Part shown: positions 1-64,000 of the stretch, piece by piece
How the letters are laid out: each line of letters begins with the position of its first letter
How positions within the stretch are numbered: the first letter of the stretch is position 1
Assembly (NCBI GenBank): GCA_018065895.1
Contig: JAGHSK010000002.1
Location: forward strand, 1-64,000
Length of the DNA: 64,000 bases
Direction: 5' to 3'
Source of the DNA: Candidatus Cacconaster equi
GTDB lineage: Bacteria > Bacteroidota > Bacteroidia > Bacteroidales > UBA932
Notes under the pieces: model-generated
Database searches by the model: none
The model's input: the letters and a program-made list of their open reading frames with translations, nothing else
Told to the model about the DNA's origin: nothing
Program-made: the position numbers and the translations under genes

Positions 1-1
1 G

Positions 2-1189
2 TATAATGATTTTCAACAATATCTTGAAGCTGAGCTTCAATCTATAAGAGAAGCCGGCTTGTATAAGGAGGAGCGCGTGATCACTTCTGCACAGCAAGCT
101 GCCATCACTGTCAGCGGTGGCAAGGAAGTGCTTAATTTCTGCGCCAACAACTACCTCGGACTGGCAAACAGCCCTGAACTTGTAAAAGCCGCAAAGGATG
201 CTCTCGATTCTCACGGTTACGGAATGTCTTCAGTTCGTTTCATCTGCGGAACGGGCGACCTTCACAAGGAACTGGAGAAAAAGATTTCAGAATTTTTCGG
301 AACTGAGGATGCCATCCTGTATGCAGCGTGCTTCGATGCCAATGGTGGAGTTTTCGAGCCGCTCTTTGATGAGAATGATGCCATTATTTCAGATGCACTC
401 AATCACGCATCAATCATTGACGGAGTCCGCCTTTGCAAGGCACAACGCTACCGTTACGCAAATGCCGACATGGAAGAGCTTGAAAAATGCCTCAAGATGG
501 CCCAGGCACAGCGTCATAGGATCATTGTAACTGACGGTGTTTTCTCGATGGACGGAAACGTTGCCCCGGTTGACAAGATTTACGAACTGGCAAGCAAGTA
601 CAACGCCATGGTAATGGTTGACGAATCGCACTCCGCCGGAGTAGTCGGGAAGACCGGGCGAGGCACCACAGAGCAATTCAATCTCCGTGGCAAGATTGAA
701 ATTCTTACCGGTACCCTCGGAAAGAGTTTCGGAGGCGCTGTCGGAGGTTTCACCACAGGAAAGAAGGAAATCATCGCAATGCTTCGCCAACGTTCACGCC
801 CATATCTGTTCTCAAACTCGATTCCACCGATGATTGCGGCAGCCGGCATAAAGATGTTCGAAATGATGAGCCGGACAAACACCCTTCAGGACAAACTGCA
901 CGCCAATACCGAATATTTCATCGGCAGGATGAAGGCGGCAGGATTCGACATCAAGCCTACTCAGTCTGCAATTTGCGCCGTAATGCTTTACGATGCAAAA
1001 CTCTCTCAGGATATGGCCGCAAAACTTCAGGAAGAGGGCATCTATGTTACCGGCTTCTATTACCCGGTAGTTCCGAAAGGACAGGCCAGAATCAGAGTTC
1101 AGGTCTCTGCCGGACACGAAAAGGAGCATCTTGACAGGTGCGTAGCTGCATTCACAAAAATCGGCAAAGAACTCGGCGTCATCAAATAA
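2..1189 (+). CDS. kbl: Glycine C-acetyltransferase (2-amino-3-ketobutyrate CoA ligase), 5' end truncated by window edge
   Basis: Frame is open from base 2 (YNDFQQYLEAELQSIREAGLYKEERVI...), so the listed TTG start at 59 is internal; PLP motif GTLGKSFGGAVGGF and the family-typical N-terminus. Confidence 0.93.
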   Translation, partial: YNDFQQYLEAELQSIREAGLYKEERVITSAQQAAITVSGGKEVLNFCANNYLGLANSPELVKAAKDALDSHGYGMSSVRFICGTGDLHKELEKKISEFFGTEDAILYAACFDANGGVFEPLFDENDAIISDALNHASIIDGVRLCKAQRYRYANADMEELEKCLKMAQAQRHRIIVTDGVFSMDGNVAPVDKIYELASKYNAMVMVDESHSAGVVGKTGRGTTEQFNLRGKIEILTGTLGKSFGGAVGGFTTGKKEIIAMLRQRSRPYLFSNSIPPMIAAAGIKMFEMMSRTNTLQDKLHANTEYFIGRMKAAGFDIKPTQSAICAVMLYDAKLSQDMAAKLQEEGIYVTGFYYPVVPKGQARIRVQVSAGHEKEHLDRCVAAFTKIGKELGVIK

Positions 1190-1205
1190 CGTATCACAAA
1201 TCAAT

Positions 1206-1242
1206 AAAAAAGGGCTTCCGGAAATTCCGGAAGCCCTTTTTT
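1206..1242. terminator. Bidirectional rho-independent terminator between convergent kbl and tsf
   Basis: aaaaaagggcttccgGAAATTccggaagccctttttt: long GC stem with A/T runs both sides. Confidence 0.9.
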
Positions 1243-1257
1243 CAAATAGTATGTCGA

Positions 1258-2256
1258 TTAGTCGTCGGTCAGAGAGAAACGATAGAATGCAATTACTTTT
1301 GCATCCTTGTCAACAGCAGCAATAGCATCCTTTACAGATGCCTTGTTGTCGCTCATCTGATATTCCTGTTCCTCAAGGGTATTCTCCTTGAAGAATTTCA
1401 TAAGACGACCATTGGCAATGTTCTGAATCATCTGTTCAGGCAGATTTGCAGCCTTTTGTTCCGCAACAGTCTTCTTGATTTCACGAGCCTGCTTAGCCTG
1501 TTCAGGAGTAAGCCATCCCTTAGCTGTATTTGACTCGATATGGTCTTCGCTGTCGCAATGAGCCGGATTGATGCCTGCTTTCTTCAAAGCGGCGTCAACG
1601 GCCTTCTGAATCTGCTCTTCCTTAGTCTTCTCAACAGCAACCTGAAGTTCCTTTTCAACAACTTCCTTAGGGCAGTCAGCAGCTGAAATGGCAACAGGGT
1701 TCATACTTACGACCTGCATTGCCACACCTTTTCCGAGTTCCTCAGCAACTGGCTTGTTGAATCCAATGATTGCACCGAGCTTGCCGTTGATGGCGTGTAC
1801 ATACTGTGCAATGTAAGGAGCCTCGAGTCTTGCATAGAAGGCAAGAGTGTGTTTTTCGCCGCTCTTTCCTGTCTGCTGTGAAATTGCATCTTCAACAGTT
1901 TCACCATTGGCCATCTTGGTAGCTTTGAGAGCTTCAAGGTCAGCAGGGAAATTTGCGATGGCCGCATCAGCGATGCCATTGGCCAAAGCCTGGAATTCAG
2001 CGTTTGAAGATACGAAGTCGGTTTCGCAGCCAAGACACACGATAATGGCCTTGTTTCCTGCAACGCGTACTTTCACTGCACCTTCAGTTGTTTCACGGTC
2101 AGCGCGCTTAGCCGCTACAAGTTTACCTTTCTCACGAATAATTTCCTGAGCACGCGTGAAGTCACCGTCAGCCTCTACGAGGGCCTTCTTGCAGTCCATC
2201 ATACCGGCGCCGGTCATCTGACGCAACTTTGCTACATCTTTAGCTGTAATGTTCAT
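1258..2256 (-). CDS. tsf: Translation elongation factor Ts
   Basis: MNITAKDVAKLRQMTGAGMMDCKKALVEADGD N-terminus; downstream of rpsB. Confidence 0.97.
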   Translation of the reverse strand: MNITAKDVAKLRQMTGAGMMDCKKALVEADGDFTRAQEIIREKGKLVAAKRADRETTEGAVKVRVAGNKAIIVCLGCETDFVSSNAEFQALANGIADAAIANFPADLEALKATKMANGETVEDAISQQTGKSGEKHTLAFYARLEAPYIAQYVHAINGKLGAIIGFNKPVAEELGKGVAMQVVSMNPVAISAADCPKEVVEKELQVAVEKTKEEQIQKAVDAALKKAGINPAHCDSEDHIESNTAKGWLTPEQAKQAREIKKTVAEQKAANLPEQMIQNIANGRLMKFFKENTLEEQEYQMSDNKASVKDAIAAVDKDAKVIAFYRFSLTDD

Positions 2257-2277
2257 GGTTAAAGATTTTAAGGTTAA

Positions 2278-3066
2278 TTATTCTTCTGTTTTAGGAGCTT
2301 TAGCTGCCTTGGGAGCCTTTGCTTTAGGAGCATCCTCTTCCTTTACAGGAGCTTCATCCTTCTCTTTCTCTTTTTCGATACGACGTTCTTCAAGACCCTC
2401 TGCAATAGCCTGGCAGAGTGTTCCGGTGATAAGCTGAATACTCTTTGCTGCATCGTCGTTTGCTGGAATCACATAATCAATTGTGGTAGGATCGCAACAT
2501 GTATCAACCATTGCGATAACAGGGATATTGAGACGATTTGCTTCGCGTACAGCGTTGATTTCCTTCTGAACGTCAACAACGAAAATTGCTGAAGGAAGGC
2601 GGTTGAGGTCGGCGATTGAGCCGAGGTTCTTCTCAAGTTTAGCTCTCTGGCGTGATACCTGGAGACGCTCGCGTTTTGCCAAAGTATCGAATGTTCCGTC
2701 AGTAATCATCTTGTCGATGGTATTCATCTTCTTGACGGCCTTGCGGATAGTAGGGAAGTTGGTAAGCATGCCACCTGCCCAGCGCTCGGTTACGTATGGC
2801 ATATTGACGTTTTTAGCGCATTCTGCCACGATGTCTTTGGCCTGTTTCTTTGTAGCTACAAAAAGAATCTTGCGGCCTGCCTTTGCAAGCTGCTTCATCA
2901 TATTTGAAGCCTCATCTATTTTGACAACAGTCTTATGCAGGTCGATGATATGGATTCCGTTTTTCTCCATGAAAATATAAGGAGCCATCTTAGGATTCCA
3001 TTTTCTCTTCAGGTGACCGAAGTGAACACCTGCATCAAGTAAGTCCTGGAAATTAGTTCTAGACAT
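2278..3066 (-). CDS. rpsB: 30S ribosomal protein S2
   Basis: FQDLLDAGVHFGHLKRKWNPKMAPYIFMEKNGIHIIDLHKT. Confidence 0.97.
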   Translation of the reverse strand: MSRTNFQDLLDAGVHFGHLKRKWNPKMAPYIFMEKNGIHIIDLHKTVVKIDEASNMMKQLAKAGRKILFVATKKQAKDIVAECAKNVNMPYVTERWAGGMLTNFPTIRKAVKKMNTIDKMITDGTFDTLAKRERLQVSRQRAKLEKNLGSIADLNRLPSAIFVVDVQKEINAVREANRLNIPVIAMVDTCCDPTTIDYVIPANDDAAKSIQLITGTLCQAIAEGLEERRIEKEKEKDEAPVKEEDAPKAKAPKAAKAPKTEE

Positions 3067-3249
3067 TTTGAATGTTTTTTATTTGGTTTTAATTCTATAC
3101 TCTCCTTTAAAGCGAGAGTCCTCTTTTCATCAATCAGGAGTAGCGGCTCCGCCGGTCTCCTCGATTTTCCGCAGCGAGACAAACTTCAGGCAGCCACAAG
3201 GGATCCGGGAGTTTTGAATCTCGACTGTGCTTCAAGTAAATCAGCGATA

Positions 3250-3639
3250 CTATCGTTTGCTGAACTGGAAGCGTCTACGTGCACCAGGCTGTCCAGGTTT
3301 CTTACGTTCAACCTCACGGGCGTCACGGGTAAGAAAACCGTTAGACTTCAAAACAGGGCGATAAGCCTCTGCATCGGCTTTGCAAAGAGCGCGGGCGATA
3401 CCGAGACGGATAGCCTCTGCCTGACCTTTGATTCCACCGCCGTCAACATTGATCTTGATGTCAAAGTTTGCGAGGGTCTCTGTAAGGCTCAATGGCTGGT
3501 TAACGATATATTTCAATGTGTCTTCCTTGAAATATTCATCCAAAGGACGGCCATTGATTGTGATTGTACCGTTACCATTGCACAGATAAACGCGAGCAAC
3601 TGCTGATTTACGTCTGCCAAGGGCGTTAATTACTTCCAT
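3250..3639 (-). CDS. rpsI: 30S ribosomal protein S9
   Basis: [14 protein letters not shown] ... C-terminal [17 protein letters not shown]. Confidence 0.97.
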
Positions 3640-3647
3640 GCTGCGAT

Positions 3648-4100
3648 TTAAATTTCGTTAAGGTTAATTTGTTTTGGTTGCTGTGCCTGATGAGGATGCT
3701 CTGCGCCTTCATATACATAAAGGTTGCGGAACAGCTGTGCACCAAGGCGATTCTTTGGAAGCATACCTTTTACGGCATTCTCCACAACTGCAGTCGGCTT
3801 TTTGGCCATAAGCTTCTCAGGTGTGGTGTAGCGCTGTCCTCCCGGATAACCGGTGTGGTGTACGTACACCTTGTCCGTCATCTTGTTGCCTGTCATGCGG
3901 ACTTTTGCGGCGTTGATAATGATAACATTGTCGCCACAATCAACATGAGGGGTGAAGTTTGCCTTCTCCTTTCCACGAAGGACGAGGGCAACTCTGGAAG
4001 CCAGACGACCAAGAACCTGATCTGTAGCATCAATGACTACCCAATTCTTTGTTGCGGTAGCATTGTTGACTGAGATAGTCTTGTAACTTAAAGTGTCCAC
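3648..4100 (-). CDS. rplM: 50S ribosomal protein L13
   Basis: [27 protein letters not shown]; adjacent to rpsI. Confidence 0.97.
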
Positions 4101-4161
4101 TTTGTTGATTTTTAGGTTAATACTTAATTTTTGCTGCGATTCCCCCTAATTTTGGGGGCTG

Positions 4162-4192
4162 CAAATTTACTAATAATTTTCAGTACGGCAAA
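4162..4192 (-). promoter_or_regulatory. Bacteroidota sigma-ABfr-type promoter for rplM-rpsI-rpsB-tsf
   Basis: Reverse strand TTTG-N19-TAAATTTG, exact match to the TTTG/TAnnTTTG consensus. Confidence 0.75.
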
Positions 4193-4278
4193 TTATTTTC
4201 CCAAAATGGCGGCCAATTGTTGAAAAGTCTGTTCAAAAAGTGAATTCTAATTGATATGCGTTTGTTATTTTTGCGTCC

Positions 4279-5253
4279 GTGAAAATAGGAAACATAGACC
4301 TTGGCCAAAGACCGGTGATACTGGCTCCGATGGAAGACGTGACCGACGCCTCCTTCAGGTTCATATGCAAGGAATATGGCGCCGACATGGTCTATACGGA
4401 ATTCATTTCATCCGACGGATTGATTCGCGATGCCGTAAAGACTATTGCGAAGATGCAGGTATGCGATGCGGAACGCCCGATCGGCATACAGATCTACGGA
4501 CACATTCCTGATGCGATGGTGGAAGCGGCTGTGCGGGCGGAAGCTGCAGGTCCTGATCTGATTGACATCAATTTCGGCTGTCCTGTAAACAAAATCGCGA
4601 AAAGAGGCGCCGGCAGCGGGATGATGAGGGAGCCGGACAAGATGGTGGAGATTACGCGAAGAGTGGTGGAGGCCGTAAAACTGCCGGTTACAGTCAAAAC
4701 CCGCCTCGGGTGGGATGATGACAGCAAAATAATAGTGGAGCTTGCGGAACGTCTGCAGGATGTCGGTATTTCAGCTCTGACGATACACGGGCGGACCAGA
4801 TGCCAGCTTTACAAGGGTGAGGCGGACTGGACGCTGATAGGCCAGGTGAAAAGCAACCCGAGAATGACCATTCCGATTATCGGAAACGGTGATATAACCA
4901 CGCCCGAAAAGGCAAAGGACGCGTTTGACAGATACGGCGTTGACGGCGTGATGATAGGCCGGGCCAGCTTCGGCCACCCGTGGATTTTCAAGGAGGTGAA
5001 ACACTACCTGGAGACAGGTGAGATTCTGCCGCCTATGAGTGTGGCGGACAGAGTTGCCCTGGCAAAGAAACATCTTGCCAAATCCTTGTCAGTAAAGGGA
5101 GACCGCGTAGGCGTACTTGAAATGAGACGGCACTTGAGCTGCTATTTCAAAGGTCTTGACAACTTCAAGGAGACACGCTTGAAGCTCGTGACCACCAATG
5201 AACCGGACAAATTGTTCGAATTGTTAGATTACATAAACGAAACTTGGAAATAG
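4279..5253 (+). CDS. dusB: tRNA-dihydrouridine synthase (DusB-like), GTG start
   Basis: MKIGNIDLGQRPVILAPMEDVTDASFR; DINFGCPVNKI; GNGDI; GVDGVMIGRA. Confidence 0.93.
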   Translation: MKIGNIDLGQRPVILAPMEDVTDASFRFICKEYGADMVYTEFISSDGLIRDAVKTIAKMQVCDAERPIGIQIYGHIPDAMVEAAVRAEAAGPDLIDINFGCPVNKIAKRGAGSGMMREPDKMVEITRRVVEAVKLPVTVKTRLGWDDDSKIIVELAERLQDVGISALTIHGRTRCQLYKGEADWTLIGQVKSNPRMTIPIIGNGDITTPEKAKDAFDRYGVDGVMIGRASFGHPWIFKEVKHYLETGEILPPMSVADRVALAKKHLAKSLSVKGDRVGVLEMRRHLSCYFKGLDNFKETRLKLVTTNEPDKLFELLDYINETWK

Positions 5254-5259
5254 ATTGGC

Positions 5260-6456
5260 ATGATCAGCAAATTCTTACTTTTTCCATATTATCTGACCTT
5301 GAAGATCAGGAATCACCTCTATGACACAGGAAAGCTGAAATCGACGAGGTACGACATTCCTGTGCTGTCAGTCGGCAACATAGCTGCGGGAGGGACTGGA
5401 AAAACCCCTATGGTGGAGTTGATGCTAAAGATTTTGTCTGAGAAGAGCAAAGTGGCCGTGCTTTCAAGGGGATATAAGAGGAAAAGCAAGGGCTTTCGTC
5501 TGGTCAATTGCGACGATTCCGCTGAAATTGTCGGAGATGAGCCTCTTCAGATCAAAAGGAAATTCCCTCAGGCAATCGTCGCCGTTGATATCGAACGTAC
5601 CAATGCCATTGAACAGCTGCTTTCTCTCAACCAAAGCGAACGCCCTGACATCATTCTGCTCGACGATGCCATGCAATACAGGAAGCTCATTCCAAGTGAA
5701 ACTTTTGCTCTTGTCGATTACAACCGCCCGCTTTTCAAGGATGAGCTCCTGCCCATCGGCCGCTTGAGAGACATCCCCAACCAGATACGCCGCGCAGAAA
5801 CCGTAATTTTGACAAAATCTCCGGAATATCTCAACGAATGGGAAATAGGGAGAGCACGGCAGGCTAACAGACTCCGCCCCGAGCAGAACCTCTATTTCAC
5901 CAAACTGCACTACTGTACACCTAAAGCTGTCTTTGAAGGAATCGGTGACAACCACTACATATATTCCAAGGAAGTATTCCTTTTCTCAGGCATAGCCGAT
6001 GACAAACTGATACTGCTCCATTTGAGTGAAAAATATGAATGGATCGCCCATAAACGCTTTTCGGATCACCATTCCTTTACAAAACACGACATCAACTCAC
6101 TGCGTCGCTTCGCACAGAAGCATCCTCGGACGCTGCTGCTCACCACAGAAAAAGACGCTCAGAGGCTGCTGCATCGAGATAACCTCGGCGATGATGTAAA
6201 GAAAAGGCTCTTCTATCTGCCTGTCGAGACCGAATTCCTTACCTGGGACGAATATTTCCGCTTCCAGAAAGCACTGCTTGAATATGTGCCGGCCAAAGCT
6301 ACTGAACCTCAAGAAGAAGAAAAAGCAGAAGCAGCAGCATCAAAGCAGGAGGAAGTCCCGGAGATGGAGCAAAAAGAAAGCCCGGAGCCTCAGAAAGAGG
6401 AGAAACCGGGCTATCTCAAACCTATGGAACCTGTAAACGGAGGTCTGCTCTTCTGA
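5260..6456 (+). CDS. lpxK: Tetraacyldisaccharide 4'-kinase with acidic C-terminal tail
   Basis: SVGNIAAGGTGKTPMVELM Walker A, VAVLSRGYKRKSKGF, ILLDDAMQYRKL. Confidence 0.92.
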   Translation: MISKFLLFPYYLTLKIRNHLYDTGKLKSTRYDIPVLSVGNIAAGGTGKTPMVELMLKILSEKSKVAVLSRGYKRKSKGFRLVNCDDSAEIVGDEPLQIKRKFPQAIVAVDIERTNAIEQLLSLNQSERPDIILLDDAMQYRKLIPSETFALVDYNRPLFKDELLPIGRLRDIPNQIRRAETVILTKSPEYLNEWEIGRARQANRLRPEQNLYFTKLHYCTPKAVFEGIGDNHYIYSKEVFLFSGIADDKLILLHLSEKYEWIAHKRFSDHHSFTKHDINSLRRFAQKHPRTLLLTTEKDAQRLLHRDNLGDDVKKRLFYLPVETEFLTWDEYFRFQKALLEYVPAKATEPQEEEKAEAAASKQEEVPEMEQKESPEPQKEEKPGYLKPMEPVNGGLLF

Positions 6457-6464
6457 TTACATCT

Positions 6465-8990
6465 CTATCTGTAAACCTTTTCAGTTGAGAAGAAAGGCCG
6501 TCCTTCTTCTGTCATACCTTCGAGGACAATCGTATAAGGCACCTTGTGGTCTGAAGTATAGAAATCAAACTTGATTTCTCCATCTTCGGAGGTCAGAGCC
6601 GGATCCCAATAGAGTGTACTGCGCATCTTTTCAGGCATCCTCCTTGATGCTGACGACTCATATACAGGGTTGTAAAATCTTCTCGGCCGCTGCCATCCCA
6701 AAGGAACACCTTCATCCACGTTTGTGGCTGAATCGTGAACGAGCATCTTGGTCTTGATAAGAATCACACTTCTCGGTGCAAGCATATTGCCGGCAGAAGT
6801 ATTGAACTGCATCGCATCATTTCCCTTGATGTATGCGAAACCTTCAAGATCCGACACGTTGATGCCTTCAAGAGCCTCACAGGTAGTCTGCATTCCATTC
6901 ATGAACACGATGATTTCCTCCCATCCGCTTGTCAGACTGAACTGGCTTGAAACCCTTTGAGTACGGCACATGATGGTTCTCGCCCCTGTCTGGGTATCCG
7001 TGGTGTCTCCGTCAAAACTTACGACCATGTCACCGAAGCGCAAAGGAGGGCAAGTTGAAACTATGTAGGTCATCAAATCATAATCGGCATATTGGGCAAG
7101 CTCCGACTCAGAGCGATATTGGCCCTCCTTGAAAGTGAAATCAGGGAACGGTGATATGTTCACGTCCTTCCGCACTCTGGCACCGGTCACATAAGAAGGA
7201 TTCAACGTATAAACCATCTCTCCTCCTGCCTGATAATATTCGCTCATCGCCTCCAGCTTATACTGATTGTCATATCCTGAACGGCTCAAATAAGATGGAT
7301 ATTTGTGATATTTTGCGAAGATGTCCGGATCTACGTAAGGGGTGAAACGCTTTGTGGAGCCACCAAGGCTCATGGCAGCTACAAGGAACTTGGTCCCTTC
7401 AGGGAAATCAAGGCCGTTCAACGCGAAATATCCTGTTGTATCAAGCTGTCCCATTGCGGTGAAGCCGATTGACGGAGCCACGAATGAAACGATCGATTTC
7501 CTCGCCTTGGCAAACGAACCCTTCACCACTCCGCTGATTGATTGTGAATACTCCTTTCCGAACTGCGGCATCATGCTTTCACCCTTCATGATCTTAGGCA
7601 GGTCATAATATTTCCAGCCGTGAGTCAGCATAACCATATCCATTTCACGGATTCTCTCCGCAAGCGGTCTGTTCTCATCAAAAAGACGTTGTGAATTCTC
7701 CACGAACGACATCAGTTCACTGCCCAGGTAGTGGTATGACACAATATTGTATCCCTTTCCGGAATATGGGGCATAACTGTCGTCCGACACGGAAACCGAG
7801 TAATCTCCCTGCGGTGCCTTGACACTGCATGATACACGTTCCTTCGGCCCGTATTCCTCCTTTCCCTCCTGGATTTTTGAAGTCAGTGAAGCTGATGGAT
7901 ATACGAAGAAAGCTCTTTCCGCATACACGTTACCATCCTTGTCAATAACGGCAACATTGTTTATGCCGTCGGCCAGAAGGTTGTAAGGAACCTTCATACG
8001 GCTGTTGCGGATGCTGTATGGTATCGCCATGAATATTTCCGTACCGTCATGCACCACCACATAGGTAGAGTCCGGGAGCTCCAGATTACATTTAGAAACC
8101 ACAACCTCCGCTGCATCCTTTGCCGCATTGAGAGTGATTATAACCGCTGAAGGGGCCGGCTTAGGAAAATCCACCTTCTTGTCAAGTCCGTTCTCATCCG
8201 TAACTTTCGCAATGATTTTCTCTTCTCCGGCAGGGATGAACGCATTGACGCAAGCCATACCATATCTATCTGTCCTGAACTCTGAGAGAAGCTGGTCTCC
8301 GGCAAAAATCTGTCCGCTGACCTCTGTGCCCAGACCGTCCTGCCCCACTGCACGTACACCGAACCTCGCAGGCTGACCTGACACGTACCTGCCGCTCTCC
8401 GGAAGGAACTGCACGTCAACGTCATATTTCACAGTTCTCTTCTTTGTATAAGGATTTTCAACACCCATATCCTCATATTTCTTCTCCTCACGCACCTCCT
8501 GTTCAACCATCTGCTTGACCACGTCATCCTTCATAGGATTACGTATCTCGAGGTTCTTGAAGAACATATATTCAGGCTCCCTGTTAAGCATCCAGTATGT
8601 ATAAGCCCTGACAGTGGCTATGCCGGTGTTGAGATTCTCCGGAATCTTCATATAGCCTGTGAACATTCCGTCATTCCTCTTCACCTTCACCCTTGTACGG
8701 ACGTCATATCTGTTCTCGCTCTTGTTATTGGCCAGATTCTTCTCAGCCATTTCCGAAAAAAGTTCCACATATATATAATTGCACTCCGGAAATTCTGACA
8801 GCGCTGACACGTTGGTAAGATAGCCCTTGAACCAAAGAGTGTCACCTACGCAGTAAACCTCACGGTCAGTGTGCAGGTACAACTTTTCGGGAGAGAGCAG
8901 TTTTGAATACTGCTCGAAATTATCATCGGCAAAAACTGCTGAGCAGAGCAAAAGCCCTGAAAGTACAGTTACAATTCCCAATCTCTTCAT
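6465..8990 (-). CDS. Secreted MG2 (alpha-2-macroglobulin-like) domain protein
   Basis: Signal peptide; KLYLHTDREVYCVGDTLWFKGYL motif; 841 aa. Confidence 0.7.
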   Translation of the reverse strand: MKRLGIVTVLSGLLLCSAVFADDNFEQYSKLLSPEKLYLHTDREVYCVGDTLWFKGYLTNVSALSEFPECNYIYVELFSEMAEKNLANNKSENRYDVRTRVKVKRNDGMFTGYMKIPENLNTGIATVRAYTYWMLNREPEYMFFKNLEIRNPMKDDVVKQMVEQEVREEKKYEDMGVENPYTKKRTVKYDVDVQFLPESGRYVSGQPARFGVRAVGQDGLGTEVSGQIFAGDQLLSEFRTDRYGMACVNAFIPAGEEKIIAKVTDENGLDKKVDFPKPAPSAVIITLNAAKDAAEVVVSKCNLELPDSTYVVVHDGTEIFMAIPYSIRNSRMKVPYNLLADGINNVAVIDKDGNVYAERAFFVYPSASLTSKIQEGKEEYGPKERVSCSVKAPQGDYSVSVSDDSYAPYSGKGYNIVSYHYLGSELMSFVENSQRLFDENRPLAERIREMDMVMLTHGWKYYDLPKIMKGESMMPQFGKEYSQSISGVVKGSFAKARKSIVSFVAPSIGFTAMGQLDTTGYFALNGLDFPEGTKFLVAAMSLGGSTKRFTPYVDPDIFAKYHKYPSYLSRSGYDNQYKLEAMSEYYQAGGEMVYTLNPSYVTGARVRKDVNISPFPDFTFKEGQYRSESELAQYADYDLMTYIVSTCPPLRFGDMVVSFDGDTTDTQTGARTIMCRTQRVSSQFSLTSGWEEIIVFMNGMQTTCEALEGINVSDLEGFAYIKGNDAMQFNTSAGNMLAPRSVILIKTKMLVHDSATNVDEGVPLGWQRPRRFYNPVYESSASRRMPEKMRSTLYWDPALTSEDGEIKFDFYTSDHKVPYTIVLEGMTEEGRPFFSTEKVYR

Positions 8991-9080
8991 ATTTCAGTAT
9001 ATAATAATCCAATTTAATTAGACACAAATTTACGAAGAAGATTTAATCATACCTCACTTTATTATAAAAAAGATAAGCAA

Positions 9081-9104
9081 GGCTGCCCGAAAATCCGGAC
9101 AGCC
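9081..9104 (-). terminator. Hairpin terminator downstream of SusD relic
   Basis: ggctgcccgaaaatccggacagcc stem-loop followed on the minus strand by ctt...cttttttat. Confidence 0.55.
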
Positions 9105-9134
9105 CTGCCAAATAATCTGATCTTAGATCAGTTA

Positions 9135-9209
9135 CAAAAGATTAATTCTGGTCTGAATCCCACCATACTGGAATTGTCCAAACGTCAGATTCCTGATGTC
9201 CACGTAGCT
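9135..9209 (-). pseudogene. SusD C-terminal relic
   Basis: Minus-strand frame not in the ORF track reads ...TELRGHQESDVWTIPVWWDSDQN*, alignable to the intact SusD tail EVKSWATRDDIWSIHVWWDTNVD* at 10572; upstream sequence does not keep this frame as SusD. Confidence 0.65.
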
Positions 9210-9360
9210 CAGTCCTACCTTTCTTTCGAATGCCTTGTTGTGGCTTTCGAAATAATCCAGAATCCCCCTGTCAGGGCCTGGATGGAGAAGTACTTTGAAT
9301 AGTTTATTCATTTGACGAAGATTTTTTAGAAAAAAGTGCACTGAATATAACCATTAACCT

Positions 9361-9397
9361 AAAAAATACCGGGGCCCGTTCCAATCCGGCCCCGGTA
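9361..9397 (-). terminator. Rho-independent terminator of hydrolase gene
   Basis: Minus strand taccggggcc-ggattggaac-gggccccggta followed by TTTTTT. Confidence 0.85.
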
Positions 9398-9445
9398 CTG
9401 ACACTGTCATCAAAGTTATTGCAAATCCAATCGATTGCAGGACAA

Positions 9446-10480
9446 TCACATGATGTATTCGGAATATGCCCTGGCCCCCCAGAACCGGTAGCCGCGGCCT
9501 TCTTTTCGTGTTCCGGTAAGCACTGAATCGATGAAACCGTTCTTTTCAACCAGAACAAGATGCCATATCAGGCCATTGGGATTCCTCAGCAGCTTGAACG
9601 AGATTCTGCCGCCAAGGCCTTTCCAATGCTCCATATAAGCATTTTCACTGACGTCTGTCTCGTCTGAGAATTTCCTTTTGCTGCTTCGAATTTCAGGGTC
9701 CAGGTCTCCGCCGTCTTTCAAAAATTCCACTTTCTCTTTGATTCTGAAATGCTTGCTGAGGTCTTCAACCATCTGATGGCTTCTGCCCCAGCTGCCTCCG
9801 GTAGGGGTTACAAGAGGTTTGCCGCGGAATATGACAGTTGCATCCTCGTATGAAATCACGCTGAGCGAATGGCTTCTGTCTTCCAGCCATCGTGAAAATT
9901 TCTCGCAATGGTCTTCAGTAGTGTAGCCGTACACACTGTCAAGGAAAATAATGTGCCTGATGGCCGGATTTATATGATCGGCCAAGCGGAAATAGTTGAA
10001 TATCAGATATCCACCGCCTGAATGGCTGCTTATTGTCAGGGAAGGGTCATATTCGGCATACAATGCGACTACATCGGCAAACAATCTGTCATATGTTTCC
10101 TTGCAGATGTCAAGGTGCTCGTTATGCCAGATTTTCCAGGCCTTCTGGCGGGTTTTCAGATAGATGGTTATGTAGTTGCATTTCCTGTCCTGAGCACGCA
10201 GGAATGCCGTTTGAGCAGCGACGTGGTGGGCGTCAAAATGCCAGTAGTCATCTGGCTGCATTCTCTTGCCGGCAATCCAGTCAATTTGAGTGCCGTTGGG
10301 CAGAGCGTACAGGATAATCTCGGTCCGTGCATCGGAAATCATTGTCTGAGGCTCGTCAATGAGGATTTCGACGTCCGGATATGAAAGGCCCTTCAATGCG
10401 CCGTCGATTTTCACGGAACCTTGTGCTGATGCCAGCAGCGGGATTATCGCCGCTGCTATGAGTGACAGAATTCTTTTCAT
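9446..10480 (-). CDS. Secreted alpha/beta-hydrolase-like protein, uncharacterised
   Basis: Signal peptide MKRILSLIAAAIIPLLASAQG; nucleophile-elbow-like ISSHSGGGYLIFNY; IIFLDSVYG after a hydrophobic strand. Confidence 0.6.
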   Translation of the reverse strand: MKRILSLIAAAIIPLLASAQGSVKIDGALKGLSYPDVEILIDEPQTMISDARTEIILYALPNGTQIDWIAGKRMQPDDYWHFDAHHVAAQTAFLRAQDRKCNYITIYLKTRQKAWKIWHNEHLDICKETYDRLFADVVALYAEYDPSLTISSHSGGGYLIFNYFRLADHINPAIRHIIFLDSVYGYTTEDHCEKFSRWLEDRSHSLSVISYEDATVIFRGKPLVTPTGGSWGRSHQMVEDLSKHFRIKEKVEFLKDGGDLDPEIRSSKRKFSDETDVSENAYMEHWKGLGGRISFKLLRNPNGLIWHLVLVEKNGFIDSVLTGTRKEGRGYRFWGARAYSEYIM

Positions 10481-10521
10481 AAGTTATAAGATGTATTGTC
10501 AGAGGTCTCCTGAATATCAAT

Positions 10522-10549
10522 AAGGGCGACCGGTTCCCCGGCCACCCTT
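10522..10549 (-). terminator. Intra-operon hairpin between susD and hydrolase
   Basis: aagggtggccgg-ggaa-ccggtcgccctt stem without a strong U tract. Confidence 0.5.
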
Positions 10550-10571
10550 GTTGAAGTTCAAGAAATCAGTA

Positions 10572-12428
10572 TCAGTCGACATTGGTGTCCCACCATACGT
10601 GGATAGACCAGATATCGTCTCGTGTTGCCCAGGATTTGACTTCGTCAAGGACAACGTTAGGGTCATATCTTTTCACTTTTTCTCCGATTGCCTTGAGGTT
10701 GGTAGCATTGTAGTTGTACTCGTGCGAGCACTGCTGCCAGCGGCGGTACTCGCGTCCTGCAGGCATTGTCCTCTGAGCGTCAGCGTCAAGAACCCAGTGG
10801 GCTGGTTTCTGCCAGTTGAAGAAAATCTCAGGGTTGTAGTCGTAGCGGCGGATATCGTTGAAGCTTTCAACAGCGAAGAACATTGCTATTCTCTTCTGGG
10901 TCATGATATGTCCGAGAGTCAGTTCAGTTTCCTTGCCGATTCCGTTTGCAAGGAAATTATCAATCTCATCTTTGGTAATCTCCTTGAATGAAGGGCAGGA
11001 TGCCAGATTGGCATCTCCGGCCACCCATCCTTTCAAAGTGATGTTCATCTGATCCATACAAGCTTTGATGCCTTCCTTGTATGCTTCATATGCAGCATGT
11101 TTCTCACCACGGTTGAACAAAACTTCTGCCTTTATGAAGCAGGCCTCTGAATAAGTGCCGATATAAGTAGGAGCGGAAACGCGGGAATAGAATGAGCCCG
11201 ATTCACGGCTGTCATTCGTTCCGTCACGACGGAAGAGAAGGTCGGCAGCGTGTGCGTAACCCTTCGAAGTGGAGGTTGTCTCAACATACAGGGTGTCACC
11301 GAGACGAGCTTCGTTCTCAGTTTCTACATACCAATGCTTTGCGGCACTGTAGCTTGAGCGGAGCGGACCACCCTGGGCAACAATATTGGATGACATATCG
11401 ACGCCAATGGTACGACGCCATTCACCGTCCCATTTGACACCGATGGCATCATAGTCTATGTCCGGATTCTTGATGGATACCTGCCAAGGCAGGATGTTCT
11501 TTGCACGAGGGTCTTCCACTCCGTATCCGCCGAAGTTCGTCAGATTCTTGTAGAGCATTGCCGTGCAGAAGATACCTCCGTTCATTCCGACTACGGAATA
11601 GAGCGGTGAATAGTCGATAGGTTCATCCCAGCCGAGGTTGTCGTGGGTTGTGCTGTTGTCGTCGGTGTGATAGATGACCATGTTGTCAGCAATGCTCTGA
11701 GGTCCTTTTGACAGAGCGTCCAGAATGGCCTGCTCGTCATATTTGCCCTCTGCAAGAGCTCCTTTTGCCTTCTTGCTGAGTTTCACTCCATAACGGGCTT
11801 TGAGCAGGTTGGCGAACTTTATCCACTTCTGGACATCGCCATTGCCCCAGTAGTCGCCTACAGAGAGAGGGTCGGCATTTGCGCCCTGAGTTTTCTGGAG
11901 ATTGGCAAGACCTTCTTCCAAAGATTCGAGGCATCCGAGATAGATTTCCTTGCCGTCGTTGTATTTAGGGGTGGCGGACTCTCCGACAGCCTCGTCGTAT
12001 GGCATCTCTCCATACAGGTCGGTCATCATCATCATTCCGTATGCCCAGATGACTTTTGCCACGCCTACGTAATGCCAGGCTTCAGCGGCCTCGGCAGAAG
12101 CGATCATATCAGCAAGGTTGCAGGCCGCGCCTACGAACCACCACTGATATGAGGTAGTGGAGATACCCTCATGGAATCTCCAGTATGCATTCCAATACTG
12201 GTAATTGTCGCTCTTTCTTACAACGTCTCCGATTCCGATGTTTGAACGATAGTTGGAGAACTGCTGTGCAGAGTTGGTATAGAACTCAATATGAGCAAGT
12301 CTCTGCGAATATGAAGGGAAAGAAGAGTCGGGAGTGTCAGGGTTCTGATTGATATCCAACCATTCGTTGCACGAAGCCATAAGAAGCGTGCAAAGCCCGC
12401 AGATAAGTATAAATTTGATATTTTTCAT
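10572..12428 (-). CDS. SusD/RagB-family nutrient-binding outer membrane lipoprotein
   Basis: Lipobox LLMASCNEWLDINQNPDTPD; follows SusC; VESFNDIRRYDY. Confidence 0.92.
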   Translation of the reverse strand: MKNIKFILICGLCTLLMASCNEWLDINQNPDTPDSSFPSYSQRLAHIEFYTNSAQQFSNYRSNIGIGDVVRKSDNYQYWNAYWRFHEGISTTSYQWWFVGAACNLADMIASAEAAEAWHYVGVAKVIWAYGMMMMTDLYGEMPYDEAVGESATPKYNDGKEIYLGCLESLEEGLANLQKTQGANADPLSVGDYWGNGDVQKWIKFANLLKARYGVKLSKKAKGALAEGKYDEQAILDALSKGPQSIADNMVIYHTDDNSTTHDNLGWDEPIDYSPLYSVVGMNGGIFCTAMLYKNLTNFGGYGVEDPRAKNILPWQVSIKNPDIDYDAIGVKWDGEWRRTIGVDMSSNIVAQGGPLRSSYSAAKHWYVETENEARLGDTLYVETTSTSKGYAHAADLLFRRDGTNDSRESGSFYSRVSAPTYIGTYSEACFIKAEVLFNRGEKHAAYEAYKEGIKACMDQMNITLKGWVAGDANLASCPSFKEITKDEIDNFLANGIGKETELTLGHIMTQKRIAMFFAVESFNDIRRYDYNPEIFFNWQKPAHWVLDADAQRTMPAGREYRRWQQCSHEYNYNATNLKAIGEKVKRYDPNVVLDEVKSWATRDDIWSIHVWWDTNVD

Positions 12429-12448
12429 TATCGTAAAACTTTATGTGG

Positions 12449-15400
12449 TTAGAAAGCCAGGTTAATGCCGAAGGTGGCTCCAGCTGTTGCAGGGACACCG
12501 CAGTAATCAAAGCCCACTGATGAAGAACCACCTACGCCTGAACCTGACGCAGCAACCTCCGGGTCACCGTTGTAGTTAGAGAAGAGAAGAAGGTTGTTGC
12601 CTGATATTGAGAATGTCACGCCGCTGAGGACATTCTGCTTCCTGAGGACACTCTGAGGAAGAGAGTATGAAACAGAAATGGTTCTCATACGCAAACTGTT
12701 CACCTTGGTAATATAGTTGGCTGTGTGCTTCATGTATGATTGAGTATAGTAGTTCTTTATGACGTTCAAACCCGGAGTCATCGTACCTGAGATGTTGTAG
12801 ACACCGTCCGGAGCGAAATCGAATGACTCGACTTGACCGTAAATCGGGTTTCCTTCGTCGTCCTTGCCAACTTGTCTTACACCTTCTATATGGAGAGTCT
12901 GCTGACGGATGTCACCGGAGAATTTGCTTGTACCGGCATTATCCATAGCGTACTGCGTTCCGTTGACAACATCACCTCCGAGCCTGAACTCCCACATCAT
13001 GTTGACAGATACTCCGTAGAAGTCGAATGTATTGTTGAGACCTCCGGCAACTGTGCATTCACGGTTTCCGACTTCAACCAGGTCATTGCTCCAAGTTGGG
13101 ATGCCGTTGTTGTCAAGGATAAGTTTGCCGTCCTTTGTGTAGTTCCATTTTGTACCGGCAATACCCATGAACTTGCCTTTGTTGAATGATGCAGCCTGGG
13201 CGGTAGCATACTGAACATCAGTCACATACATTACGTTAGTTCCATCTGGCAGGCCGTCGAGAGTACCGCGGTTGCCGGCAATGTTGAATCCGATGTCCCA
13301 TTTGAAGTTCTTCTTCTCAATCGGAGTGGCGTTAATAGCGAGCTCCATACCCTTGTTGTAAACGTTGGCTGCGTTGATGGAGCAGAAGATGTAACCGGTT
13401 GACTGCGGTCCGCGTGGGCTGAGAATCTGGTTGAATGAGTTGTTTGTGTAATATGCGAAGTCAAAGCCCAAGCGATTTTTGAAGAAATGCATCTCGAGAC
13501 CAGCCTCGAAAGATCTGGTGATCTCTGGTTTCAGATACGGGTTACCACGTGTCCAACTGTTGCCAAGTCCGACTTTCCCCAAAAGATAAGTTCCTACAGG
13601 CCAAAGAGATGTGGTGGTTTCGTATACGCCGGTATCTTTACCTACCTGTGCCCACGATACACGTACCTTACCGAAGTCAAGAACATCGTTCTTTGGCAAA
13701 AGTTCGGTAAATACGAATGAACCGCTTACAGAAGGGTAGAAGTAAGATCTGCTTTCTGCAGGAAGGGTAGAAGTCCAGTCGTTACGTCCTGTGACTGTAA
13801 GGTAAATCATATTTTTCCAAGATGCGCGGAACTCACCGAAAACACCCATAATTCTCTTCATTGAGTTTCCACGGCTGAAGCGTTTGTTTGCATCAGGAAT
13901 ATTGTCGTATGAATAAAACTCTGGAACTTGGAGGTTCAGTCCCATTGAATAAATCCTGTGGGTAGTGGTTTCATCCCACTGTCCACCGAGGACAAGACCG
14001 AGGTCGAAGTCCTTGATCTTCCAGTTCATGTTTGACAGCACGTTGTGTGTCAGATAGTTGAAATTCATTTCATTATCTGAGATCATACCATTCTGCCAGT
14101 CAAGGGAAAGAACTCCGCCTGGAGCGACACGGCTTGCGGCTTTCTGGGTGTATGTATCAAAACCGAGTTTGTAAGAGACGTTCCACCAGTCGAAGATGTC
14201 GGCCTTTACAGAAATGCTGCCGGTGAAACGGCTTGTCTCATCGGTCATCTTGTCTTTATTGATGACCCAATATGGATTTGTGCGTTCATCCCAAGGGTCC
14301 AGTCTGTCACCGAACATACGGTAACGCGTTCCGTCCTCGTTGAGATAATGCGTCATATCGTCGAAAGGCGACCATACATATGTAGCATAAAGAGCACCCA
14401 TTGCTTTTTGACTGAAAAAGCTTTTTCCTGTCAAAGTTTTGGTAGTGAAGTCTTTTGAGTAAGCAGCATTTGCGCCTACAGTGAATATCTTTCCAATCTT
14501 CTGCTCACCGTTGAAACGGAAGGTGTATTTCTTGTAGCCCGTTGTAGGGACAACACCTTTCTGGTTGTAATATGATCCTGACAAGTAGAAATTGTTAGTC
14601 TTTGTTCCACCGGCCACGCTCAAGGTTTCATCCACGGTAATGCCTGGCTGGTAGAAGTTTCCAAGGTTGTCGTAGATCTTGCCTGTTTTTTTGTCTCCCC
14701 AGGAATCATATGAGAAATCATTGTATGCTGTGCTGATGAGAGCACCTGTCTTCGGGTCATTAGTCTGCTCGAGATAACCGCGGCCATAGGTGGTCTGCAC
14801 TTCAGGCAGTGATGAAACCCAGTTTGTGGAGAATTTCGAGTTGAAGTTGACTTTTACAGCGCCTTCCTTTCCTTTCTTGGTTGTGATGATGACTACACCG
14901 TTGGCTGCACGTGAGCCGTAGAGTGCGGATGCCGCAGGGCCTTTCAGAATTGACATGTTTTCAATGTCGTCAGGGTTGACGTCCATCACACGGTTGGTTG
15001 TCGTGGTGTTCTGTCGGAATGTTCCGTCAAATGCAGAGTTTCCGACAACTGTTGAAGAGTTGTCGTAGATGATTCCGTCCACTACGAACAGAGGCTGGTT
15101 GTCCTTGTTCTCGGAAGCGGATGTACCACCACGGAGAATAATCTGGGCGCCTGAACCGGCGGCACCTGAAGCCTGTGTGATGTTGACGCCGGCGATCTTT
15201 CCGGAAAGAGAAGTGATGGCGTTGGCTGATTTGTTCTTCATCAGCTCCCCGCTGCCAAGGTCCTGCACCGCATAACCCAGAGATTTCTTTTCCTTCTTGA
15301 TACCCAATGCTGTTACGACTGTCTCTTCCAGCATCATGGTGTCGTCTTCCATAGTTACATTGACGTTGGCCTGGCCATTGACAGCGACTGTCACGTCCTT

Positions 15401-15646
15401 ATAACCCATGCAAGTGAATTTCAAAGTGCCTTTAGCCGGAACGGAAAGACTGAAGGCTCCGTCAAGATCCGTTGACGTACCTGTCGTCGTTCCTTCTATG
15501 ACTACGTATGCACCAACAATCGGCTCATTGCTCTTGTCAACTACCTTACCGGTAACTGTGATGTTCTGAGCCCACGCTGAACCTACAGAGAGAACCAGCG
15601 CGCACATAGCTGCCAGAATGCAGCTTAGTTTCTTTGAAACGAACAT
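12449..15646 (-). CDS. SusC/RagA-family TonB-linked outer membrane protein
   Basis: Carboxypeptidase-regulatory N-terminus, plug motif GSRAANGVVIITTKKGKEG, C-terminal beta-strand ATFGINLAF. Confidence 0.96.
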   Translation of the reverse strand: MFVSKKLSCILAAMCALVLSVGSAWAQNITVTGKVVDKSNEPIVGAYVVIEGTTTGTSTDLDGAFSLSVPAKGTLKFTCMGYKDVTVAVNGQANVNVTMEDDTMMLEETVVTALGIKKEKKSLGYAVQDLGSGELMKNKSANAITSLSGKIAGVNITQASGAAGSGAQIILRGGTSASENKDNQPLFVVDGIIYDNSSTVVGNSAFDGTFRQNTTTTNRVMDVNPDDIENMSILKGPAASALYGSRAANGVVIITTKKGKEGAVKVNFNSKFSTNWVSSLPEVQTTYGRGYLEQTNDPKTGALISTAYNDFSYDSWGDKKTGKIYDNLGNFYQPGITVDETLSVAGGTKTNNFYLSGSYYNQKGVVPTTGYKKYTFRFNGEQKIGKIFTVGANAAYSKDFTTKTLTGKSFFSQKAMGALYATYVWSPFDDMTHYLNEDGTRYRMFGDRLDPWDERTNPYWVINKDKMTDETSRFTGSISVKADIFDWWNVSYKLGFDTYTQKAASRVAPGGVLSLDWQNGMISDNEMNFNYLTHNVLSNMNWKIKDFDLGLVLGGQWDETTTHRIYSMGLNLQVPEFYSYDNIPDANKRFSRGNSMKRIMGVFGEFRASWKNMIYLTVTGRNDWTSTLPAESRSYFYPSVSGSFVFTELLPKNDVLDFGKVRVSWAQVGKDTGVYETTTSLWPVGTYLLGKVGLGNSWTRGNPYLKPEITRSFEAGLEMHFFKNRLGFDFAYYTNNSFNQILSPRGPQSTGYIFCSINAANVYNKGMELAINATPIEKKNFKWDIGFNIAGNRGTLDGLPDGTNVMYVTDVQYATAQAASFNKGKFMGIAGTKWNYTKDGKLILDNNGIPTWSNDLVEVGNRECTVAGGLNNTFDFYGVSVNMMWEFRLGGDVVNGTQYAMDNAGTSKFSGDIRQQTLHIEGVRQVGKDDEGNPIYGQVESFDFAPDGVYNISGTMTPGLNVIKNYYTQSYMKHTANYITKVNSLRMRTISVSYSLPQSVLRKQNVLSGVTFSISGNNLLLFSNYNGDPEVAASGSGVGGSSSVGFDYCGVPATAGATFGINLAF

Positions 15647-15718
15647 AGATTGAATTTTAGGTTAATAAAAACTTATTTTTTGTTGTGATTTATTTATGCC
15701 ATACACACCAATATTATA

Positions 15719-15726
15719 CAAATGTA
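15719..15726 (-). promoter_or_regulatory. -7 element for minus-strand susC
   Basis: Reverse complement TACATTTG (TAnnTTTG). Confidence 0.55.
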
Positions 15727-15860
15727 GCATTTTTTTTCTTTTTCCATTCCCAATTGCTTCTTTTTTTCACAATTATACCTTTAAAAAAGCAAGTTCATCA
15801 TCTTGTCATCAGAGGATGTTAATAAGATGGAGGCCGGTTTATCATATTTATTTCATTTTT

Positions 15861-15892
15861 TTTGTTTTTAATAAAATATTGCTTTACTTTTG
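15861..15892 (+). promoter_or_regulatory. Promoter for plus-strand susCD operon
   Basis: TTTG-N20-TACTTTTG, consensus match; ~98 nt upstream of ATG. Confidence 0.75.
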
Positions 15893-15989
15893 TCAGATTA
15901 TGGACCTTGAGGAAGGTTTCCAAAATCGATACGAACGTTGTGAAAGATGATTTTATAAATACTATTTATTCACCTTAAAACTATTCTTT

Positions 15990-18900
15990 ATGTTCATTCA
16001 AAAAGTTTCAAATCTCTCTAGATTTGTAATGACAGCATTGGTAGTTATTCTTACTGCCGGTGTAATGTCTGCTCAGAATGTAACCATAAAGGGTACTGTC
16101 ACCGACTCCAATGGCGAACCAGTCATCGGAGCAGGTGTGCTGGTTAAAGGCACTACTGTCGGCGCCGCTACAGACGTTGACGGTAAGTTCGTCCTCACTG
16201 CACCTGCAAACAGTACTCTCAGGGTTACTGCATTGAATTATCAAGAAGCTGAAGTTGCTGTAAACGGCCGCGCCTCTATCGACGTAGTGCTGAAAGAGCA
16301 GAACCTCACACTGGACGAGGCAGTGGTAACTGCTGAGTTCGGTATGAAACGTGTTGCCCGTTCAGTCGGTTCAGCAGTTCAGAACGTAAAGGCTACCGAT
16401 ATCCAGGAAGCCGGCCGTGAGAGCTTCGTAACAGCTCTCCAGGGTCGTGTATCCGGTATGACCGTTGCCTCTACGACCGGTGCTCCTGGTGCATCTACTC
16501 AGGTTATCCTCCGTAGTATCACATCTATCTCAGGTAGCAACCAGCCTCTTTATGTAGTCGATGGTGTTCCAATCAACAACTCTACATTCTACACAATCGA
16601 CAACATGCCTAACGCTGACGACATCAACCTGTCACCTGTATATCAGGACTACTCAACTCGTGGAAACGATATCAACCCTGAGGACATCGAGTCAATGACC
16701 GTATTGAAGGGTGCAGCAGCAGCAGCTCTTTACGGATCAGACGCATCCAACGGTGCTATCATCATCACCACCAAGAAGGGTTCATCAGGCAAGGGTAAGG
16801 TATCTTACTCAAACAGCTTCCGCTGGGAGAAAGCATACGGCTGGCCAGAGCAGCAGCTCGTTTACGCCAACGGTGCTTACGGTACAACCAACTATTACAA
16901 CACTGCAATGTTCGGTGGTATCTATCCAAAGGACCTTCCTCTCTATGACAACGTACAGGCTATTCTCCAGACCGGTTTCTCACAGACTCACAACCTCTCA
17001 GTTGAAGGTGGTACTGACAAGATCATGGTTCGTGGAGCAGCCGGTTACACTGATACCAAGGGTGTTGTAAAGACTTCTGATTACAAGCGTCTCAACATCT
17101 CCCTCTCAGGTAAGGCTGAAATCACCAAGTGGTTGAACTTCGAGGCATCAATGACCTACACCAACACCGGCAACAACAAGGTTCAGAAGTATACTTCCAG
17201 CCCTCTGTATCGCGCATATCGTTGGCCTACCGTTGATAACATGCTCGAATATATGGACCCTGACGGAATCCAGATGAAGCTTCCTCAGTACTACATCGAC
17301 ACTGACCTTCTCAACCCTCTGTACGGAATGTACAAGAACAAGAACTACGATGAGACTGACCGTATGCAGGTAAGCGCAAGCTTGAACGTAACCCCTACCA
17401 AACACACCTACGCACGTGTAACAATGGGCTGGGATGTCGGTATGCAGACTTATGAGTATTTCGTTCACCCATACTATGGCAACCGCACATCTGCAAGCTA
17501 CGGTGACGGTACCTTCTCAACAACCGATGCAAACTTCAAGTACAAGACTTTGAACGCCATCGCAGGTTACAACAATGACTGGGGCAAGTTCACCTTCTCA
17601 GCTCAGTTCGGTTACCACCAGATTGACAACTATGATGAAAGCTCATCAATCTATGCAACTGAATTCCTTGTAAAGGATTTCTACGGACTTGCAAACTGTA
17701 CTCCTTCAACCATCCAGATCGCAACACGCCACAGAACACGCCGCATACAGGCTCTCTCAGGCCAGTTGGAATTCGGTTGGAACAACATGATCTATTTGAC
17801 AGCCCGTGCACGTAACGACTGGTCATCAACTCTGCCAAAGAACAACAACTCATACTTCTACCCATCAGTAGAACTTTCATTTGTTGCTACAGAGCTTCCA
17901 TTCATGAAGAACCTCGACGCCATCTCTTACCTCAAACTCCGTGGCGCTTACGCTACAGTAGGTAAGGACGCAACTCCTCTGTCAATCTATCCTGCTCTCG
18001 AATCTACAGGAATGACAGGTGGTGGATTCAACTACGGCTACACAGGTCCTAACGAAGGTTTGAAGCCTGAGATGACAACCTCTTGGGAAGTAGGTTTCGA
18101 AGGCCGCTTCGCCAATGACCGCATCAACGCCGACTTCACCTGGTACAAGACCATCTGCAAGGACCAGTACGTAACAGGCTTCCGCTTGAGCTACGCTACA
18201 GGTTTCGTATTGAACAACATGAACGTAGGTACATTCGAGACCAAAGGTTGGGAAGCACACATCGACGGTGACATCTTCCGCGGTGCTTTCAACTGGAACC
18301 TCGGTGTCAACCTCGACCACAACAGCTCAATCTGTACTTACCTTCCTGACAACGTATCAGAGTACTACAACGCATACACTTGGGTAGTAGGCAACTCACG
18401 TAACGGTATCAAGGTAGGTTACCCTATCACCTCTATGACAGGTTACATCTATGAGAGAAACTCAAATGGTCAGATTCTCATCAACCCTTCAACCGGTATC
18501 CCTACAACCACTTCAACTTGGGAATATATGGGTGACCGTCACGAGAAACTCAACATGGGTATCACAACCAGCCTCTCATACAAAGGCTTCCGTCTGTCAG
18601 CCCTCATCTCCAGCAAGTTTGGTATGTCAATCATGAACGGTACCAAGAACAACATGATGGATAGAGGACAGAGCCTCGAGTCTGTAGCTCTCCGTGACGG
18701 CCGTGCAGTCGTATTCAACGGCGTTCTCAAGAACGGCAACGAAGAGTCAGCTAACCCTACTCCTAACAACATTTCAGTAACTTACAAGAACTACGGTTCA
18801 ACAACCATTTACACCGGTTCAGTTGAAGACTGGTTCGAGAAGGACGTAAACTTCCTCCGCTTGTCAGAGCTCCGTCTTTCTTACAACGTTCCTGCAAAGT

Positions 18901-19109
18901 GGCTGCACAACGCAACCCGCAAGTTCGTCAACTCAGCAAACATCTGGGTTAAGGCTACTGACCTGCTCACCATCACCAACTACTCAGGTATCGATCCTGT
19001 AGGAAACTCAGCATCTGCATCCCTTGGTGGTTACGGCGGTATCGGTATTGACTATTGGGGACTTCCTTCTCCAAGAGGTTATTCATTCGGCGTAAGTCTT
19101 ACATTCTAA
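15990..19109 (+). CDS. SusC/RagA-family TonB-linked outer membrane protein
   Basis: GTVTDSNGEPVIGAGVLVKGTTVGAATDVDG; ALYGSDASNGAIIITTKKGSSG; C-terminal GYSFGVSLTF. Confidence 0.96.
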   Translation: MFIQKVSNLSRFVMTALVVILTAGVMSAQNVTIKGTVTDSNGEPVIGAGVLVKGTTVGAATDVDGKFVLTAPANSTLRVTALNYQEAEVAVNGRASIDVVLKEQNLTLDEAVVTAEFGMKRVARSVGSAVQNVKATDIQEAGRESFVTALQGRVSGMTVASTTGAPGASTQVILRSITSISGSNQPLYVVDGVPINNSTFYTIDNMPNADDINLSPVYQDYSTRGNDINPEDIESMTVLKGAAAAALYGSDASNGAIIITTKKGSSGKGKVSYSNSFRWEKAYGWPEQQLVYANGAYGTTNYYNTAMFGGIYPKDLPLYDNVQAILQTGFSQTHNLSVEGGTDKIMVRGAAGYTDTKGVVKTSDYKRLNISLSGKAEITKWLNFEASMTYTNTGNNKVQKYTSSPLYRAYRWPTVDNMLEYMDPDGIQMKLPQYYIDTDLLNPLYGMYKNKNYDETDRMQVSASLNVTPTKHTYARVTMGWDVGMQTYEYFVHPYYGNRTSASYGDGTFSTTDANFKYKTLNAIAGYNNDWGKFTFSAQFGYHQIDNYDESSSIYATEFLVKDFYGLANCTPSTIQIATRHRTRRIQALSGQLEFGWNNMIYLTARARNDWSSTLPKNNNSYFYPSVELSFVATELPFMKNLDAISYLKLRGAYATVGKDATPLSIYPALESTGMTGGGFNYGYTGPNEGLKPEMTTSWEVGFEGRFANDRINADFTWYKTICKDQYVTGFRLSYATGFVLNNMNVGTFETKGWEAHIDGDIFRGAFNWNLGVNLDHNSSICTYLPDNVSEYYNAYTWVVGNSRNGIKVGYPITSMTGYIYERNSNGQILINPSTGIPTTTSTWEYMGDRHEKLNMGITTSLSYKGFRLSALISSKFGMSIMNGTKNNMMDRGQSLESVALRDGRAVVFNGVLKNGNEESANPTPNNISVTYKNYGSTTIYTGSVEDWFEKDVNFLRLSELRLSYNVPAKWLHNATRKFVNSANIWVKATDLLTITNYSGIDPVGNSASASLGGYGGIGIDYWGLPSPRGYSFGVSLTF

Positions 19110-19121
19110 TAAGGAAAGAGT

Positions 19122-21068
19122 ATGAAAAAGATATTCGCAATAATGCTTTTGGCAGTATCTATGTTGAGTTTCAGCTCTTGCCAGAAATGGCTTGACGTGA
19201 ACAACAACGTGGACGCACCTGACCACATTGACGGTTATCTGTATCTTGCAGGTATTCTCGCCAACACCAATACATACTGGGATATCCGTGCAACATCAGG
19301 TTTGACACAGATGTTCTACAACAGCAGCTATTCAAACTACTACAACCACTACTATTCAGCAGGTAGTGATGCAGCAGGTGAGACTTGGCGCTACGTTTAC
19401 TGGCTCCACGGAAAGAACCTTGAAAACATGATCAACCAGTCAATCGAGGCAGAAAACTGGACCCTCGCCGGCATCGGTTTGACCATCAAGGCTTTCGACT
19501 GGGACAACCTTACAAAACTCAATGCCGACGCTCCTATGAAGCAGGCATACGAGCCAAATCGTCTTTCACACGACTACGACTATCAGGAGGATATCTATCC
19601 TCAGATTCTTGCATGGGCTGACACAGCCATCTTCTACCTCACAAGAGAAGACAAGTCCGTTTATGGCAACACCATCAAGGACTATGACCTCGCTTATGCA
19701 GGTGACAAGGCAAAATGGCTCAAACTCGCTCACTCAGTCATCGTAAGCAACCTCGCTTCACTGACTTGCAAGAAAGATTTCAAGGAGAAGTATTACAACA
19801 AGCTCGTCGAGCACGCAGCTCAGGGCATACAGGTTAATGCCGACAACTTCACCTGCCGTGTTGAAGGTGGTGGCGGAGACGCTCCATATTCTTCTTACAA
19901 CAACTGGAACGGCGTTTACCGTGGCAACCTCGACTCAGGTTCACAGGGTGACTATGCAGTACAGATCATGACAGGTACAGTTCCTGAGTACAACGACGAA
20001 GGCTTCAAGGTAAAGGCTGACCTTAAAGAAGGCGCTGAGGACGTTGACCCATACTTCCCATACAAACTTGCAGAACCTCAGATCATCTGCGACACAATCA
20101 AGGAACTCGGTCATTTCGACCCACGCGTAACCTTGAAGATCGGTACTACTGATGCTTGCTACTACAAGGATATGAACGATCCTGACAGCATTATGCGCTG
20201 GAAATATTTTGGTGCCAAATCTGCAGGCGGTACAACTCCTCAGAACGCAGCAAAAGGTGTTGTAGCCAACATCTGGGGTAACCGCAGCGCAGGATATGCT
20301 TCAAGCCCTACATATGATGGAGAGGGACGCTGGCTCTATCACAACAGCTCTCCATACATCTATATGACAGCAGCCGAACTCAAGTTCATGCTTGCTGAGG
20401 CTCACTTTGTTGCCGGCAACAAGAGCGCAGCTCTTGCAGCATTCAAAGAGGGTGTTGCTCTCGACGTTGAATTCTGCGGCCAGTATATCCTCGAAGGTGC
20501 GCCTAAGAAAGTGAAGGATGACAAGACCGGTGAAGAGTCTTATGTAAACGGTGGTGCACTCCCTGGTGGAGACCACGTTACCGCTGACTGCTACAAGAAG
20601 ATGGGTGACGCTTACATCGCCGGTCCATACGTAAACGGACTCCAAGAAAAAGATTTCACTCTCTCTCACATCATGATGCAGAAGTATGTTGCTCTGTTCC
20701 CATGGGGTGCATCAGAGGCTTGGGTTGACCTTCGCAAGTACCACTATGACATTCCTCATACAAAAGAAGTTCCTACATTGGGTGACGGTTGGGACAACAT
20801 CACAACCATGAACTACAAGAAGGACACCGACCCTACAAAGGTTTACAAGGGATTCTACCTTGACCCTATGCAGGTTGAAGGCAAGTCAACCAAGTTCGAC
20901 TATCGCAACGAAGGTTCTCCTTGCTACCGTCTCCGTCCACGTTACAATTCAGAGTATATGTGGAATATGCCTTCACTCCAGAATCTTAAGCCAACCCCTG
21001 GAGATGCTCTCAACTATCAGTGCTCAATTCCTTGGTTCGCTTATCCTGGTGATGTTGACAGAAATTAA
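19122..21068 (+). CDS. SusD/RagB-family outer membrane lipoprotein
   Basis: Lipobox SFSSCQKWLDVNNNVDAPDH; 12 nt after SusC; SEAWVDLRKYHYD. Confidence 0.92.
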   Translation: MKKIFAIMLLAVSMLSFSSCQKWLDVNNNVDAPDHIDGYLYLAGILANTNTYWDIRATSGLTQMFYNSSYSNYYNHYYSAGSDAAGETWRYVYWLHGKNLENMINQSIEAENWTLAGIGLTIKAFDWDNLTKLNADAPMKQAYEPNRLSHDYDYQEDIYPQILAWADTAIFYLTREDKSVYGNTIKDYDLAYAGDKAKWLKLAHSVIVSNLASLTCKKDFKEKYYNKLVEHAAQGIQVNADNFTCRVEGGGGDAPYSSYNNWNGVYRGNLDSGSQGDYAVQIMTGTVPEYNDEGFKVKADLKEGAEDVDPYFPYKLAEPQIICDTIKELGHFDPRVTLKIGTTDACYYKDMNDPDSIMRWKYFGAKSAGGTTPQNAAKGVVANIWGNRSAGYASSPTYDGEGRWLYHNSSPYIYMTAAELKFMLAEAHFVAGNKSAALAAFKEGVALDVEFCGQYILEGAPKKVKDDKTGEESYVNGGALPGGDHVTADCYKKMGDAYIAGPYVNGLQEKDFTLSHIMMQKYVALFPWGASEAWVDLRKYHYDIPHTKEVPTLGDGWDNITTMNYKKDTDPTKVYKGFYLDPMQVEGKSTKFDYRNEGSPCYRLRPRYNSEYMWNMPSLQNLKPTPGDALNYQCSIPWFAYPGDVDRN

Positions 21069-21094
21069 TTCAAGACATTAAAAATTAGAATACA

Positions 21095-21958
21095 ATGAAA
21101 ATATTGAAATTTTTCACTTGCGCTATGATTCTTGTGGCTCTCGCATCTTGCCAGAAGCACGAGATTACATATAACACACGTGAACTCGACAACACGGATG
21201 CTGAGTTCCAGCTTCACTATTTCGAGCCGGTACAGCGCAGTGCTTCAGCATACTACATTGACTCTGTATTCGTAAACGATATCCTCTACTCTTCAGTGAA
21301 CGGTTCAGGCCAGCTCGCATCTTACAATGCAGTACCTGGCGGTTCTGCAGGCCGTTTCTTCGCCGTAAAAGCCGGTGAAGTGAAATTCACTTTCTGGAGA
21401 GGTGGCGCAGTCGTTTATGAGAACAAGGCTACCCTCGTAGGTGGTAAGAAACAGAACGTCTTCGTTTATGATATGACCAAGGCTCCTGTCGTGATCGAAA
21501 ACGACTTCCCTTACGAACTCGACCGTCCTGCAGCAACTGCAAAGGATTGGGGAACTGACTCAGTGGCATCAGTTCGTTTCTACAACTTCATGTATGAAGA
21601 GCCTGGTGTTCCTTATCCTGGCAAACTTCAGTATCAGTGGAGAAACGACGTGAAGGACGCTTCCGGTGAATATGTATGGCACAACGTAGGTGAGCCAGTA
21701 GGCTTCGGTCAGGCTTCATCCCGCGCAATGCTCATCGTTCACAAGACGACCCTCATCTCACAGGGCTCACAGTCTATCTACTACCGTATCCTCACAGAGG
21801 ACGGCAGCATCCTTCAGACTGTAAACTCATCAGGCAAGATGACCAACTACTCAGACTATTGGACAGCCACCATCGGCCGTGCAATGTCACACATCTGGGC
21901 AGGTGTCAGGACATCAAAAAACCCTTACGCTTACGTATCGCAGTGGTACAACAAGTAA
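21095..21958 (+). CDS. Uncharacterised lipoprotein, third gene of susCD operon
   Basis: Lipobox LVALASCQKHE; co-directional with a 26 nt gap. Confidence 0.75.
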   Translation: MKILKFFTCAMILVALASCQKHEITYNTRELDNTDAEFQLHYFEPVQRSASAYYIDSVFVNDILYSSVNGSGQLASYNAVPGGSAGRFFAVKAGEVKFTFWRGGAVVYENKATLVGGKKQNVFVYDMTKAPVVIENDFPYELDRPAATAKDWGTDSVASVRFYNFMYEEPGVPYPGKLQYQWRNDVKDASGEYVWHNVGEPVGFGQASSRAMLIVHKTTLISQGSQSIYYRILTEDGSILQTVNSSGKMTNYSDYWTATIGRAMSHIWAGVRTSKNPYAYVSQWYNK

Positions 21959-21982
21959 CATTTGGTTCGTAAATGAATATCT

Positions 21983-22013
21983 GAAGGCGGCACAATTGTT
22001 GCCGCCTTCTTTC
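21983..22013 (+). terminator. Rho-independent terminator of susCD operon
   Basis: gaaggcggca-caattgt-tgccgccttcttt. Confidence 0.8.
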
Positions 22014-22040
22014 AAATCAATCCAATAAAACTAAACTACT

Positions 22041-22550
22041 ATGCGCAAAGGTTTGGTAATACTTATGGCGATGTTGCTGGTGGTTCCGGCATTCGCTCAG
22101 AAAAAATCAAAGGCAGAGAAAGAAGCAGAGGCAAAACAGGCTTATGAAATGGCCCTCGAATGCTTCAACAACAAGGACTGGGTCCTTGTCCCTTCTTCCT
22201 ACACCTCTCTTGACGGTACATACGAAAGCAACATCGAGGATACTTATTTCCTCTCTGCAGAAAAGACTCAGTTCTTCTCACAGGGAAGCTTCGTATGCGG
22301 AAACAGCTACACCAACGTGGCTGACGGTACGGAATACACCGTTAACGTTGACAAGAAGGGCAAGATCACCGTTATCCTCAGAGTAAACGGCAACTATTGG
22401 AAAGGCACTTACAAGATTACTGCAAGCCCTAAGACAGGCAATGAAGCTGACGTGATCTTCACTCCTCAGAACGGCGACACCCGCAGATTCAGCGGCCCTA
22501 TCGTCCCTGTAGCTGGTGCAAAGTACACGAAACGTTCAAGCCCGAAGTAA
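22041..22550 (+). CDS. DUF4251-like secreted protein
   Basis: Signal peptide; KNDWVLVPSSYTSLDG-type N-terminus and C-terminal layout resemble the Bacteroidales DUF4251 family. Confidence 0.6.
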   Translation: MRKGLVILMAMLLVVPAFAQKKSKAEKEAEAKQAYEMALECFNNKDWVLVPSSYTSLDGTYESNIEDTYFLSAEKTQFFSQGSFVCGNSYTNVADGTEYTVNVDKKGKITVILRVNGNYWKGTYKITASPKTGNEADVIFTPQNGDTRRFSGPIVPVAGAKYTKRSSPK

Positions 22551-22576
22551 TCATTCCGATTCGATTTATACTGAAC

Positions 22577-22613
22577 AGGCCGCCCGAAAATCTACGGACG
22601 GCTTGTTTTGTTT
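22577..22613 (+). terminator. Terminator of DUF4251-like gene
   Basis: aggccgcccg-aaaatcta-cggacggctt followed by gttttgttt. Confidence 0.6.
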
Positions 22614-22659
22614 GTTGCAAAGCCATACTTTACATAATAAAACAAATGAAAGTATAGTT

Positions 22660-22773
22660 ATGCAACTTAACGGAAGAAGAGAGAGTTCAAACGTAGAGGA
22701 CGATTACTTGCAGAAACAAGCTTACGGATACACTGTCCCGGATGCCTTCAATATAGATTACAACGAGCTGTAG
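22660..22773 (+). pseudogene. Relic of neutral zinc metallopeptidase (YpfJ/KPN_02809-type), reduced to 37 codons
   Basis: MQLNGRRESSNVEDDYLQKQAYGYTVPDAFNIDYNEL*: family N-terminal motif (GRRESxNVED) fused directly to the family C-terminal motif (DDxLQxQ..G.VPDxF); zinc-site HExxH and all core sequence absent. Confidence 0.65.
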
Positions 22774-22801
22774 CTATGCTGCAAGACGCAGGGGCACGGT
22801 A

Positions 22802-23233
22802 TTATTTGACCGACATATTGTCTGTCATCTTGCTCAAAGTCTTGAGGAAATTCTTGAGCTCCTCTTCGTCGATTCCTTCCAGCATCTTGTCAAGCAGATG
22901 TATGCCTGCTTCTTTGGCCTCTTCCTTCATCTGCTCGCCTTTTTCTGTAAGATGCAGAATGTTTGAGCGTTTGTCATTCTGATTCTGCATCCGGACCACA
23001 AGACCTTTCTCCATCAGAGCATCCACCAGTTTTGTGATGGAATTCTTGTCTTTCTGCATGGTGTCAGCCATCTTCTGCTGAGACATCGGCCCCTGATTCC
23101 ACAAAAGGTCAACCAGAAGCAATTGCTCCGGCGTAAGCCCAACTTTATTCTTTCTCAACATAGATGAAGTATATTGCTTCATCTTGCAGGCTGATAGGTT
23201 GAGGTTGACGGCTATTTCCTTGGAAAGCAGCAT
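22802..23233 (-). CDS. MarR-family transcriptional regulator
   Basis: wHTH region LTPEQLLLVDLLWNQGPMSQQKMADTMQKDKNSITKLVDALMEKGLVVR; start placed at 23233 because a TAATTTTG -7 element (23252-23259) overlaps the longer ORF start. Confidence 0.88.
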   Translation of the reverse strand: MLLSKEIAVNLNLSACKMKQYTSSMLRKNKVGLTPEQLLLVDLLWNQGPMSQQKMADTMQKDKNSITKLVDALMEKGLVVRMQNQNDKRSNILHLTEKGEQMKEEAKEAGIHLLDKMLEGIDEEELKNFLKTLSKMTDNMSVK

Positions 23234-23290
23234 AATCAGATTATTATGACGCAAAATTAGTAAATTATTTTACTGTTATCCAACTTTGAC

Positions 23291-23323
23291 AAAAAAAAGA
23301 GGACGGCTGAAGAAGCCGTCCTC
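23291..23323 (-). terminator. Rho-independent terminator of TonB receptor gene
   Basis: Minus strand gaggacggct-tcttc-agccgtcctc followed by TTTTTTTT. Confidence 0.9.
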
Positions 23324-23346
23324 CAATGGTTATATCGTTTCAGATG

Positions 23347-26300
23347 TTAGAATGACCAGCGTGCGCTGAGAAGCATCTGCCAAGTTGAAGCAAGGTCGTT
23401 GAATGGAGTCCAGGTTGGCTGTGAGAAAGTGTAAACACCCTTGTCATAAGTAAGAATGTTGTTGCTGCTCAACTGCTGGTAGTTACCCCAAGCCTTGTTG
23501 ATGAGGTTGCCGACGTTCTTGATATCGAGACCGATTTCAAGAGTCTGCTCACGCTCTGCAATGTTGAAGTGGAAGTCCTGGGCAACGCGAACGTTGATAC
23601 GGTTGAGCCAAGGAGCTACAACACCATTACGCTCTGAATACTGTCCGCGGTGGTTCTTGGTATATTTGTCAGTACCGAGGAACTTCTGGTAAGCCGCTTT
23701 ATTGGCTGCATCTGCAAATGGCATAGACTCAAGTTCGCTGTCAGTCGGGATGTAGATGAGCTGAGCTGCTGTACCTGCACCTGATACGTTGTTCATCAGG
23801 TAAGAAACGCGTGAGTATGAATATGAGCTGAAGTAGCCGATGTTCAGACCCTCATAGAATGCGCTGATCTTTGTAGCTGCAGCTCTGCCTTCCTTGATTG
23901 TCCATGATGCGTTTGCGATAACGCGGTTAGGAGCAACATAGTTTGCGAAGCCCATGATAGGCTCGTTTGAACCGTTGAGGCAGTATGTATTTGCGAATTC
24001 TGATACCTGGTCACCGTGTCCGTCAGATGCGCTCTTTGCACCGCTGCGGGTGTAGGCTGCCATCAGGTCGAGACCGAAGTCGAAGCTCTTTGACAACTGA
24101 GCCATCACTGAATAGTATGAGCCGTGGAGACCCTTCACATTCTTGATGTAGTAGCCGTTCATTTTTCCGCCGTCTTTGTTCTTGATATTTTCTTCTACCC
24201 AAAGGTTGCGGGCCTTAGGCTCACCGGGGAGTTGTACTGAACCGCTCTGCTTGTAACCGAGCTGTGTAGCGTAAACTTCATTCATATTGTAGCTGTAGAT
24301 TCCCTCAACAGTAGCTTTGATGTTGCCAGGGAGAGTGAAGTCAAGGGCGAGAGAGCTCTTCCAGCTTGAAGGCATCTTGAGGTCCTTTGCAATGATTGTG
24401 GTTGCTGTAGGAGCTGCGAGATCCTGTTTTACGAAAGGCTTTCCGGCATAGATGCTCTTGATGATTTCAGAACGGTCGTTGTTGAATGGTACAACTGGAA
24501 GACCGGTCTTCTTGTTGGCGATGTACTGATACTGGAGAACGTTTGAGTTACCTACTGCAGATACAATCCACACGTTAGGAATACGTCCTGTGTAAAGACC
24601 TGTACCACCGCGTACGATGAACTTGCGGTTCTTGAGAACGTCCCAGTTGAAGCCTACACGTGGAGATACGTTGATAGTGGCGTTAGGAATGTCAGAAGTC
24701 TTGAGGCCTGCGAACGAGCTGCCTGTATTGGCGTTGGCAACAGCTGTGAAGTCCTTGTTCTCGTTGTCGGTAGGGATGGTGATGAAAGGCATTTCAAGAC
24801 GGATACCGGCTGTGAGCTTGAAGTAGTCGCTGAATGAAAGCTCATCCTGGAAGTAGAGAGAAGCCTGAGTGTAGTCGAATGCAGGGAAAGCCTGCTGTGT
24901 AGGATCGTCAAGGTTGGCGTGGGTGATCATGAATGCAGATGGCTTGCCACCGTTCTTGAATGTATCCCAAGAGTCGAAGATATACCAGCCTGCGCCGCCC
25001 TGCATGAAGCCGTTGATAGCGCGGTTCCATTCGAACTGAGCACCTGCGATGAAGTTGTTGATACCCTTTGACCAGGTGAACTCGTCAGTAGCTGTAACAG
25101 TTGTAACGTCACGGAGGTTACCGTAGGTGAACGGGTCGATACCGATTGTAGTGAGGTTGGCGTGAGTGTCAGTTCCGGTAACGCCTTCCTTGCTGAGGAT
25201 GTCCACTGTAGGGAAGAAAGAGCCCACATAGCTGCGTGGCTCGTACTGGTGTGACCAGGTTACACGTACCATATTGTTGGCTGCACCGTCATTGATGCGG
25301 GTGTTCAACTCAGCTGCTGCGGAGATGAAGTTCTCCTCCTGGAAGTAGCGTGCTGCTTCGTAAGGCATTGCATATGCTGACTGACGGCCTGCTGAATAAC
25401 GGTTGAAGTTGATGGCTTCTCCGGTAGGGCTTACGAATGATGAGTTCGTTCCACCGATAGGAGACATTGATGAGCTAGGAGAATTTGACTTTGAATTGTG
25501 TGTGTAGCTGAAACGAACGTTCAGACGGTTGTTGTCGTTGATGTTCCAGTCGAGACGGGCGAGAGCCTTGTAGTCAGGAGTCTTGAGAGAGTAGCCCTGG
25601 TAACGGCCCGGGTCATAGTTGTATTTTTCTTTAACGAAAGCCTTCATGTCGTCCATCTGGGCAACGGTAGGACGGTTGTAGAGTTCGCTTTCTCCCCATT
25701 TGTCAGAAGCGCTTGGGCGAGCCTCGCTCTTTGAACCAGGAACTGTATCGAATGTGTATTCGGCATTCAGGAAGAAGAAGAGTTTGTTCTTCACGATAGG
25801 GCCTCCGAGGGTGAAACCTACAGTATTGTTGAGGTTCTTGCTCTTAGAGACGGTACCTTCAGCTGTTGCGTATCCTCTGAGAGCTTCGCTTGTGTAGTAG
25901 TTGTAAACAGAGGCGTGCCAGGTGTTTGAACCACTCTTTGTGACAGCATTGATTGCACCGCCCTGGAAACCGCTCTGACGCACGTCAAACGGAGTGATGT
26001 TGATATTCATCTGCTCCAAAGCGTCAAGAGAGATAGGTGAACCGCCTGCAGGAAGGTTCTGTCCGATACCGAATGCATTGTTGAAAGCAGCACCATCGAC
26101 AGTCACTGAAGAACCGCGGTAGTTACCGCCACCGACTGCAAAACCGCTGGTTGTTGAAGAGGCCTGCGGAGTGAGCGACATAACGTCGTTCATGCTGCGG
26201 CTTACGGTAGGAACAGCATTCATTGTTCTGTTGCTGATTGATGTACCTGCACCTGAGCGGCGGATGTTCATACCTGATTCATTTGAATCGGCAACGATAA

Positions 26301-26658
26301 CAGCCTCGTCAAGAGCAACTGCATCCTCAGTAAGGGTGTAGTTGAGCACGGCTGTCTCAGCGAGGGAAGCATAGATACCTTCTTCTTTTACCTGATGGTA
26401 GCCGAGCAGATCTACGGTGATAGTGTAAGGACCGCCTGGAAGGATAGAGTTGATGCGGTAGTTACCTGAGTTGTCAGAAACAGCCCAATACTGGGTGCCT
26501 GAAGGAGTGTGAACGGCAGTGATGACCGCACCGGCAACTGCGCCGCTTGCGTCAGCGATCTTACCGCTCATTGCAGATGATGTCACCTGTGCATTTGCAG
26601 ACACTGTGATGAACAGTGCCAATGCGCACAAAATGAGGGATTTGATGGTTTTGTTCAT
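23347..26658 (-). CDS. Oar-like TonB-dependent receptor with carboxypeptidase-regulatory domain
   Basis: Signal peptide, GKIADASGAVAGAVITAVHTPSGTQYWAVSDNSGNYRI, plug NINITPFDVRQSGFQGGAINAVTKSGSNTWHAS. Confidence 0.92.
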   Translation of the reverse strand: MNKTIKSLILCALALFITVSANAQVTSSAMSGKIADASGAVAGAVITAVHTPSGTQYWAVSDNSGNYRINSILPGGPYTITVDLLGYHQVKEEGIYASLAETAVLNYTLTEDAVALDEAVIVADSNESGMNIRRSGAGTSISNRTMNAVPTVSRSMNDVMSLTPQASSTTSGFAVGGGNYRGSSVTVDGAAFNNAFGIGQNLPAGGSPISLDALEQMNINITPFDVRQSGFQGGAINAVTKSGSNTWHASVYNYYTSEALRGYATAEGTVSKSKNLNNTVGFTLGGPIVKNKLFFFLNAEYTFDTVPGSKSEARPSASDKWGESELYNRPTVAQMDDMKAFVKEKYNYDPGRYQGYSLKTPDYKALARLDWNINDNNRLNVRFSYTHNSKSNSPSSSMSPIGGTNSSFVSPTGEAINFNRYSAGRQSAYAMPYEAARYFQEENFISAAAELNTRINDGAANNMVRVTWSHQYEPRSYVGSFFPTVDILSKEGVTGTDTHANLTTIGIDPFTYGNLRDVTTVTATDEFTWSKGINNFIAGAQFEWNRAINGFMQGGAGWYIFDSWDTFKNGGKPSAFMITHANLDDPTQQAFPAFDYTQASLYFQDELSFSDYFKLTAGIRLEMPFITIPTDNENKDFTAVANANTGSSFAGLKTSDIPNATINVSPRVGFNWDVLKNRKFIVRGGTGLYTGRIPNVWIVSAVGNSNVLQYQYIANKKTGLPVVPFNNDRSEIIKSIYAGKPFVKQDLAAPTATTIIAKDLKMPSSWKSSLALDFTLPGNIKATVEGIYSYNMNEVYATQLGYKQSGSVQLPGEPKARNLWVEENIKNKDGGKMNGYYIKNVKGLHGSYYSVMAQLSKSFDFGLDLMAAYTRSGAKSASDGHGDQVSEFANTYCLNGSNEPIMGFANYVAPNRVIANASWTIKEGRAAATKISAFYEGLNIGYFSSYSYSRVSYLMNNVSGAGTAAQLIYIPTDSELESMPFADAANKAAYQKFLGTDKYTKNHRGQYSERNGVVAPWLNRINVRVAQDFHFNIAEREQTLEIGLDIKNVGNLINKAWGNYQQLSSNNILTYDKGVYTFSQPTWTPFNDLASTWQMLLSARWSF

Positions 26659-26804
26659 AAAAATATTAATAGGTTTAGAGAAATTTTTTCGCGTTGCGAA
26701 GATACGCTATTATCAAGAATCTACCAAACAAAAATCTATTTTTAACCATCTTTTTCTCTAATGAAATCGGGTACTGAATTTTAGTCGTTTGGAAGATAGG
26801 CAGT

Positions 26805-27212
26805 GTGGAATATTTTTATTATGTTTGTAAGAAATACTCGTCTGAAGTGAATACGGTTTTGAGGGGGAGAGAGGCTGAGGATTTAGCCCTTGATTGGCTT
26901 TTGAAGCACGGTTTTGTGCTTAAGGAAAGAAATTATAGAGTCGGGCACAGGGAGGTTGACCTGATCGTGGAGAGCGAGCGGCATATCCATATCGTGGAAG
27001 TCAAGTCGCTTACGGCGCCAGTGATTACGGACCCCCTGAGGAAAGTTGACATACGTAAACAGAGACTGCTTGCCAGCGCCGCGTCTTATTATGTGGCCTC
27101 AAACAAGGTGGTCAAAGAGGTACAGTTCGACCTCGTGTCCGTGGTATTCTACCCGGACCATCATTCGCTGGAATATGTCCCTGGTGCTTTCTGGCCCATA
27201 TACTATAGATAG
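26805..27212 (+). CDS. YraN/UPF0102-family endonuclease-like protein
   Basis: GREAEDLALDWLLKHGFVLKERNYRVGHREVDLIVE...HIVEVKS; start uncertain. Confidence 0.85.
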   Translation: MEYFYYVCKKYSSEVNTVLRGREAEDLALDWLLKHGFVLKERNYRVGHREVDLIVESERHIHIVEVKSLTAPVITDPLRKVDIRKQRLLASAASYYVASNKVVKEVQFDLVSVVFYPDHHSLEYVPGAFWPIYYR

Positions 27213-27221
27213 AGTTATAAA

Positions 27222-28316
27222 ATGAACAGCAATTACTACTGCATCATTATGGCCGGCGGCGTGGGAAGCCGCTTCTGGCCTGTGAGCCGTGAAGCCCGTC
27301 CAAAACAGTTCATCGACATTCTCGGCCTGGGAAAGACTTTCATACAACTTACCTTCGACCGTATGGCCCAGATTGTTCCGCGCGAAAATATCCTCATTGT
27401 AACATCTGAGAGATATCACGATCTTGTCAAGGAACAGATTCCAGACATACTGGAGGAAAACATTCTGCTTGAGCCGTATAAACGCAATACGGCCCCCTGC
27501 ATAGCTTACGCCACATACAAACTTTTCAAAAAGAATCCTGACGCTACCGTAGTAGTGGCGCCCGCAGATCACCTCATTACCCAGGAACAATGTTTCTGCG
27601 ACACCATCAGCATAGCTCTTGACGAGGCTTCGAAGTGCAACAACCTCTATACGCTGGGCATTCACCCTACCCGTCCTGAGACCAATTACGGGTATATCCA
27701 GCTTTCGAAGTCGGTGAACAAAAACATCGGAAAACACGAGGCATATCAGGTGAAAACATTTACTGAAAAACCTGATGAGGAGCTTGCGAAGGTCTTCCTC
27801 GAGACAGGGGAGTTCGTATGGAATTCGGGTATATTCATCTGGAATCTCCGTGCCATCAAAGCCGAACTTGAGGCCTGCCTCCCTGAAGTTGCGGAGCTCT
27901 TCAAAAGTGAATGCTACTATTCCGGGGAAGAGCGTGGCCTCATTCAAAGGGCATATGCCGAATGTCCGTCAATTTCCATTGATTACGGTGTGATGGAAAA
28001 TACGAAAAAGGCTTGGGTGTTCCTTGCGGATTTCGGATGGAGCGACGTGGGCACCTGGAATTCAGTTTATGAACGTTCTCCGAACAGGGATGAACTGGGC
28101 AATATCGTCAAGTGCGGCATTTCTATGATCGATGAAACGGAAGGAACGATCGTTGAATCGGACAAGAAAGACAAATTGGTGGTAGTGAGAGGATTGAAGA
28201 ATATGATGGTAATAGACAGCGAAGACGTGCTTCTTGTATGTCCGCGCGGCGACAAGTCTGTCAAAAACGTAATTACAGACCTCTCGATGAAAGATAATGC
28301 GAAAGATTACCTATAA
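27222..28316 (+). CDS. manC: Mannose-1-phosphate guanylyltransferase
   Basis: IIMAGGVGSRFWPVSREARPKQFIDILG; FTEKPD; EFVWNSGIFIW. Confidence 0.93.
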   Translation: MNSNYYCIIMAGGVGSRFWPVSREARPKQFIDILGLGKTFIQLTFDRMAQIVPRENILIVTSERYHDLVKEQIPDILEENILLEPYKRNTAPCIAYATYKLFKKNPDATVVVAPADHLITQEQCFCDTISIALDEASKCNNLYTLGIHPTRPETNYGYIQLSKSVNKNIGKHEAYQVKTFTEKPDEELAKVFLETGEFVWNSGIFIWNLRAIKAELEACLPEVAELFKSECYYSGEERGLIQRAYAECPSISIDYGVMENTKKAWVFLADFGWSDVGTWNSVYERSPNRDELGNIVKCGISMIDETEGTIVESDKKDKLVVVRGLKNMMVIDSEDVLLVCPRGDKSVKNVITDLSMKDNAKDYL

Positions 28317-28357
28317 TTTATTACTTTTGCGTCTCTAAAATAAAAAGATAGAATAGA

Positions 28358-29392
28358 ATGATTTCCAACGAAAAGATTCAGGAAATGATGAGTGCTCTCG
28401 GTGAGCTGAAAGCCGCCAAGGAGCAGGAGATAGAAGAATTGCGCGTCAAATGGCTTGGCAAGAAAGGGGAGATTACTCAATTATTCGAAGAATTCCGCGG
28501 TGTGTCTCCGGAACAGAAGAAGGAATTCGGACAGAAGCTCAATGCTCTGAAGAATGCCGCTCAGGCCAAGATTGAAGAGATGAAAGCGGCCTTGAATGAC
28601 ATTGCAGATGCCGGCAAAGCCTCTTTCGACCTCACAAAGCCAGGTGACAGAATGGATCTGGGTGCCCGTCACCCGATTTCGATTACGCGTGAGGAAATCA
28701 TCTCTATTTTCAAGAAATTCGGTTATTCTGTTGCGGAAGGTCCGGAAATCGAGGATGACTGGCATGTCTTCGGCGCACTCAATTTCCCTCCGGAGCATCC
28801 TGCACGAGATATGCAGGACACGTTTTTTGTACATCCACAAGGAGACAACCCGATTCTCCTCCGTACCCACACTTCGTCCGTACAGGTACGTACAATGGAA
28901 AGTTCCAACCTTCCTATCCGTGTGATATGCCCTGGCAGAGTATTCCGCAACGAGGCCATTTCGGCCCGTGCACACTGCATCTTCCATCAGGTGGAAGGAC
29001 TCTATATCGACAAGAACGTTTCGTTTGCAGACCTCAAGCAGGCCATCCTGCTTTTTGCCCGTGAAATGTTCGGGCCTGACACCCAGATCAGGATGCGTCC
29101 GTCATACTTCCCGTTCACAGAGCCTTCGGCTGAAGTCGACGTGAGCTGCAACATCTGCCACGGAAAGGGCTGCAACATTTGCAAGGGTACCGGCTGGCTC
29201 GAAATCCTTGGATGTGGAATGGTGGATCCAAACGTGCTCCGCGCTTCAGGCATTGATCCTGAAATTTACAGCGGTTTTGCATTCGGAATGGGAATTGAAC
29301 GTATCGCTATGCTGAAATGGCAGGTAAAGGATCTCCGCCACTATTTCGAGAACGATATCCGCTTCCTGAAGGAGTTTGAAACGGTAATTTAA
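28358..29392 (+). CDS. pheS: Phenylalanine--tRNA ligase alpha subunit
   Basis: LGARHPIS, LLRTHTSSVQVR, FHQVEGLYID, FAFGMGIERIAMLKW. Confidence 0.97.
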   Translation: MISNEKIQEMMSALGELKAAKEQEIEELRVKWLGKKGEITQLFEEFRGVSPEQKKEFGQKLNALKNAAQAKIEEMKAALNDIADAGKASFDLTKPGDRMDLGARHPISITREEIISIFKKFGYSVAEGPEIEDDWHVFGALNFPPEHPARDMQDTFFVHPQGDNPILLRTHTSSVQVRTMESSNLPIRVICPGRVFRNEAISARAHCIFHQVEGLYIDKNVSFADLKQAILLFAREMFGPDTQIRMRPSYFPFTEPSAEVDVSCNICHGKGCNICKGTGWLEILGCGMVDPNVLRASGIDPEIYSGFAFGMGIERIAMLKWQVKDLRHYFENDIRFLKEFETVI

Positions 29393-29411
29393 AGCTTTTA
29401 CTGCAGATAAT

Positions 29412-29447
29412 AAAAAGAGTGGCTGAAAGATCAGTCACTCTTTTTTT
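29412..29447. terminator. Bidirectional terminator between pheS and M3 peptidase
   Basis: aaaaagagtggctga-aaga-tcagtcactcttttttt. Confidence 0.9.
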
Positions 29448-29463
29448 GATATTCCGTTACAGG

Positions 29464-31485
29464 TTATTTCAATCCTCTTGCACGGAGCAGGGCATCAGGG
29501 TCAGGCTCCGCACCCCTGAAGCGTACGTACAGAGTCATAGGCTCTTCGCTGCCACCCATCTCAAGGATGTTGTGACGGAAACTCATAGCTGTCTCCTTGT
29601 CAAGAACTCCCCTTTCCTTGAAGAGTTCGAAAGCATCTTTGTCAAGAACTTCCGCCCACAGATAGCTGTAATAGCCGGCACTGTACCCACTATTGAAGAT
29701 ATGGTTGAAATAGGTTGTACGGTAGCGCGGAATGATTTGTTCAATCAGCCCCATCTCCTTGCAGGCTTTCTGTTCGAATTCTGCAATGTCGATGCCTTCG
29801 ACAGAGGTGAGTTCGTGCCATTTCATATCAAGAATGGATGCAGCGCAAAGTTCCGTGGTGGTAAAGCCCTGATTGAAGTTTCCTGCAGCGGTAATCTTCC
29901 TGACAAGTTCTTCAGGAATGACCTCCCCTGTCTGATAATGGCGTGCGTAAGTTGCCAGGACATCTGTATGGAACGCCCAGTTCTCATTGATCTGAGAAGG
30001 AAGTTCAACGAAGTCACGTGCAACGTTTGTTCCACTGACGGTGGTGTAATTGCACTGGGTGAGCAATCCGTGAAGTGCATGACCGAATTCGTGGAACATT
30101 GTCGATACATTGTCGAGAGTAAGGAGTGACGGCTTGTCTGCGGTCGGTTTGTTGAGGTTGCCTACATTGACGATGATAGGCCTTACCATTTCACCTTCAG
30201 CTGTCACGTACTCCTCACGGACATTGTTCATCCAGGCACCTCCGCGCTTGCTATCGCGTGGGAAGTAGTCTGTAAGCAGAATACCGATCAATGAACCGTC
30301 GCTGTCAGTAACCTTGAAGGCTTCTACTTCAGGATGGTACTTAGGCGCGTCAGCCACAGGTTCGAAACTGATTCCGTAAAGTTTGGATGCGGTGTTGAAT
30401 ACACCCTCACGTACATTCTCCATCTTGAAATATGGCTTAGTCTGCTCTTCATCGAGGTCATATCTGGCCTTGCGGACGCGCTCTGCGTAGAAGAACCAGT
30501 CCCAAGGCTGGATTCTAGAACCGGCGGCGACCTTTCCGGCAGCAATATCTTCATCCATTACTTTCTGCATATCGACAACCTCTTCCTCAGCACGTTTTAC
30601 GGAGTATTTCATTATGTTGGCGAGGAATGCATCGACTGTTGCAGGAGTCTTCGCCATCTTGTCCTGGAGAATCATCTCTGCAGGGCAGTTGTAGCCGAGG
30701 AGTTGCGCCTTCTCAATCTTAAGTCGGAGAATCTGGAGAATCACCTCCTTGTTGTCGTATTCGTTGCCGTTGTTTCCACGAGATGAATATGCCTTGAACA
30801 TCTTTTCGCGGAGTGCGCGGTCTTCAGTCGCCGCCATTACGTCAGGATATTCGGAAATGGAGATACCGAATTCATCTTTAAAGGAGTTGTTCTCCTTGAG
30901 AAGATTGGTTCCGAATTTGAGGCTGAGTTTTGAAAGCTCGGTGTTGATCTCCTTCATCCTGGCCTGTCCTGCTTCATCGAGGCCGATACCGTTCTTCTGG
31001 AAACTCTGGTATATTTTTTCAAGTACCATTTCCTGCTCGCGGGTAAGATTGAGGCTCTCTTTCTTGTCGTATACGGCTTTTACCTTTGCGTAGAGCTCTT
31101 TGTTGAAAGAGAGTTCGTTTGACCAGTCGGAAACCTTGACAGTCGCCTCTTCAACTATCTTCTCGAGGGATTCGGTTATGTCGGTTTCTGCAAGATTGAA
31201 CAGGACCCCTTCTGTTTTGGAGAGAATTTCTCCGGAGAGGTCGTAGGCTCCAATGACATTGTCGAAATCCGGCTCGTCGGTATTGGCGACAATTGCTTCG
31301 ATCTGTGCTTTGTGCTGTTTGATACCTTCTTCAATTGCAGGAAGATAATCGCTCTCCTGAATCTGCTCGAACGGAGGGATTCCGTATGGAGTGTCCCAGT
31401 CTGTGAGGAACGGGTTTGTGCGTTCTGAATGTCCGCAAGATGTAAGTGCTGCCATAACAGCTGCGATAATTAGGATTCTTTTCAT
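29464..31485 (-). CDS. dcp: M3-family metallopeptidase / peptidyl-dipeptidase Dcp-like lipoprotein
   Basis: MFHEFGHALHGLL (HExxH); lipobox ALTSCGHSE; start at 31485 rather than 31557 because a TATCTTTG -7 element lies at 31506-31513. Confidence 0.92.
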   Translation of the reverse strand: MKRILIIAAVMAALTSCGHSERTNPFLTDWDTPYGIPPFEQIQESDYLPAIEEGIKQHKAQIEAIVANTDEPDFDNVIGAYDLSGEILSKTEGVLFNLAETDITESLEKIVEEATVKVSDWSNELSFNKELYAKVKAVYDKKESLNLTREQEMVLEKIYQSFQKNGIGLDEAGQARMKEINTELSKLSLKFGTNLLKENNSFKDEFGISISEYPDVMAATEDRALREKMFKAYSSRGNNGNEYDNKEVILQILRLKIEKAQLLGYNCPAEMILQDKMAKTPATVDAFLANIMKYSVKRAEEEVVDMQKVMDEDIAAGKVAAGSRIQPWDWFFYAERVRKARYDLDEEQTKPYFKMENVREGVFNTASKLYGISFEPVADAPKYHPEVEAFKVTDSDGSLIGILLTDYFPRDSKRGGAWMNNVREEYVTAEGEMVRPIIVNVGNLNKPTADKPSLLTLDNVSTMFHEFGHALHGLLTQCNYTTVSGTNVARDFVELPSQINENWAFHTDVLATYARHYQTGEVIPEELVRKITAAGNFNQGFTTTELCAASILDMKWHELTSVEGIDIAEFEQKACKEMGLIEQIIPRYRTTYFNHIFNSGYSAGYYSYLWAEVLDKDAFELFKERGVLDKETAMSFRHNILEMGGSEEPMTLYVRFRGAEPDPDALLRARGLK

Positions 31486-31544
31486 ATAGGTGTTGTTATC
31501 TGAAACAAAGATACTCCAAATATTTTCTGAATTGTAAAAAATAA

Positions 31545-31575
31545 TTTGCGGGAACAAAAAAAGTTGTTACCTTTG
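31545..31575 (+). promoter_or_regulatory. tRNA-Gly promoter
   Basis: TTTG-N19-TACCTTTG, exact consensus, 13 nt upstream of tRNA. Confidence 0.8.
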
Positions 31576-31587
31576 CAATCCCATTAC

Positions 31588-31663
<76 letters not shown>

Positions 31664-31669
31664 AAAGAG

Positions 31670-31697
31670 AAAGGATGTCCGGCAGGATGTCCTTTTC
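31670..31697 (+). terminator. Terminator after tRNA-Gly
   Basis: aaaggatgtcc-ggca-ggatgtcctttt: 11 bp stem with two G-U pairs. Confidence 0.55.
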
Positions 31698-31831
31698 AGT
31701 GGATGGATTTGACTGCTTGCTACCACTTTAAAAAAAGGCTAAAACGAACCTTCCGTGCTTCGCACGTTCATATATTGCAAATGTCAAATCCTTCGTACTG
31801 AATGGTTTGACTTTTTTTATTTTGCAATACT

Positions 31832-33073
31832 ATGTATCTGTTTACATCAGAATCAGTTTCTGAAGGGCATCCTGACAAGGTTGCCGATCAGATTTCAGAT
31901 GCCATCCTCGACGATTTTCTCCGTCAGGATCCCTCTTCTCACGTTGCTTGTGAGACATTCGTCACCACAGGGCTTGCCGTAATCGGAGGAGAGGTGACCT
32001 CCCACGACGCCTACGTTGACATTCAGGAGGTGGCGCGCCGCACAATACGCAGAATCGGCTATACAAAAGGAGAATATTGCTTCAGCGCAGACTCCTGCGC
32101 AGTTATTTCCGCCCTTCACGAACAAAGTGCGGACATAGCCCAGGGGGTGAACCGCGAAGTCAAGGAAGACCAGGGCGCAGGCGATCAGGGAATGATGTTC
32201 GGCTATGCCTGCAGCGAAACTACAGAATATATGCCGCTGCCACTGACATTGGCTCACATAGCACTCATCGAACTGGCGAAGATCCGGCGCGAGGAGAATT
32301 CTCCTATGCCATATCTTCGTCCGGATGCAAAGTCACAGTTCACAGTGGAATATGAAGACGACCACACTCCGAGAAGGATACATACCTTCGTTCTGAGCAC
32401 CCAGCACGACGAGGATGTCGATCAGGCACGCATTACAAAAGATGTCAGGGAAATCCTGATTCCTCGCATAAAAAGCCGTCTTTCCGAGAAGAATGCCGCC
32501 CTTTTCAAGGAGGATATGATACTTCACGTCAACCCTACCGGGAAATTTGTAATCGGTGGCCCGCATGGTGACACAGGTCTTACCGGACGCAAGATTATCG
32601 TTGACACCTATGGCGGAAGAGGAGCGCACGGAGGTGGAGCGTTCTCAGGAAAAGATCCCAGCAAAGTTGACAGAAGCGCAGCATATGCGGCACGTTACAT
32701 TGCAAAGAATATGGTAGCCGCCGGAATTGCAAAGGAGATGCTCGTGCAAATCTCCTACGCAATCGGAATCGCCAAACCTGTAAGCATCTTCGTAAACACT
32801 TACGGCACTTCCCAGGTACCGTTCACGGATGGGCAGATTGCTGAAAAGATAGGTGGAATCTTCGATCTCCGTCCAGCTGCAATCATCAGGAAATTCGGTT
32901 TGACAAATCCTATATTCGAGCCGACCGCCGCATACGGGCATATGGGACGCGATCCTTTCAAAAAAGAGGTGGAACTTGTAAGAAACGGCAGGAAAGTAAA
33001 ATCAACCGTCCAATTCTTCGGATGGGAATTGCTTGACAGCGTAGATATCTGCCGCGAAGCTCTTTTGAAATAG
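31832..33073 (+). CDS. metK: S-adenosylmethionine synthase
   Basis: [63 protein letters not shown]. Confidence 0.98.
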
Positions 33074-33084
33074 GATTCCCCGGA

Positions 33085-35583
33085 TCAGATATCCATTTCA
33101 ACCACCGTAATACCTGCGCCGCCCAATTGTATGTCTTCATCTCTGAATGAAGCTACGGAAGGGACCGTCCGCAGGTATTTGCGTATCTCTTCCCTAAGGA
33201 CTCCATTGCCCTTTCCGTGGAGGATCTTGACCTGACCGATGCCCACCATGGTAGCGTCATCAATAAACTGCATCACAATCTGCAGCGCACCGTCAAGCCT
33301 CTCGCCACGAATATCTATTGAAGGCTGGAACTCAAGTCTGCGCCGGCTTATTGATTCCGAATTGAAGGAAGTCGAAGGCCGGAACGAAGACCTTGTCTTT
33401 TCACGGAACTGCTGGTTGGAGATTCTCTCCACCTTGTCGGGAGACATTTTGCTGATGATGTTCCCCACAGACACCATAATGTTCTTGGAGGAGATCCTGG
33501 TGACCTCTCCAACCATCTCACTATCCTTCAGATGTACCTTGTCTCCCACTTTCAGCGGCTCATCCGCCGAAGGCTCCGCAGGATTCCCCTTCTGTTTCGC
33601 GGCAGCGGATTCCTCTCCACGGCGTGCCTTACGTTCAGCCTCACGCTGTTTGCGGGCAATAATCTGCTGCATCTTCTTCTCAATAGCCTCATCCTGCTGC
33701 GACTGACGTTCTTTGTCAATGGCTTTCCCGAAGTCTTTCAACCCTTCGCGGGCAATTTTCGTCTTCTGCTTTTCAGCCTGGGCCTCCTTTATCTGGCGGA
33801 TGGTCTTTTCCACCTCCCTGTTGGCCCCTGAAATGATGGCGGCCGCCTCTTTTCGTGCCTCATCCAGAACCTTTTTCTTCAGAGCCTTCACCTCTTCCAG
33901 TTCTTTCTGGTATTTGTCGGTAAGGTTTTCAAGCGTCTTGTCAGTGCTCTTTATGCGTGCAATCTTTTCGTCAAGAACACGTCTGTTTCTGGCAATCTTG
34001 CGCAGATTCCGCTCAATGTTGACAAAATCCGCTCCTGCACGGTCCTCGGCATCCTTTACAATAGCTTCAGGAAGACCTATATTGCGTGCGAGTTCAAAAG
34101 CGAACGAGTTGCCGGGCATTCCCTGCTCAAGTTTGAAAAGAGGTTTTATGGCGGCTCCATCGAAGAGCATCGCTCCGTTGCACACTCCCTTGCTTCCATC
34201 AGCATACAATTTCAGGTTAGTGTAGTGGGTGGTCATTACACCGTACGCACCTCTTCTGTCAAGTTCCGCAAGTATCGCTTCGGCAATAGCCCCGCCTGCC
34301 GCAGGCTCAGTGCCGCTTCCGAATTCATCAATCAGAACAAGGGAACCGGATGTCGCATCCGCAAGAATCTCCTTCATTTCGCTCAAATGCGAGCTGTAAG
34401 TGCTCAAATCGTTGTCAATGGACTGATTATCTCCGATATCTATGAAAATCCTGTCGAAGATAAGCATCTCACTTATTTCTGACGTAGGAATCAACATTCC
34501 CCATTGAAACATATATTGAAGCAATCCCACCGTCTTGAGACAAACGCTTTTTCCTCCTGCATTCGGGCCGGAAATGAGCAGGATATGCTTGTCTTTGGTC
34601 AACGTGAGAGTAAGCGGCACTATCTCCTTGCCCTCCCTTCTGAGCGAAGCCTCCAGCAGCGGGTGTCGTGCACGTCTCAAAATAAGAGACCCCTCCGTTG
34701 AAATTACGGGCATGCCGGCTATCATGTCAAGAGCGACAAGTGCCTTTGCCCTGATGAAGTCGATTTCGCCGATATATTCGGATGCAGCTATCAGCCCTAC
34801 CAGATACGGACGCAGGAATTCCGAAAATTCGAAGAGAATGCGCGCAATCTCCCTCTGCTCCTCAAACTGCAGTTCCCGTACCTGATTGTTGAGTTCTATG
34901 ACCTCGAGAGGCTCTATGAATGCTGTCTTTCCGGTGGCAGACTCATCGAATACAATTCCCTGCAGCTTTCGTTTGTTTGAGGCCGAAACAGGAATTAAAA
35001 TATGACCGTCACGTATGGTTATCTCAGCCTCTGCATCCACTATTCCATCCGTCTGCGCCGCCTTAAGCACATTGGCAATTCTTTTCGAGATCGTACCTTC
35101 TTTGGAGCGCAGGTTCCTGCGGATTTCCGCCAACTGTGGGGATGCCGTGTCGCGCACCTCTCCGGTGCTGTCCAGAATCCTTCCTATCGCCCGTCTGATT
35201 TCCGGATAGTATTCAACTGAAGATGAGAGTTGCCTGAGCATCGGATAAAGATCATCCTTACATCCTTCGAAGAAGCGAAGGATGCCGCTGAGTGTTTCCA
35301 GACTTCTGCCGAGCAGTTTCAGTGAAGGAAGATCTATCGATGTGTTCTCCGCTTGAAGCTGAAGAAGGAAAGGCTTGGTATCGATGAATCCCTGTGAAGG
35401 AAAGCTGTCTTCAAACATACAAATGAGCCGCATCTCGTCGGTAAGTCCAAGACGCTGCATAATCTCCCCCTGGCCAGTGGAAATCTGCTCCGACTCAACT
35501 TTTCTTGCAGCGTATTGAGTTGCGCACCTTGCAGAAACGAGCCCCCTTACTTTGTCAAAACCTATCTTCTGTTCCAGCCCCAT
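33085..35583 (-). CDS. mutS2: Endonuclease MutS2 (Smr domain)
   Basis: ISGPNAGGKSVCLKTVGL Walker A; LVLIDEFGSGTEP; C-terminal Smr VKILHGKGNGVLREEIRKYLR. Confidence 0.96.
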   Translation of the reverse strand: MGLEQKIGFDKVRGLVSARCATQYAARKVESEQISTGQGEIMQRLGLTDEMRLICMFEDSFPSQGFIDTKPFLLQLQAENTSIDLPSLKLLGRSLETLSGILRFFEGCKDDLYPMLRQLSSSVEYYPEIRRAIGRILDSTGEVRDTASPQLAEIRRNLRSKEGTISKRIANVLKAAQTDGIVDAEAEITIRDGHILIPVSASNKRKLQGIVFDESATGKTAFIEPLEVIELNNQVRELQFEEQREIARILFEFSEFLRPYLVGLIAASEYIGEIDFIRAKALVALDMIAGMPVISTEGSLILRRARHPLLEASLRREGKEIVPLTLTLTKDKHILLISGPNAGGKSVCLKTVGLLQYMFQWGMLIPTSEISEMLIFDRIFIDIGDNQSIDNDLSTYSSHLSEMKEILADATSGSLVLIDEFGSGTEPAAGGAIAEAILAELDRRGAYGVMTTHYTNLKLYADGSKGVCNGAMLFDGAAIKPLFKLEQGMPGNSFAFELARNIGLPEAIVKDAEDRAGADFVNIERNLRKIARNRRVLDEKIARIKSTDKTLENLTDKYQKELEEVKALKKKVLDEARKEAAAIISGANREVEKTIRQIKEAQAEKQKTKIAREGLKDFGKAIDKERQSQQDEAIEKKMQQIIARKQREAERKARRGEESAAAKQKGNPAEPSADEPLKVGDKVHLKDSEMVGEVTRISSKNIMVSVGNIISKMSPDKVERISNQQFREKTRSSFRPSTSFNSESISRRRLEFQPSIDIRGERLDGALQIVMQFIDDATMVGIGQVKILHGKGNGVLREEIRKYLRTVPSVASFRDEDIQLGGAGITVVEMDI

Positions 35584-35586
35584 CTG

Positions 35587-36372
35587 CTATTTGTATGAAT
35601 TTTCTATAGCCAGCCTGAGCTCGTTTATACTGTTCATCGTGCGGATCTCTCCTGCCTGGATGAAAGATATCTCTCCCGTCTCTTCAGAAACCACAATCAC
35701 GGAGGCGTCCGATATTTCACTGATGCCGATTGCAGCCCTGTGCCGCATTCCATAACGCGGAGGAATATCCTGCCTTCCCGTTATCGGTAATGTGCAGCGT
35801 GCTGAAACTATCTGTTCAGTGTCCATTATCATTGCTCCATCGTGAAGAGGAGTGTTCTTGAAGAAGATGTTTTCAATCAAACGTCTGTTGATTTTAGCCA
35901 TGATGACGTCACCGGTCTGCACTACCTCACCCATATCGGACATGTGTCTGAGGACGATGAGAGCACCGGTCTTTGTCTCCGACATCTCTTTGCATGCAGC
36001 GGTGAGCTCCTCAAGTTCAGCAACTCCCATTCCCTCGTGATCCTTGGCGCCCGAGCGGAGGAATCTCTTCAGAAGTCCGCCTGACGCCGCTGAATATCTG
36101 AAACTCAACCGGAGAAGGAATTGTCTGATTTCCGGTTGGAATATTACGATTAATGCAATGACGCCTACTCCGAGCACCTGTCCGAGAAGGAAAGAGAGAA
36201 GTTTCATCTTCAGCGCTCTGGCAACAATCCATATCACGTAAATCAATACGATTCCCGAAAAGATATTGACTGCGGATGTACCTCTGATGAGCCGTATCAT
36301 CCAGAAAACCAGAAGGCCCACCATCAGTATGTCAAGCACGTCGATGAACGTTATGTTTATGAAATCAAGCAT
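35587..36372 (-). CDS. cdaA: Diadenylate cyclase
   Basis: DAC motifs PLHDGAMI and RHRAAIGISE; three N-terminal TM helices. Confidence 0.94.
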   Translation of the reverse strand: MLDFINITFIDVLDILMVGLLVFWMIRLIRGTSAVNIFSGIVLIYVIWIVARALKMKLLSFLLGQVLGVGVIALIVIFQPEIRQFLLRLSFRYSAASGGLLKRFLRSGAKDHEGMGVAELEELTAACKEMSETKTGALIVLRHMSDMGEVVQTGDVIMAKINRRLIENIFFKNTPLHDGAMIMDTEQIVSARCTLPITGRQDIPPRYGMRHRAAIGISEISDASVIVVSEETGEISFIQAGEIRTMNSINELRLAIENSYK

Positions 36373-36391
36373 ATCTTGCGAAGTTAACCAA

Positions 36392-36814
36392 TTATTCCCT
36401 ATTCCACAACAACTTCTTCCCGAAGCCCAGGCAGTTGTCCGTGAATTTCAATGACATGAGTTTCAAGAACCATATTTCACCGTCCTTCAATGCCGCATAG
36501 GGGAATCTCTTCATATATGCCTTGCGGCATTTGTCGTGAAAGTCGCCTTCACACATCTGCGAGAGCGCCGTGAACTGAAGTCCTTGAATCCTTGCAATCT
36601 CCTCCGTCTCAAGAAATACGGAACCTGCCACATTGGGATTTCGGACAAAGAGACAGGAGTGTCTTGTCGATTTTTCCGAACAAATGACGAAACCCTCTTC
36701 CTCCGGCAGATAGGCATAAAAACAATTTGCGCACCAAAGGTCATCCTGCGCCGCAGCCGCTACGGTCAGAACATGATGGGAGAGTATGAATCGCGTTATC
36801 TTTTCATTTATCAT
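36392..36814 (-). CDS. Pyridoxamine 5'-phosphate oxidase-like (YhbP-type) protein
   Basis: MINEKITRFILSHHVLTVAAAAQDDLWCANCFYAY; 140 aa from the ATG at 36814; the 102-aa upstream ORF extension runs through the divergent comF gene. Confidence 0.7.
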   Translation of the reverse strand: MINEKITRFILSHHVLTVAAAAQDDLWCANCFYAYLPEEEGFVICSEKSTRHSCLFVRNPNVAGSVFLETEEIARIQGLQFTALSQMCEGDFHDKCRKAYMKRFPYAALKDGEIWFLKLMSLKFTDNCLGFGKKLLWNRE

Positions 36815-36818
36815 ACGG

Positions 36819-36826
36819 CAAAAGTA
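36819..36826 (-). promoter_or_regulatory. -7 element for PNPOx-like gene
   Basis: Reverse complement TACTTTTG ending 4 nt before the start codon. Confidence 0.6.
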
Positions 36827-36838
36827 GCATAATTTAAC

Positions 36839-36846
36839 TACATTTG
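36839..36846 (+). promoter_or_regulatory. -7 element for comF-like gene
   Basis: TACATTTG, 7 nt before ATG. Confidence 0.6.
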
Positions 36847-36853
36847 CATTGAT

Positions 36854-37573
36854 ATGAGACGATTGGTTGAGGCGTTTGTTCTTTATTCCGATGCTCTGAA
36901 AGAGCTTTTCTTCCCCCGCCACTGTATAGTGTGCGGAGATGCTCTGCCTGCCGGCCAGCGCGATTTGTGCGCCCGCTGCCGTGAGGATCTGCCCTTGACA
37001 TATTTCTGGGATTGGGTTCAGAATCCCGCATTTGAACGGATTACGAAATATGTTCAGATAGAATCTGCCGCATCTCTGTTTTTCTTCCGGGAAGAAGCGG
37101 GTTACAATCATATCCTGCACGCCATCAAATATGGCGGCAACACCTCACTTGGCTATGAGCTGGGCTCCGAATTCGGTGCATTTCTGCTTGACAGCCCCGG
37201 TTTTGCCGGCATCGATGCAGTAGTTCCGGTACCGCTTCACCGCCTGAGAAGGTTCCGAAGAGGATATAACCAGGCGGAAGTGATTGCTTCCGGCATAGCT
37301 TCATCTCTTGGAATCCCGCTTGTCACAAATATAGTCCAGCGTGTGAAAAGGACTGGAACACAGACACGGCTTCATGGCTCCGAGAAGAAAAAGAACGTTG
37401 AAGGAGCTTTCTCCGCAAATGAGTTTCATGCAAAAAAAATGGCCGGCAACGGTACCGGTCATATTCTTCTTGTGGATGATGTGCTCACATCCGGAGCCAC
37501 ACTGTCTGAATGTGCGAAACAACTGACGCCTTATTTCAAGGTAAGTGTGGTATCTCTCTCCTTCGTGGAATGA
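36854..37573 (+). CDS. comF: ComF-family phosphoribosyltransferase
   Basis: CIVCGDALPAGQRDLCARCREDLP zinc-finger region; PRPP loop HILLVDDVLTSGATL. Confidence 0.93.
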   Translation: MRRLVEAFVLYSDALKELFFPRHCIVCGDALPAGQRDLCARCREDLPLTYFWDWVQNPAFERITKYVQIESAASLFFFREEAGYNHILHAIKYGGNTSLGYELGSEFGAFLLDSPGFAGIDAVVPVPLHRLRRFRRGYNQAEVIASGIASSLGIPLVTNIVQRVKRTGTQTRLHGSEKKKNVEGAFSANEFHAKKMAGNGTGHILLVDDVLTSGATLSECAKQLTPYFKVSVVSLSFVE

Positions 37574-37579
37574 GTGTTA

Positions 37580-38221
37580 TCAGGCCCCTGCCTGATTTAC
37601 AGTCAGAACCAATTCCGTATCAGGATAGTCGTCAAGGGCAAGCGTTATCAAGTACACCTTTGAGGCTGCTTCCTCATTCCGAGGAATTTTAACCTCGACA
37701 TCGACATTGTTCTTGTCGTTGCAGTCAGGCGTGATCTTCCCCGTCCAGTCCCACCCTTCTCCGTTGCAGGTGACGCTCTTCACCTTCCACGGGCAATTGG
37801 AATTGACGGTAAAATACACCGAACCACCCTCTGCGGAAGTGCTTAAAGACTTCTGCTCGCAAATGAGCATAGGCTTCGCGTCGCGGGTAACTACGAAATA
37901 TGTGCTTCTTTGGTCATCTTCAGTCCTTACAGCGAGGAATTTAACCCTTGTAGCTCTCGTACGTCCCTCCACATTGGGCTTGGCCGATACCGTAACGATT
38001 GCATCCCCCCTGCCGCTGCTTGGCTCAACGTTGACCTCAAGAGAATCCGACCAGGATGCGGTCCAAGGCGCATTGGATGAAATTCTGACTGAAACAGACC
38101 CTCCTGTGTACGGGATGTTCTGTTCGCCGATAAAACATTCTATTTCAGCCTCGCCCTCTTTTTGACAAGCCGCGAAAGCCATCAAGGCAACAGCAAAAAA
38201 CAGTATCGATATCTTCTTCAT
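37580..38221 (-). CDS. BACON-domain lipoprotein
   Basis: Lipobox LMAFAACQKEG; ISSNAPWTASWSDSLEVNVEPSSGRGDAIVTVSAKPN; two repeats. Confidence 0.8.
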   Translation of the reverse strand: MKKISILFFAVALMAFAACQKEGEAEIECFIGEQNIPYTGGSVSVRISSNAPWTASWSDSLEVNVEPSSGRGDAIVTVSAKPNVEGRTRATRVKFLAVRTEDDQRSTYFVVTRDAKPMLICEQKSLSTSAEGGSVYFTVNSNCPWKVKSVTCNGEGWDWTGKITPDCNDKNNVDVEVKIPRNEEAASKVYLITLALDDYPDTELVLTVNQAGA

Positions 38222-38286
38222 TGTACTAATTCAATATGCAAATATATCTATTTTTTAATAACTTCGCGTGTGAAAACACACTGATA

Positions 38287-38634
38287 GTGAAAAAAGCCCT
38301 CGCAATAATCATTCCTTTGGCTACGGTGCTTCTCATCGCACCGCAGTTTTCCTCCTGCGAGAAATATGTCCTGCCGGAAATGTCCCTGACTCCGGATACT
38401 CTCTATTTCAGAGCGAACGCCGACAGTTCTACGGTGAATGTCAAGGCAAACATAAAATGGGACGTTTCAAAGAGCGGACAGATCAACTGGCTTGAATTTT
38501 CTCCGGATGAAGGAGAGGGAGACGGCGAGGTCAAAATAAAAGTGACCGCCTCAACTGAATCCAGCCGGGAGGCCACTTTGACTTTCAGAAGCGAAACGCT
38601 TGAAAAGGAACTGGTGGTCATCCAGTCCAAGTAA
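38287..38634 (+). CDS. Single BACON-like domain lipoprotein (GTG start)
   Basis: APQFSSCEKY lipobox; NADSSTVNVKANIKWDVSKSGQINWLEFSPDEGEGDGEVKIKVTASTESSREATLTF. Confidence 0.65.
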   Translation: MKKALAIIIPLATVLLIAPQFSSCEKYVLPEMSLTPDTLYFRANADSSTVNVKANIKWDVSKSGQINWLEFSPDEGEGDGEVKIKVTASTESSREATLTFRSETLEKELVVIQSK

Positions 38635-38641
38635 GACCTGT

Positions 38642-40306
38642 TTACTTGCTTTTCACCTCTATCACGTCTCCGCAATCCCTTGCCACAGCTCTAAGCCATC
38701 TTTCAGGGAACTGAGGGTGCTGCGGATCCACTGCCTTTCCGGCTTCGTTTACGGTGAACGTTCCGTCAGGATTCTGCTTCTTCACATTTCCGTCAGCGAA
38801 CTTCACAAGCAGGTAGTTTCCCATATCCCTCCACGTCGAGCACATTTCCTCCGCACGGGAAGCGCAGAACTCAGTGAGCATTTCCAATGCCTGTGATCGG
38901 TTGCCGCCTCTGAGCATCTTCACAGCCTTCGCGTCCATGGATGCCACAAGCTCCACATTTTCCTTTTCATACTTATCAATAGCAGACTGTATTTCAGGAG
39001 CGACTCTGTCATAAAACAGATATGCGAAGTGTGTAACCCTGGTTATGGTCCAGAATGCCGAAGTAGGGCTGTACTCCACTACGGAGCCGTTTCCTTCACG
39101 ATAACATTCAGGCACTCCTGTAACGTTTGCATATATCGGAGTGAGCGGACTTGTAGCGGCATCGTCAACTCCGAACCAAATCAATGCACCTACCTCATCA
39201 GGCATATTCCCGCGTGATTCCGCAATAAACCAGAACCCGGTCTGCTGGGTGGCGATTGACCTCTCGAACATATAGGATTTTCCGTCGACCTCCCAGTCCA
39301 TAGGACGCCAACGATACGGAGCATGATTCGGCCCGGCACCAACATCGTACCTGAAATCCATAGGAGTATCCTCAAAATGGTCGCGCATGACTTTGGCCAC
39401 GTCTTCGTGACTTATCTTCCTTTCAGGCTTGATGTACAAAGGCATCTTGTTGTCAGGATTGACACCCATTGCATAATCAAGATATCTGTCAGCATCAAAT
39501 GCGTTGCCACCCAGAATGCGGAATGCCGACCAGGCTCTTGCCTCGCATGCCCTCAGCCCGCTCCAGTCTGCCGGGCAGTAAGCATCGCGGAAACTGAAAT
39601 CTTCATCTTTCCCATCGAAATACCCCATCTTCCGTGCAAAAGAAATCACATCTTTTGAATAGAGACAATTCTCAGGATCGTTGAGCGGGAATTTGTCGAT
39701 GCGGCTCTGATTTGCGTGAGCGCAGATATATCCGTCAGGAATGCGGACAGCAACCCATACGGCGCCTTTTTCCTCACCTTTACCGATTATTTCCATAATC
39801 CAGCACTCATCCTTGTCGGCGATTGAGAATGATTCTCCGCTTGTGGGGTATCCGTAGGTCTGCATCAATTCATCTATCGTGCGAATGGCCTCACGCGCTG
39901 TGCGTGCACGCTGGAGAGTAATGTATATCAGAGATCCGTAATCCATTATACCATCTTTGTTTTCAAGTCCTTCACGACCTCCGAAAGTGGTCTCTCCGAT
40001 TATGAGCTGATGCTCATTCATATTTCCAGTCGTCTGATATGTATGCGGCACTTGTGGTATCCTGCCCCTGAGGATGCCCGTTTCCCAATCATATACATTC
40101 AGCATACTGCCTTCAGGCCAATCTTGTGAAGGATGGAAATACAATTCTCCATACTCCGTGTGGGAGTCGGCAGCGTAGCTGATCATGCAGCTGCCGCCGG
40201 CAGATGCCCCTTTTGTGATTATTACATTCGTGCAGGCATCTGAAATCTGGGCGGAAACGGCCGCCAGTATCATACAGCAAAATGTCAGCGCAATGATTCT
40301 CTTCAT
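38642..40306 (-). CDS. C69-family dipeptidase, secreted
   Basis: Signal peptide then DACTNVIITKGASAGGSCMISYAADSHTEYGEL (N-terminal-nucleophile Cys); EDTPMDFRYDVGAGPNHAPYRWRPM. Confidence 0.92.
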   Translation of the reverse strand: MKRIIALTFCCMILAAVSAQISDACTNVIITKGASAGGSCMISYAADSHTEYGELYFHPSQDWPEGSMLNVYDWETGILRGRIPQVPHTYQTTGNMNEHQLIIGETTFGGREGLENKDGIMDYGSLIYITLQRARTAREAIRTIDELMQTYGYPTSGESFSIADKDECWIMEIIGKGEEKGAVWVAVRIPDGYICAHANQSRIDKFPLNDPENCLYSKDVISFARKMGYFDGKDEDFSFRDAYCPADWSGLRACEARAWSAFRILGGNAFDADRYLDYAMGVNPDNKMPLYIKPERKISHEDVAKVMRDHFEDTPMDFRYDVGAGPNHAPYRWRPMDWEVDGKSYMFERSIATQQTGFWFIAESRGNMPDEVGALIWFGVDDAATSPLTPIYANVTGVPECYREGNGSVVEYSPTSAFWTITRVTHFAYLFYDRVAPEIQSAIDKYEKENVELVASMDAKAVKMLRGGNRSQALEMLTEFCASRAEEMCSTWRDMGNYLLVKFADGNVKKQNPDGTFTVNEAGKAVDPQHPQFPERWLRAVARDCGDVIEVKSK

Positions 40307-40354
40307 ATCTCGGTATTTTTGATTAGGTGGGACGAAGTTACGAAAAAAAAAGGT

Positions 40355-40362
40355 TATCTTTG
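40355..40362 (+). promoter_or_regulatory. -7 element for 40385 gene
   Basis: TATCTTTG. Confidence 0.5.
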
Positions 40363-40384
40363 CTCATACAAGAATTCTCACAAT

Positions 40385-40798
40385 ATGAAAAAAGCTTTTA
40401 TGCCACTTCTTCTGGCACTCCTTCTCACAATGGGCGCACCTTGCCTTCATGCCCAGCAGGAGGAACCTGACGTGGAAAAAATCATCAATGCAACCATTGA
40501 CAATCTGTGCAAATACTACGATCTCGATATTGTCCAGATTTTCCTGGTTGACTCGACTCTCCACACCAACTATACCGAAATGCTCGCTGAACTTGATCTC
40601 GTAAAGCAGAGCGGAGCCATCAATGATGAGACCTACCTCGTAGCCACCGACAAGTGGCTGGACGCAACCGACCGCTCATTTGAAAAAATCTTCACCAAGG
40701 AGCAGTGGGAGAAATATCTCAAGTCATCCTACGGAAAGGAGAAGCGCAAACGCGACAAGAGAATGCAGGAAAGGGAGAAAAAGCAAACCTCAAAGTAA
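40385..40798 (+). CDS. Small secreted protein of unknown function
   Basis: Signal peptide MKKAFMPLLLALLLTMGAPCLHAQ; basic C-terminus KEKRKRDKRMQEREKKQTSK. Confidence 0.7.
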   Translation: MKKAFMPLLLALLLTMGAPCLHAQQEEPDVEKIINATIDNLCKYYDLDIVQIFLVDSTLHTNYTEMLAELDLVKQSGAINDETYLVATDKWLDATDRSFEKIFTKEQWEKYLKSSYGKEKRKRDKRMQEREKKQTSK

Positions 40799-40803
40799 CG
40801 GTT

Positions 40804-41806
40804 TTGAAAAGATTTGGAATTCTGATTGTTTCACTGGGGCTCATGTTGTGCTCCAGCCTCGGTGCACAGCCGGTCGAACAGCCTGTTCAGTGGTCCAGCA
40901 GCCAGTCTTTATCCGCAAACGGCGTAACGGAAGTCATACTAAAGGCAACCATACAGGAGGGCTGGCACATATACCCTCTCGAACTGGATGAATTCAGTCA
41001 AGGTTGTTCTCGGCTTCATCGAACTTGCCCTCGGATTCAAATTCCTGAGTGTGGCAGATCAGACATACCATTGGGGAATACTCGACCGAGAAATTTATCT
41101 TGCAATCTGGATAGTCATCTTCTCCCTGCTCGGTCTCTATCTTCTCGGAAAGATCCGATTCAAATTCGACACGCCTGTCGAACACATTTCAGTTTTCAGG
41201 CTCGCTCTGATCATCATTGACTTCACATTTGTGGTCTATATGATTCCTGGAATGTGGGGAGCACCTCTCAAAGCCCTGTCCGGATATTTGCCGCCTATCA
41301 CGACACAGGATTTCAATCTCGATACGGCACAGCACGCAGCTCCGTCGGGGACGGACCGGAAATACTCCGACTTTCTCGAAATGCCGTATGGAATAGAGGC
41401 TTTTTATGACTATGAGCAGGCCAGACAGTATGCCATAAGGGAGAAAAAACCGCTATTGATAGACTTCACGGGACACGGATGCGTCAACTGCAGGGAGATG
41501 GAATCACGCGTATGGTCTGACCCGAGAGTTCTCTCAATGATGAAGAACGACTATGTCATATGCGCCCTTTTTGCCGACGACAAAAAGGAAGTTGCCCCTG
41601 AAGACTGGGTTACAACCAGCGATGGCAAGGTTCTGAAGACTTTGGGCAAGATAAACTCCCATTTCGCGCTCACCCGTTTCAACGTGAACGCCCAGCCATA
41701 TTATGCGATACTCGACCCCGTCTCCGAACAGCAGAGGGTGCCGTCAAGAGGGTATAATCTCAATGTGGAGGAGTTCGTGGATTTTCTGAAATCAGGCCTC
41801 AACTAG
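40804..41806 (+). pseudogene. dsbD: DsbD-like thiol:disulfide interchange protein with large internal deletion and frameshift
   Basis: N-terminal frame KRFGILIVSLGLMLCSSLGAQ...GVTEVILKATIQEGWHIYPLELDE; switches at about 40981-40991 to another frame, (W)MNSVKVVLGFIELALGFKF...TGHGCVNCREMESRVW (3 TM plus thioredoxin CVNC). Confidence 0.8.
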
Positions 41807-43074
41807 AAGAGGAATCCCGTATTTACATAAACGGAACCGCCCTTGTTGTCCTGAAGCATCAGATCTTTTCTATTGATAGGATGTCCGTAATCCACTGCAA
41901 TAATGAAGTTGTGATTCATTATCACGCGCAATCCCAGACCGGCTGTAAAGTGGAACCCATCCTTAGCCCCCTTATAAACTGGTCCTGCATGGAACGGCAT
42001 CAAGCCTCCGGCAGGAAATTCCTGAACTGTTGAGCCGCCATCACAGAATCCGTTCAGGCAGAGCGAGAAATTCTGCTTGATCCATTTGAAGTCAACAAAT
42101 CTCCAGCGGGCCTCGGCATTCCAGAAAAATACACTCTTGGCAACGAGTCTGTTCCTCATCATGCCACGGATGGTATGATATCCTCCGAACCCGTCACGGT
42201 CAAGGGAAAGACTGCCTGTACCCATATCAAGCGGGAGAACATAGAACGCCGGATTTCCGGCGAAGCCTTCGATTGTCGCACGTCCTGCAAGAACCAGATG
42301 TTTGTCGAAAAGAGGCAGGTATCCTCTTGCACAAGCGTGATACTTGAAATATGACTTGCTTGTTCCGAGCCAGGATGGGGCATACTCTGCATTCGCTTCC
42401 GCCCATATACCCTTTGTCGGAGCATTTTCAACGTCACGAGAATCATACATCAAACCAGCCGAAACGGAACTTGAGAATCCGCCATTTGCATCCTCCTGTG
42501 GAATCAGGCCCAATTCTACGTATTTTCCGAAGAAAGTTCCCAATGATGAGTCATATGTATCTGACTGGAATTCCCGAATTCTGAAATACTTGAAGCTATA
42601 TCCCGCCTTCCAGTAGAAGTTCTTGAGAATTTCGCCTGTAAAAGCCAGTTTTGCATTAGGCAGCATCCTGTTGATACGATAGAATCCGCTGGGAAGTGTA
42701 CTGTCGAAATATGACTGATATCCATTGAATCCATAAAAATCAAGAGCTTTGCCGTAGGCCATTTCAAGGGCGGCAGTGAACCTTACACCTGGAATGAGAG
42801 ACCTGTCATCATACGCAAGCCTGTAGAGTTGAGAGCCCTTGGTATAATAGGCTGCCTCAATATATATTCTTGATTTAGGATTCGGATAGGTACTTCCGTC
42901 ACCGAAATTGAAGATATTCAGCAAAGCGCCGAACTCCCATCCCATATCCTGGTCGAAAGCCACAATAGGCAGGGGGCCGAAATTAAGTCCTGTCTTGACG
43001 ATTTCCTGTTTTTCCTGAGCAACCGCTTCAGTCAGCATCAGGCAAGCTGCCAACAATAGAATAAAGCGTTTCAT
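41803..43074 (-). CDS. BamA/TamA-like (surface antigen D15) outer membrane beta-barrel protein
   Basis: Signal peptide; GLMYDSRDVENAPTKGIWAEANAEY; FGGYHTIRGMMRNRLVAKSVFFWNAEARWRF; terminal Phe. Confidence 0.82.
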   Translation of the reverse strand: MKRFILLLAACLMLTEAVAQEKQEIVKTGLNFGPLPIVAFDQDMGWEFGALLNIFNFGDGSTYPNPKSRIYIEAAYYTKGSQLYRLAYDDRSLIPGVRFTAALEMAYGKALDFYGFNGYQSYFDSTLPSGFYRINRMLPNAKLAFTGEILKNFYWKAGYSFKYFRIREFQSDTYDSSLGTFFGKYVELGLIPQEDANGGFSSSVSAGLMYDSRDVENAPTKGIWAEANAEYAPSWLGTSKSYFKYHACARGYLPLFDKHLVLAGRATIEGFAGNPAFYVLPLDMGTGSLSLDRDGFGGYHTIRGMMRNRLVAKSVFFWNAEARWRFVDFKWIKQNFSLCLNGFCDGGSTVQEFPAGGLMPFHAGPVYKGAKDGFHFTAGLGLRVIMNHNFIIAVDYGHPINRKDLMLQDNKGGSVYVNTGFLF

Positions 43075-44287
43075 ATTCTGTATTCAATTTTTTTGCAAAC
43101 ATGTTCCGCCAGCTCGACGCAGTCTGCCGGGCCAGCTCGAAATAATCGTATGTAAAGAATGGAGCCGGGATAACGGCAAAAATCAGCAGAAGCGACCACA
43201 GCATAGTTATCGTGGCACAACGCAAGGGGTTGCGGAATGCCGGATCCCTTACAATGCAGGCAAGGATCTCAGCCGTAACCCACGTAGGCAGCGAAATTGC
43301 CGCAGCTACTGTAAACAGAGGGAAAAGAGCCACCAGCGCTGTAGTGATTCCCGCAAGATACAAACCCTTTTTTCTCGGAGCAAACGCATTCAAGCTTATC
43401 TTGGCGCGTCTTCTCGCCTTGTCGAATGCCATCACCCTGCTGAAAAGTTCCGTTGCTTCCACCGGATTTTTTTCTTTAAAATTCAACAGCCTCCTGACAG
43501 ATGCCCTGTTCGCTTCCAACCGCTCTTCCTGCATTCTTTTTGGAATCCTTCCTGTCGCAATTCTGGAAAGTGTCCATACCGGCTCGTAATTCTCATCATC
43601 CGGGATATACAATATCTGCTCGCGGATAGCATCAGCGGTGAGAGTCTTGAGACCTTGCAGAAGATCGTTTTCACTCATCTCCCCATTCTCCTCGATATAC
43701 TTTGAGACATTAATAGGCTCCCCGACGTTTATCAGGAGAGTGGAGCGGTATCTGAAATAATCATTGTACTCGCATCCTACAGGAACGATATATATCTGTT
43801 TTTTTCCTTCCAGCCTTCTGTATGCGCCCAAAGCTATTCTCGACAATCCTTTTCCAAAAGGAAGAAGGCTGTGCATCGTTCTATGACGTCCTTCCGGGAA
43901 AATACAGAAATTGACGTTATGCTCAACAACGTCTATCGATTTTTCTATGGTATCTTCGGTCTTGATGACATTGTGAAGTCCGTCACGCATACGGTGAATC
44001 GGAAGAATCTTCATGAACGTCAATATCTTATGCGCCACAAAGCTGTTGAAAATGTCCGCCCTGGCCACAAAAACCTTCGTCGAACCGTCAATTGCAAGTA
44101 CGGCAAGCGGGTCCATCAGGGAATCGCAGTGATTCGAAGCGAATATCAATGCACCATCCTTCGGGATACGTTCGTGCCCCACGCACTTGTAATGTCTGAA
44201 GGAATGATGTATGTAATGGCTTGCCAACCATAGACAAGCTGAATATAGTCTGCTCTTCTCGTATATCGGTGTTCGCTCTCTTCGCAT
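43028..44287 (-). CDS. 1-acyl-sn-glycerol-3-phosphate acyltransferase-like (PlsC domain)
   Basis: FASNHCDSLMDPLAV (NHx4D) and FCIFPEGRHRTMHSL. Confidence 0.88.
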   Translation of the reverse strand: MRRERTPIYEKSRLYSACLWLASHYIHHSFRHYKCVGHERIPKDGALIFASNHCDSLMDPLAVLAIDGSTKVFVARADIFNSFVAHKILTFMKILPIHRMRDGLHNVIKTEDTIEKSIDVVEHNVNFCIFPEGRHRTMHSLLPFGKGLSRIALGAYRRLEGKKQIYIVPVGCEYNDYFRYRSTLLINVGEPINVSKYIEENGEMSENDLLQGLKTLTADAIREQILYIPDDENYEPVWTLSRIATGRIPKRMQEERLEANRASVRRLLNFKEKNPVEATELFSRVMAFDKARRRAKISLNAFAPRKKGLYLAGITTALVALFPLFTVAAAISLPTWVTAEILACIVRDPAFRNPLRCATITMLWSLLLIFAVIPAPFFTYDYFELARQTASSWRNMFAKKLNTEYETLYSIVGSLPDAD

Positions 44288-45243
44288 CAGTGTTTGCCTC
44301 GTTTATCTGCTTGATTGAAAATGTAGGAAATGGTCAGACCGGAAATGATATGCCATATTCCCCACCATGCGGTGATGAAGAGCATACCTCCATTCATAAG
44401 GTCAGGAGGGAAGATTTTCGGATTGAACAGCAGCACAAGTCCGAGCCCGGAATTCTGAATTCCTGTTTCTATGGTAAGAGTCCTTCTGTCTTTTCGAGGG
44501 AGCCTGAACAGGGAAGCCATGCTGAATCCGGTCGACAAAGCAAGAAGATTATGTACCAGAACTATGAAGAAGACATACCATATGTACTTAAGGAAGAGCG
44601 AAAGGTTGTTGCCGAAGGAAATCACAACCATCGCAATGAAAAACAGGATGGAGAACACCTGCATCGGCTTTTTCAACTTCTCAGCCACCTTCGGGAGGAA
44701 ATGGCTTGTCAGCATTCCGAGTACCAAAGGGATACCGAGAAGGATGAAAACCGTCACGAAAACGTCCCACAAGTCAAGATGAAGCACCTGAAGCGCATCT
44801 GAAGCATGTGTGTTGATATATTTCACATACAACCCTCCCCAAAGAGCGAAGTTGCCCGGAGTGGTGATAGGGGAAAGGGATGTGCTGATGGCCGTAAGGC
44901 AGACCGACAACTCTGAATTGCCCTTCGACAACTGCGTCATGAAGTTGGAGATGTTTCCTCCCGGGCAGGATGCCACAAGTATCATACCCATAGCCACCAT
45001 AGGTGTAATCCAGTTGTTGAACAACATCACCAATACGAATGTGAGGGCCGGAAGGAGGATAAGCTGGCAGCAAGCGCCTACAACCACAGATTTCGGTTTA
45101 GTGAAAACCTCTCTCAGCATCGACGGTTTTATGCCCAGGGCAACACCGTACATCACAAACGCAAGTACAATGTTTATCACCATCATTCCTCCGGCGGAGA
45201 AATTGATTTTGACCGGGTCCAGGTTCAGCAGTTGATCGTACAT
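44287..45243 (-). CDS. Bile acid:sodium symporter (BASS) family transporter
   Basis: GMILVASCPGGNISNFMTQLSKGNSELSVCLTAISTSLSPITTPG; multi-TM. Confidence 0.92.
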   Translation of the reverse strand: MYDQLLNLDPVKINFSAGGMMVINIVLAFVMYGVALGIKPSMLREVFTKPKSVVVGACCQLILLPALTFVLVMLFNNWITPMVAMGMILVASCPGGNISNFMTQLSKGNSELSVCLTAISTSLSPITTPGNFALWGGLYVKYINTHASDALQVLHLDLWDVFVTVFILLGIPLVLGMLTSHFLPKVAEKLKKPMQVFSILFFIAMVVISFGNNLSLFLKYIWYVFFIVLVHNLLALSTGFSMASLFRLPRKDRRTLTIETGIQNSGLGLVLLFNPKIFPPDLMNGGMLFITAWWGIWHIISGLTISYIFNQADKRGKH

Positions 45244-45307
45244 TAGTAAACAGTTTTACAATTTTCAGCAAATCTAATAAAAAATGTGCAATTAGGTTAA
45301 TTTTATC

Positions 45308-45315
45308 TAAATTTG
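45308..45315 (+). promoter_or_regulatory. -7 element for EEP-family gene
   Basis: TAAATTTG ending 3 nt before ATG. Confidence 0.6.
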
Positions 45316-45318
45316 TGT

Positions 45319-46281
45319 ATGTCATATACTGTAATGTTCTACAATCTGGAGAATCTTTACGACACAGTAAACGATCCCAAAGTGGCTGATGATGAATTCA
45401 CTCCAGTCGGTGACAAACGCTGGACGGAGGAAAGGTACAGGAGAAAGCTCGAAAATCTGAGCCAGGTTTTCTCCGCCGTATCGTCATCCTATGGCGGATT
45501 TCCTGTCGTGGCCGGCGTTTCAGAAGTCGAGAATCTTCAGGTCATGCGCGATCTGGCTTCGCAACGCAGGATGATGGGTGCCCACTACAAAGCGGTCCAT
45601 TACGAGTCGAATGATGCCCGAGGGGTGGATGTCGGACTTTTCTACCGCCCTGACAAATTCAATCTTATAGGCAGTGAACCGGTGAAGCTGGTGCTCCGCA
45701 GCGGAAGGGAATACATCGGAAGAGACATACTGTCCGCATGGGGCCTTCTTGACGGAGAGATGTTCTGCTTCTATGTCTGTCATTTCCTCTCCCGCCGTGC
45801 GGGGGTCAATGCATCCCAGGGATTCCGGCGGGCCGGAGCCGAAACAGTACGCGACCACGCCCGGATGCTGAGGCAGAAATATCCTGGCCTGAAGGTGGTG
45901 ATTATGGGAGATATGAACGATACACCTGCCGACGAATCGCTCTGCGAACTGCTCAAGGCAAAGAAAAATATCTATCACATAGAGGAGGGAGAATACTTCA
46001 ACCCTTTCTGGACTCTTATGGATGAGGGGAAGGGAACAAGCCTTCATAATCACAAGTGGGTGCTGTACGACAACATCATCGTCTCACACAACATGCTCCC
46101 CACAGTTGAAGGAGTCAAGGGCCTGCGCATAGTGAGAATTGATTCCAGATACTATGGCGAAATCTACAGGAAGAATTTCATGATGGAGAAGGGTGCGCCC
46201 AAGCGGAGTTACTATGGCAACAACTTCCAGAACGGATACAGCGATCATCTTCCAGTATTGATAAAGCTGAATGACAGATGA
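45319..46281 (+). CDS. Endonuclease/exonuclease/phosphatase family protein
   Basis: MSYTVMFYNLENLYDT; VVIMGDMNDTPAD; GYSDHLPVLIKL. Confidence 0.9.
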   Translation: MSYTVMFYNLENLYDTVNDPKVADDEFTPVGDKRWTEERYRRKLENLSQVFSAVSSSYGGFPVVAGVSEVENLQVMRDLASQRRMMGAHYKAVHYESNDARGVDVGLFYRPDKFNLIGSEPVKLVLRSGREYIGRDILSAWGLLDGEMFCFYVCHFLSRRAGVNASQGFRRAGAETVRDHARMLRQKYPGLKVVIMGDMNDTPADESLCELLKAKKNIYHIEEGEYFNPFWTLMDEGKGTSLHNHKWVLYDNIIVSHNMLPTVEGVKGLRIVRIDSRYYGEIYRKNFMMEKGAPKRSYYGNNFQNGYSDHLPVLIKLNDR

Positions 46282-46910
46282 CCTACAGACACTTCATATT
46301 TGACATCGATGGCACACTGCTCGACACGGAGCAGACCGGAATGCTTTCGCTCAGACAGACAATAAAGGAGTTCACGGGAAAAGAGCTGTCAATTCCGGAG
46401 TTGCTGCCTTATTTCGGACTTCCAAGCGCCAAGACTTCGCAGATGCTCGGGCTTGCCGACAAGGATCGGTTCGCTGAGGTGTGGGAGACACATTTTCAGG
46501 AACTTATGTATCTGGTTACAATTTTTCCGGGGGTTGAGGATATCCTTCAGAAGTTGAAAGACGAGAAATGCCATCTCGGAATTGTCACTTCACGCTCGAG
46601 AGTGGAATTCAACTATGATCCCAACCTGAAAAAAATCGCACATTTCTTCGACTGCGCGATATGCTCCGACGACACTCTCAGGCACAAGCCGTTTCCTGAC
46701 CCCGTTCTCGAATATTTGAAGAGACTTGATGCCCAGCCGTCGGAATGTCTGTATCTTGGCGACACCGAACACGACTATTTCTGCGCCAAATCCGCAGGCA
46801 TTGATTTCGCGCTTGCCGACTGGAAGAACAGAGGATTCCAGAACATCCCCGCAATTTTCAAATTCTCAACGGCCGCTGAACTCGCCGAAAAAACAGGTAT
46901 CACTCTGTAA
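46278..46910 (+). CDS. HAD-superfamily hydrolase (phosphoglycolate phosphatase-like)
   Basis: FDIDGTLLDTE; GIVTSRSR; CLYLGDTEHDYFCAKSAGI. Confidence 0.92.
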   Translation: MTYRHFIFDIDGTLLDTEQTGMLSLRQTIKEFTGKELSIPELLPYFGLPSAKTSQMLGLADKDRFAEVWETHFQELMYLVTIFPGVEDILQKLKDEKCHLGIVTSRSRVEFNYDPNLKKIAHFFDCAICSDDTLRHKPFPDPVLEYLKRLDAQPSECLYLGDTEHDYFCAKSAGIDFALADWKNRGFQNIPAIFKFSTAAELAEKTGITL

Positions 46911-47169
46911 CTATCCCGGCATCAATCCACGACCGGGCTATCTTTTCAGAGTCAGCTGCAGCAGTGGCCTCATCCACTTCGTACTTATCAAGAAGAAGCG
47001 TCTTCAGATCGTCCACAGAAAACTCCTTTCCCACAACCGATTCCCACAAATATGCCGCTGTTTCATTGAGGACAATCATCTTATTGAAATTCACAAGCTT
47101 CACACCTTCCCCTACAACAATGTGATCGCGCCCGAGCTGACGCATTCTGAAACCCTCGATAATTTTCAT
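46900..47169 (-). CDS. PqqD-family (RiPP recognition element-like) protein
   Basis: VKLVNFNKMIVLNETAAYLWESVVGKEFSVDDLKTLLLDKYEVDEATAAADSEKIARSWIDAGIV. Confidence 0.82.
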   Translation of the reverse strand: MKIIEGFRMRQLGRDHIVVGEGVKLVNFNKMIVLNETAAYLWESVVGKEFSVDDLKTLLLDKYEVDEATAAADSEKIARSWIDAGIVTE

Positions 47170-47616
47170 CTATTTGAAGATTTTAATAATTATATGTCTG
47201 TAAAATGCAAGCAAAAAGCGCTTCGGCACAGGGCCAAGCCTTCTCCAAAGAATGGCTTTACCCGGCTTTACCCTTTTGCCGGACGGCTTGACAACAGCAA
47301 TAGCCGTGCCTGAAATGTTCTCCTTGCGACACCGCTCTTTTCCATACAGGTTGCCGTCACCCATCAGGACGACCTCCTCCCCACAGATCTCCAACACACG
47401 GTGCAGAACATAACTGCCTTGCTTGTACTCCGCAAGGACAATGTCGCCCGGAGTAAGTTCACTTTCCGGCATCTTCCGCAAAATCACGCTGTCTCTGTCC
47501 CCTCTGATGAACGGATTCATACTATAGCCCCTTGTCATCAGTTCGACATCCCTGCCCTCCTTGAGAAGAAGGTCCACTTCAGCGAGCAGTATCTCGTTAG
47601 GAATCAATTTTTGCAT
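47170..47616 (-). CDS. S24/S26 (LexA/signal-peptidase)-like peptidase
   Basis: GYSMNPFIRGDRDSVILRKM...GDIVLAEYKQGSYVLHRVLEICGEEVVLMGDGN. Confidence 0.82.
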   Translation of the reverse strand: MQKLIPNEILLAEVDLLLKEGRDVELMTRGYSMNPFIRGDRDSVILRKMPESELTPGDIVLAEYKQGSYVLHRVLEICGEEVVLMGDGNLYGKERCRKENISGTAIAVVKPSGKRVKPGKAILWRRLGPVPKRFLLAFYRHIIIKIFK

Positions 47617-48506
47617 ACACCGTTATAACACACTTCCGCCGCCTGTGCGTCAGGCCTGCAGTCCAATACATAACAAGGAACAGTCAAAGCCACCTGTGAT
47701 ATCGTTTCGTACAACCCGTCCGCCATTTTTTCCACGTGACGCAAGCCCGATGTGGAAGAGTTCACATCAGCATAAGCTTCTACCGGGGCCAACCCCGTCA
47801 AGCGGTTCTCCATACTTCGACGGATCCGTACAATTCCTCCCATATCCGCGCTTTCATTCCTGTAACAAGGGGTCTTTCCGCTCCACGGTGATCCGAAAAC
47901 CTTTACCGAACCGTCATCGAATATCCGAACAATAGGGTTGTCGTCATTCAGCAGTCTGGATCCCGGGATATTTTCAAGCCACATTCTGCTATGGGTACTT
48001 TTCCCCGTGCCGCTCTTTGCGATGAACATATATGCCTTCTCATCCTTTACTATCACGGATGCGTGCATTTCTATGGTCCTTTTGCAAGATGTGCAGAAAG
48101 CGAACATAAGCATCGCGGCATTGTCCGCAGCAAACCTGCCGAAACGCGGACTGCCTACAAAAAGACGGCCTTCGCAGCAATCGGGATTCATTGACAATGC
48201 CGCAACCGGCGGCATATTTCCGACAGGCGCCATCTCGGCCCACCACTCGCCATCAGCGTTGCTGTAAATGTCCAGACGAGGCTCCTCCGGGCCCGATTCA
48301 ACCACATATAACGGGCTGAAGCAACTGTCTCTCTGCCATTGCGGGCAATCCTCCACCTTAAGGACAAACACCGGGGAACTCTTCCCGACTTCCTTTTCTT
48401 CCGTCTTGAAAGGAAGATAATTGCCGAACATATCGCTCACCTCCCAGTCGGCAGGGAGAATATCTATGACAAAGCGGTGACCAGCAACGGTAAGGTCCAG
48501 TTTCAT
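47604..48506 (-). CDS. HPr kinase-related serine kinase-like protein
   Basis: MHASVIVKDEKAYMFIAKSGTGKSTHSRMWLENIPGSRLLNDDNPIVR (Walker A); VFGSPWSGKTPCYRNESADMGGIVRI. Confidence 0.82.
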   Translation of the reverse strand: MKLDLTVAGHRFVIDILPADWEVSDMFGNYLPFKTEEKEVGKSSPVFVLKVEDCPQWQRDSCFSPLYVVESGPEEPRLDIYSNADGEWWAEMAPVGNMPPVAALSMNPDCCEGRLFVGSPRFGRFAADNAAMLMFAFCTSCKRTIEMHASVIVKDEKAYMFIAKSGTGKSTHSRMWLENIPGSRLLNDDNPIVRIFDDGSVKVFGSPWSGKTPCYRNESADMGGIVRIRRSMENRLTGLAPVEAYADVNSSTSGLRHVEKMADGLYETISQVALTVPCYVLDCRPDAQAAEVCYNGVCKN

Positions 48507-48532
48507 TTCAATTCAATTTCAATTCGTCTGCA

Positions 48533-48540
48533 CAAAGGTA
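48533..48540 (-). promoter_or_regulatory. -7 element for kinase/S26/PqqD operon
   Basis: Reverse complement TACCTTTG. Confidence 0.6.
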
Positions 48541-48541
48541 T

Positions 48542-48549
48542 TAATTTTG
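48542..48549 (+). promoter_or_regulatory. -7 element for argR
   Basis: TAATTTTG. Confidence 0.5.
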
Positions 48550-48576
48550 CAACAAATTGCATTGGCACATTTGTGT

Positions 48577-48618
48577 TGCATATTAATGCATATATTCATA
48601 AATTTGCATAATTATTCG
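48577..48618. promoter_or_regulatory. Candidate ArgR boxes upstream of argR
   Basis: TGCATATTAATGCA (48577-48590) and TGCATAATTATTCG (48605-48618), degenerate relatives of the palindromes at 49107/49138. Confidence 0.5.
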
Positions 48619-48624
48619 AAATTT

Positions 48625-49068
48625 ATGAGCGACAAACAGCATCGGAAAGCTGCAATTGCAGAAATAATCAGAAATCAGAGAATCCATACTCAGGATGAAC
48701 TGATTTCCGTACTCAAAAGCAAGGGGTATTCGGTTACACAGGCCACGCTTTCGAGAGACGTGAAGGAACTTGGCGCAGTCAAGAGACCCGACTCTGTCGA
48801 AGGTACTTATTATGTACTCCCCCGTCATGGCAACACGACGAACCACATCGGAATCGAGAGCATCGAAATCTCCGGGCAACTCTGCGTGATCCGCTCGCAG
48901 CCGGGCTATGCCTCAGCTGCAGCTGCAGTCATTGACCGGGCAAACATTCAAAACGTGATGGGTACCATTGCAGGAGATGACACTGTCCTGGTAATGCTCA
49001 AGGAGACGGCTGACAAGGATGTTATCCGCAAATCACTCCTTTCCATCTTCCAGAAATCATATTTATAG
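48625..49068 (+). CDS. argR: Arginine repressor
   Basis: RKAAIAEIIRNQRIHTQDELISVLKSKGYSVTQATLSRDVKELGAVK; C-terminal GTIAGDDTVLVML. Confidence 0.94.
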   Translation: MSDKQHRKAAIAEIIRNQRIHTQDELISVLKSKGYSVTQATLSRDVKELGAVKRPDSVEGTYYVLPRHGNTTNHIGIESIEISGQLCVIRSQPGYASAAAAVIDRANIQNVMGTIAGDDTVLVMLKETADKDVIRKSLLSIFQKSYL

Positions 49069-49097
49069 CCTCCGTAGGCGATTCTTTGCAGAATATT

Positions 49098-49128
49098 TTT
49101 GCATAATGAATAATTATTCATATTTTTG
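49098..49128 (+). promoter_or_regulatory. Promoter of GNAT-argF operon
   Basis: TTTG-N19-TATTTTTG, exact consensus. Confidence 0.75.
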
Positions 49129-49151
49129 TGGCGGTTTTGAATAAATATTCA
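49107..49151. promoter_or_regulatory. Tandem ArgR operators
   Basis: TGAATAATTATTCA (49107-49120) and TGAATAAATATTCA (49138-49151), palindromic arms TGAATA/TATTCA or equivalent, bracketing the -7 element. Confidence 0.75.
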
Positions 49152-49159
49152 TTAGGCAA

Positions 49160-49699
49160 ATGGGAGAAATAAAAATTACTTTTGCTGCGATGGACCATCT
49201 CAAATATGCTGATGACATATCTGAGGCCATCGCAGAAGCGGCCAGGGACAAGAACTCCGGTCTGGCTCTCCGCTCGCCTGAATATATCACTGAGAAAATC
49301 AAAGCCGGTCGTGGAGTGATTGCCCTCGACGGAGAGGCTCTCGCCGGATTCTGCTACATCAATCCCTGGGAGAATGACCTGTTCGTAGCCCACTCCGGGC
49401 TGATAGTGAAGCCTCAATACAGAGGCCGTGGTCTTGCAAAGGCTCTCAAACAAAAAGCTTATGAATTGACAAGGCTCCGCTTTCCGAAAGCCGGAATCTT
49501 CGGCCTTACGACAAGCCCTGCAGTCAAAAAAATAAATGAATCACTCGGTTACAAAGCCGTTCCCTACAATGAAATCACGAATGACATCAGATTCTGGAAA
49601 GGCTGCGTAAGCTGCGTACATTATGAATTATTGTGCAAGAACGGATTTGAATCCTGTCTGTGCACTGCAATGTTGTATAACCCTGAAAAAGATGAATAA
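49160..49699 (+). CDS. GNAT-family N-acetyltransferase, possible arginine-pathway acetyltransferase
   Basis: [63 protein letters not shown]. Confidence 0.82.
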
Positions 49700-50684
49700 A
49701 ACACATTTTCTGAAAATCCTGGATTTCACTCCGGAACAGATCAAACATTATATTGACCTTGCAGCCCGGCTCAAAGCAGACAAAAAAGCCGGAAAGGAGA
49801 TACAGCACCTGAAAGGGAAGAACATCGCCATTCTCTTCGAGAAGGCTTCGACACGTACACGATGCTCATTCGAGGTAGCTGCAAGCGACCAGGGAGGATA
49901 TGCCACCTATCTGGGATCAGTCGGCTCACATCTGGGCATTGACGAATCGATGGACGACACCGCCCGCGTTCTTGGCAGAATGTTCGACGGCATCGCTTAC
50001 CGCGGCTACGGACAGGAAATCGTTGAAAGAATATCCGAACTTGCCGGGGTTCCAGTATGGAACGCGCTTACGAACGAGGCTCATCCCACTCAAACTCTTG
50101 CAGACTTGCTTACCATGATGGAGCATACCGACAAGCCGCTCAACGAGGTAAAAGTGGCCTTTCTGGGAGACACCCGGTTCAATACCTGCAACAGCCTGTT
50201 CGTCGGTTGCGTGAAGATGGGAATGGATTTCAGGGCAGTCAGTCCGAAGGCTCTGCAGCCATCAGCTGAACTCCAGGCGGAGTGCCGCAAGATCGCCGAA
50301 CAGACAGGAGCACGCATCACCGTCACCGACAACGTTGCCGAGGGTGTCAAGGGGTGTGATTTCATCTATACCGACGTGTGGGTATCTATGGGTGAGCCTG
50401 CCGAAATTTGGGATGAACGTGTTGCCATTCTCCGTCCTTACAGGGTAGATATGGCCATGATGAAAGCAACCGGCAACCCTGACTGCAAGTTCATGCACTG
50501 TCTGCCTTCATTCCACGACACTTCCATCAAGGCAGGTCGGGAGCTGCGCGACAAATACGGATTGGATGGTGTGGAGGTGAGCGACGAGGTTTTCGAGTCG
50601 CCGAACAGCGTCGTATTCGACGAGGCAGAGAACAGAATGCACACCATCAAGGCAGTGATGGTCGAGAGTCTCGGAAACATTTAG
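49692..50684 (+). CDS. argF: Ornithine carbamoyltransferase
   Basis: [41 protein letters not shown]; overlaps GNAT 3' end by 8 nt. Confidence 0.93.
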
Positions 50685-50693
50685 AATTCCCGC

Positions 50694-51311
50694 TTATTTC
50701 TTCTCGAAATGCTGGTAGTCTTTTGCAGACCTCCATTCTCCGCCCCATACAAAGCCTCTGCTTTTGAAAAGTTTGTAGCATAGATCCTTCTTGCTGATGG
50801 CGTGCGGCTGGGTTCTGTCCTTGCCCGAGGCAGCGGCGGCAGGTTTCACTATGTCGCCTTTAACATAAGGATTTTCCAAAGGATTGATATCTATTGCCAT
50901 ACCGTGGGCGTGCGCGGAGAGTTTCTTTGACCCGACTGCATTTCTGTAATTGAAGCACGAGGTGTTGTCGTCAGCCATCGACAATTCATCATCGCCACCG
51001 TATGAATCCACCAACCTCACCCGCCGTATAGGATAGCCGGCTTCATATAGTTCCTTGAATATATATATCAGATCGTCGGCTATGGCCTTGTTGCAGACAA
51101 TCTCGCCAAATGCCCTGTGGCCTTTGAAATCAGTATAGGTGACCACCAGATATCTCAAATCGTCAAAGTTCACCTCGCTGCCTTCCGGACAGGATTTCCC
51201 TGCCATTCTAAGTTGAATTGCGGGAGGAACCTTCGTACATAGGAAAAGACCCTCCTTTGCTTCCACTGTTAAACACAGGGACAACAGTATGATTGTCAAA
51301 AGTGTCTTCAT
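50694..51311 (-). CDS. M15-family D-Ala-D-Ala carboxypeptidase-like secreted protein
   Basis: KKLSAHAHGMAIDINPLENPYV (zinc HxxxxxxD-type site); FVWGGEWRSAKDYQHFE. Confidence 0.82.
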   Translation of the reverse strand: MKTLLTIILLSLCLTVEAKEGLFLCTKVPPAIQLRMAGKSCPEGSEVNFDDLRYLVVTYTDFKGHRAFGEIVCNKAIADDLIYIFKELYEAGYPIRRVRLVDSYGGDDELSMADDNTSCFNYRNAVGSKKLSAHAHGMAIDINPLENPYVKGDIVKPAAAASGKDRTQPHAISKKDLCYKLFKSRGFVWGGEWRSAKDYQHFEKK

Positions 51312-52450
51312 TAACGGCATCCCTCAATGAGAAGGTCTATTCCCTCCTTCAATCGCTTGACGTGAGACTGGTAACCGCAATTGGCCCAAGGAGCAGACAG
51401 GAAGCCCATCAGATGATCTTCCGGAACTGCCCTGCGTGTAAGCTTGATGATTTCGCCCATAACCTCATCGGAGTTTACGCCCTTCCTGCGTTTGTAGGCA
51501 CTTACCCAATTGCTTCCACATCCCAGCACGTCAAATCCGTTTTTGCCCAATTCGTAATAGCAAAGGACTTTATTCCTGACCCTGCCATTCATTTTATCCG
51601 GATCATAGCCCTGCAGGCTGTCATCATAATACCAAGGACACTGAATCACGCTCTTCGGACAGCGCGTATAGAAATCCGGATGATCCCAACCATAGTCGCT
51701 CCACACCATTGCGCGTGCGCCAAAACTCTCGACAATGCCTGTTATGTAGAGGAAATCCGTCCACCAGTTCTCCCCACAACGCATCATCATATAGGTGTAG
51801 CCCTTCTGGAGGTCATAATTATCCTCCTCGTCAAAGCCGAGGTGGATATAGCGGGGATGACCGAAGATTTCATATACATCGGAGAGGACATCCCTGCACA
51901 TCTGATAATAGGGCTTCGAAGAGACCATATGCTGGTAGTCCTTCATCCATCCGTTGTGATTTGTGGAAAAATTGAGTTTCGGTATGACCTCCATTCCCAT
52001 AGAGTTGAGCCGCCTTATTTCCTGCTGCATTTTTTCGACGCTCCAGGTCCCCGGAATCGCGAGTTCCGGGTGACTGGGATAAAAAAGCCCCTCTCCCAGG
52101 TCACAGACAAGCATATTGATGCCTCTCTCCGAAGCATAGTCTGTCACCTCCTTCCAATATTCGTTCTTGCAGACAAGTTTTAGGTCCGGTTGTATTGATT
52201 CGGGGAGATGTTTTATGGCAGACTCCGGATCGCTTCCCATAGCCTCGGTGGGCCACTGGCACCACATATTGTGGCCAATCATTATGTAAAGCGCCTTGAC
52301 ATCTCCGAAGGGCACCTGCACCGTCTGCGTCAATGGTTTTATCCTGATTTTCCTTTCCTTGCCAGTCTCTTTGCCAAAAGAATCAACTGATCCGAGCGCC
52401 AGGGCTGTGGCTCCCGCTGCGGCTGTTTCCAAAAAATGACGTCTGTCCAT
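51311..52450 (-). CDS. Tat-exported GH20-like (beta-hexosaminidase fold) protein
   Basis: MDRRHFLETAAAGATALALG Tat-type leader; YIHLGFDEEDNYDLQ reminiscent of GH20 HxGxDE; start at 52450. Confidence 0.6.
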   Translation of the reverse strand: MDRRHFLETAAAGATALALGSVDSFGKETGKERKIRIKPLTQTVQVPFGDVKALYIMIGHNMWCQWPTEAMGSDPESAIKHLPESIQPDLKLVCKNEYWKEVTDYASERGINMLVCDLGEGLFYPSHPELAIPGTWSVEKMQQEIRRLNSMGMEVIPKLNFSTNHNGWMKDYQHMVSSKPYYQMCRDVLSDVYEIFGHPRYIHLGFDEEDNYDLQKGYTYMMMRCGENWWTDFLYITGIVESFGARAMVWSDYGWDHPDFYTRCPKSVIQCPWYYDDSLQGYDPDKMNGRVRNKVLCYYELGKNGFDVLGCGSNWVSAYKRRKGVNSDEVMGEIIKLTRRAVPEDHLMGFLSAPWANCGYQSHVKRLKEGIDLLIEGCR

Positions 52451-52554
52451 ACCTGTCTGAATTTCGATGCCTGCCACAAATATAAACAATAATCCGCACT
52501 CCCTCGACCACGAGATTCAACTCAAAAGACAAAAGCTTCGCTCACGGCTCTATC

Positions 52555-52757
52555 GCAGACAGGATGCAGACAGGACTCACGGTTTCGCAGAGCTGCCTCT
52601 GGCCTTGACTTCCCTTTGCTGCGGAACTCGCTATTTTAGCTGCTACGCATCTAAAATCACTCACACAGTCCTCGCAATTCGCTTCGCGAACCGGGGCGTC
52701 TTCGTCCTTCGGCTACCTCGCTCTGCGAAACCGTGAGTCCTGTCCGCATCTGTCTGC
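52555..52757. repeat. Structured inverted-repeat element of about 203 bp
   Basis: Left arm gcagacaggatgcagacaggactcacggtttcgcagag (52555-52592) is nearly the exact reverse complement of right arm ctctgcgaaaccgtgagtcctgtccgcatctgtctgc (52721-52757): one indel, one mismatch; internal hairpins attttag...ctaaaat and ttcgc-ttc-gcgaa. Confidence 0.85.
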
Positions 52758-52780
52758 TTTTTTGGAGCCCTTTTTTTGAA

Positions 52781-52836
52781 AAAAGAAAAAGGGATTTGCA
52801 CCTTCCGGACAAAAGCCATTGGAACAAATCCCTTTG
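52781..52836 (-). terminator. Terminator of tRNA-Met
   Basis: Minus strand caaagggatttg ... caaatcccttt followed by ttctttttt. Confidence 0.65.
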
Positions 52837-52910
52837 TGGTCCCAGCAGGGCATGATCCTGCGACCCCCTGATTATGAGTCAGATGCTCTAACCAACTGAG
52901 CTATGGGACC
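52837..52910 (-). tRNA. tRNA-Met(CAT) (elongator-like; tRNA-Ile2 not excluded), CCA not encoded
   Basis: ggtcccatagctcagttggttagagcatctgactCATaatcagggggtcgcaggatcatgccctgctgggacca cloverleaf. Confidence 0.92.
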
Positions 52911-53000
52911 GGAAACTATCTATGATGTACAAAGCGTATCTAAGATAATCTTTCCAAAGCGCTGATTCTCTTCCGGCAGCGCTTGCACCGGAATTATACT

Positions 53001-53309
53001 TTATAAAACTTTAATTTCAACCTCAACGCCACTTGGGAGTTCGAGCTTCATAAGAGCGTCAACGGTCTTAGGAGTTGAACTGAAAATGTCCAAAAGGCGA
53101 CGGAAAGAATTAAGTTCGAACTGTTCACGAGCTTTCTTGTTAACGAAAGTCGAACGGTTGACAGTAAAGATCTTCTGGTCGGTTGGAAGAGGAATCGGTC
53201 CGCTTACAACAGCACCTGTTGACTTTACAGTATCCACGATCTTCTTTGCTGACTTGTCGAGCAATGCATGATCGTAAGATTTAAGTTTAATTCTGATTTT
53301 CTGGCTCAT
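53001..53309 (-). CDS. rpsJ: 30S ribosomal protein S10
   Basis: [29 protein letters not shown]. Confidence 0.98.
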
Positions 53310-53325
53310 TATTTTTAACTATTAA

Positions 53326-55443
53326 TTATTCATCATCTTCGGCAAACCTTCTAGGACCGCCCTGTTTGTCGATAACTTCCTTGGCAATGTTTCCAGGAAC
53401 CTCCGCATAGTGGGAAAATTCCATTGTGCTGGTAGCACGGCCTGAAGAGAGTGTACGGAGAACAGTCACATAACCGAACTGTTCTGAAAGCGGAACTTTA
53501 GCTTTGACGATTCTTGCATTGCCTTTGCTGTCCATATCGACAATCTGCCCGCGGCGGCGGTTCAGGTCTCCCACGACATCACCCATATAGTCTTCCGGAG
53601 TAACGACTTCGAGCGACATTATAGGTTCCATCAAGACAGGAGCGCACTTAGGCAGAGCCTTTCGGAATGCCAGTCGCGCACATATCTCAAATGAGAGGGC
53701 ATCTGAATCAACAGGGTGGAAGCTACCGTCGAGAAGGCGGACCTTCAGAGACGTAACTTCATAACCTGCGAGCACACCGTTGGCCATTGCTGATTTGAAT
53801 CCTTTTTCAACTGCCGGTATGAACTCACGAGGGATGTTGCCGCCCTTGACTTCGTCAATGAACTGAAGTCCGGTAACACCTTCGTCAGCAGGCCCTATTT
53901 CAACGATGATGTCAGCGAACTTGCCGCGTCCACCAGTCTGTTTCTTGAATACCTCGCGGTGCTGGACAGCCTTGGTGACAGCCTCTTTGTAGTTGACCTG
54001 AGGCGCACCCTGGTTGATTTCCACTCCGAACTCCCTGCGGAGACGGTCCACGATGATATCAAGATGAAGTTCACCCATACCGCTGATAATGGTCTGACCA
54101 GTTTCAGCATCTGACTGAACTGTGAATGTAGGGTCTTCTTCTGACAGTTTGCCAAGCGCAATGCCCAATTTGTCGAGATCCTGCTGTGTCTTCGGCTCAA
54201 CGGCAAGTCCGATCACAGGATCAGGGAATGTCATTGATTCGAGCACAATAGGATGGTTCTCTTCACAAATGGTGTCACCAGTGCGCAGCTCCTTGAATCC
54301 GACTGCAGCGCAGATATCACCTGCTTCCACAAAGTCAATAGGATTCTGTTTGTTGGAGTGCATCTGGTAGAGTCTTGCCACACGTTCTTTTTTGCCTGAG
54401 CGTGTGTTGAGCACATAAGAGCCGGCATCCAGCTTGCCCGAGTAGGCTCTCAGGAATGCCAGGCGTCCCACGAAAGGATCGGTTGCAATCTTGAATACAA
54501 GTCCGCAGAAAGGTTCAGTTGAATCCGGTTTGCGCTCGATCTTCTCCCCTGTACGAAGATTTTCGCCGGTAACTCCACCTTTGTCGAGCGGAGACGGAAG
54601 GTAACGCATAACTGCATCCAGAAGGAACTGTACACCTTTGTTCTTAAATGATGAACCGCAGCAGGTAGGAACAACCGCCATATCGATGGTGGCCTTCCTG
54701 AGCGCCTCGATTATCTCTTCATCGGAAATTGAATCAGGGTCGTCGAAGAATTTCTCAAGGATCGTGTCATCGTATTCGGCAATCGACTCGATGAGTTTTC
54801 CTCTCCATTCCTCAACCTCTGCAACCATGGAAGCAGGAATCTCCCTTATCTCATAATTGACAAGCTCCTTGCTGTTGTTGTAGTAGTAAGCTTTCTTTGA
54901 GATGAGGTCAACCACACCCTCGAAGTTCTCCTCTGCACCGATAGGCAGGCAGATAGGGATCGAGCGTGCTCCAAGCTTCTCGTTTATCTCCTCCACGACA
55001 GCAAGAAAATCTGCACCCGTGCGGTCCATCTTGTTCACGTAGGCAATCTTCGGAACAAGATATTTGTCAGCCTGACGCCAAACGGTCTCAGACTGGGGCT
55101 GCACACGTCCGACAGCACAGAATGTAGCAATCGTGCCGTCGAGGACACGGAGGCTACGTTCCACCTCGACCGTAAAGTCAACGTGGCCCGGAGTGTCGAT
55201 AAGGTTTATCTGGTATTGATTTCCGTTGTAATGCCAGAAAGCCGTAGTCGCAGCCGATGTGATGGTAATACCACGCTCCTGCTCCTGGACCATCCAGTCC
55301 ATTGTGGCAGCGCCCTCGTGCACCTCTCCCATCTTGTGGGTCTTGCCCGTATAGTAGAGGATACGTTCAGACGTTGTGGTCTTACCGGCATCGATGTGCG
55401 CCATGATACCGATATTCCTTGTGTATTTAAGATCTCTTGCCAT
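53326..55443 (-). CDS. fusA: Elongation factor G
   Basis: [43 protein letters not shown]. Confidence 0.98.
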
Positions 55444-55452
55444 TAAGCTCTA

Positions 55453-55929
55453 TTAGAAACGGAAATGTGCAAAGGCCTTGTTAGCCTCAGCCATTCTGTG
55501 CATATCTTCTTTTCTCTTGAAGGCTGCACCTTCGCAGTTGTAAGCCGCCATGATTTCTGCAGCCAGTTTTTCGGCCATGGAGTGACCGGAGCGCTTACGG
55601 GCGAAAAGTATCATATTCTTCATACTGAGAGAGACTTTTCTTTCCGGACGAACCTCCATAGGCACCTGGAAGTTTGCACCACCTACACGACGTGACTTAA
55701 CCTCAACCTGAGGAGTGACGTTTTCAAGGGCTTTCTTCCAAATATCGAGTGGAGCCTGCTCAGAATCTTTCATCTTCTCGCCGATCATATCGATCGCATC
55801 GTAAAAAATAGAATAAGCGATACTCTTCTTCCCCTGCAACATAAGATTATTCACGAAACGGGTAACCTGTACATCGTGAAACTTAGGATCAGGAAGTAGA
55901 ATCCTCTTTTTAGGCTTCGTTTTTCTCAT
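55453..55929 (-). CDS. rpsG: 30S ribosomal protein S7
   Basis: [31 protein letters not shown]; order rpsL-rpsG-fusA. Confidence 0.98.
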
Positions 55930-55960
55930 TTTTCTGAAATTTAATAATTAAACAAACAGA

Positions 55961-56344
55961 TTACTTCTTAGATTTCTTCGGTCTCTTGGCTCCGTAGAGA
56001 GAACGGCTCTGAGTGCGTCCTTCTACACCAGCGGTATCCAAAGCTCCTCTAAGGATGTGGTAACGTACACCAGGAAGGTCCTTCACACGACCGCCACGAA
56101 CAAGCACGATGCTGTGTTCCTGAAGGTTGTGGCCCTCACCCGGGATGTATGCATTGACCTCTTTCTGATTGGTGAGTCTAACACGTGCAACTTTACGCAT
56201 TGCTGAGTTAGGCTTCTTAGGAGTGGTGGTGTAAACACGTACACAAACGCCACGTCTCTGAGGACAAGCATCCAACGCGCGAGACTTGCTCTTTTCTACG
56301 ATAACCTCGCGCCCTTTGCGAACTAATTGTTGAATTGTTGGCAT
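55961..56344 (-). CDS. rpsL: 30S ribosomal protein S12
   Basis: [10 protein letters not shown]...[16 protein letters not shown]...[10 protein letters not shown]. Confidence 0.98.
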
Positions 56345-56397
56345 AAATAGTTGTAAATCTTTTATTTATGTTTTTACCTCCGCTTTTCGCGGGGATG

Positions 56398-56405
56398 CAA
56401 ATATA
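56398..56405 (-). promoter_or_regulatory. -7 element for rpsL operon
   Basis: Reverse complement TATATTTG; TTGG about 20 nt upstream; leader contains a ccccgcgaaaagcggagg hairpin. Confidence 0.55.
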
Positions 56406-56447
56406 GGACATTTATTCCTAATTACCAACAAGTTTTGAACAAATTTG

Positions 56448-57659
56448 CTATCTATGCTCGTTCGGCCACCATGACGGTTTATCCTTCGTCCCGCCCAAAA
56501 GCGTGCAGTCCAGGCACCTTGCCGGCAGCCAGTCAAACTGTTCCATTGCCACCGGGTCGGCCATTCCGCCCTCTTCATCGAAATGAGGCTGGAACGGAAG
56601 CCATCCTTCCAGATAATAGGCTCTCCATTCCGATTTCTGCACCAGGGTAGGTTCGGGCTGAGTGCCGCTCTCTTTCTTCTTCTCATAAAAACGGGTATCC
56701 GCCTGAGCGATGAAAATCCTGCACCTGCTTACAGTCGAAGCCCCCACGTATCCAAGCACCAATTCCGTGGAATCCTGTGCACAATGTATGTTTCCCCTGC
56801 ATTCAGACGGCTGAGGAGAGAAGAGTCCTCCCACGTCGTCCGAATTCTTGGACATGGAAGACCAGTATCTGTAGGCCTCTTCCGATATGGCCACCTGCGA
56901 TATCTGCGGAGAATAGAGATATGACACCCTCCTGTCGTGTTTGTCTATCGAATACAATTTGTGATTGACGAACTTTGTCTGAGAAAGTTCCGACAAGTCA
57001 CCCAGCATGACGTCAGAAACGGTGCCCACCTTCCAGCACCAGTTCGTATTCTCGCCATTTTCATACTCCAGCACCTTTCCCGGCCCATAATCCCTTTTCG
57101 AAGCCTGGTCGGGAACATAATAGAACGTTGCGTAGTAATCTGCACAATACTCCCAATTCTCGCTTGACATCCAGCGGTAGTATTTTTCGTCATTGTCGTT
57201 ATGCGACGTAACGTTTATCCACATTTCGCTCTTCGTCTGCGGGTCGATCGTGTATGTCACGCTGTCAATGACTCCTGCCTGATGAACTTCCACCCAGTCT
57301 GAATAATAGATCTTCCCGTCCATTTCCGGTATTGTAACGGAAAATCTGTATTTCTTCCCCGGCTTCATATTTCTGGTGTCGATGAGAAACTCTCCAAGGC
57401 TGCCTCTTGCCGAAGCCGAAGTTCCGTCGTCACACTCCACGCTGGCCGTACCTGTAAACCGGGATATGAAAACGTTCAGATCCTTCAGATTTCTGGATTC
57501 CGACACTCTGAAGTAAGAGTAATCCCCGATAAGAATGTCGCCTTCGACAACAACGAATTGGGAAGCATCTTCGACCTGAGGGTCAAAATCGTAAATGCAC
57601 GAAACGCAGGTCAACGCCGCTGCGAGCACAAATGATATTCCAAGCCTCTTCATAATCAT
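56448..57659 (-). CDS. DUF4249-like lipoprotein
   Basis: Lipobox ALTCVSCIYDFDPQVEDASQFVVVEGDILIGDYSYFRVSESRNL; downstream of TonB receptor as in known DUF4249 loci. Confidence 0.75.
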   Translation of the reverse strand: MIMKRLGISFVLAAALTCVSCIYDFDPQVEDASQFVVVEGDILIGDYSYFRVSESRNLKDLNVFISRFTGTASVECDDGTSASARGSLGEFLIDTRNMKPGKKYRFSVTIPEMDGKIYYSDWVEVHQAGVIDSVTYTIDPQTKSEMWINVTSHNDNDEKYYRWMSSENWEYCADYYATFYYVPDQASKRDYGPGKVLEYENGENTNWCWKVGTVSDVMLGDLSELSQTKFVNHKLYSIDKHDRRVSYLYSPQISQVAISEEAYRYWSSMSKNSDDVGGLFSPQPSECRGNIHCAQDSTELVLGYVGASTVSRCRIFIAQADTRFYEKKKESGTQPEPTLVQKSEWRAYYLEGWLPFQPHFDEEGGMADPVAMEQFDWLPARCLDCTLLGGTKDKPSWWPNEHR

Positions 57660-59341
57660 TCAATGTCAAATGTAATTTTTTGGTACAATGGTTCCCCGTC
57701 GCCGGTCAAACCTTCCACCACCACGGAGAATCTTCCTTTGTACGACGGAGCCACATATTCCACCTCCACATCCGCTCCGGCGGGAAGTTCGGTGGACGGA
57801 TGCCAGTAAACAGTCTGCCGGTAATCCGGGTAATCCCCTCCACGCTCCAATCCACGGCAAGTGTATGCGGTAGGATATGAAACTCCCTGATAGTTCACCA
57901 CCCGGGCGCTATTGCTGAATTTCATTGAAGGGAGGTTTTTCTTATATGTAACGAAATTGACGATTCCGTCATACAGACGTGATCCGACGTAATAGGTATA
58001 CGGATAGATGTTCACTGTCTCCACAAGCAGCGGGTCATAATTGAGAATCGTCTCGTGATTGAATACGGGCACACCGTCAAGCATCATCAGCGAAGCTCCT
58101 TTTGCAAAGACGAAGCTCTTGTAATCATCTTCCGTCCTCACCTGAATGTCACGTTTCCCGTCATCGCTTCTTCTGACGCGAAGCTGGGAGATGAACTCCG
58201 TGATAACCTCCTGCATCGTTGGGAAACGGGTATAATCGTCCAGTTTGTACTGGATTGACTTGCTGTCGAAGAGCAGATTGTCACGGATTGGAAGAAATTC
58301 GTAGAGAGTGTCGGCGGCAAAGCGTTTTTCAATCTGCATGGCTGCACCTCTGGCAAGAAGGGCGTCAGCAATGGACGGCGCCATCACGAGCGCCGCAGGG
58401 GCAGCGATATCCTTCGCCACAAACGGGGATTCCAGTTCCAGATGAACCGACATTGTGGAATCTATCCCCTCTATCTCTGTAATGAGTTCCTTATCGGAAT
58501 AGATATTTCCGGTTATGAAGCGCACTTCACCGCTCTCCTGTATGGAGGCGGAGTATATGTCAGACTTGTTGCCGGGAGCAGAGATGAACGCATACTTTCC
58601 GATAAGCTGCGGAATCAGCTCCGGTTTGAATCCCACGATACGCGCATCAATGATCTCCCCCTCGTAATCAGGCACCTTCCTATCCACGAACTGCACTGAA
58701 ACCGGTTTCCTGATGATGTCCGCAAAGTCACACACATTGCCGCTCTGCGCCCCCGCTATTCCGTCTTCATGGAAAACGGAGACACTCACCGAAGCATCCT
58801 TTCCTGTAAGATTCCGTATCTTCAGCTTGTCGCCGGCGGTTATTTCAACACCCCTGGAAGTCGAAGGGGCAGTTGCAGAAAGCCTGCGTCCGTACTCCTG
58901 ATCGTCAACCACCTCCACTCCGTTCTTCACTCTCTCCTTGGAGAAGACATTGAACACGGATATGATTTTCGGAACGGAACATTCAAAATTGTAGTTCTCC
59001 TCATTTTCATTCTGGGCGGTATAGGCAACAAGCTTGTAGTTGCCCGTAGGCAGGGTAAGAGGAAGTGTGAAAGATCCCGCGCCGCGCCCGTCAACAAGGG
59101 CGATCTTCGCTCCCTGCACCATCCCCTCCGGAGAGTGCAGCTCCACATACACGACGCTGCTCAGTTTTGAACTGCAGTTGTTGCCGAGATCCCGACAGAA
59201 GGCGGAGCACCATACCACGTCACCCGCCACATAAACGCTCTTGTCCGTTGAGACATACGTTCTTTCTACAACCCTGCCTGAAGCATGCGCGCTGCAGGCC
59301 AGCAGAACCGAAAGGCTTATACTCAGTAATATTCTTTTCAT
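57656..59341 (-). CDS. Secreted MG2-like domain protein
   Basis: Signal peptide; RTYVSTDKSVYVAGDVVWCSAF motif shared with the 6465-8990 product; start MKRILLSISLSVLLACSAHA at 59341. Confidence 0.65.
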   Translation of the reverse strand: MKRILLSISLSVLLACSAHASGRVVERTYVSTDKSVYVAGDVVWCSAFCRDLGNNCSSKLSSVVYVELHSPEGMVQGAKIALVDGRGAGSFTLPLTLPTGNYKLVAYTAQNENEENYNFECSVPKIISVFNVFSKERVKNGVEVVDDQEYGRRLSATAPSTSRGVEITAGDKLKIRNLTGKDASVSVSVFHEDGIAGAQSGNVCDFADIIRKPVSVQFVDRKVPDYEGEIIDARIVGFKPELIPQLIGKYAFISAPGNKSDIYSASIQESGEVRFITGNIYSDKELITEIEGIDSTMSVHLELESPFVAKDIAAPAALVMAPSIADALLARGAAMQIEKRFAADTLYEFLPIRDNLLFDSKSIQYKLDDYTRFPTMQEVITEFISQLRVRRSDDGKRDIQVRTEDDYKSFVFAKGASLMMLDGVPVFNHETILNYDPLLVETVNIYPYTYYVGSRLYDGIVNFVTYKKNLPSMKFSNSARVVNYQGVSYPTAYTCRGLERGGDYPDYRQTVYWHPSTELPAGADVEVEYVAPSYKGRFSVVVEGLTGDGEPLYQKITFDIE

Positions 59342-59357
59342 CTTTCCACCCTCCGAC

Positions 59358-62030
59358 TTAGAATTTGAGATTGAAATTGACATATGGAATCTGTGTGGCG
59401 AAAACGCTCAACATATGGCCGGAAATAGCCGCACCTCCATTGGTTGTGAAGAATACGGAATACGGATTCTTGCGTCCGGTCACATTGTAGCACCCGATCG
59501 TGAAAGAGAGATGGGTCAGCTGCTTAAGATAATGTCCCGGCTCGATGATTATGGCCAGGTCAAGCCTCATATAGTCAGGAATACGGTAGCTGTTCCTGTC
59601 GGAATAAACGAGTCTTGTGCCTCCCGCATACTGGTACTTTCCCACAGGAAGGGTGACAGGACGTCCCGTAGAATAATCGAAATTCACGGAAAGACTGTAA
59701 CGGTGGGTGAACTTGTAATTACCGACCACCTTTATATCGTGAGGCTTGTCATAAGGGGCGCTGTACCACTGCCCGTTGTTGATTACCTCCTTCGCATTCG
59801 GATCGGACTGTCTTAGCATTGAACGCGAATAGGTGTAGGATATCCATCCGTTCAGTTTGCCGATATTTTTCTTTATCATAAGCTCGACTCCGTATGCACG
59901 GTTCTGTGTCTCGAAGAGGTCATCCGCAAGATTTTCGTTCATTACCAGCACAGCTCCGCTCTTGTAGTCGATATAGTGGTCGACCTTCTTGTAATATCCC
60001 TCAAGAGAAAGGTCAACCGTATTGTCGAGGAATGTCCAGTATAGCCCCATTGCGGCCTGCCAGCCCGTCTGCGGACGGATTTTGTCGCTGGAAAGCGTCC
60101 ACGTGTCAGTAGGAGAGATGTTGACGCTGTTGGAGATCATATGGATGTACTGGCGCATCGTGTTGAAGCCGGCCTTCCAGGAGAAATTGTCCGTGAAGGA
60201 ATATTTTCCGGAGAGGCGGAATTCAGGCCCTCCGTAGCTCTTCTTCTGCTTTCCGTCTGTCGGAACGAATTGCGAATATCTGATTCCTGCATCAAACGAA
60301 AGTTTGTCCGTTATCCGCCACGTATCGCTTACGTATGCGGCAAGTTCCGCGGCTGTCTGCCTGTCGAGGTAACGTGCCTTTACAAGGGATGAATCGCCGA
60401 ACGGCTCATATGAGCCCGGATTCAGGTCATACCATATACCGCTGGCTCCATACGTGAGGGTATGGTTTTCCGAGAGCATCGACTTGAATACAAGTTTGCC
60501 GGAATACTGCCGGATTCTGCTTGAAAGCTGATAGGCTTCCGCAGGATTGAACGTGTCCCCCGCCTTGTAGTTGTACTGGTCGAATCCCACCGTCGCCGTC
60601 ATCGAGTGGTTGTCGCTGAAGTTGCTGTTCCACTTGAGCGATCCGTTGATGTTGTTGTACCTGTAGGTGGTATCCTTGCTGAAACTGAATTTGTCACGTG
60701 AGAAATATCCGTACGCGTGCAGGGTGTTCCTGTCATTTACCTTATGGCTCAATCCGAGATTGACGTCCTGGAAAGAAGATGAGCCTCCCGAGAACCCGCT
60801 GGATGCAGGCAGGAGCTTGAGTATCCAGTTGGAATAGGTTGTCCTGGCGCCGAGAATGAATGTAGTGCGGTCCTTTACGATAGGTCCTTCGAGTTCCAGT
60901 CTGCTCGTAAGCAGTCCGAGCCCCACTGAACCCTTCACCTTCCGGCTGTTGCCGTCTCTCGTCTTAACCTCGAGGACAGATGAGATTCTTCCTCCGTACT
61001 CTGCAGGAATGGAGCTTTTATAGAGCTGGACGTCGCTCAGAACGTCGGTGTTGAAACTTGACAGGATACCGAACATATGGCTCGGATTGTAGATGGTTCC
61101 GTCGTTGAAGAGAATCAGGTTCTGGTCAACCGAACCTCCTCGTACATTGAATCCGGTTGCCGCTTCGCCCACAGACTTTACTCCAGGCAGTGTCATCACG
61201 ACTTTCAATGCATCGGACTCTCCGAAAACGGCCGGAACGTTCTTGATTGCATTTACTCTCACCTTCTCAATGCCCATCTGCGTCACGCGATGCTGAGCCT
61301 TGCTCTCAGAGGTGATGACGGCACCGGTGAGGGAGAATACCTTCTCCTTCATCATCACGTCAAGATTTCCGTCGTCATACACCTCGACGTGGAGCTTCAT
61401 GTCCTCGAGCGAATATCCGCTGAAACCCAACTCCCCGAAGCCCGTAGGCATCATTATTTTGTAATATCCGTCCGCATCGGTCTGAGCGTAGGCGGAACCG
61501 TTGTTGTCATATACGGCCACACCCACGAGAGGCTCTCCGGAAAGAACGTCCCTGACGTGGCCCCTTATCATAGCCTTCGCCTTGCTTACCGGACCTTTCT
61601 CTCCTATCTCGTAAATCTTGTTCTGGAATGTGGCAATGTTCTTCTCACTCTCGAGATATCGGGCCATCTCCTGGGAAATGCCTGCATTTTCCTGCTGGTC
61701 CGCCAGGAAATAGCCGGCAGGGAGTTCCGTCGAGAATCCGAGATTTCTCAATATGAAGTATTTGCCATCGTATTCCGTAACGGAATAGCTGTTGGCCTTA
61801 AGCTCCTTGAAAGCCTCCGAAAGGAAGTCTTCGCGGGAAGCGCGGACTGTATAGACGCGTTTGTCGGAGGTATCCTTCACGAAGAAAATACCGGGGTTGA
61901 CCTCCTTTTTAATGAAGTCCACAAGCTGCTGAGCGTCAAGTTTGGAAACATACAGCTGGCTTCCGTCGTTCTGGGCCCGGAGTTGAACGGCTCCAAGCAC
62001 CGCCACCATCAGTAAAATGAACTTTTTCAT
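59358..62030 (-). CDS. TonB-dependent receptor with carboxypeptidase-regulatory domain
   Basis: AMIRGHVRDVLSGEPLVGVAVYDNNGSAYAQTDADGYYKI; plug GFNVRGGSVDQNLILFNDGTIYNPSHMFG; terminal IPYVNFNLKF. Confidence 0.92.
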   Translation of the reverse strand: MKKFILLMVAVLGAVQLRAQNDGSQLYVSKLDAQQLVDFIKKEVNPGIFFVKDTSDKRVYTVRASREDFLSEAFKELKANSYSVTEYDGKYFILRNLGFSTELPAGYFLADQQENAGISQEMARYLESEKNIATFQNKIYEIGEKGPVSKAKAMIRGHVRDVLSGEPLVGVAVYDNNGSAYAQTDADGYYKIMMPTGFGELGFSGYSLEDMKLHVEVYDDGNLDVMMKEKVFSLTGAVITSESKAQHRVTQMGIEKVRVNAIKNVPAVFGESDALKVVMTLPGVKSVGEAATGFNVRGGSVDQNLILFNDGTIYNPSHMFGILSSFNTDVLSDVQLYKSSIPAEYGGRISSVLEVKTRDGNSRKVKGSVGLGLLTSRLELEGPIVKDRTTFILGARTTYSNWILKLLPASSGFSGGSSSFQDVNLGLSHKVNDRNTLHAYGYFSRDKFSFSKDTTYRYNNINGSLKWNSNFSDNHSMTATVGFDQYNYKAGDTFNPAEAYQLSSRIRQYSGKLVFKSMLSENHTLTYGASGIWYDLNPGSYEPFGDSSLVKARYLDRQTAAELAAYVSDTWRITDKLSFDAGIRYSQFVPTDGKQKKSYGGPEFRLSGKYSFTDNFSWKAGFNTMRQYIHMISNSVNISPTDTWTLSSDKIRPQTGWQAAMGLYWTFLDNTVDLSLEGYYKKVDHYIDYKSGAVLVMNENLADDLFETQNRAYGVELMIKKNIGKLNGWISYTYSRSMLRQSDPNAKEVINNGQWYSAPYDKPHDIKVVGNYKFTHRYSLSVNFDYSTGRPVTLPVGKYQYAGGTRLVYSDRNSYRIPDYMRLDLAIIIEPGHYLKQLTHLSFTIGCYNVTGRKNPYSVFFTTNGGAAISGHMLSVFATQIPYVNFNLKF

Positions 62031-62756
62031 CTACTTTTCCTCCATATACTCAAGTACCTCAACGGCTAAAGTTTCAAAACTCATGGAGCCGTACCTGTCG
62101 ATTGAGGACAAATGCTTTCTGATATCCTTGCTATACTTCTTGAACACCTTCAGCAAGGCATTCTTATTCTTGATTTTAATCAGAGCATCACTGTCCCCTG
62201 TCATAACGTAATAGGACTTCCTTTCGACGAATATATCGAAAACTCCCGGTTTCAGATTGCCCTGATAGCCGGCGGATTCCCACAATCTTCCATCAACGTC
62301 ACGTTCAAGAGCTTTGTCTATCCGGAAAAACAACTTCGACTTGCCGTCATACATAAGCTGGAAATACCCCTGAGGAGCATCCTCATAGCCCATTGCCTGA
62401 AGATTCACAAACTTTCTTCCCTCTATTTCGAACCACTTCACGTAATTGCGGCTGAGAAGGATGTTCGTGATTCCGTTAGGATCACGTACAAGCAGCTCCT
62501 GATTGAATGCGTCGATGTTCAGAAGCACGTTTTCATACAATTTGCTGTTGTAATAGAGAGTGCCGCTTCTGAATTGTGGCGTGTACCAGAAATGCGTGCC
62601 ATTATGAGGCAAAGGGAACTCCATACCATGCCTGCCTCTGAGAAGGAGCATACTTGCTCCATTGTTTGCGGCGTACATCTTGTAGTCCTCGCTCTGCTGC
62701 GCACCCAGACACAGCGGGAAGAGCAGCAGCAAGGCCGCAAAAAACGTTCTTTTCAT
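62031..62756 (-). CDS. Secreted protein of unknown function, first gene of TonB receptor/MG2/DUF4249 operon
   Basis: Signal peptide MKRTFFAALLLLFPLCLGAQ; abuts the receptor start. Confidence 0.7.
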   Translation of the reverse strand: MKRTFFAALLLLFPLCLGAQQSEDYKMYAANNGASMLLLRGRHGMEFPLPHNGTHFWYTPQFRSGTLYYNSKLYENVLLNIDAFNQELLVRDPNGITNILLSRNYVKWFEIEGRKFVNLQAMGYEDAPQGYFQLMYDGKSKLFFRIDKALERDVDGRLWESAGYQGNLKPGVFDIFVERKSYYVMTGDSDALIKIKNKNALLKVFKKYSKDIRKHLSSIDRYGSMSFETLAVEVLEYMEEK

Positions 62757-63989
62757 CTATGAGAATAAATAAATTTTATCACTCCGTCTCAACCTTTCCG
62801 ACACAGGAATCGAGCAGTACTCGCCTTTCTTTGCCTCCTCCACATTCTTCAGATCGACTCGGATCTCCTTCACCTCGTACTCGATCACACCTGTCGTAGG
62901 TCCGCAGATGAGCAGCTGGTCGCCAATCCTGAAACTGCCGCTTTCCACAAGCACCTCAGCAACATTCAGCTTGCCGAAATAGTTAGTTACACGTCCTACG
63001 TATGTTTTGGTTTTGGTTGCCTTGTTTCCATAGACCTCGCTCCATTCTCCAAGCCGCGCCCCCTGATAATACCCGTCCCAGAACCCGCGGTTGAATACGG
63101 TGGAAAGCTTCTCCTTCAACTGCGACGCCAGGTGCGGAGTATAGCGGTTCTCCAGGACGGCATCCGCCGCATCACGATAGGCACGGGTGACCGTCTTGAC
63201 ATATTCACTGCTGCGGGCCCTTCCCTCTATCTTGAAGACTGATACGCCGACATCTATGATTTTGTCCATGAACTCAATCGTGCACAGATCCTTCGGCGAC
63301 ATTATGTATTTGTTGTCTATCATAAGCTGGTTCCCGGTCTCCAGGTCCGTCACTTGATAACCACGACGGCATATCTGGTAGCAGGCTCCCCTGTTGGCTG
63401 AAGCGCCGTATTCGTGGAGGGAGAGATAGCACTTTCCTGAAATGGCCATGCAGAGTGCTCCGTGGCAGAACATCTCTATCTCCAGAGGACGCCCTGAAGG
63501 GCCGCAGATGTTCTCCTGGTCGATCACTCTCTTTATCTCCTTGACCTGGGAGAGATTCAGCTCGCGAGCAAGCACAATCACATCGGCGAACTGGCTGTAG
63601 AAACGCAGGGATTCGTGATTTGAGATGCTCAGCTGTGTGGAGATATGCACCTCCATCCCGATGGAACGGGCATATGCTATGGCGGCCATATCGGAGGCTA
63701 TTACAGCCGAAACACCGGCAGCCTTCGCTGAGCGCAGCGCCTCCCTCATAGGTTCCAGATCATCGTCATACAAGACGATATTCAGGGTGAGATATGACTT
63801 CACCCCGTGTTCCCTGCAAATTTCACATACCCTAGCAAGGTCCTCAGGTGCAAAGTTGTTTGCAGAGTGAGACCGCATGTTCAACTGCCCGACCCCAAAA
63901 TATACGGAATCGGCACCACCCTGGATTGCTGCGGCAAGACACTCGAAGTTCCCCGCAGGGGCCATTATCTCCAATTTGTTATTTTTCAC
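62757..63989 (-). CDS. Peptidase U32 family protein (TrhP/YhbU-like)
   Basis: KLEIMAPAGNFECLAAAIQGGADSVYFG; EMFCHGALCMAISGKCYLS; FKIEGRARSSEYV. Confidence 0.93.
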   Translation of the reverse strand: MKNNKLEIMAPAGNFECLAAAIQGGADSVYFGVGQLNMRSHSANNFAPEDLARVCEICREHGVKSYLTLNIVLYDDDLEPMREALRSAKAAGVSAVIASDMAAIAYARSIGMEVHISTQLSISNHESLRFYSQFADVIVLARELNLSQVKEIKRVIDQENICGPSGRPLEIEMFCHGALCMAISGKCYLSLHEYGASANRGACYQICRRGYQVTDLETGNQLMIDNKYIMSPKDLCTIEFMDKIIDVGVSVFKIEGRARSSEYVKTVTRAYRDAADAVLENRYTPHLASQLKEKLSTVFNRGFWDGYYQGARLGEWSEVYGNKATKTKTYVGRVTNYFGKLNVAEVLVESGSFRIGDQLLICGPTTGVIEYEVKEIRVDLKNVEEAKKGEYCSIPVSERLRRSDKIYLFS

Positions 63990-64000
63990 GGTATATCAGT

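Follow-up and report, generated by a model that had tools for sequence, protein, structure and literature searches.

What is the long palindrome that stands beside a tRNA-Met gene in the genome of Candidatus Cacconaster equi (draft of 1.65 Mb, 84% complete)? The 64,000 nucleotides analysed here (the window, on contig C18) contain a long branched, non-coding foldback, for which the initial annotation left three options side by side: an interspersed palindromic or REP-like element, a miniature mobile element, or a non-coding RNA. A small parasitic DNA repeat, and not a gene, is the most likely answer, because its copies are scattered and are found adjacent to transposase genes in two species.

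The element had been placed at 52555-52757 (~203 bp), which proved too small, as an outer GGCTC/GAGCC stem common to the copies in the same genome extends it to 226 bp (52545-52770). The two arms with one mismatch and one indel were present as described, with 37 of 39 columns identical when counted inward to GCTCTGC, and so were both inner hairpins. The features of the element and of its surroundings are listed below, with the strand where one was assigned; G020 denotes the genome of Candidatus Cacconaster scatequi.

52545-52770: whole palindromic element (window copy), homologous to copies on contigs C59 and C45 (two) and in G020; fold z -11.6
52546-52550: outer stem, left strand GGCTC, pairs with GAGCC at 52765-52769; kept in the C59a, C45a and C45b copies
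52765-52769: outer stem, right strand GAGCC, pairs with GGCTC at 52546-52550
52555-52593: left arm, 37/39 identity to the reverse complement of the right arm; compensatory changes across copies
52720-52757: right arm, partner of the left arm; compensatory changes across copies
52618-52631, plus strand: conserved core, left half GCTGCGGAACTCGC, (nearly) invariant in related elements whose arms differ (L033, L081, L082)
52633-52657: inner hairpin ATTTTAG..CTAAAAT, preserved by double changes in G020 (CTTCA..TGAAG)
52660-52675, plus strand: conserved core, right half CTCACACAGTCCTCGC, (nearly) invariant in the same related elements (L033, L081, L082)
52678-52690: inner hairpin TTCGC-TTC-GCGAA, invariant in 6/6 aligned copies
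52780-52832, minus strand: terminator-like hairpin of tRNA-Met with a T tract (GGGATTTG/CAAATCCC stem, read from the sequence), outside the element
52836-52910, minus strand: tRNA-Met, neighbour
51311-52450, minus strand: Tat-signal, GH20-like gene, start at 52450, with weak Pfam matches to GH20 (E=1.2e-4) and TAT_signal (E=4.7e-4)
52484-52477, minus strand: putative -7 box TATATTTG, between the element and the GH20-like gene

Among the palindromes of the window the element is the strongest by a wide margin, and it lies far above chance. In a repeat scan of the whole 64 kb it was the sole inverted repeat with 24 nt or more (31 nt, 97%), its ungapped palindrome score was 27, where the best of 20 block-shuffled windows reached 14, and the predicted folds were strong both as RNA (-112.7 kcal/mol on the plus strand, z -11.6, and -119.8 on the minus strand, z -11.9) and as DNA (-61.7 kcal/mol, z -9.7). 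The runner-up of the window is a 37-bp near-perfect self-complementary stretch at 1206-1242. The truncation of some copies might suggest a chance or decayed palindrome without mobility; this is very hard to reconcile with a score that shuffled sequences did not approach or with the compensatory changes described below, and the dispersed copies refute it.

A T-run 3' of the right arm (CTTTTTTGG) had given the locus a terminator-like appearance. It is private to the window copy, as other copies read CTATGGGG or CTTTGAGG at this position, and it falls inside the outer stem, so it provides no evidence of a terminator. The proximity to tRNA-Met, part of the original description, turned out to be incidental: both tRNA-Met and rpsJ are conserved throughout the genus, and the element was absent beside the tRNA in all relatives with readable DNA beyond it (just under 30). 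In most relatives compared, tRNA-Met is followed by a hairpin comparable to that of the window; the hairpin of the window was not called by a simple scan. Since all neighbours are read on the minus strand, the element would, judging from the sequence, occupy a neutral slot, 3' of one transcription unit and 5' of the next promoter. The search for an empty site through tRNA-Met/rpsJ gave no usable orthologous site, the DNA beyond tRNA-Met differing in every relative, and the GH20-like gene has no genus orthologue through which such a site could be reached. Elsewhere in the window, a tRNA-Gly is followed by a SAM-II riboswitch (31588-31752; Rfam RF01726, 61 bits).

BLAST searches with the element in its own genome and in relatives showed that it is not single copy. 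Four full copies, about 90% identical, and three pieces were recovered from its own genome (G000), at the following positions:

Full copies: the window copy on C18; C59:27272-27488; C45:55491-55707; C45:57231-57446
Partial copies: C59:26144; C60:7144; C36:40355

Of 40 genus genomes, this one included, just one more carried a copy, that of Ca. Cacconaster scatequi (G020, C18:108-294), where it is single and 79% identical. A pattern scan of genome contigs additionally recovered related elements, with the same core and different arms, in two more horse-gut Bacteroidales, a horse-faeces MAG (L032) and a contig of Ca. Cryptobacteroides fimicaballi (L033); three other pattern matches (L120-L122) were without a branched palindrome and were taken as chance. 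Scans of 393 and 247 genomes of the order for the exact core pattern gave no match outside the genome of the element, BLAST against phages and plasmids gave no match to the element, and a literature search with its sequence strings returned nothing relevant. The copy count comes from an 84% complete draft in which a tandem array adjacent to some copies reaches the contig ends (C60, C19), so an undercount is likely, and the MAG is broken up exactly at such repeats. Contig C60 (L021) carries an exact 127-bp terminal repeat containing the hairpin array (1-127 and 7236-7362), probably a point where the assembly broke because a repeat had collapsed, and the copy numbers of the draft are therefore likely underestimates. 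The patchy and narrow range in horse-gut Bacteroidales fits that expected of a mobile repeat.

Dispersed copies with long, near-perfect terminal inverted repeats and without an ORF of their own could also be those of a MITE, moved by a DDE transposase with target-site duplication. However, no consistent target-site duplication was found around the copies (the best flanking repeats, of 4–6 bp, lay in low-complexity tracts and their offsets differed), the element is palindromic along most of its length and not just at its ends, and no DDE transposase was seen by the copies, which makes such an origin quite improbable.

The fold appears to be maintained across the family. In an alignment of six copies (A1), the consensus has 63 pairs with 94% of the cells paired, and 9 pairs are changed on both sides, compared to 1–3 in slid controls, with 0 of 500 shuffles as high. 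These compensatory changes would preserve the branched fold, and we regard the covariation as supportive rather than conclusive because it is drawn from only six related sequences and the RNAalifold covariation term is unfavourable (+1.3). The strong fold and the covariation are also what speaks for an RNA function, for which the element would be conserved as a structured non-coding RNA or a cis-regulator. This option of the initial annotation now seems improbable, as no Rfam covariance model matched the element at the gathering threshold or even at E≤1, its distribution is narrow (with a structure or core model, G000 and G020 only, among the 40 genus genomes), the copies lie in differing contexts and fold equally well on both strands, arms have been exchanged between elements, and those of the window copy look corrected at the DNA level.

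Each of the five other copies, the outgroups G020 and L032 among them, has a left arm that departs from the reverse-complemented right arm at fixed positions, the left type being GTCCGAGACTCACGGTTTCGC and the right type GGACAGGACTCACTTTGAGC, with minor variants. The window copy is reciprocal, its left arm bearing the right-arm GACAGG and its right arm the left-arm CGGTTTCGC, and its arms match in 37/39 columns compared to 31–32/40 in three other full copies. By parsimony, the window copy, with its near-perfect arms, probably shows the derived state. Template switching in quasipalindromes is known to produce reciprocal homogenisation (PMC8794818, PMC7202029, PMC8604942), and the change seen here may be the trace of a template switch that took place in a DNA hairpin during replication; since the arms were homogenised reciprocally in this way, the pattern suggests that the element folds as DNA in vivo. 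The arm mismatches had been taken as compatible with a maintained helix, and a helix is indeed kept across the family, while the near-perfection of the window copy looks like recent arm-to-arm correction.

The copies on C45 and C59 adjoin a tandem hairpin array with a 51-bp period (TGCCAC..GTGGCA) and the window copy stands alone, so that the 226 bp form a discrete unit. Composite blocks with the same order, array-element-rhuM-array-element, are found on C45 and C59. Two rhuM genes (Virulence_RhuM family), on C45 (L020 8208-11447) and C59 (L019 8145-9631), are each located between direct array and element copies, which suggests that repeat-bounded blocks carry rhuM as a passenger gene. On C36, the left arm of the window element is attached to a larger branched element (~340 nt) with a different interior, and this interior recurs in C60 with other arms. 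Common ends on different interiors fit a recognition of the ends in trans, by analogy with BIMEs.

A candidate enzyme for such recognition is encoded next to the C45 copies. The 301-aa RAYT-like ORF at C45:54376-55278 is followed, 16 bp after its stop, by the 51-bp-period array and, 210 bp after it, by the element, and in G020 a 319-aa homologue lies in divergent orientation ~0.2 kb from the copy of that genome. The element therefore has a RAYT-like neighbour in two species (G000 C45 and G020 C18), with proteins only 36% identical to each other, and by our own arithmetic the chance of such proximity is ~0.1–0.5% per genome; no RAYT gene was found in the available DNA around the L032 and L033 copies. 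Across an alignment of 26 proteins of this family, H68, H70, Y126 and N130 are invariant, corresponding to an H-x-H motif (NHxH; NHIH) and a Y with N at +4. The C45 protein matched Pfam Y1_Tnp (PF01797) with E=0.019 and 15.5 bits, below the cut-off of 23, and had no match to NF047646, to which a genus homologue aligned with E=8e-9, also below the cut-off. Profile matches of the family to ISDra2/IS200 (IS200/IS605) transposases of known structure were weak (E 0.0085–0.63). An AlphaFold model (pLDDT 86) retrieved 2ec2, 4er8 (a RAYT bound to a REP hairpin), 2a6o and 2xo6 in Foldseek, IS608 and ISDra2 enzymes being among the matches, with a probability of ~1.0 but E-values of only 0.005–0.02 and with Thg1-like proteins scoring similarly. 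Based on the motifs, the profile matches and the predicted structure, the family is assigned as a putative divergent HUH/Y1 transposase, RAYT-like.

This family is expanded within the genus, where it occurs in 30 of the 37 genomes examined with up to 8 members per genome, in comparison to only 2 of 148 order genomes sampled outside it (E≤1e-10). A flanking 200-nt window with a fold z≤-5 was present at 13 of 30 genus RAYT loci vs. 1 of 183 control windows, and the flanks folded more strongly than the controls (Mann-Whitney p 5e-13 downstream and 7e-9 upstream, approximate values as the flank windows overlap). The palindromes beside the genes are visibly different between loci. At L048, L053, L055, L056 and L038, each RAYT stop is followed downstream by its own distinct tandem palindrome array. 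The RAYT-like genes and their own arrays are apparent transposase/hairpin pairs within one genus, and the flanking-palindrome layout is the RAYT/REPtron pattern of one transposase per repeat type.

The closest repeat of the C45 RAYT may be the adjacent 51-bp array, with the 226-bp element as a passenger. The enzyme would then act on the array, and the element would have spread together with the array and rhuM through segmental duplication and inter-repeat recombination. The repeated composite blocks of C45 and C59 point in this direction, as does the presence of the array on both flanks of the RAYT gene (54207-54294, shorter and upstream, and 55297-55490), the classic REPtron layout. However, the window copy lies outside such blocks, without array or rhuM, the G020 copy adjoins a different RAYT, and C36 has the same arm on a different interior, and we consider passenger spread unlikely, though deserving some weight.

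We find it reasonably probable that the element is a non-autonomous, REP/BIME-like dispersed repeat, which a RAYT-type enzyme mobilises in trans while it is folded as single-stranded DNA. The options of a REP-like and of a miniature mobile element both anticipated what was found, namely a dispersed multi-copy family with discrete ends, mosaic relatives and RAYT-like neighbours. During replication, the lagging-strand template would become single-stranded and the element would fold into a branched hairpin, the arms of which would be recognised, cut and re-joined by a RAYT-like HUH/Y1 single-strand nuclease whose gene lies elsewhere (here at C45:54376-55278). In this way the enzyme would move or copy the element in trans. 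The window copy would represent an insertion in a permissive slot between the tRNA terminator and the promoter of the next gene, for which no link to tRNA-Met is necessary.

Canonical REPs are of 21–65 nt, have a 5' GT[AG]G foot and usually reach a high copy number (PMC6006769, PMC2817692, PMC3733652). With REP/REPIN/BIME systems and their RAYT (TnpAREP) in REPtrons, the element shares the extragenic palindromes, the mosaic of modules, the hairpin-flanked transposase, one divergent transposase gene per repeat type, and the location beside RAYT-like genes. It differs from them in size (226 nt with nested hairpins, several times the 20–65 nt of a REP/REPIN palindrome), in having no GT[AG]G foot at its ends (the plus strand is without any, the minus strand has two internal GTAG), and in a copy number, likely undercounted, of 4 full and 3 partial in an 84% complete draft, a handful compared to hundreds. 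Because the size is wrong and the foot missing, and with a copy number that is low in this draft, it is not a canonical REP/REPIN.

The closest known system is found in Bacteroidetes, where genes of TnpAY1 subclass 2.6 (= RAYT group 5) have atypical secondary structures on their flanks (PMC6006769). Common to both are a Bacteroidota host, an HUH/Y1 protein with NH[LIV]H (NHIH here), and flanking structures that lack the canonical GT[AG]G foot and of which the genome holds further copies. In contrast, the protein described here has 301 aa vs. the tabulated 179, its Y1_Tnp match (E=0.019) is below the Pfam cut-off, its Y motif is YDNRNG vs. YIH[QN]NP in a comparison made by motif, and the branched element (226 nt) is far larger than the REPs of that study (21–65 nt; PMC6006769). 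The organisation matches subclass 2.6 and, by analogy, the element would behave as a RAYT-associated repeat, but the tests do not justify classing it as a REP or under subclass 2.6. TIRtrons, formed by RAYT-like (TIRYT) genes with TIRs (PMC3733652), are similar in that the genes have, on their flanks, long inverted repeats that bear no relation to GTAG REPs and that in some cases make up repeat families, but the TIRs lie on both sides of the gene there, whereas a self-contained foldback lies on one side here. The ends of IS200/IS605 elements (TnpA substrates) are likewise hairpin DNA substrates of Y1 HUH enzymes without target duplication, but the element has no internal tnpA and is no insertion sequence.

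The core (ACTCGC..CTCAGACAGT) is also present in contigs of Fusobacteriota, of other Bacteroidota and, apparently, of proteobacteria (L081 9040-9080; L082 1285-1318; L123 1505; L124 1502; L125 1502; L129 6736). In several cases it forms the tip of a long palindrome whose arms are unrelated, and a small hairpin of the AAAGTAACCAAA type often lies just 5' of it. The 5' hairpin of a Parabacteroides palindrome (L124 ~1412-1447) matches Microviridae MH572371 over 36 nt (92%), at a place with no annotated gene. As a general palindrome tip, the core had strong centred palindromes (≥26 pairs) at 6 of 22 non-redundant viral-contig sites, with p=0.15 in a rank test against random positions, and for this reason its sharing with palindromes of other phyla is kept as a lead only.

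What is known of RAYT biology comes mostly from proteobacteria, whose enzymes go with short GTAG REPs. A tentative and rather speculative proposal is that divergent HUH/Y1 transposases have radiated in this genus of horse-gut Bacteroidales (with as many as 8 per genome), each with its own palindrome array and some with very large branched DNA hairpins as substrates instead of short GTAG REPs, in which the arms evolve freely and the central core stays constant even in palindromes of other phyla with unrelated arms. For annotation, the findings explain a puzzling intergenic palindrome and caution against labelling it as a non-coding RNA or a terminator. The window copy, with its arms corrected toward each other, is an apparent natural footprint of DNA hairpin formation in replication. 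Many divergent RAYT-like genes with locally distinct, sometimes very large palindromes in one genus would, if true, show the co-diversification of transposases and their hairpin substrates.
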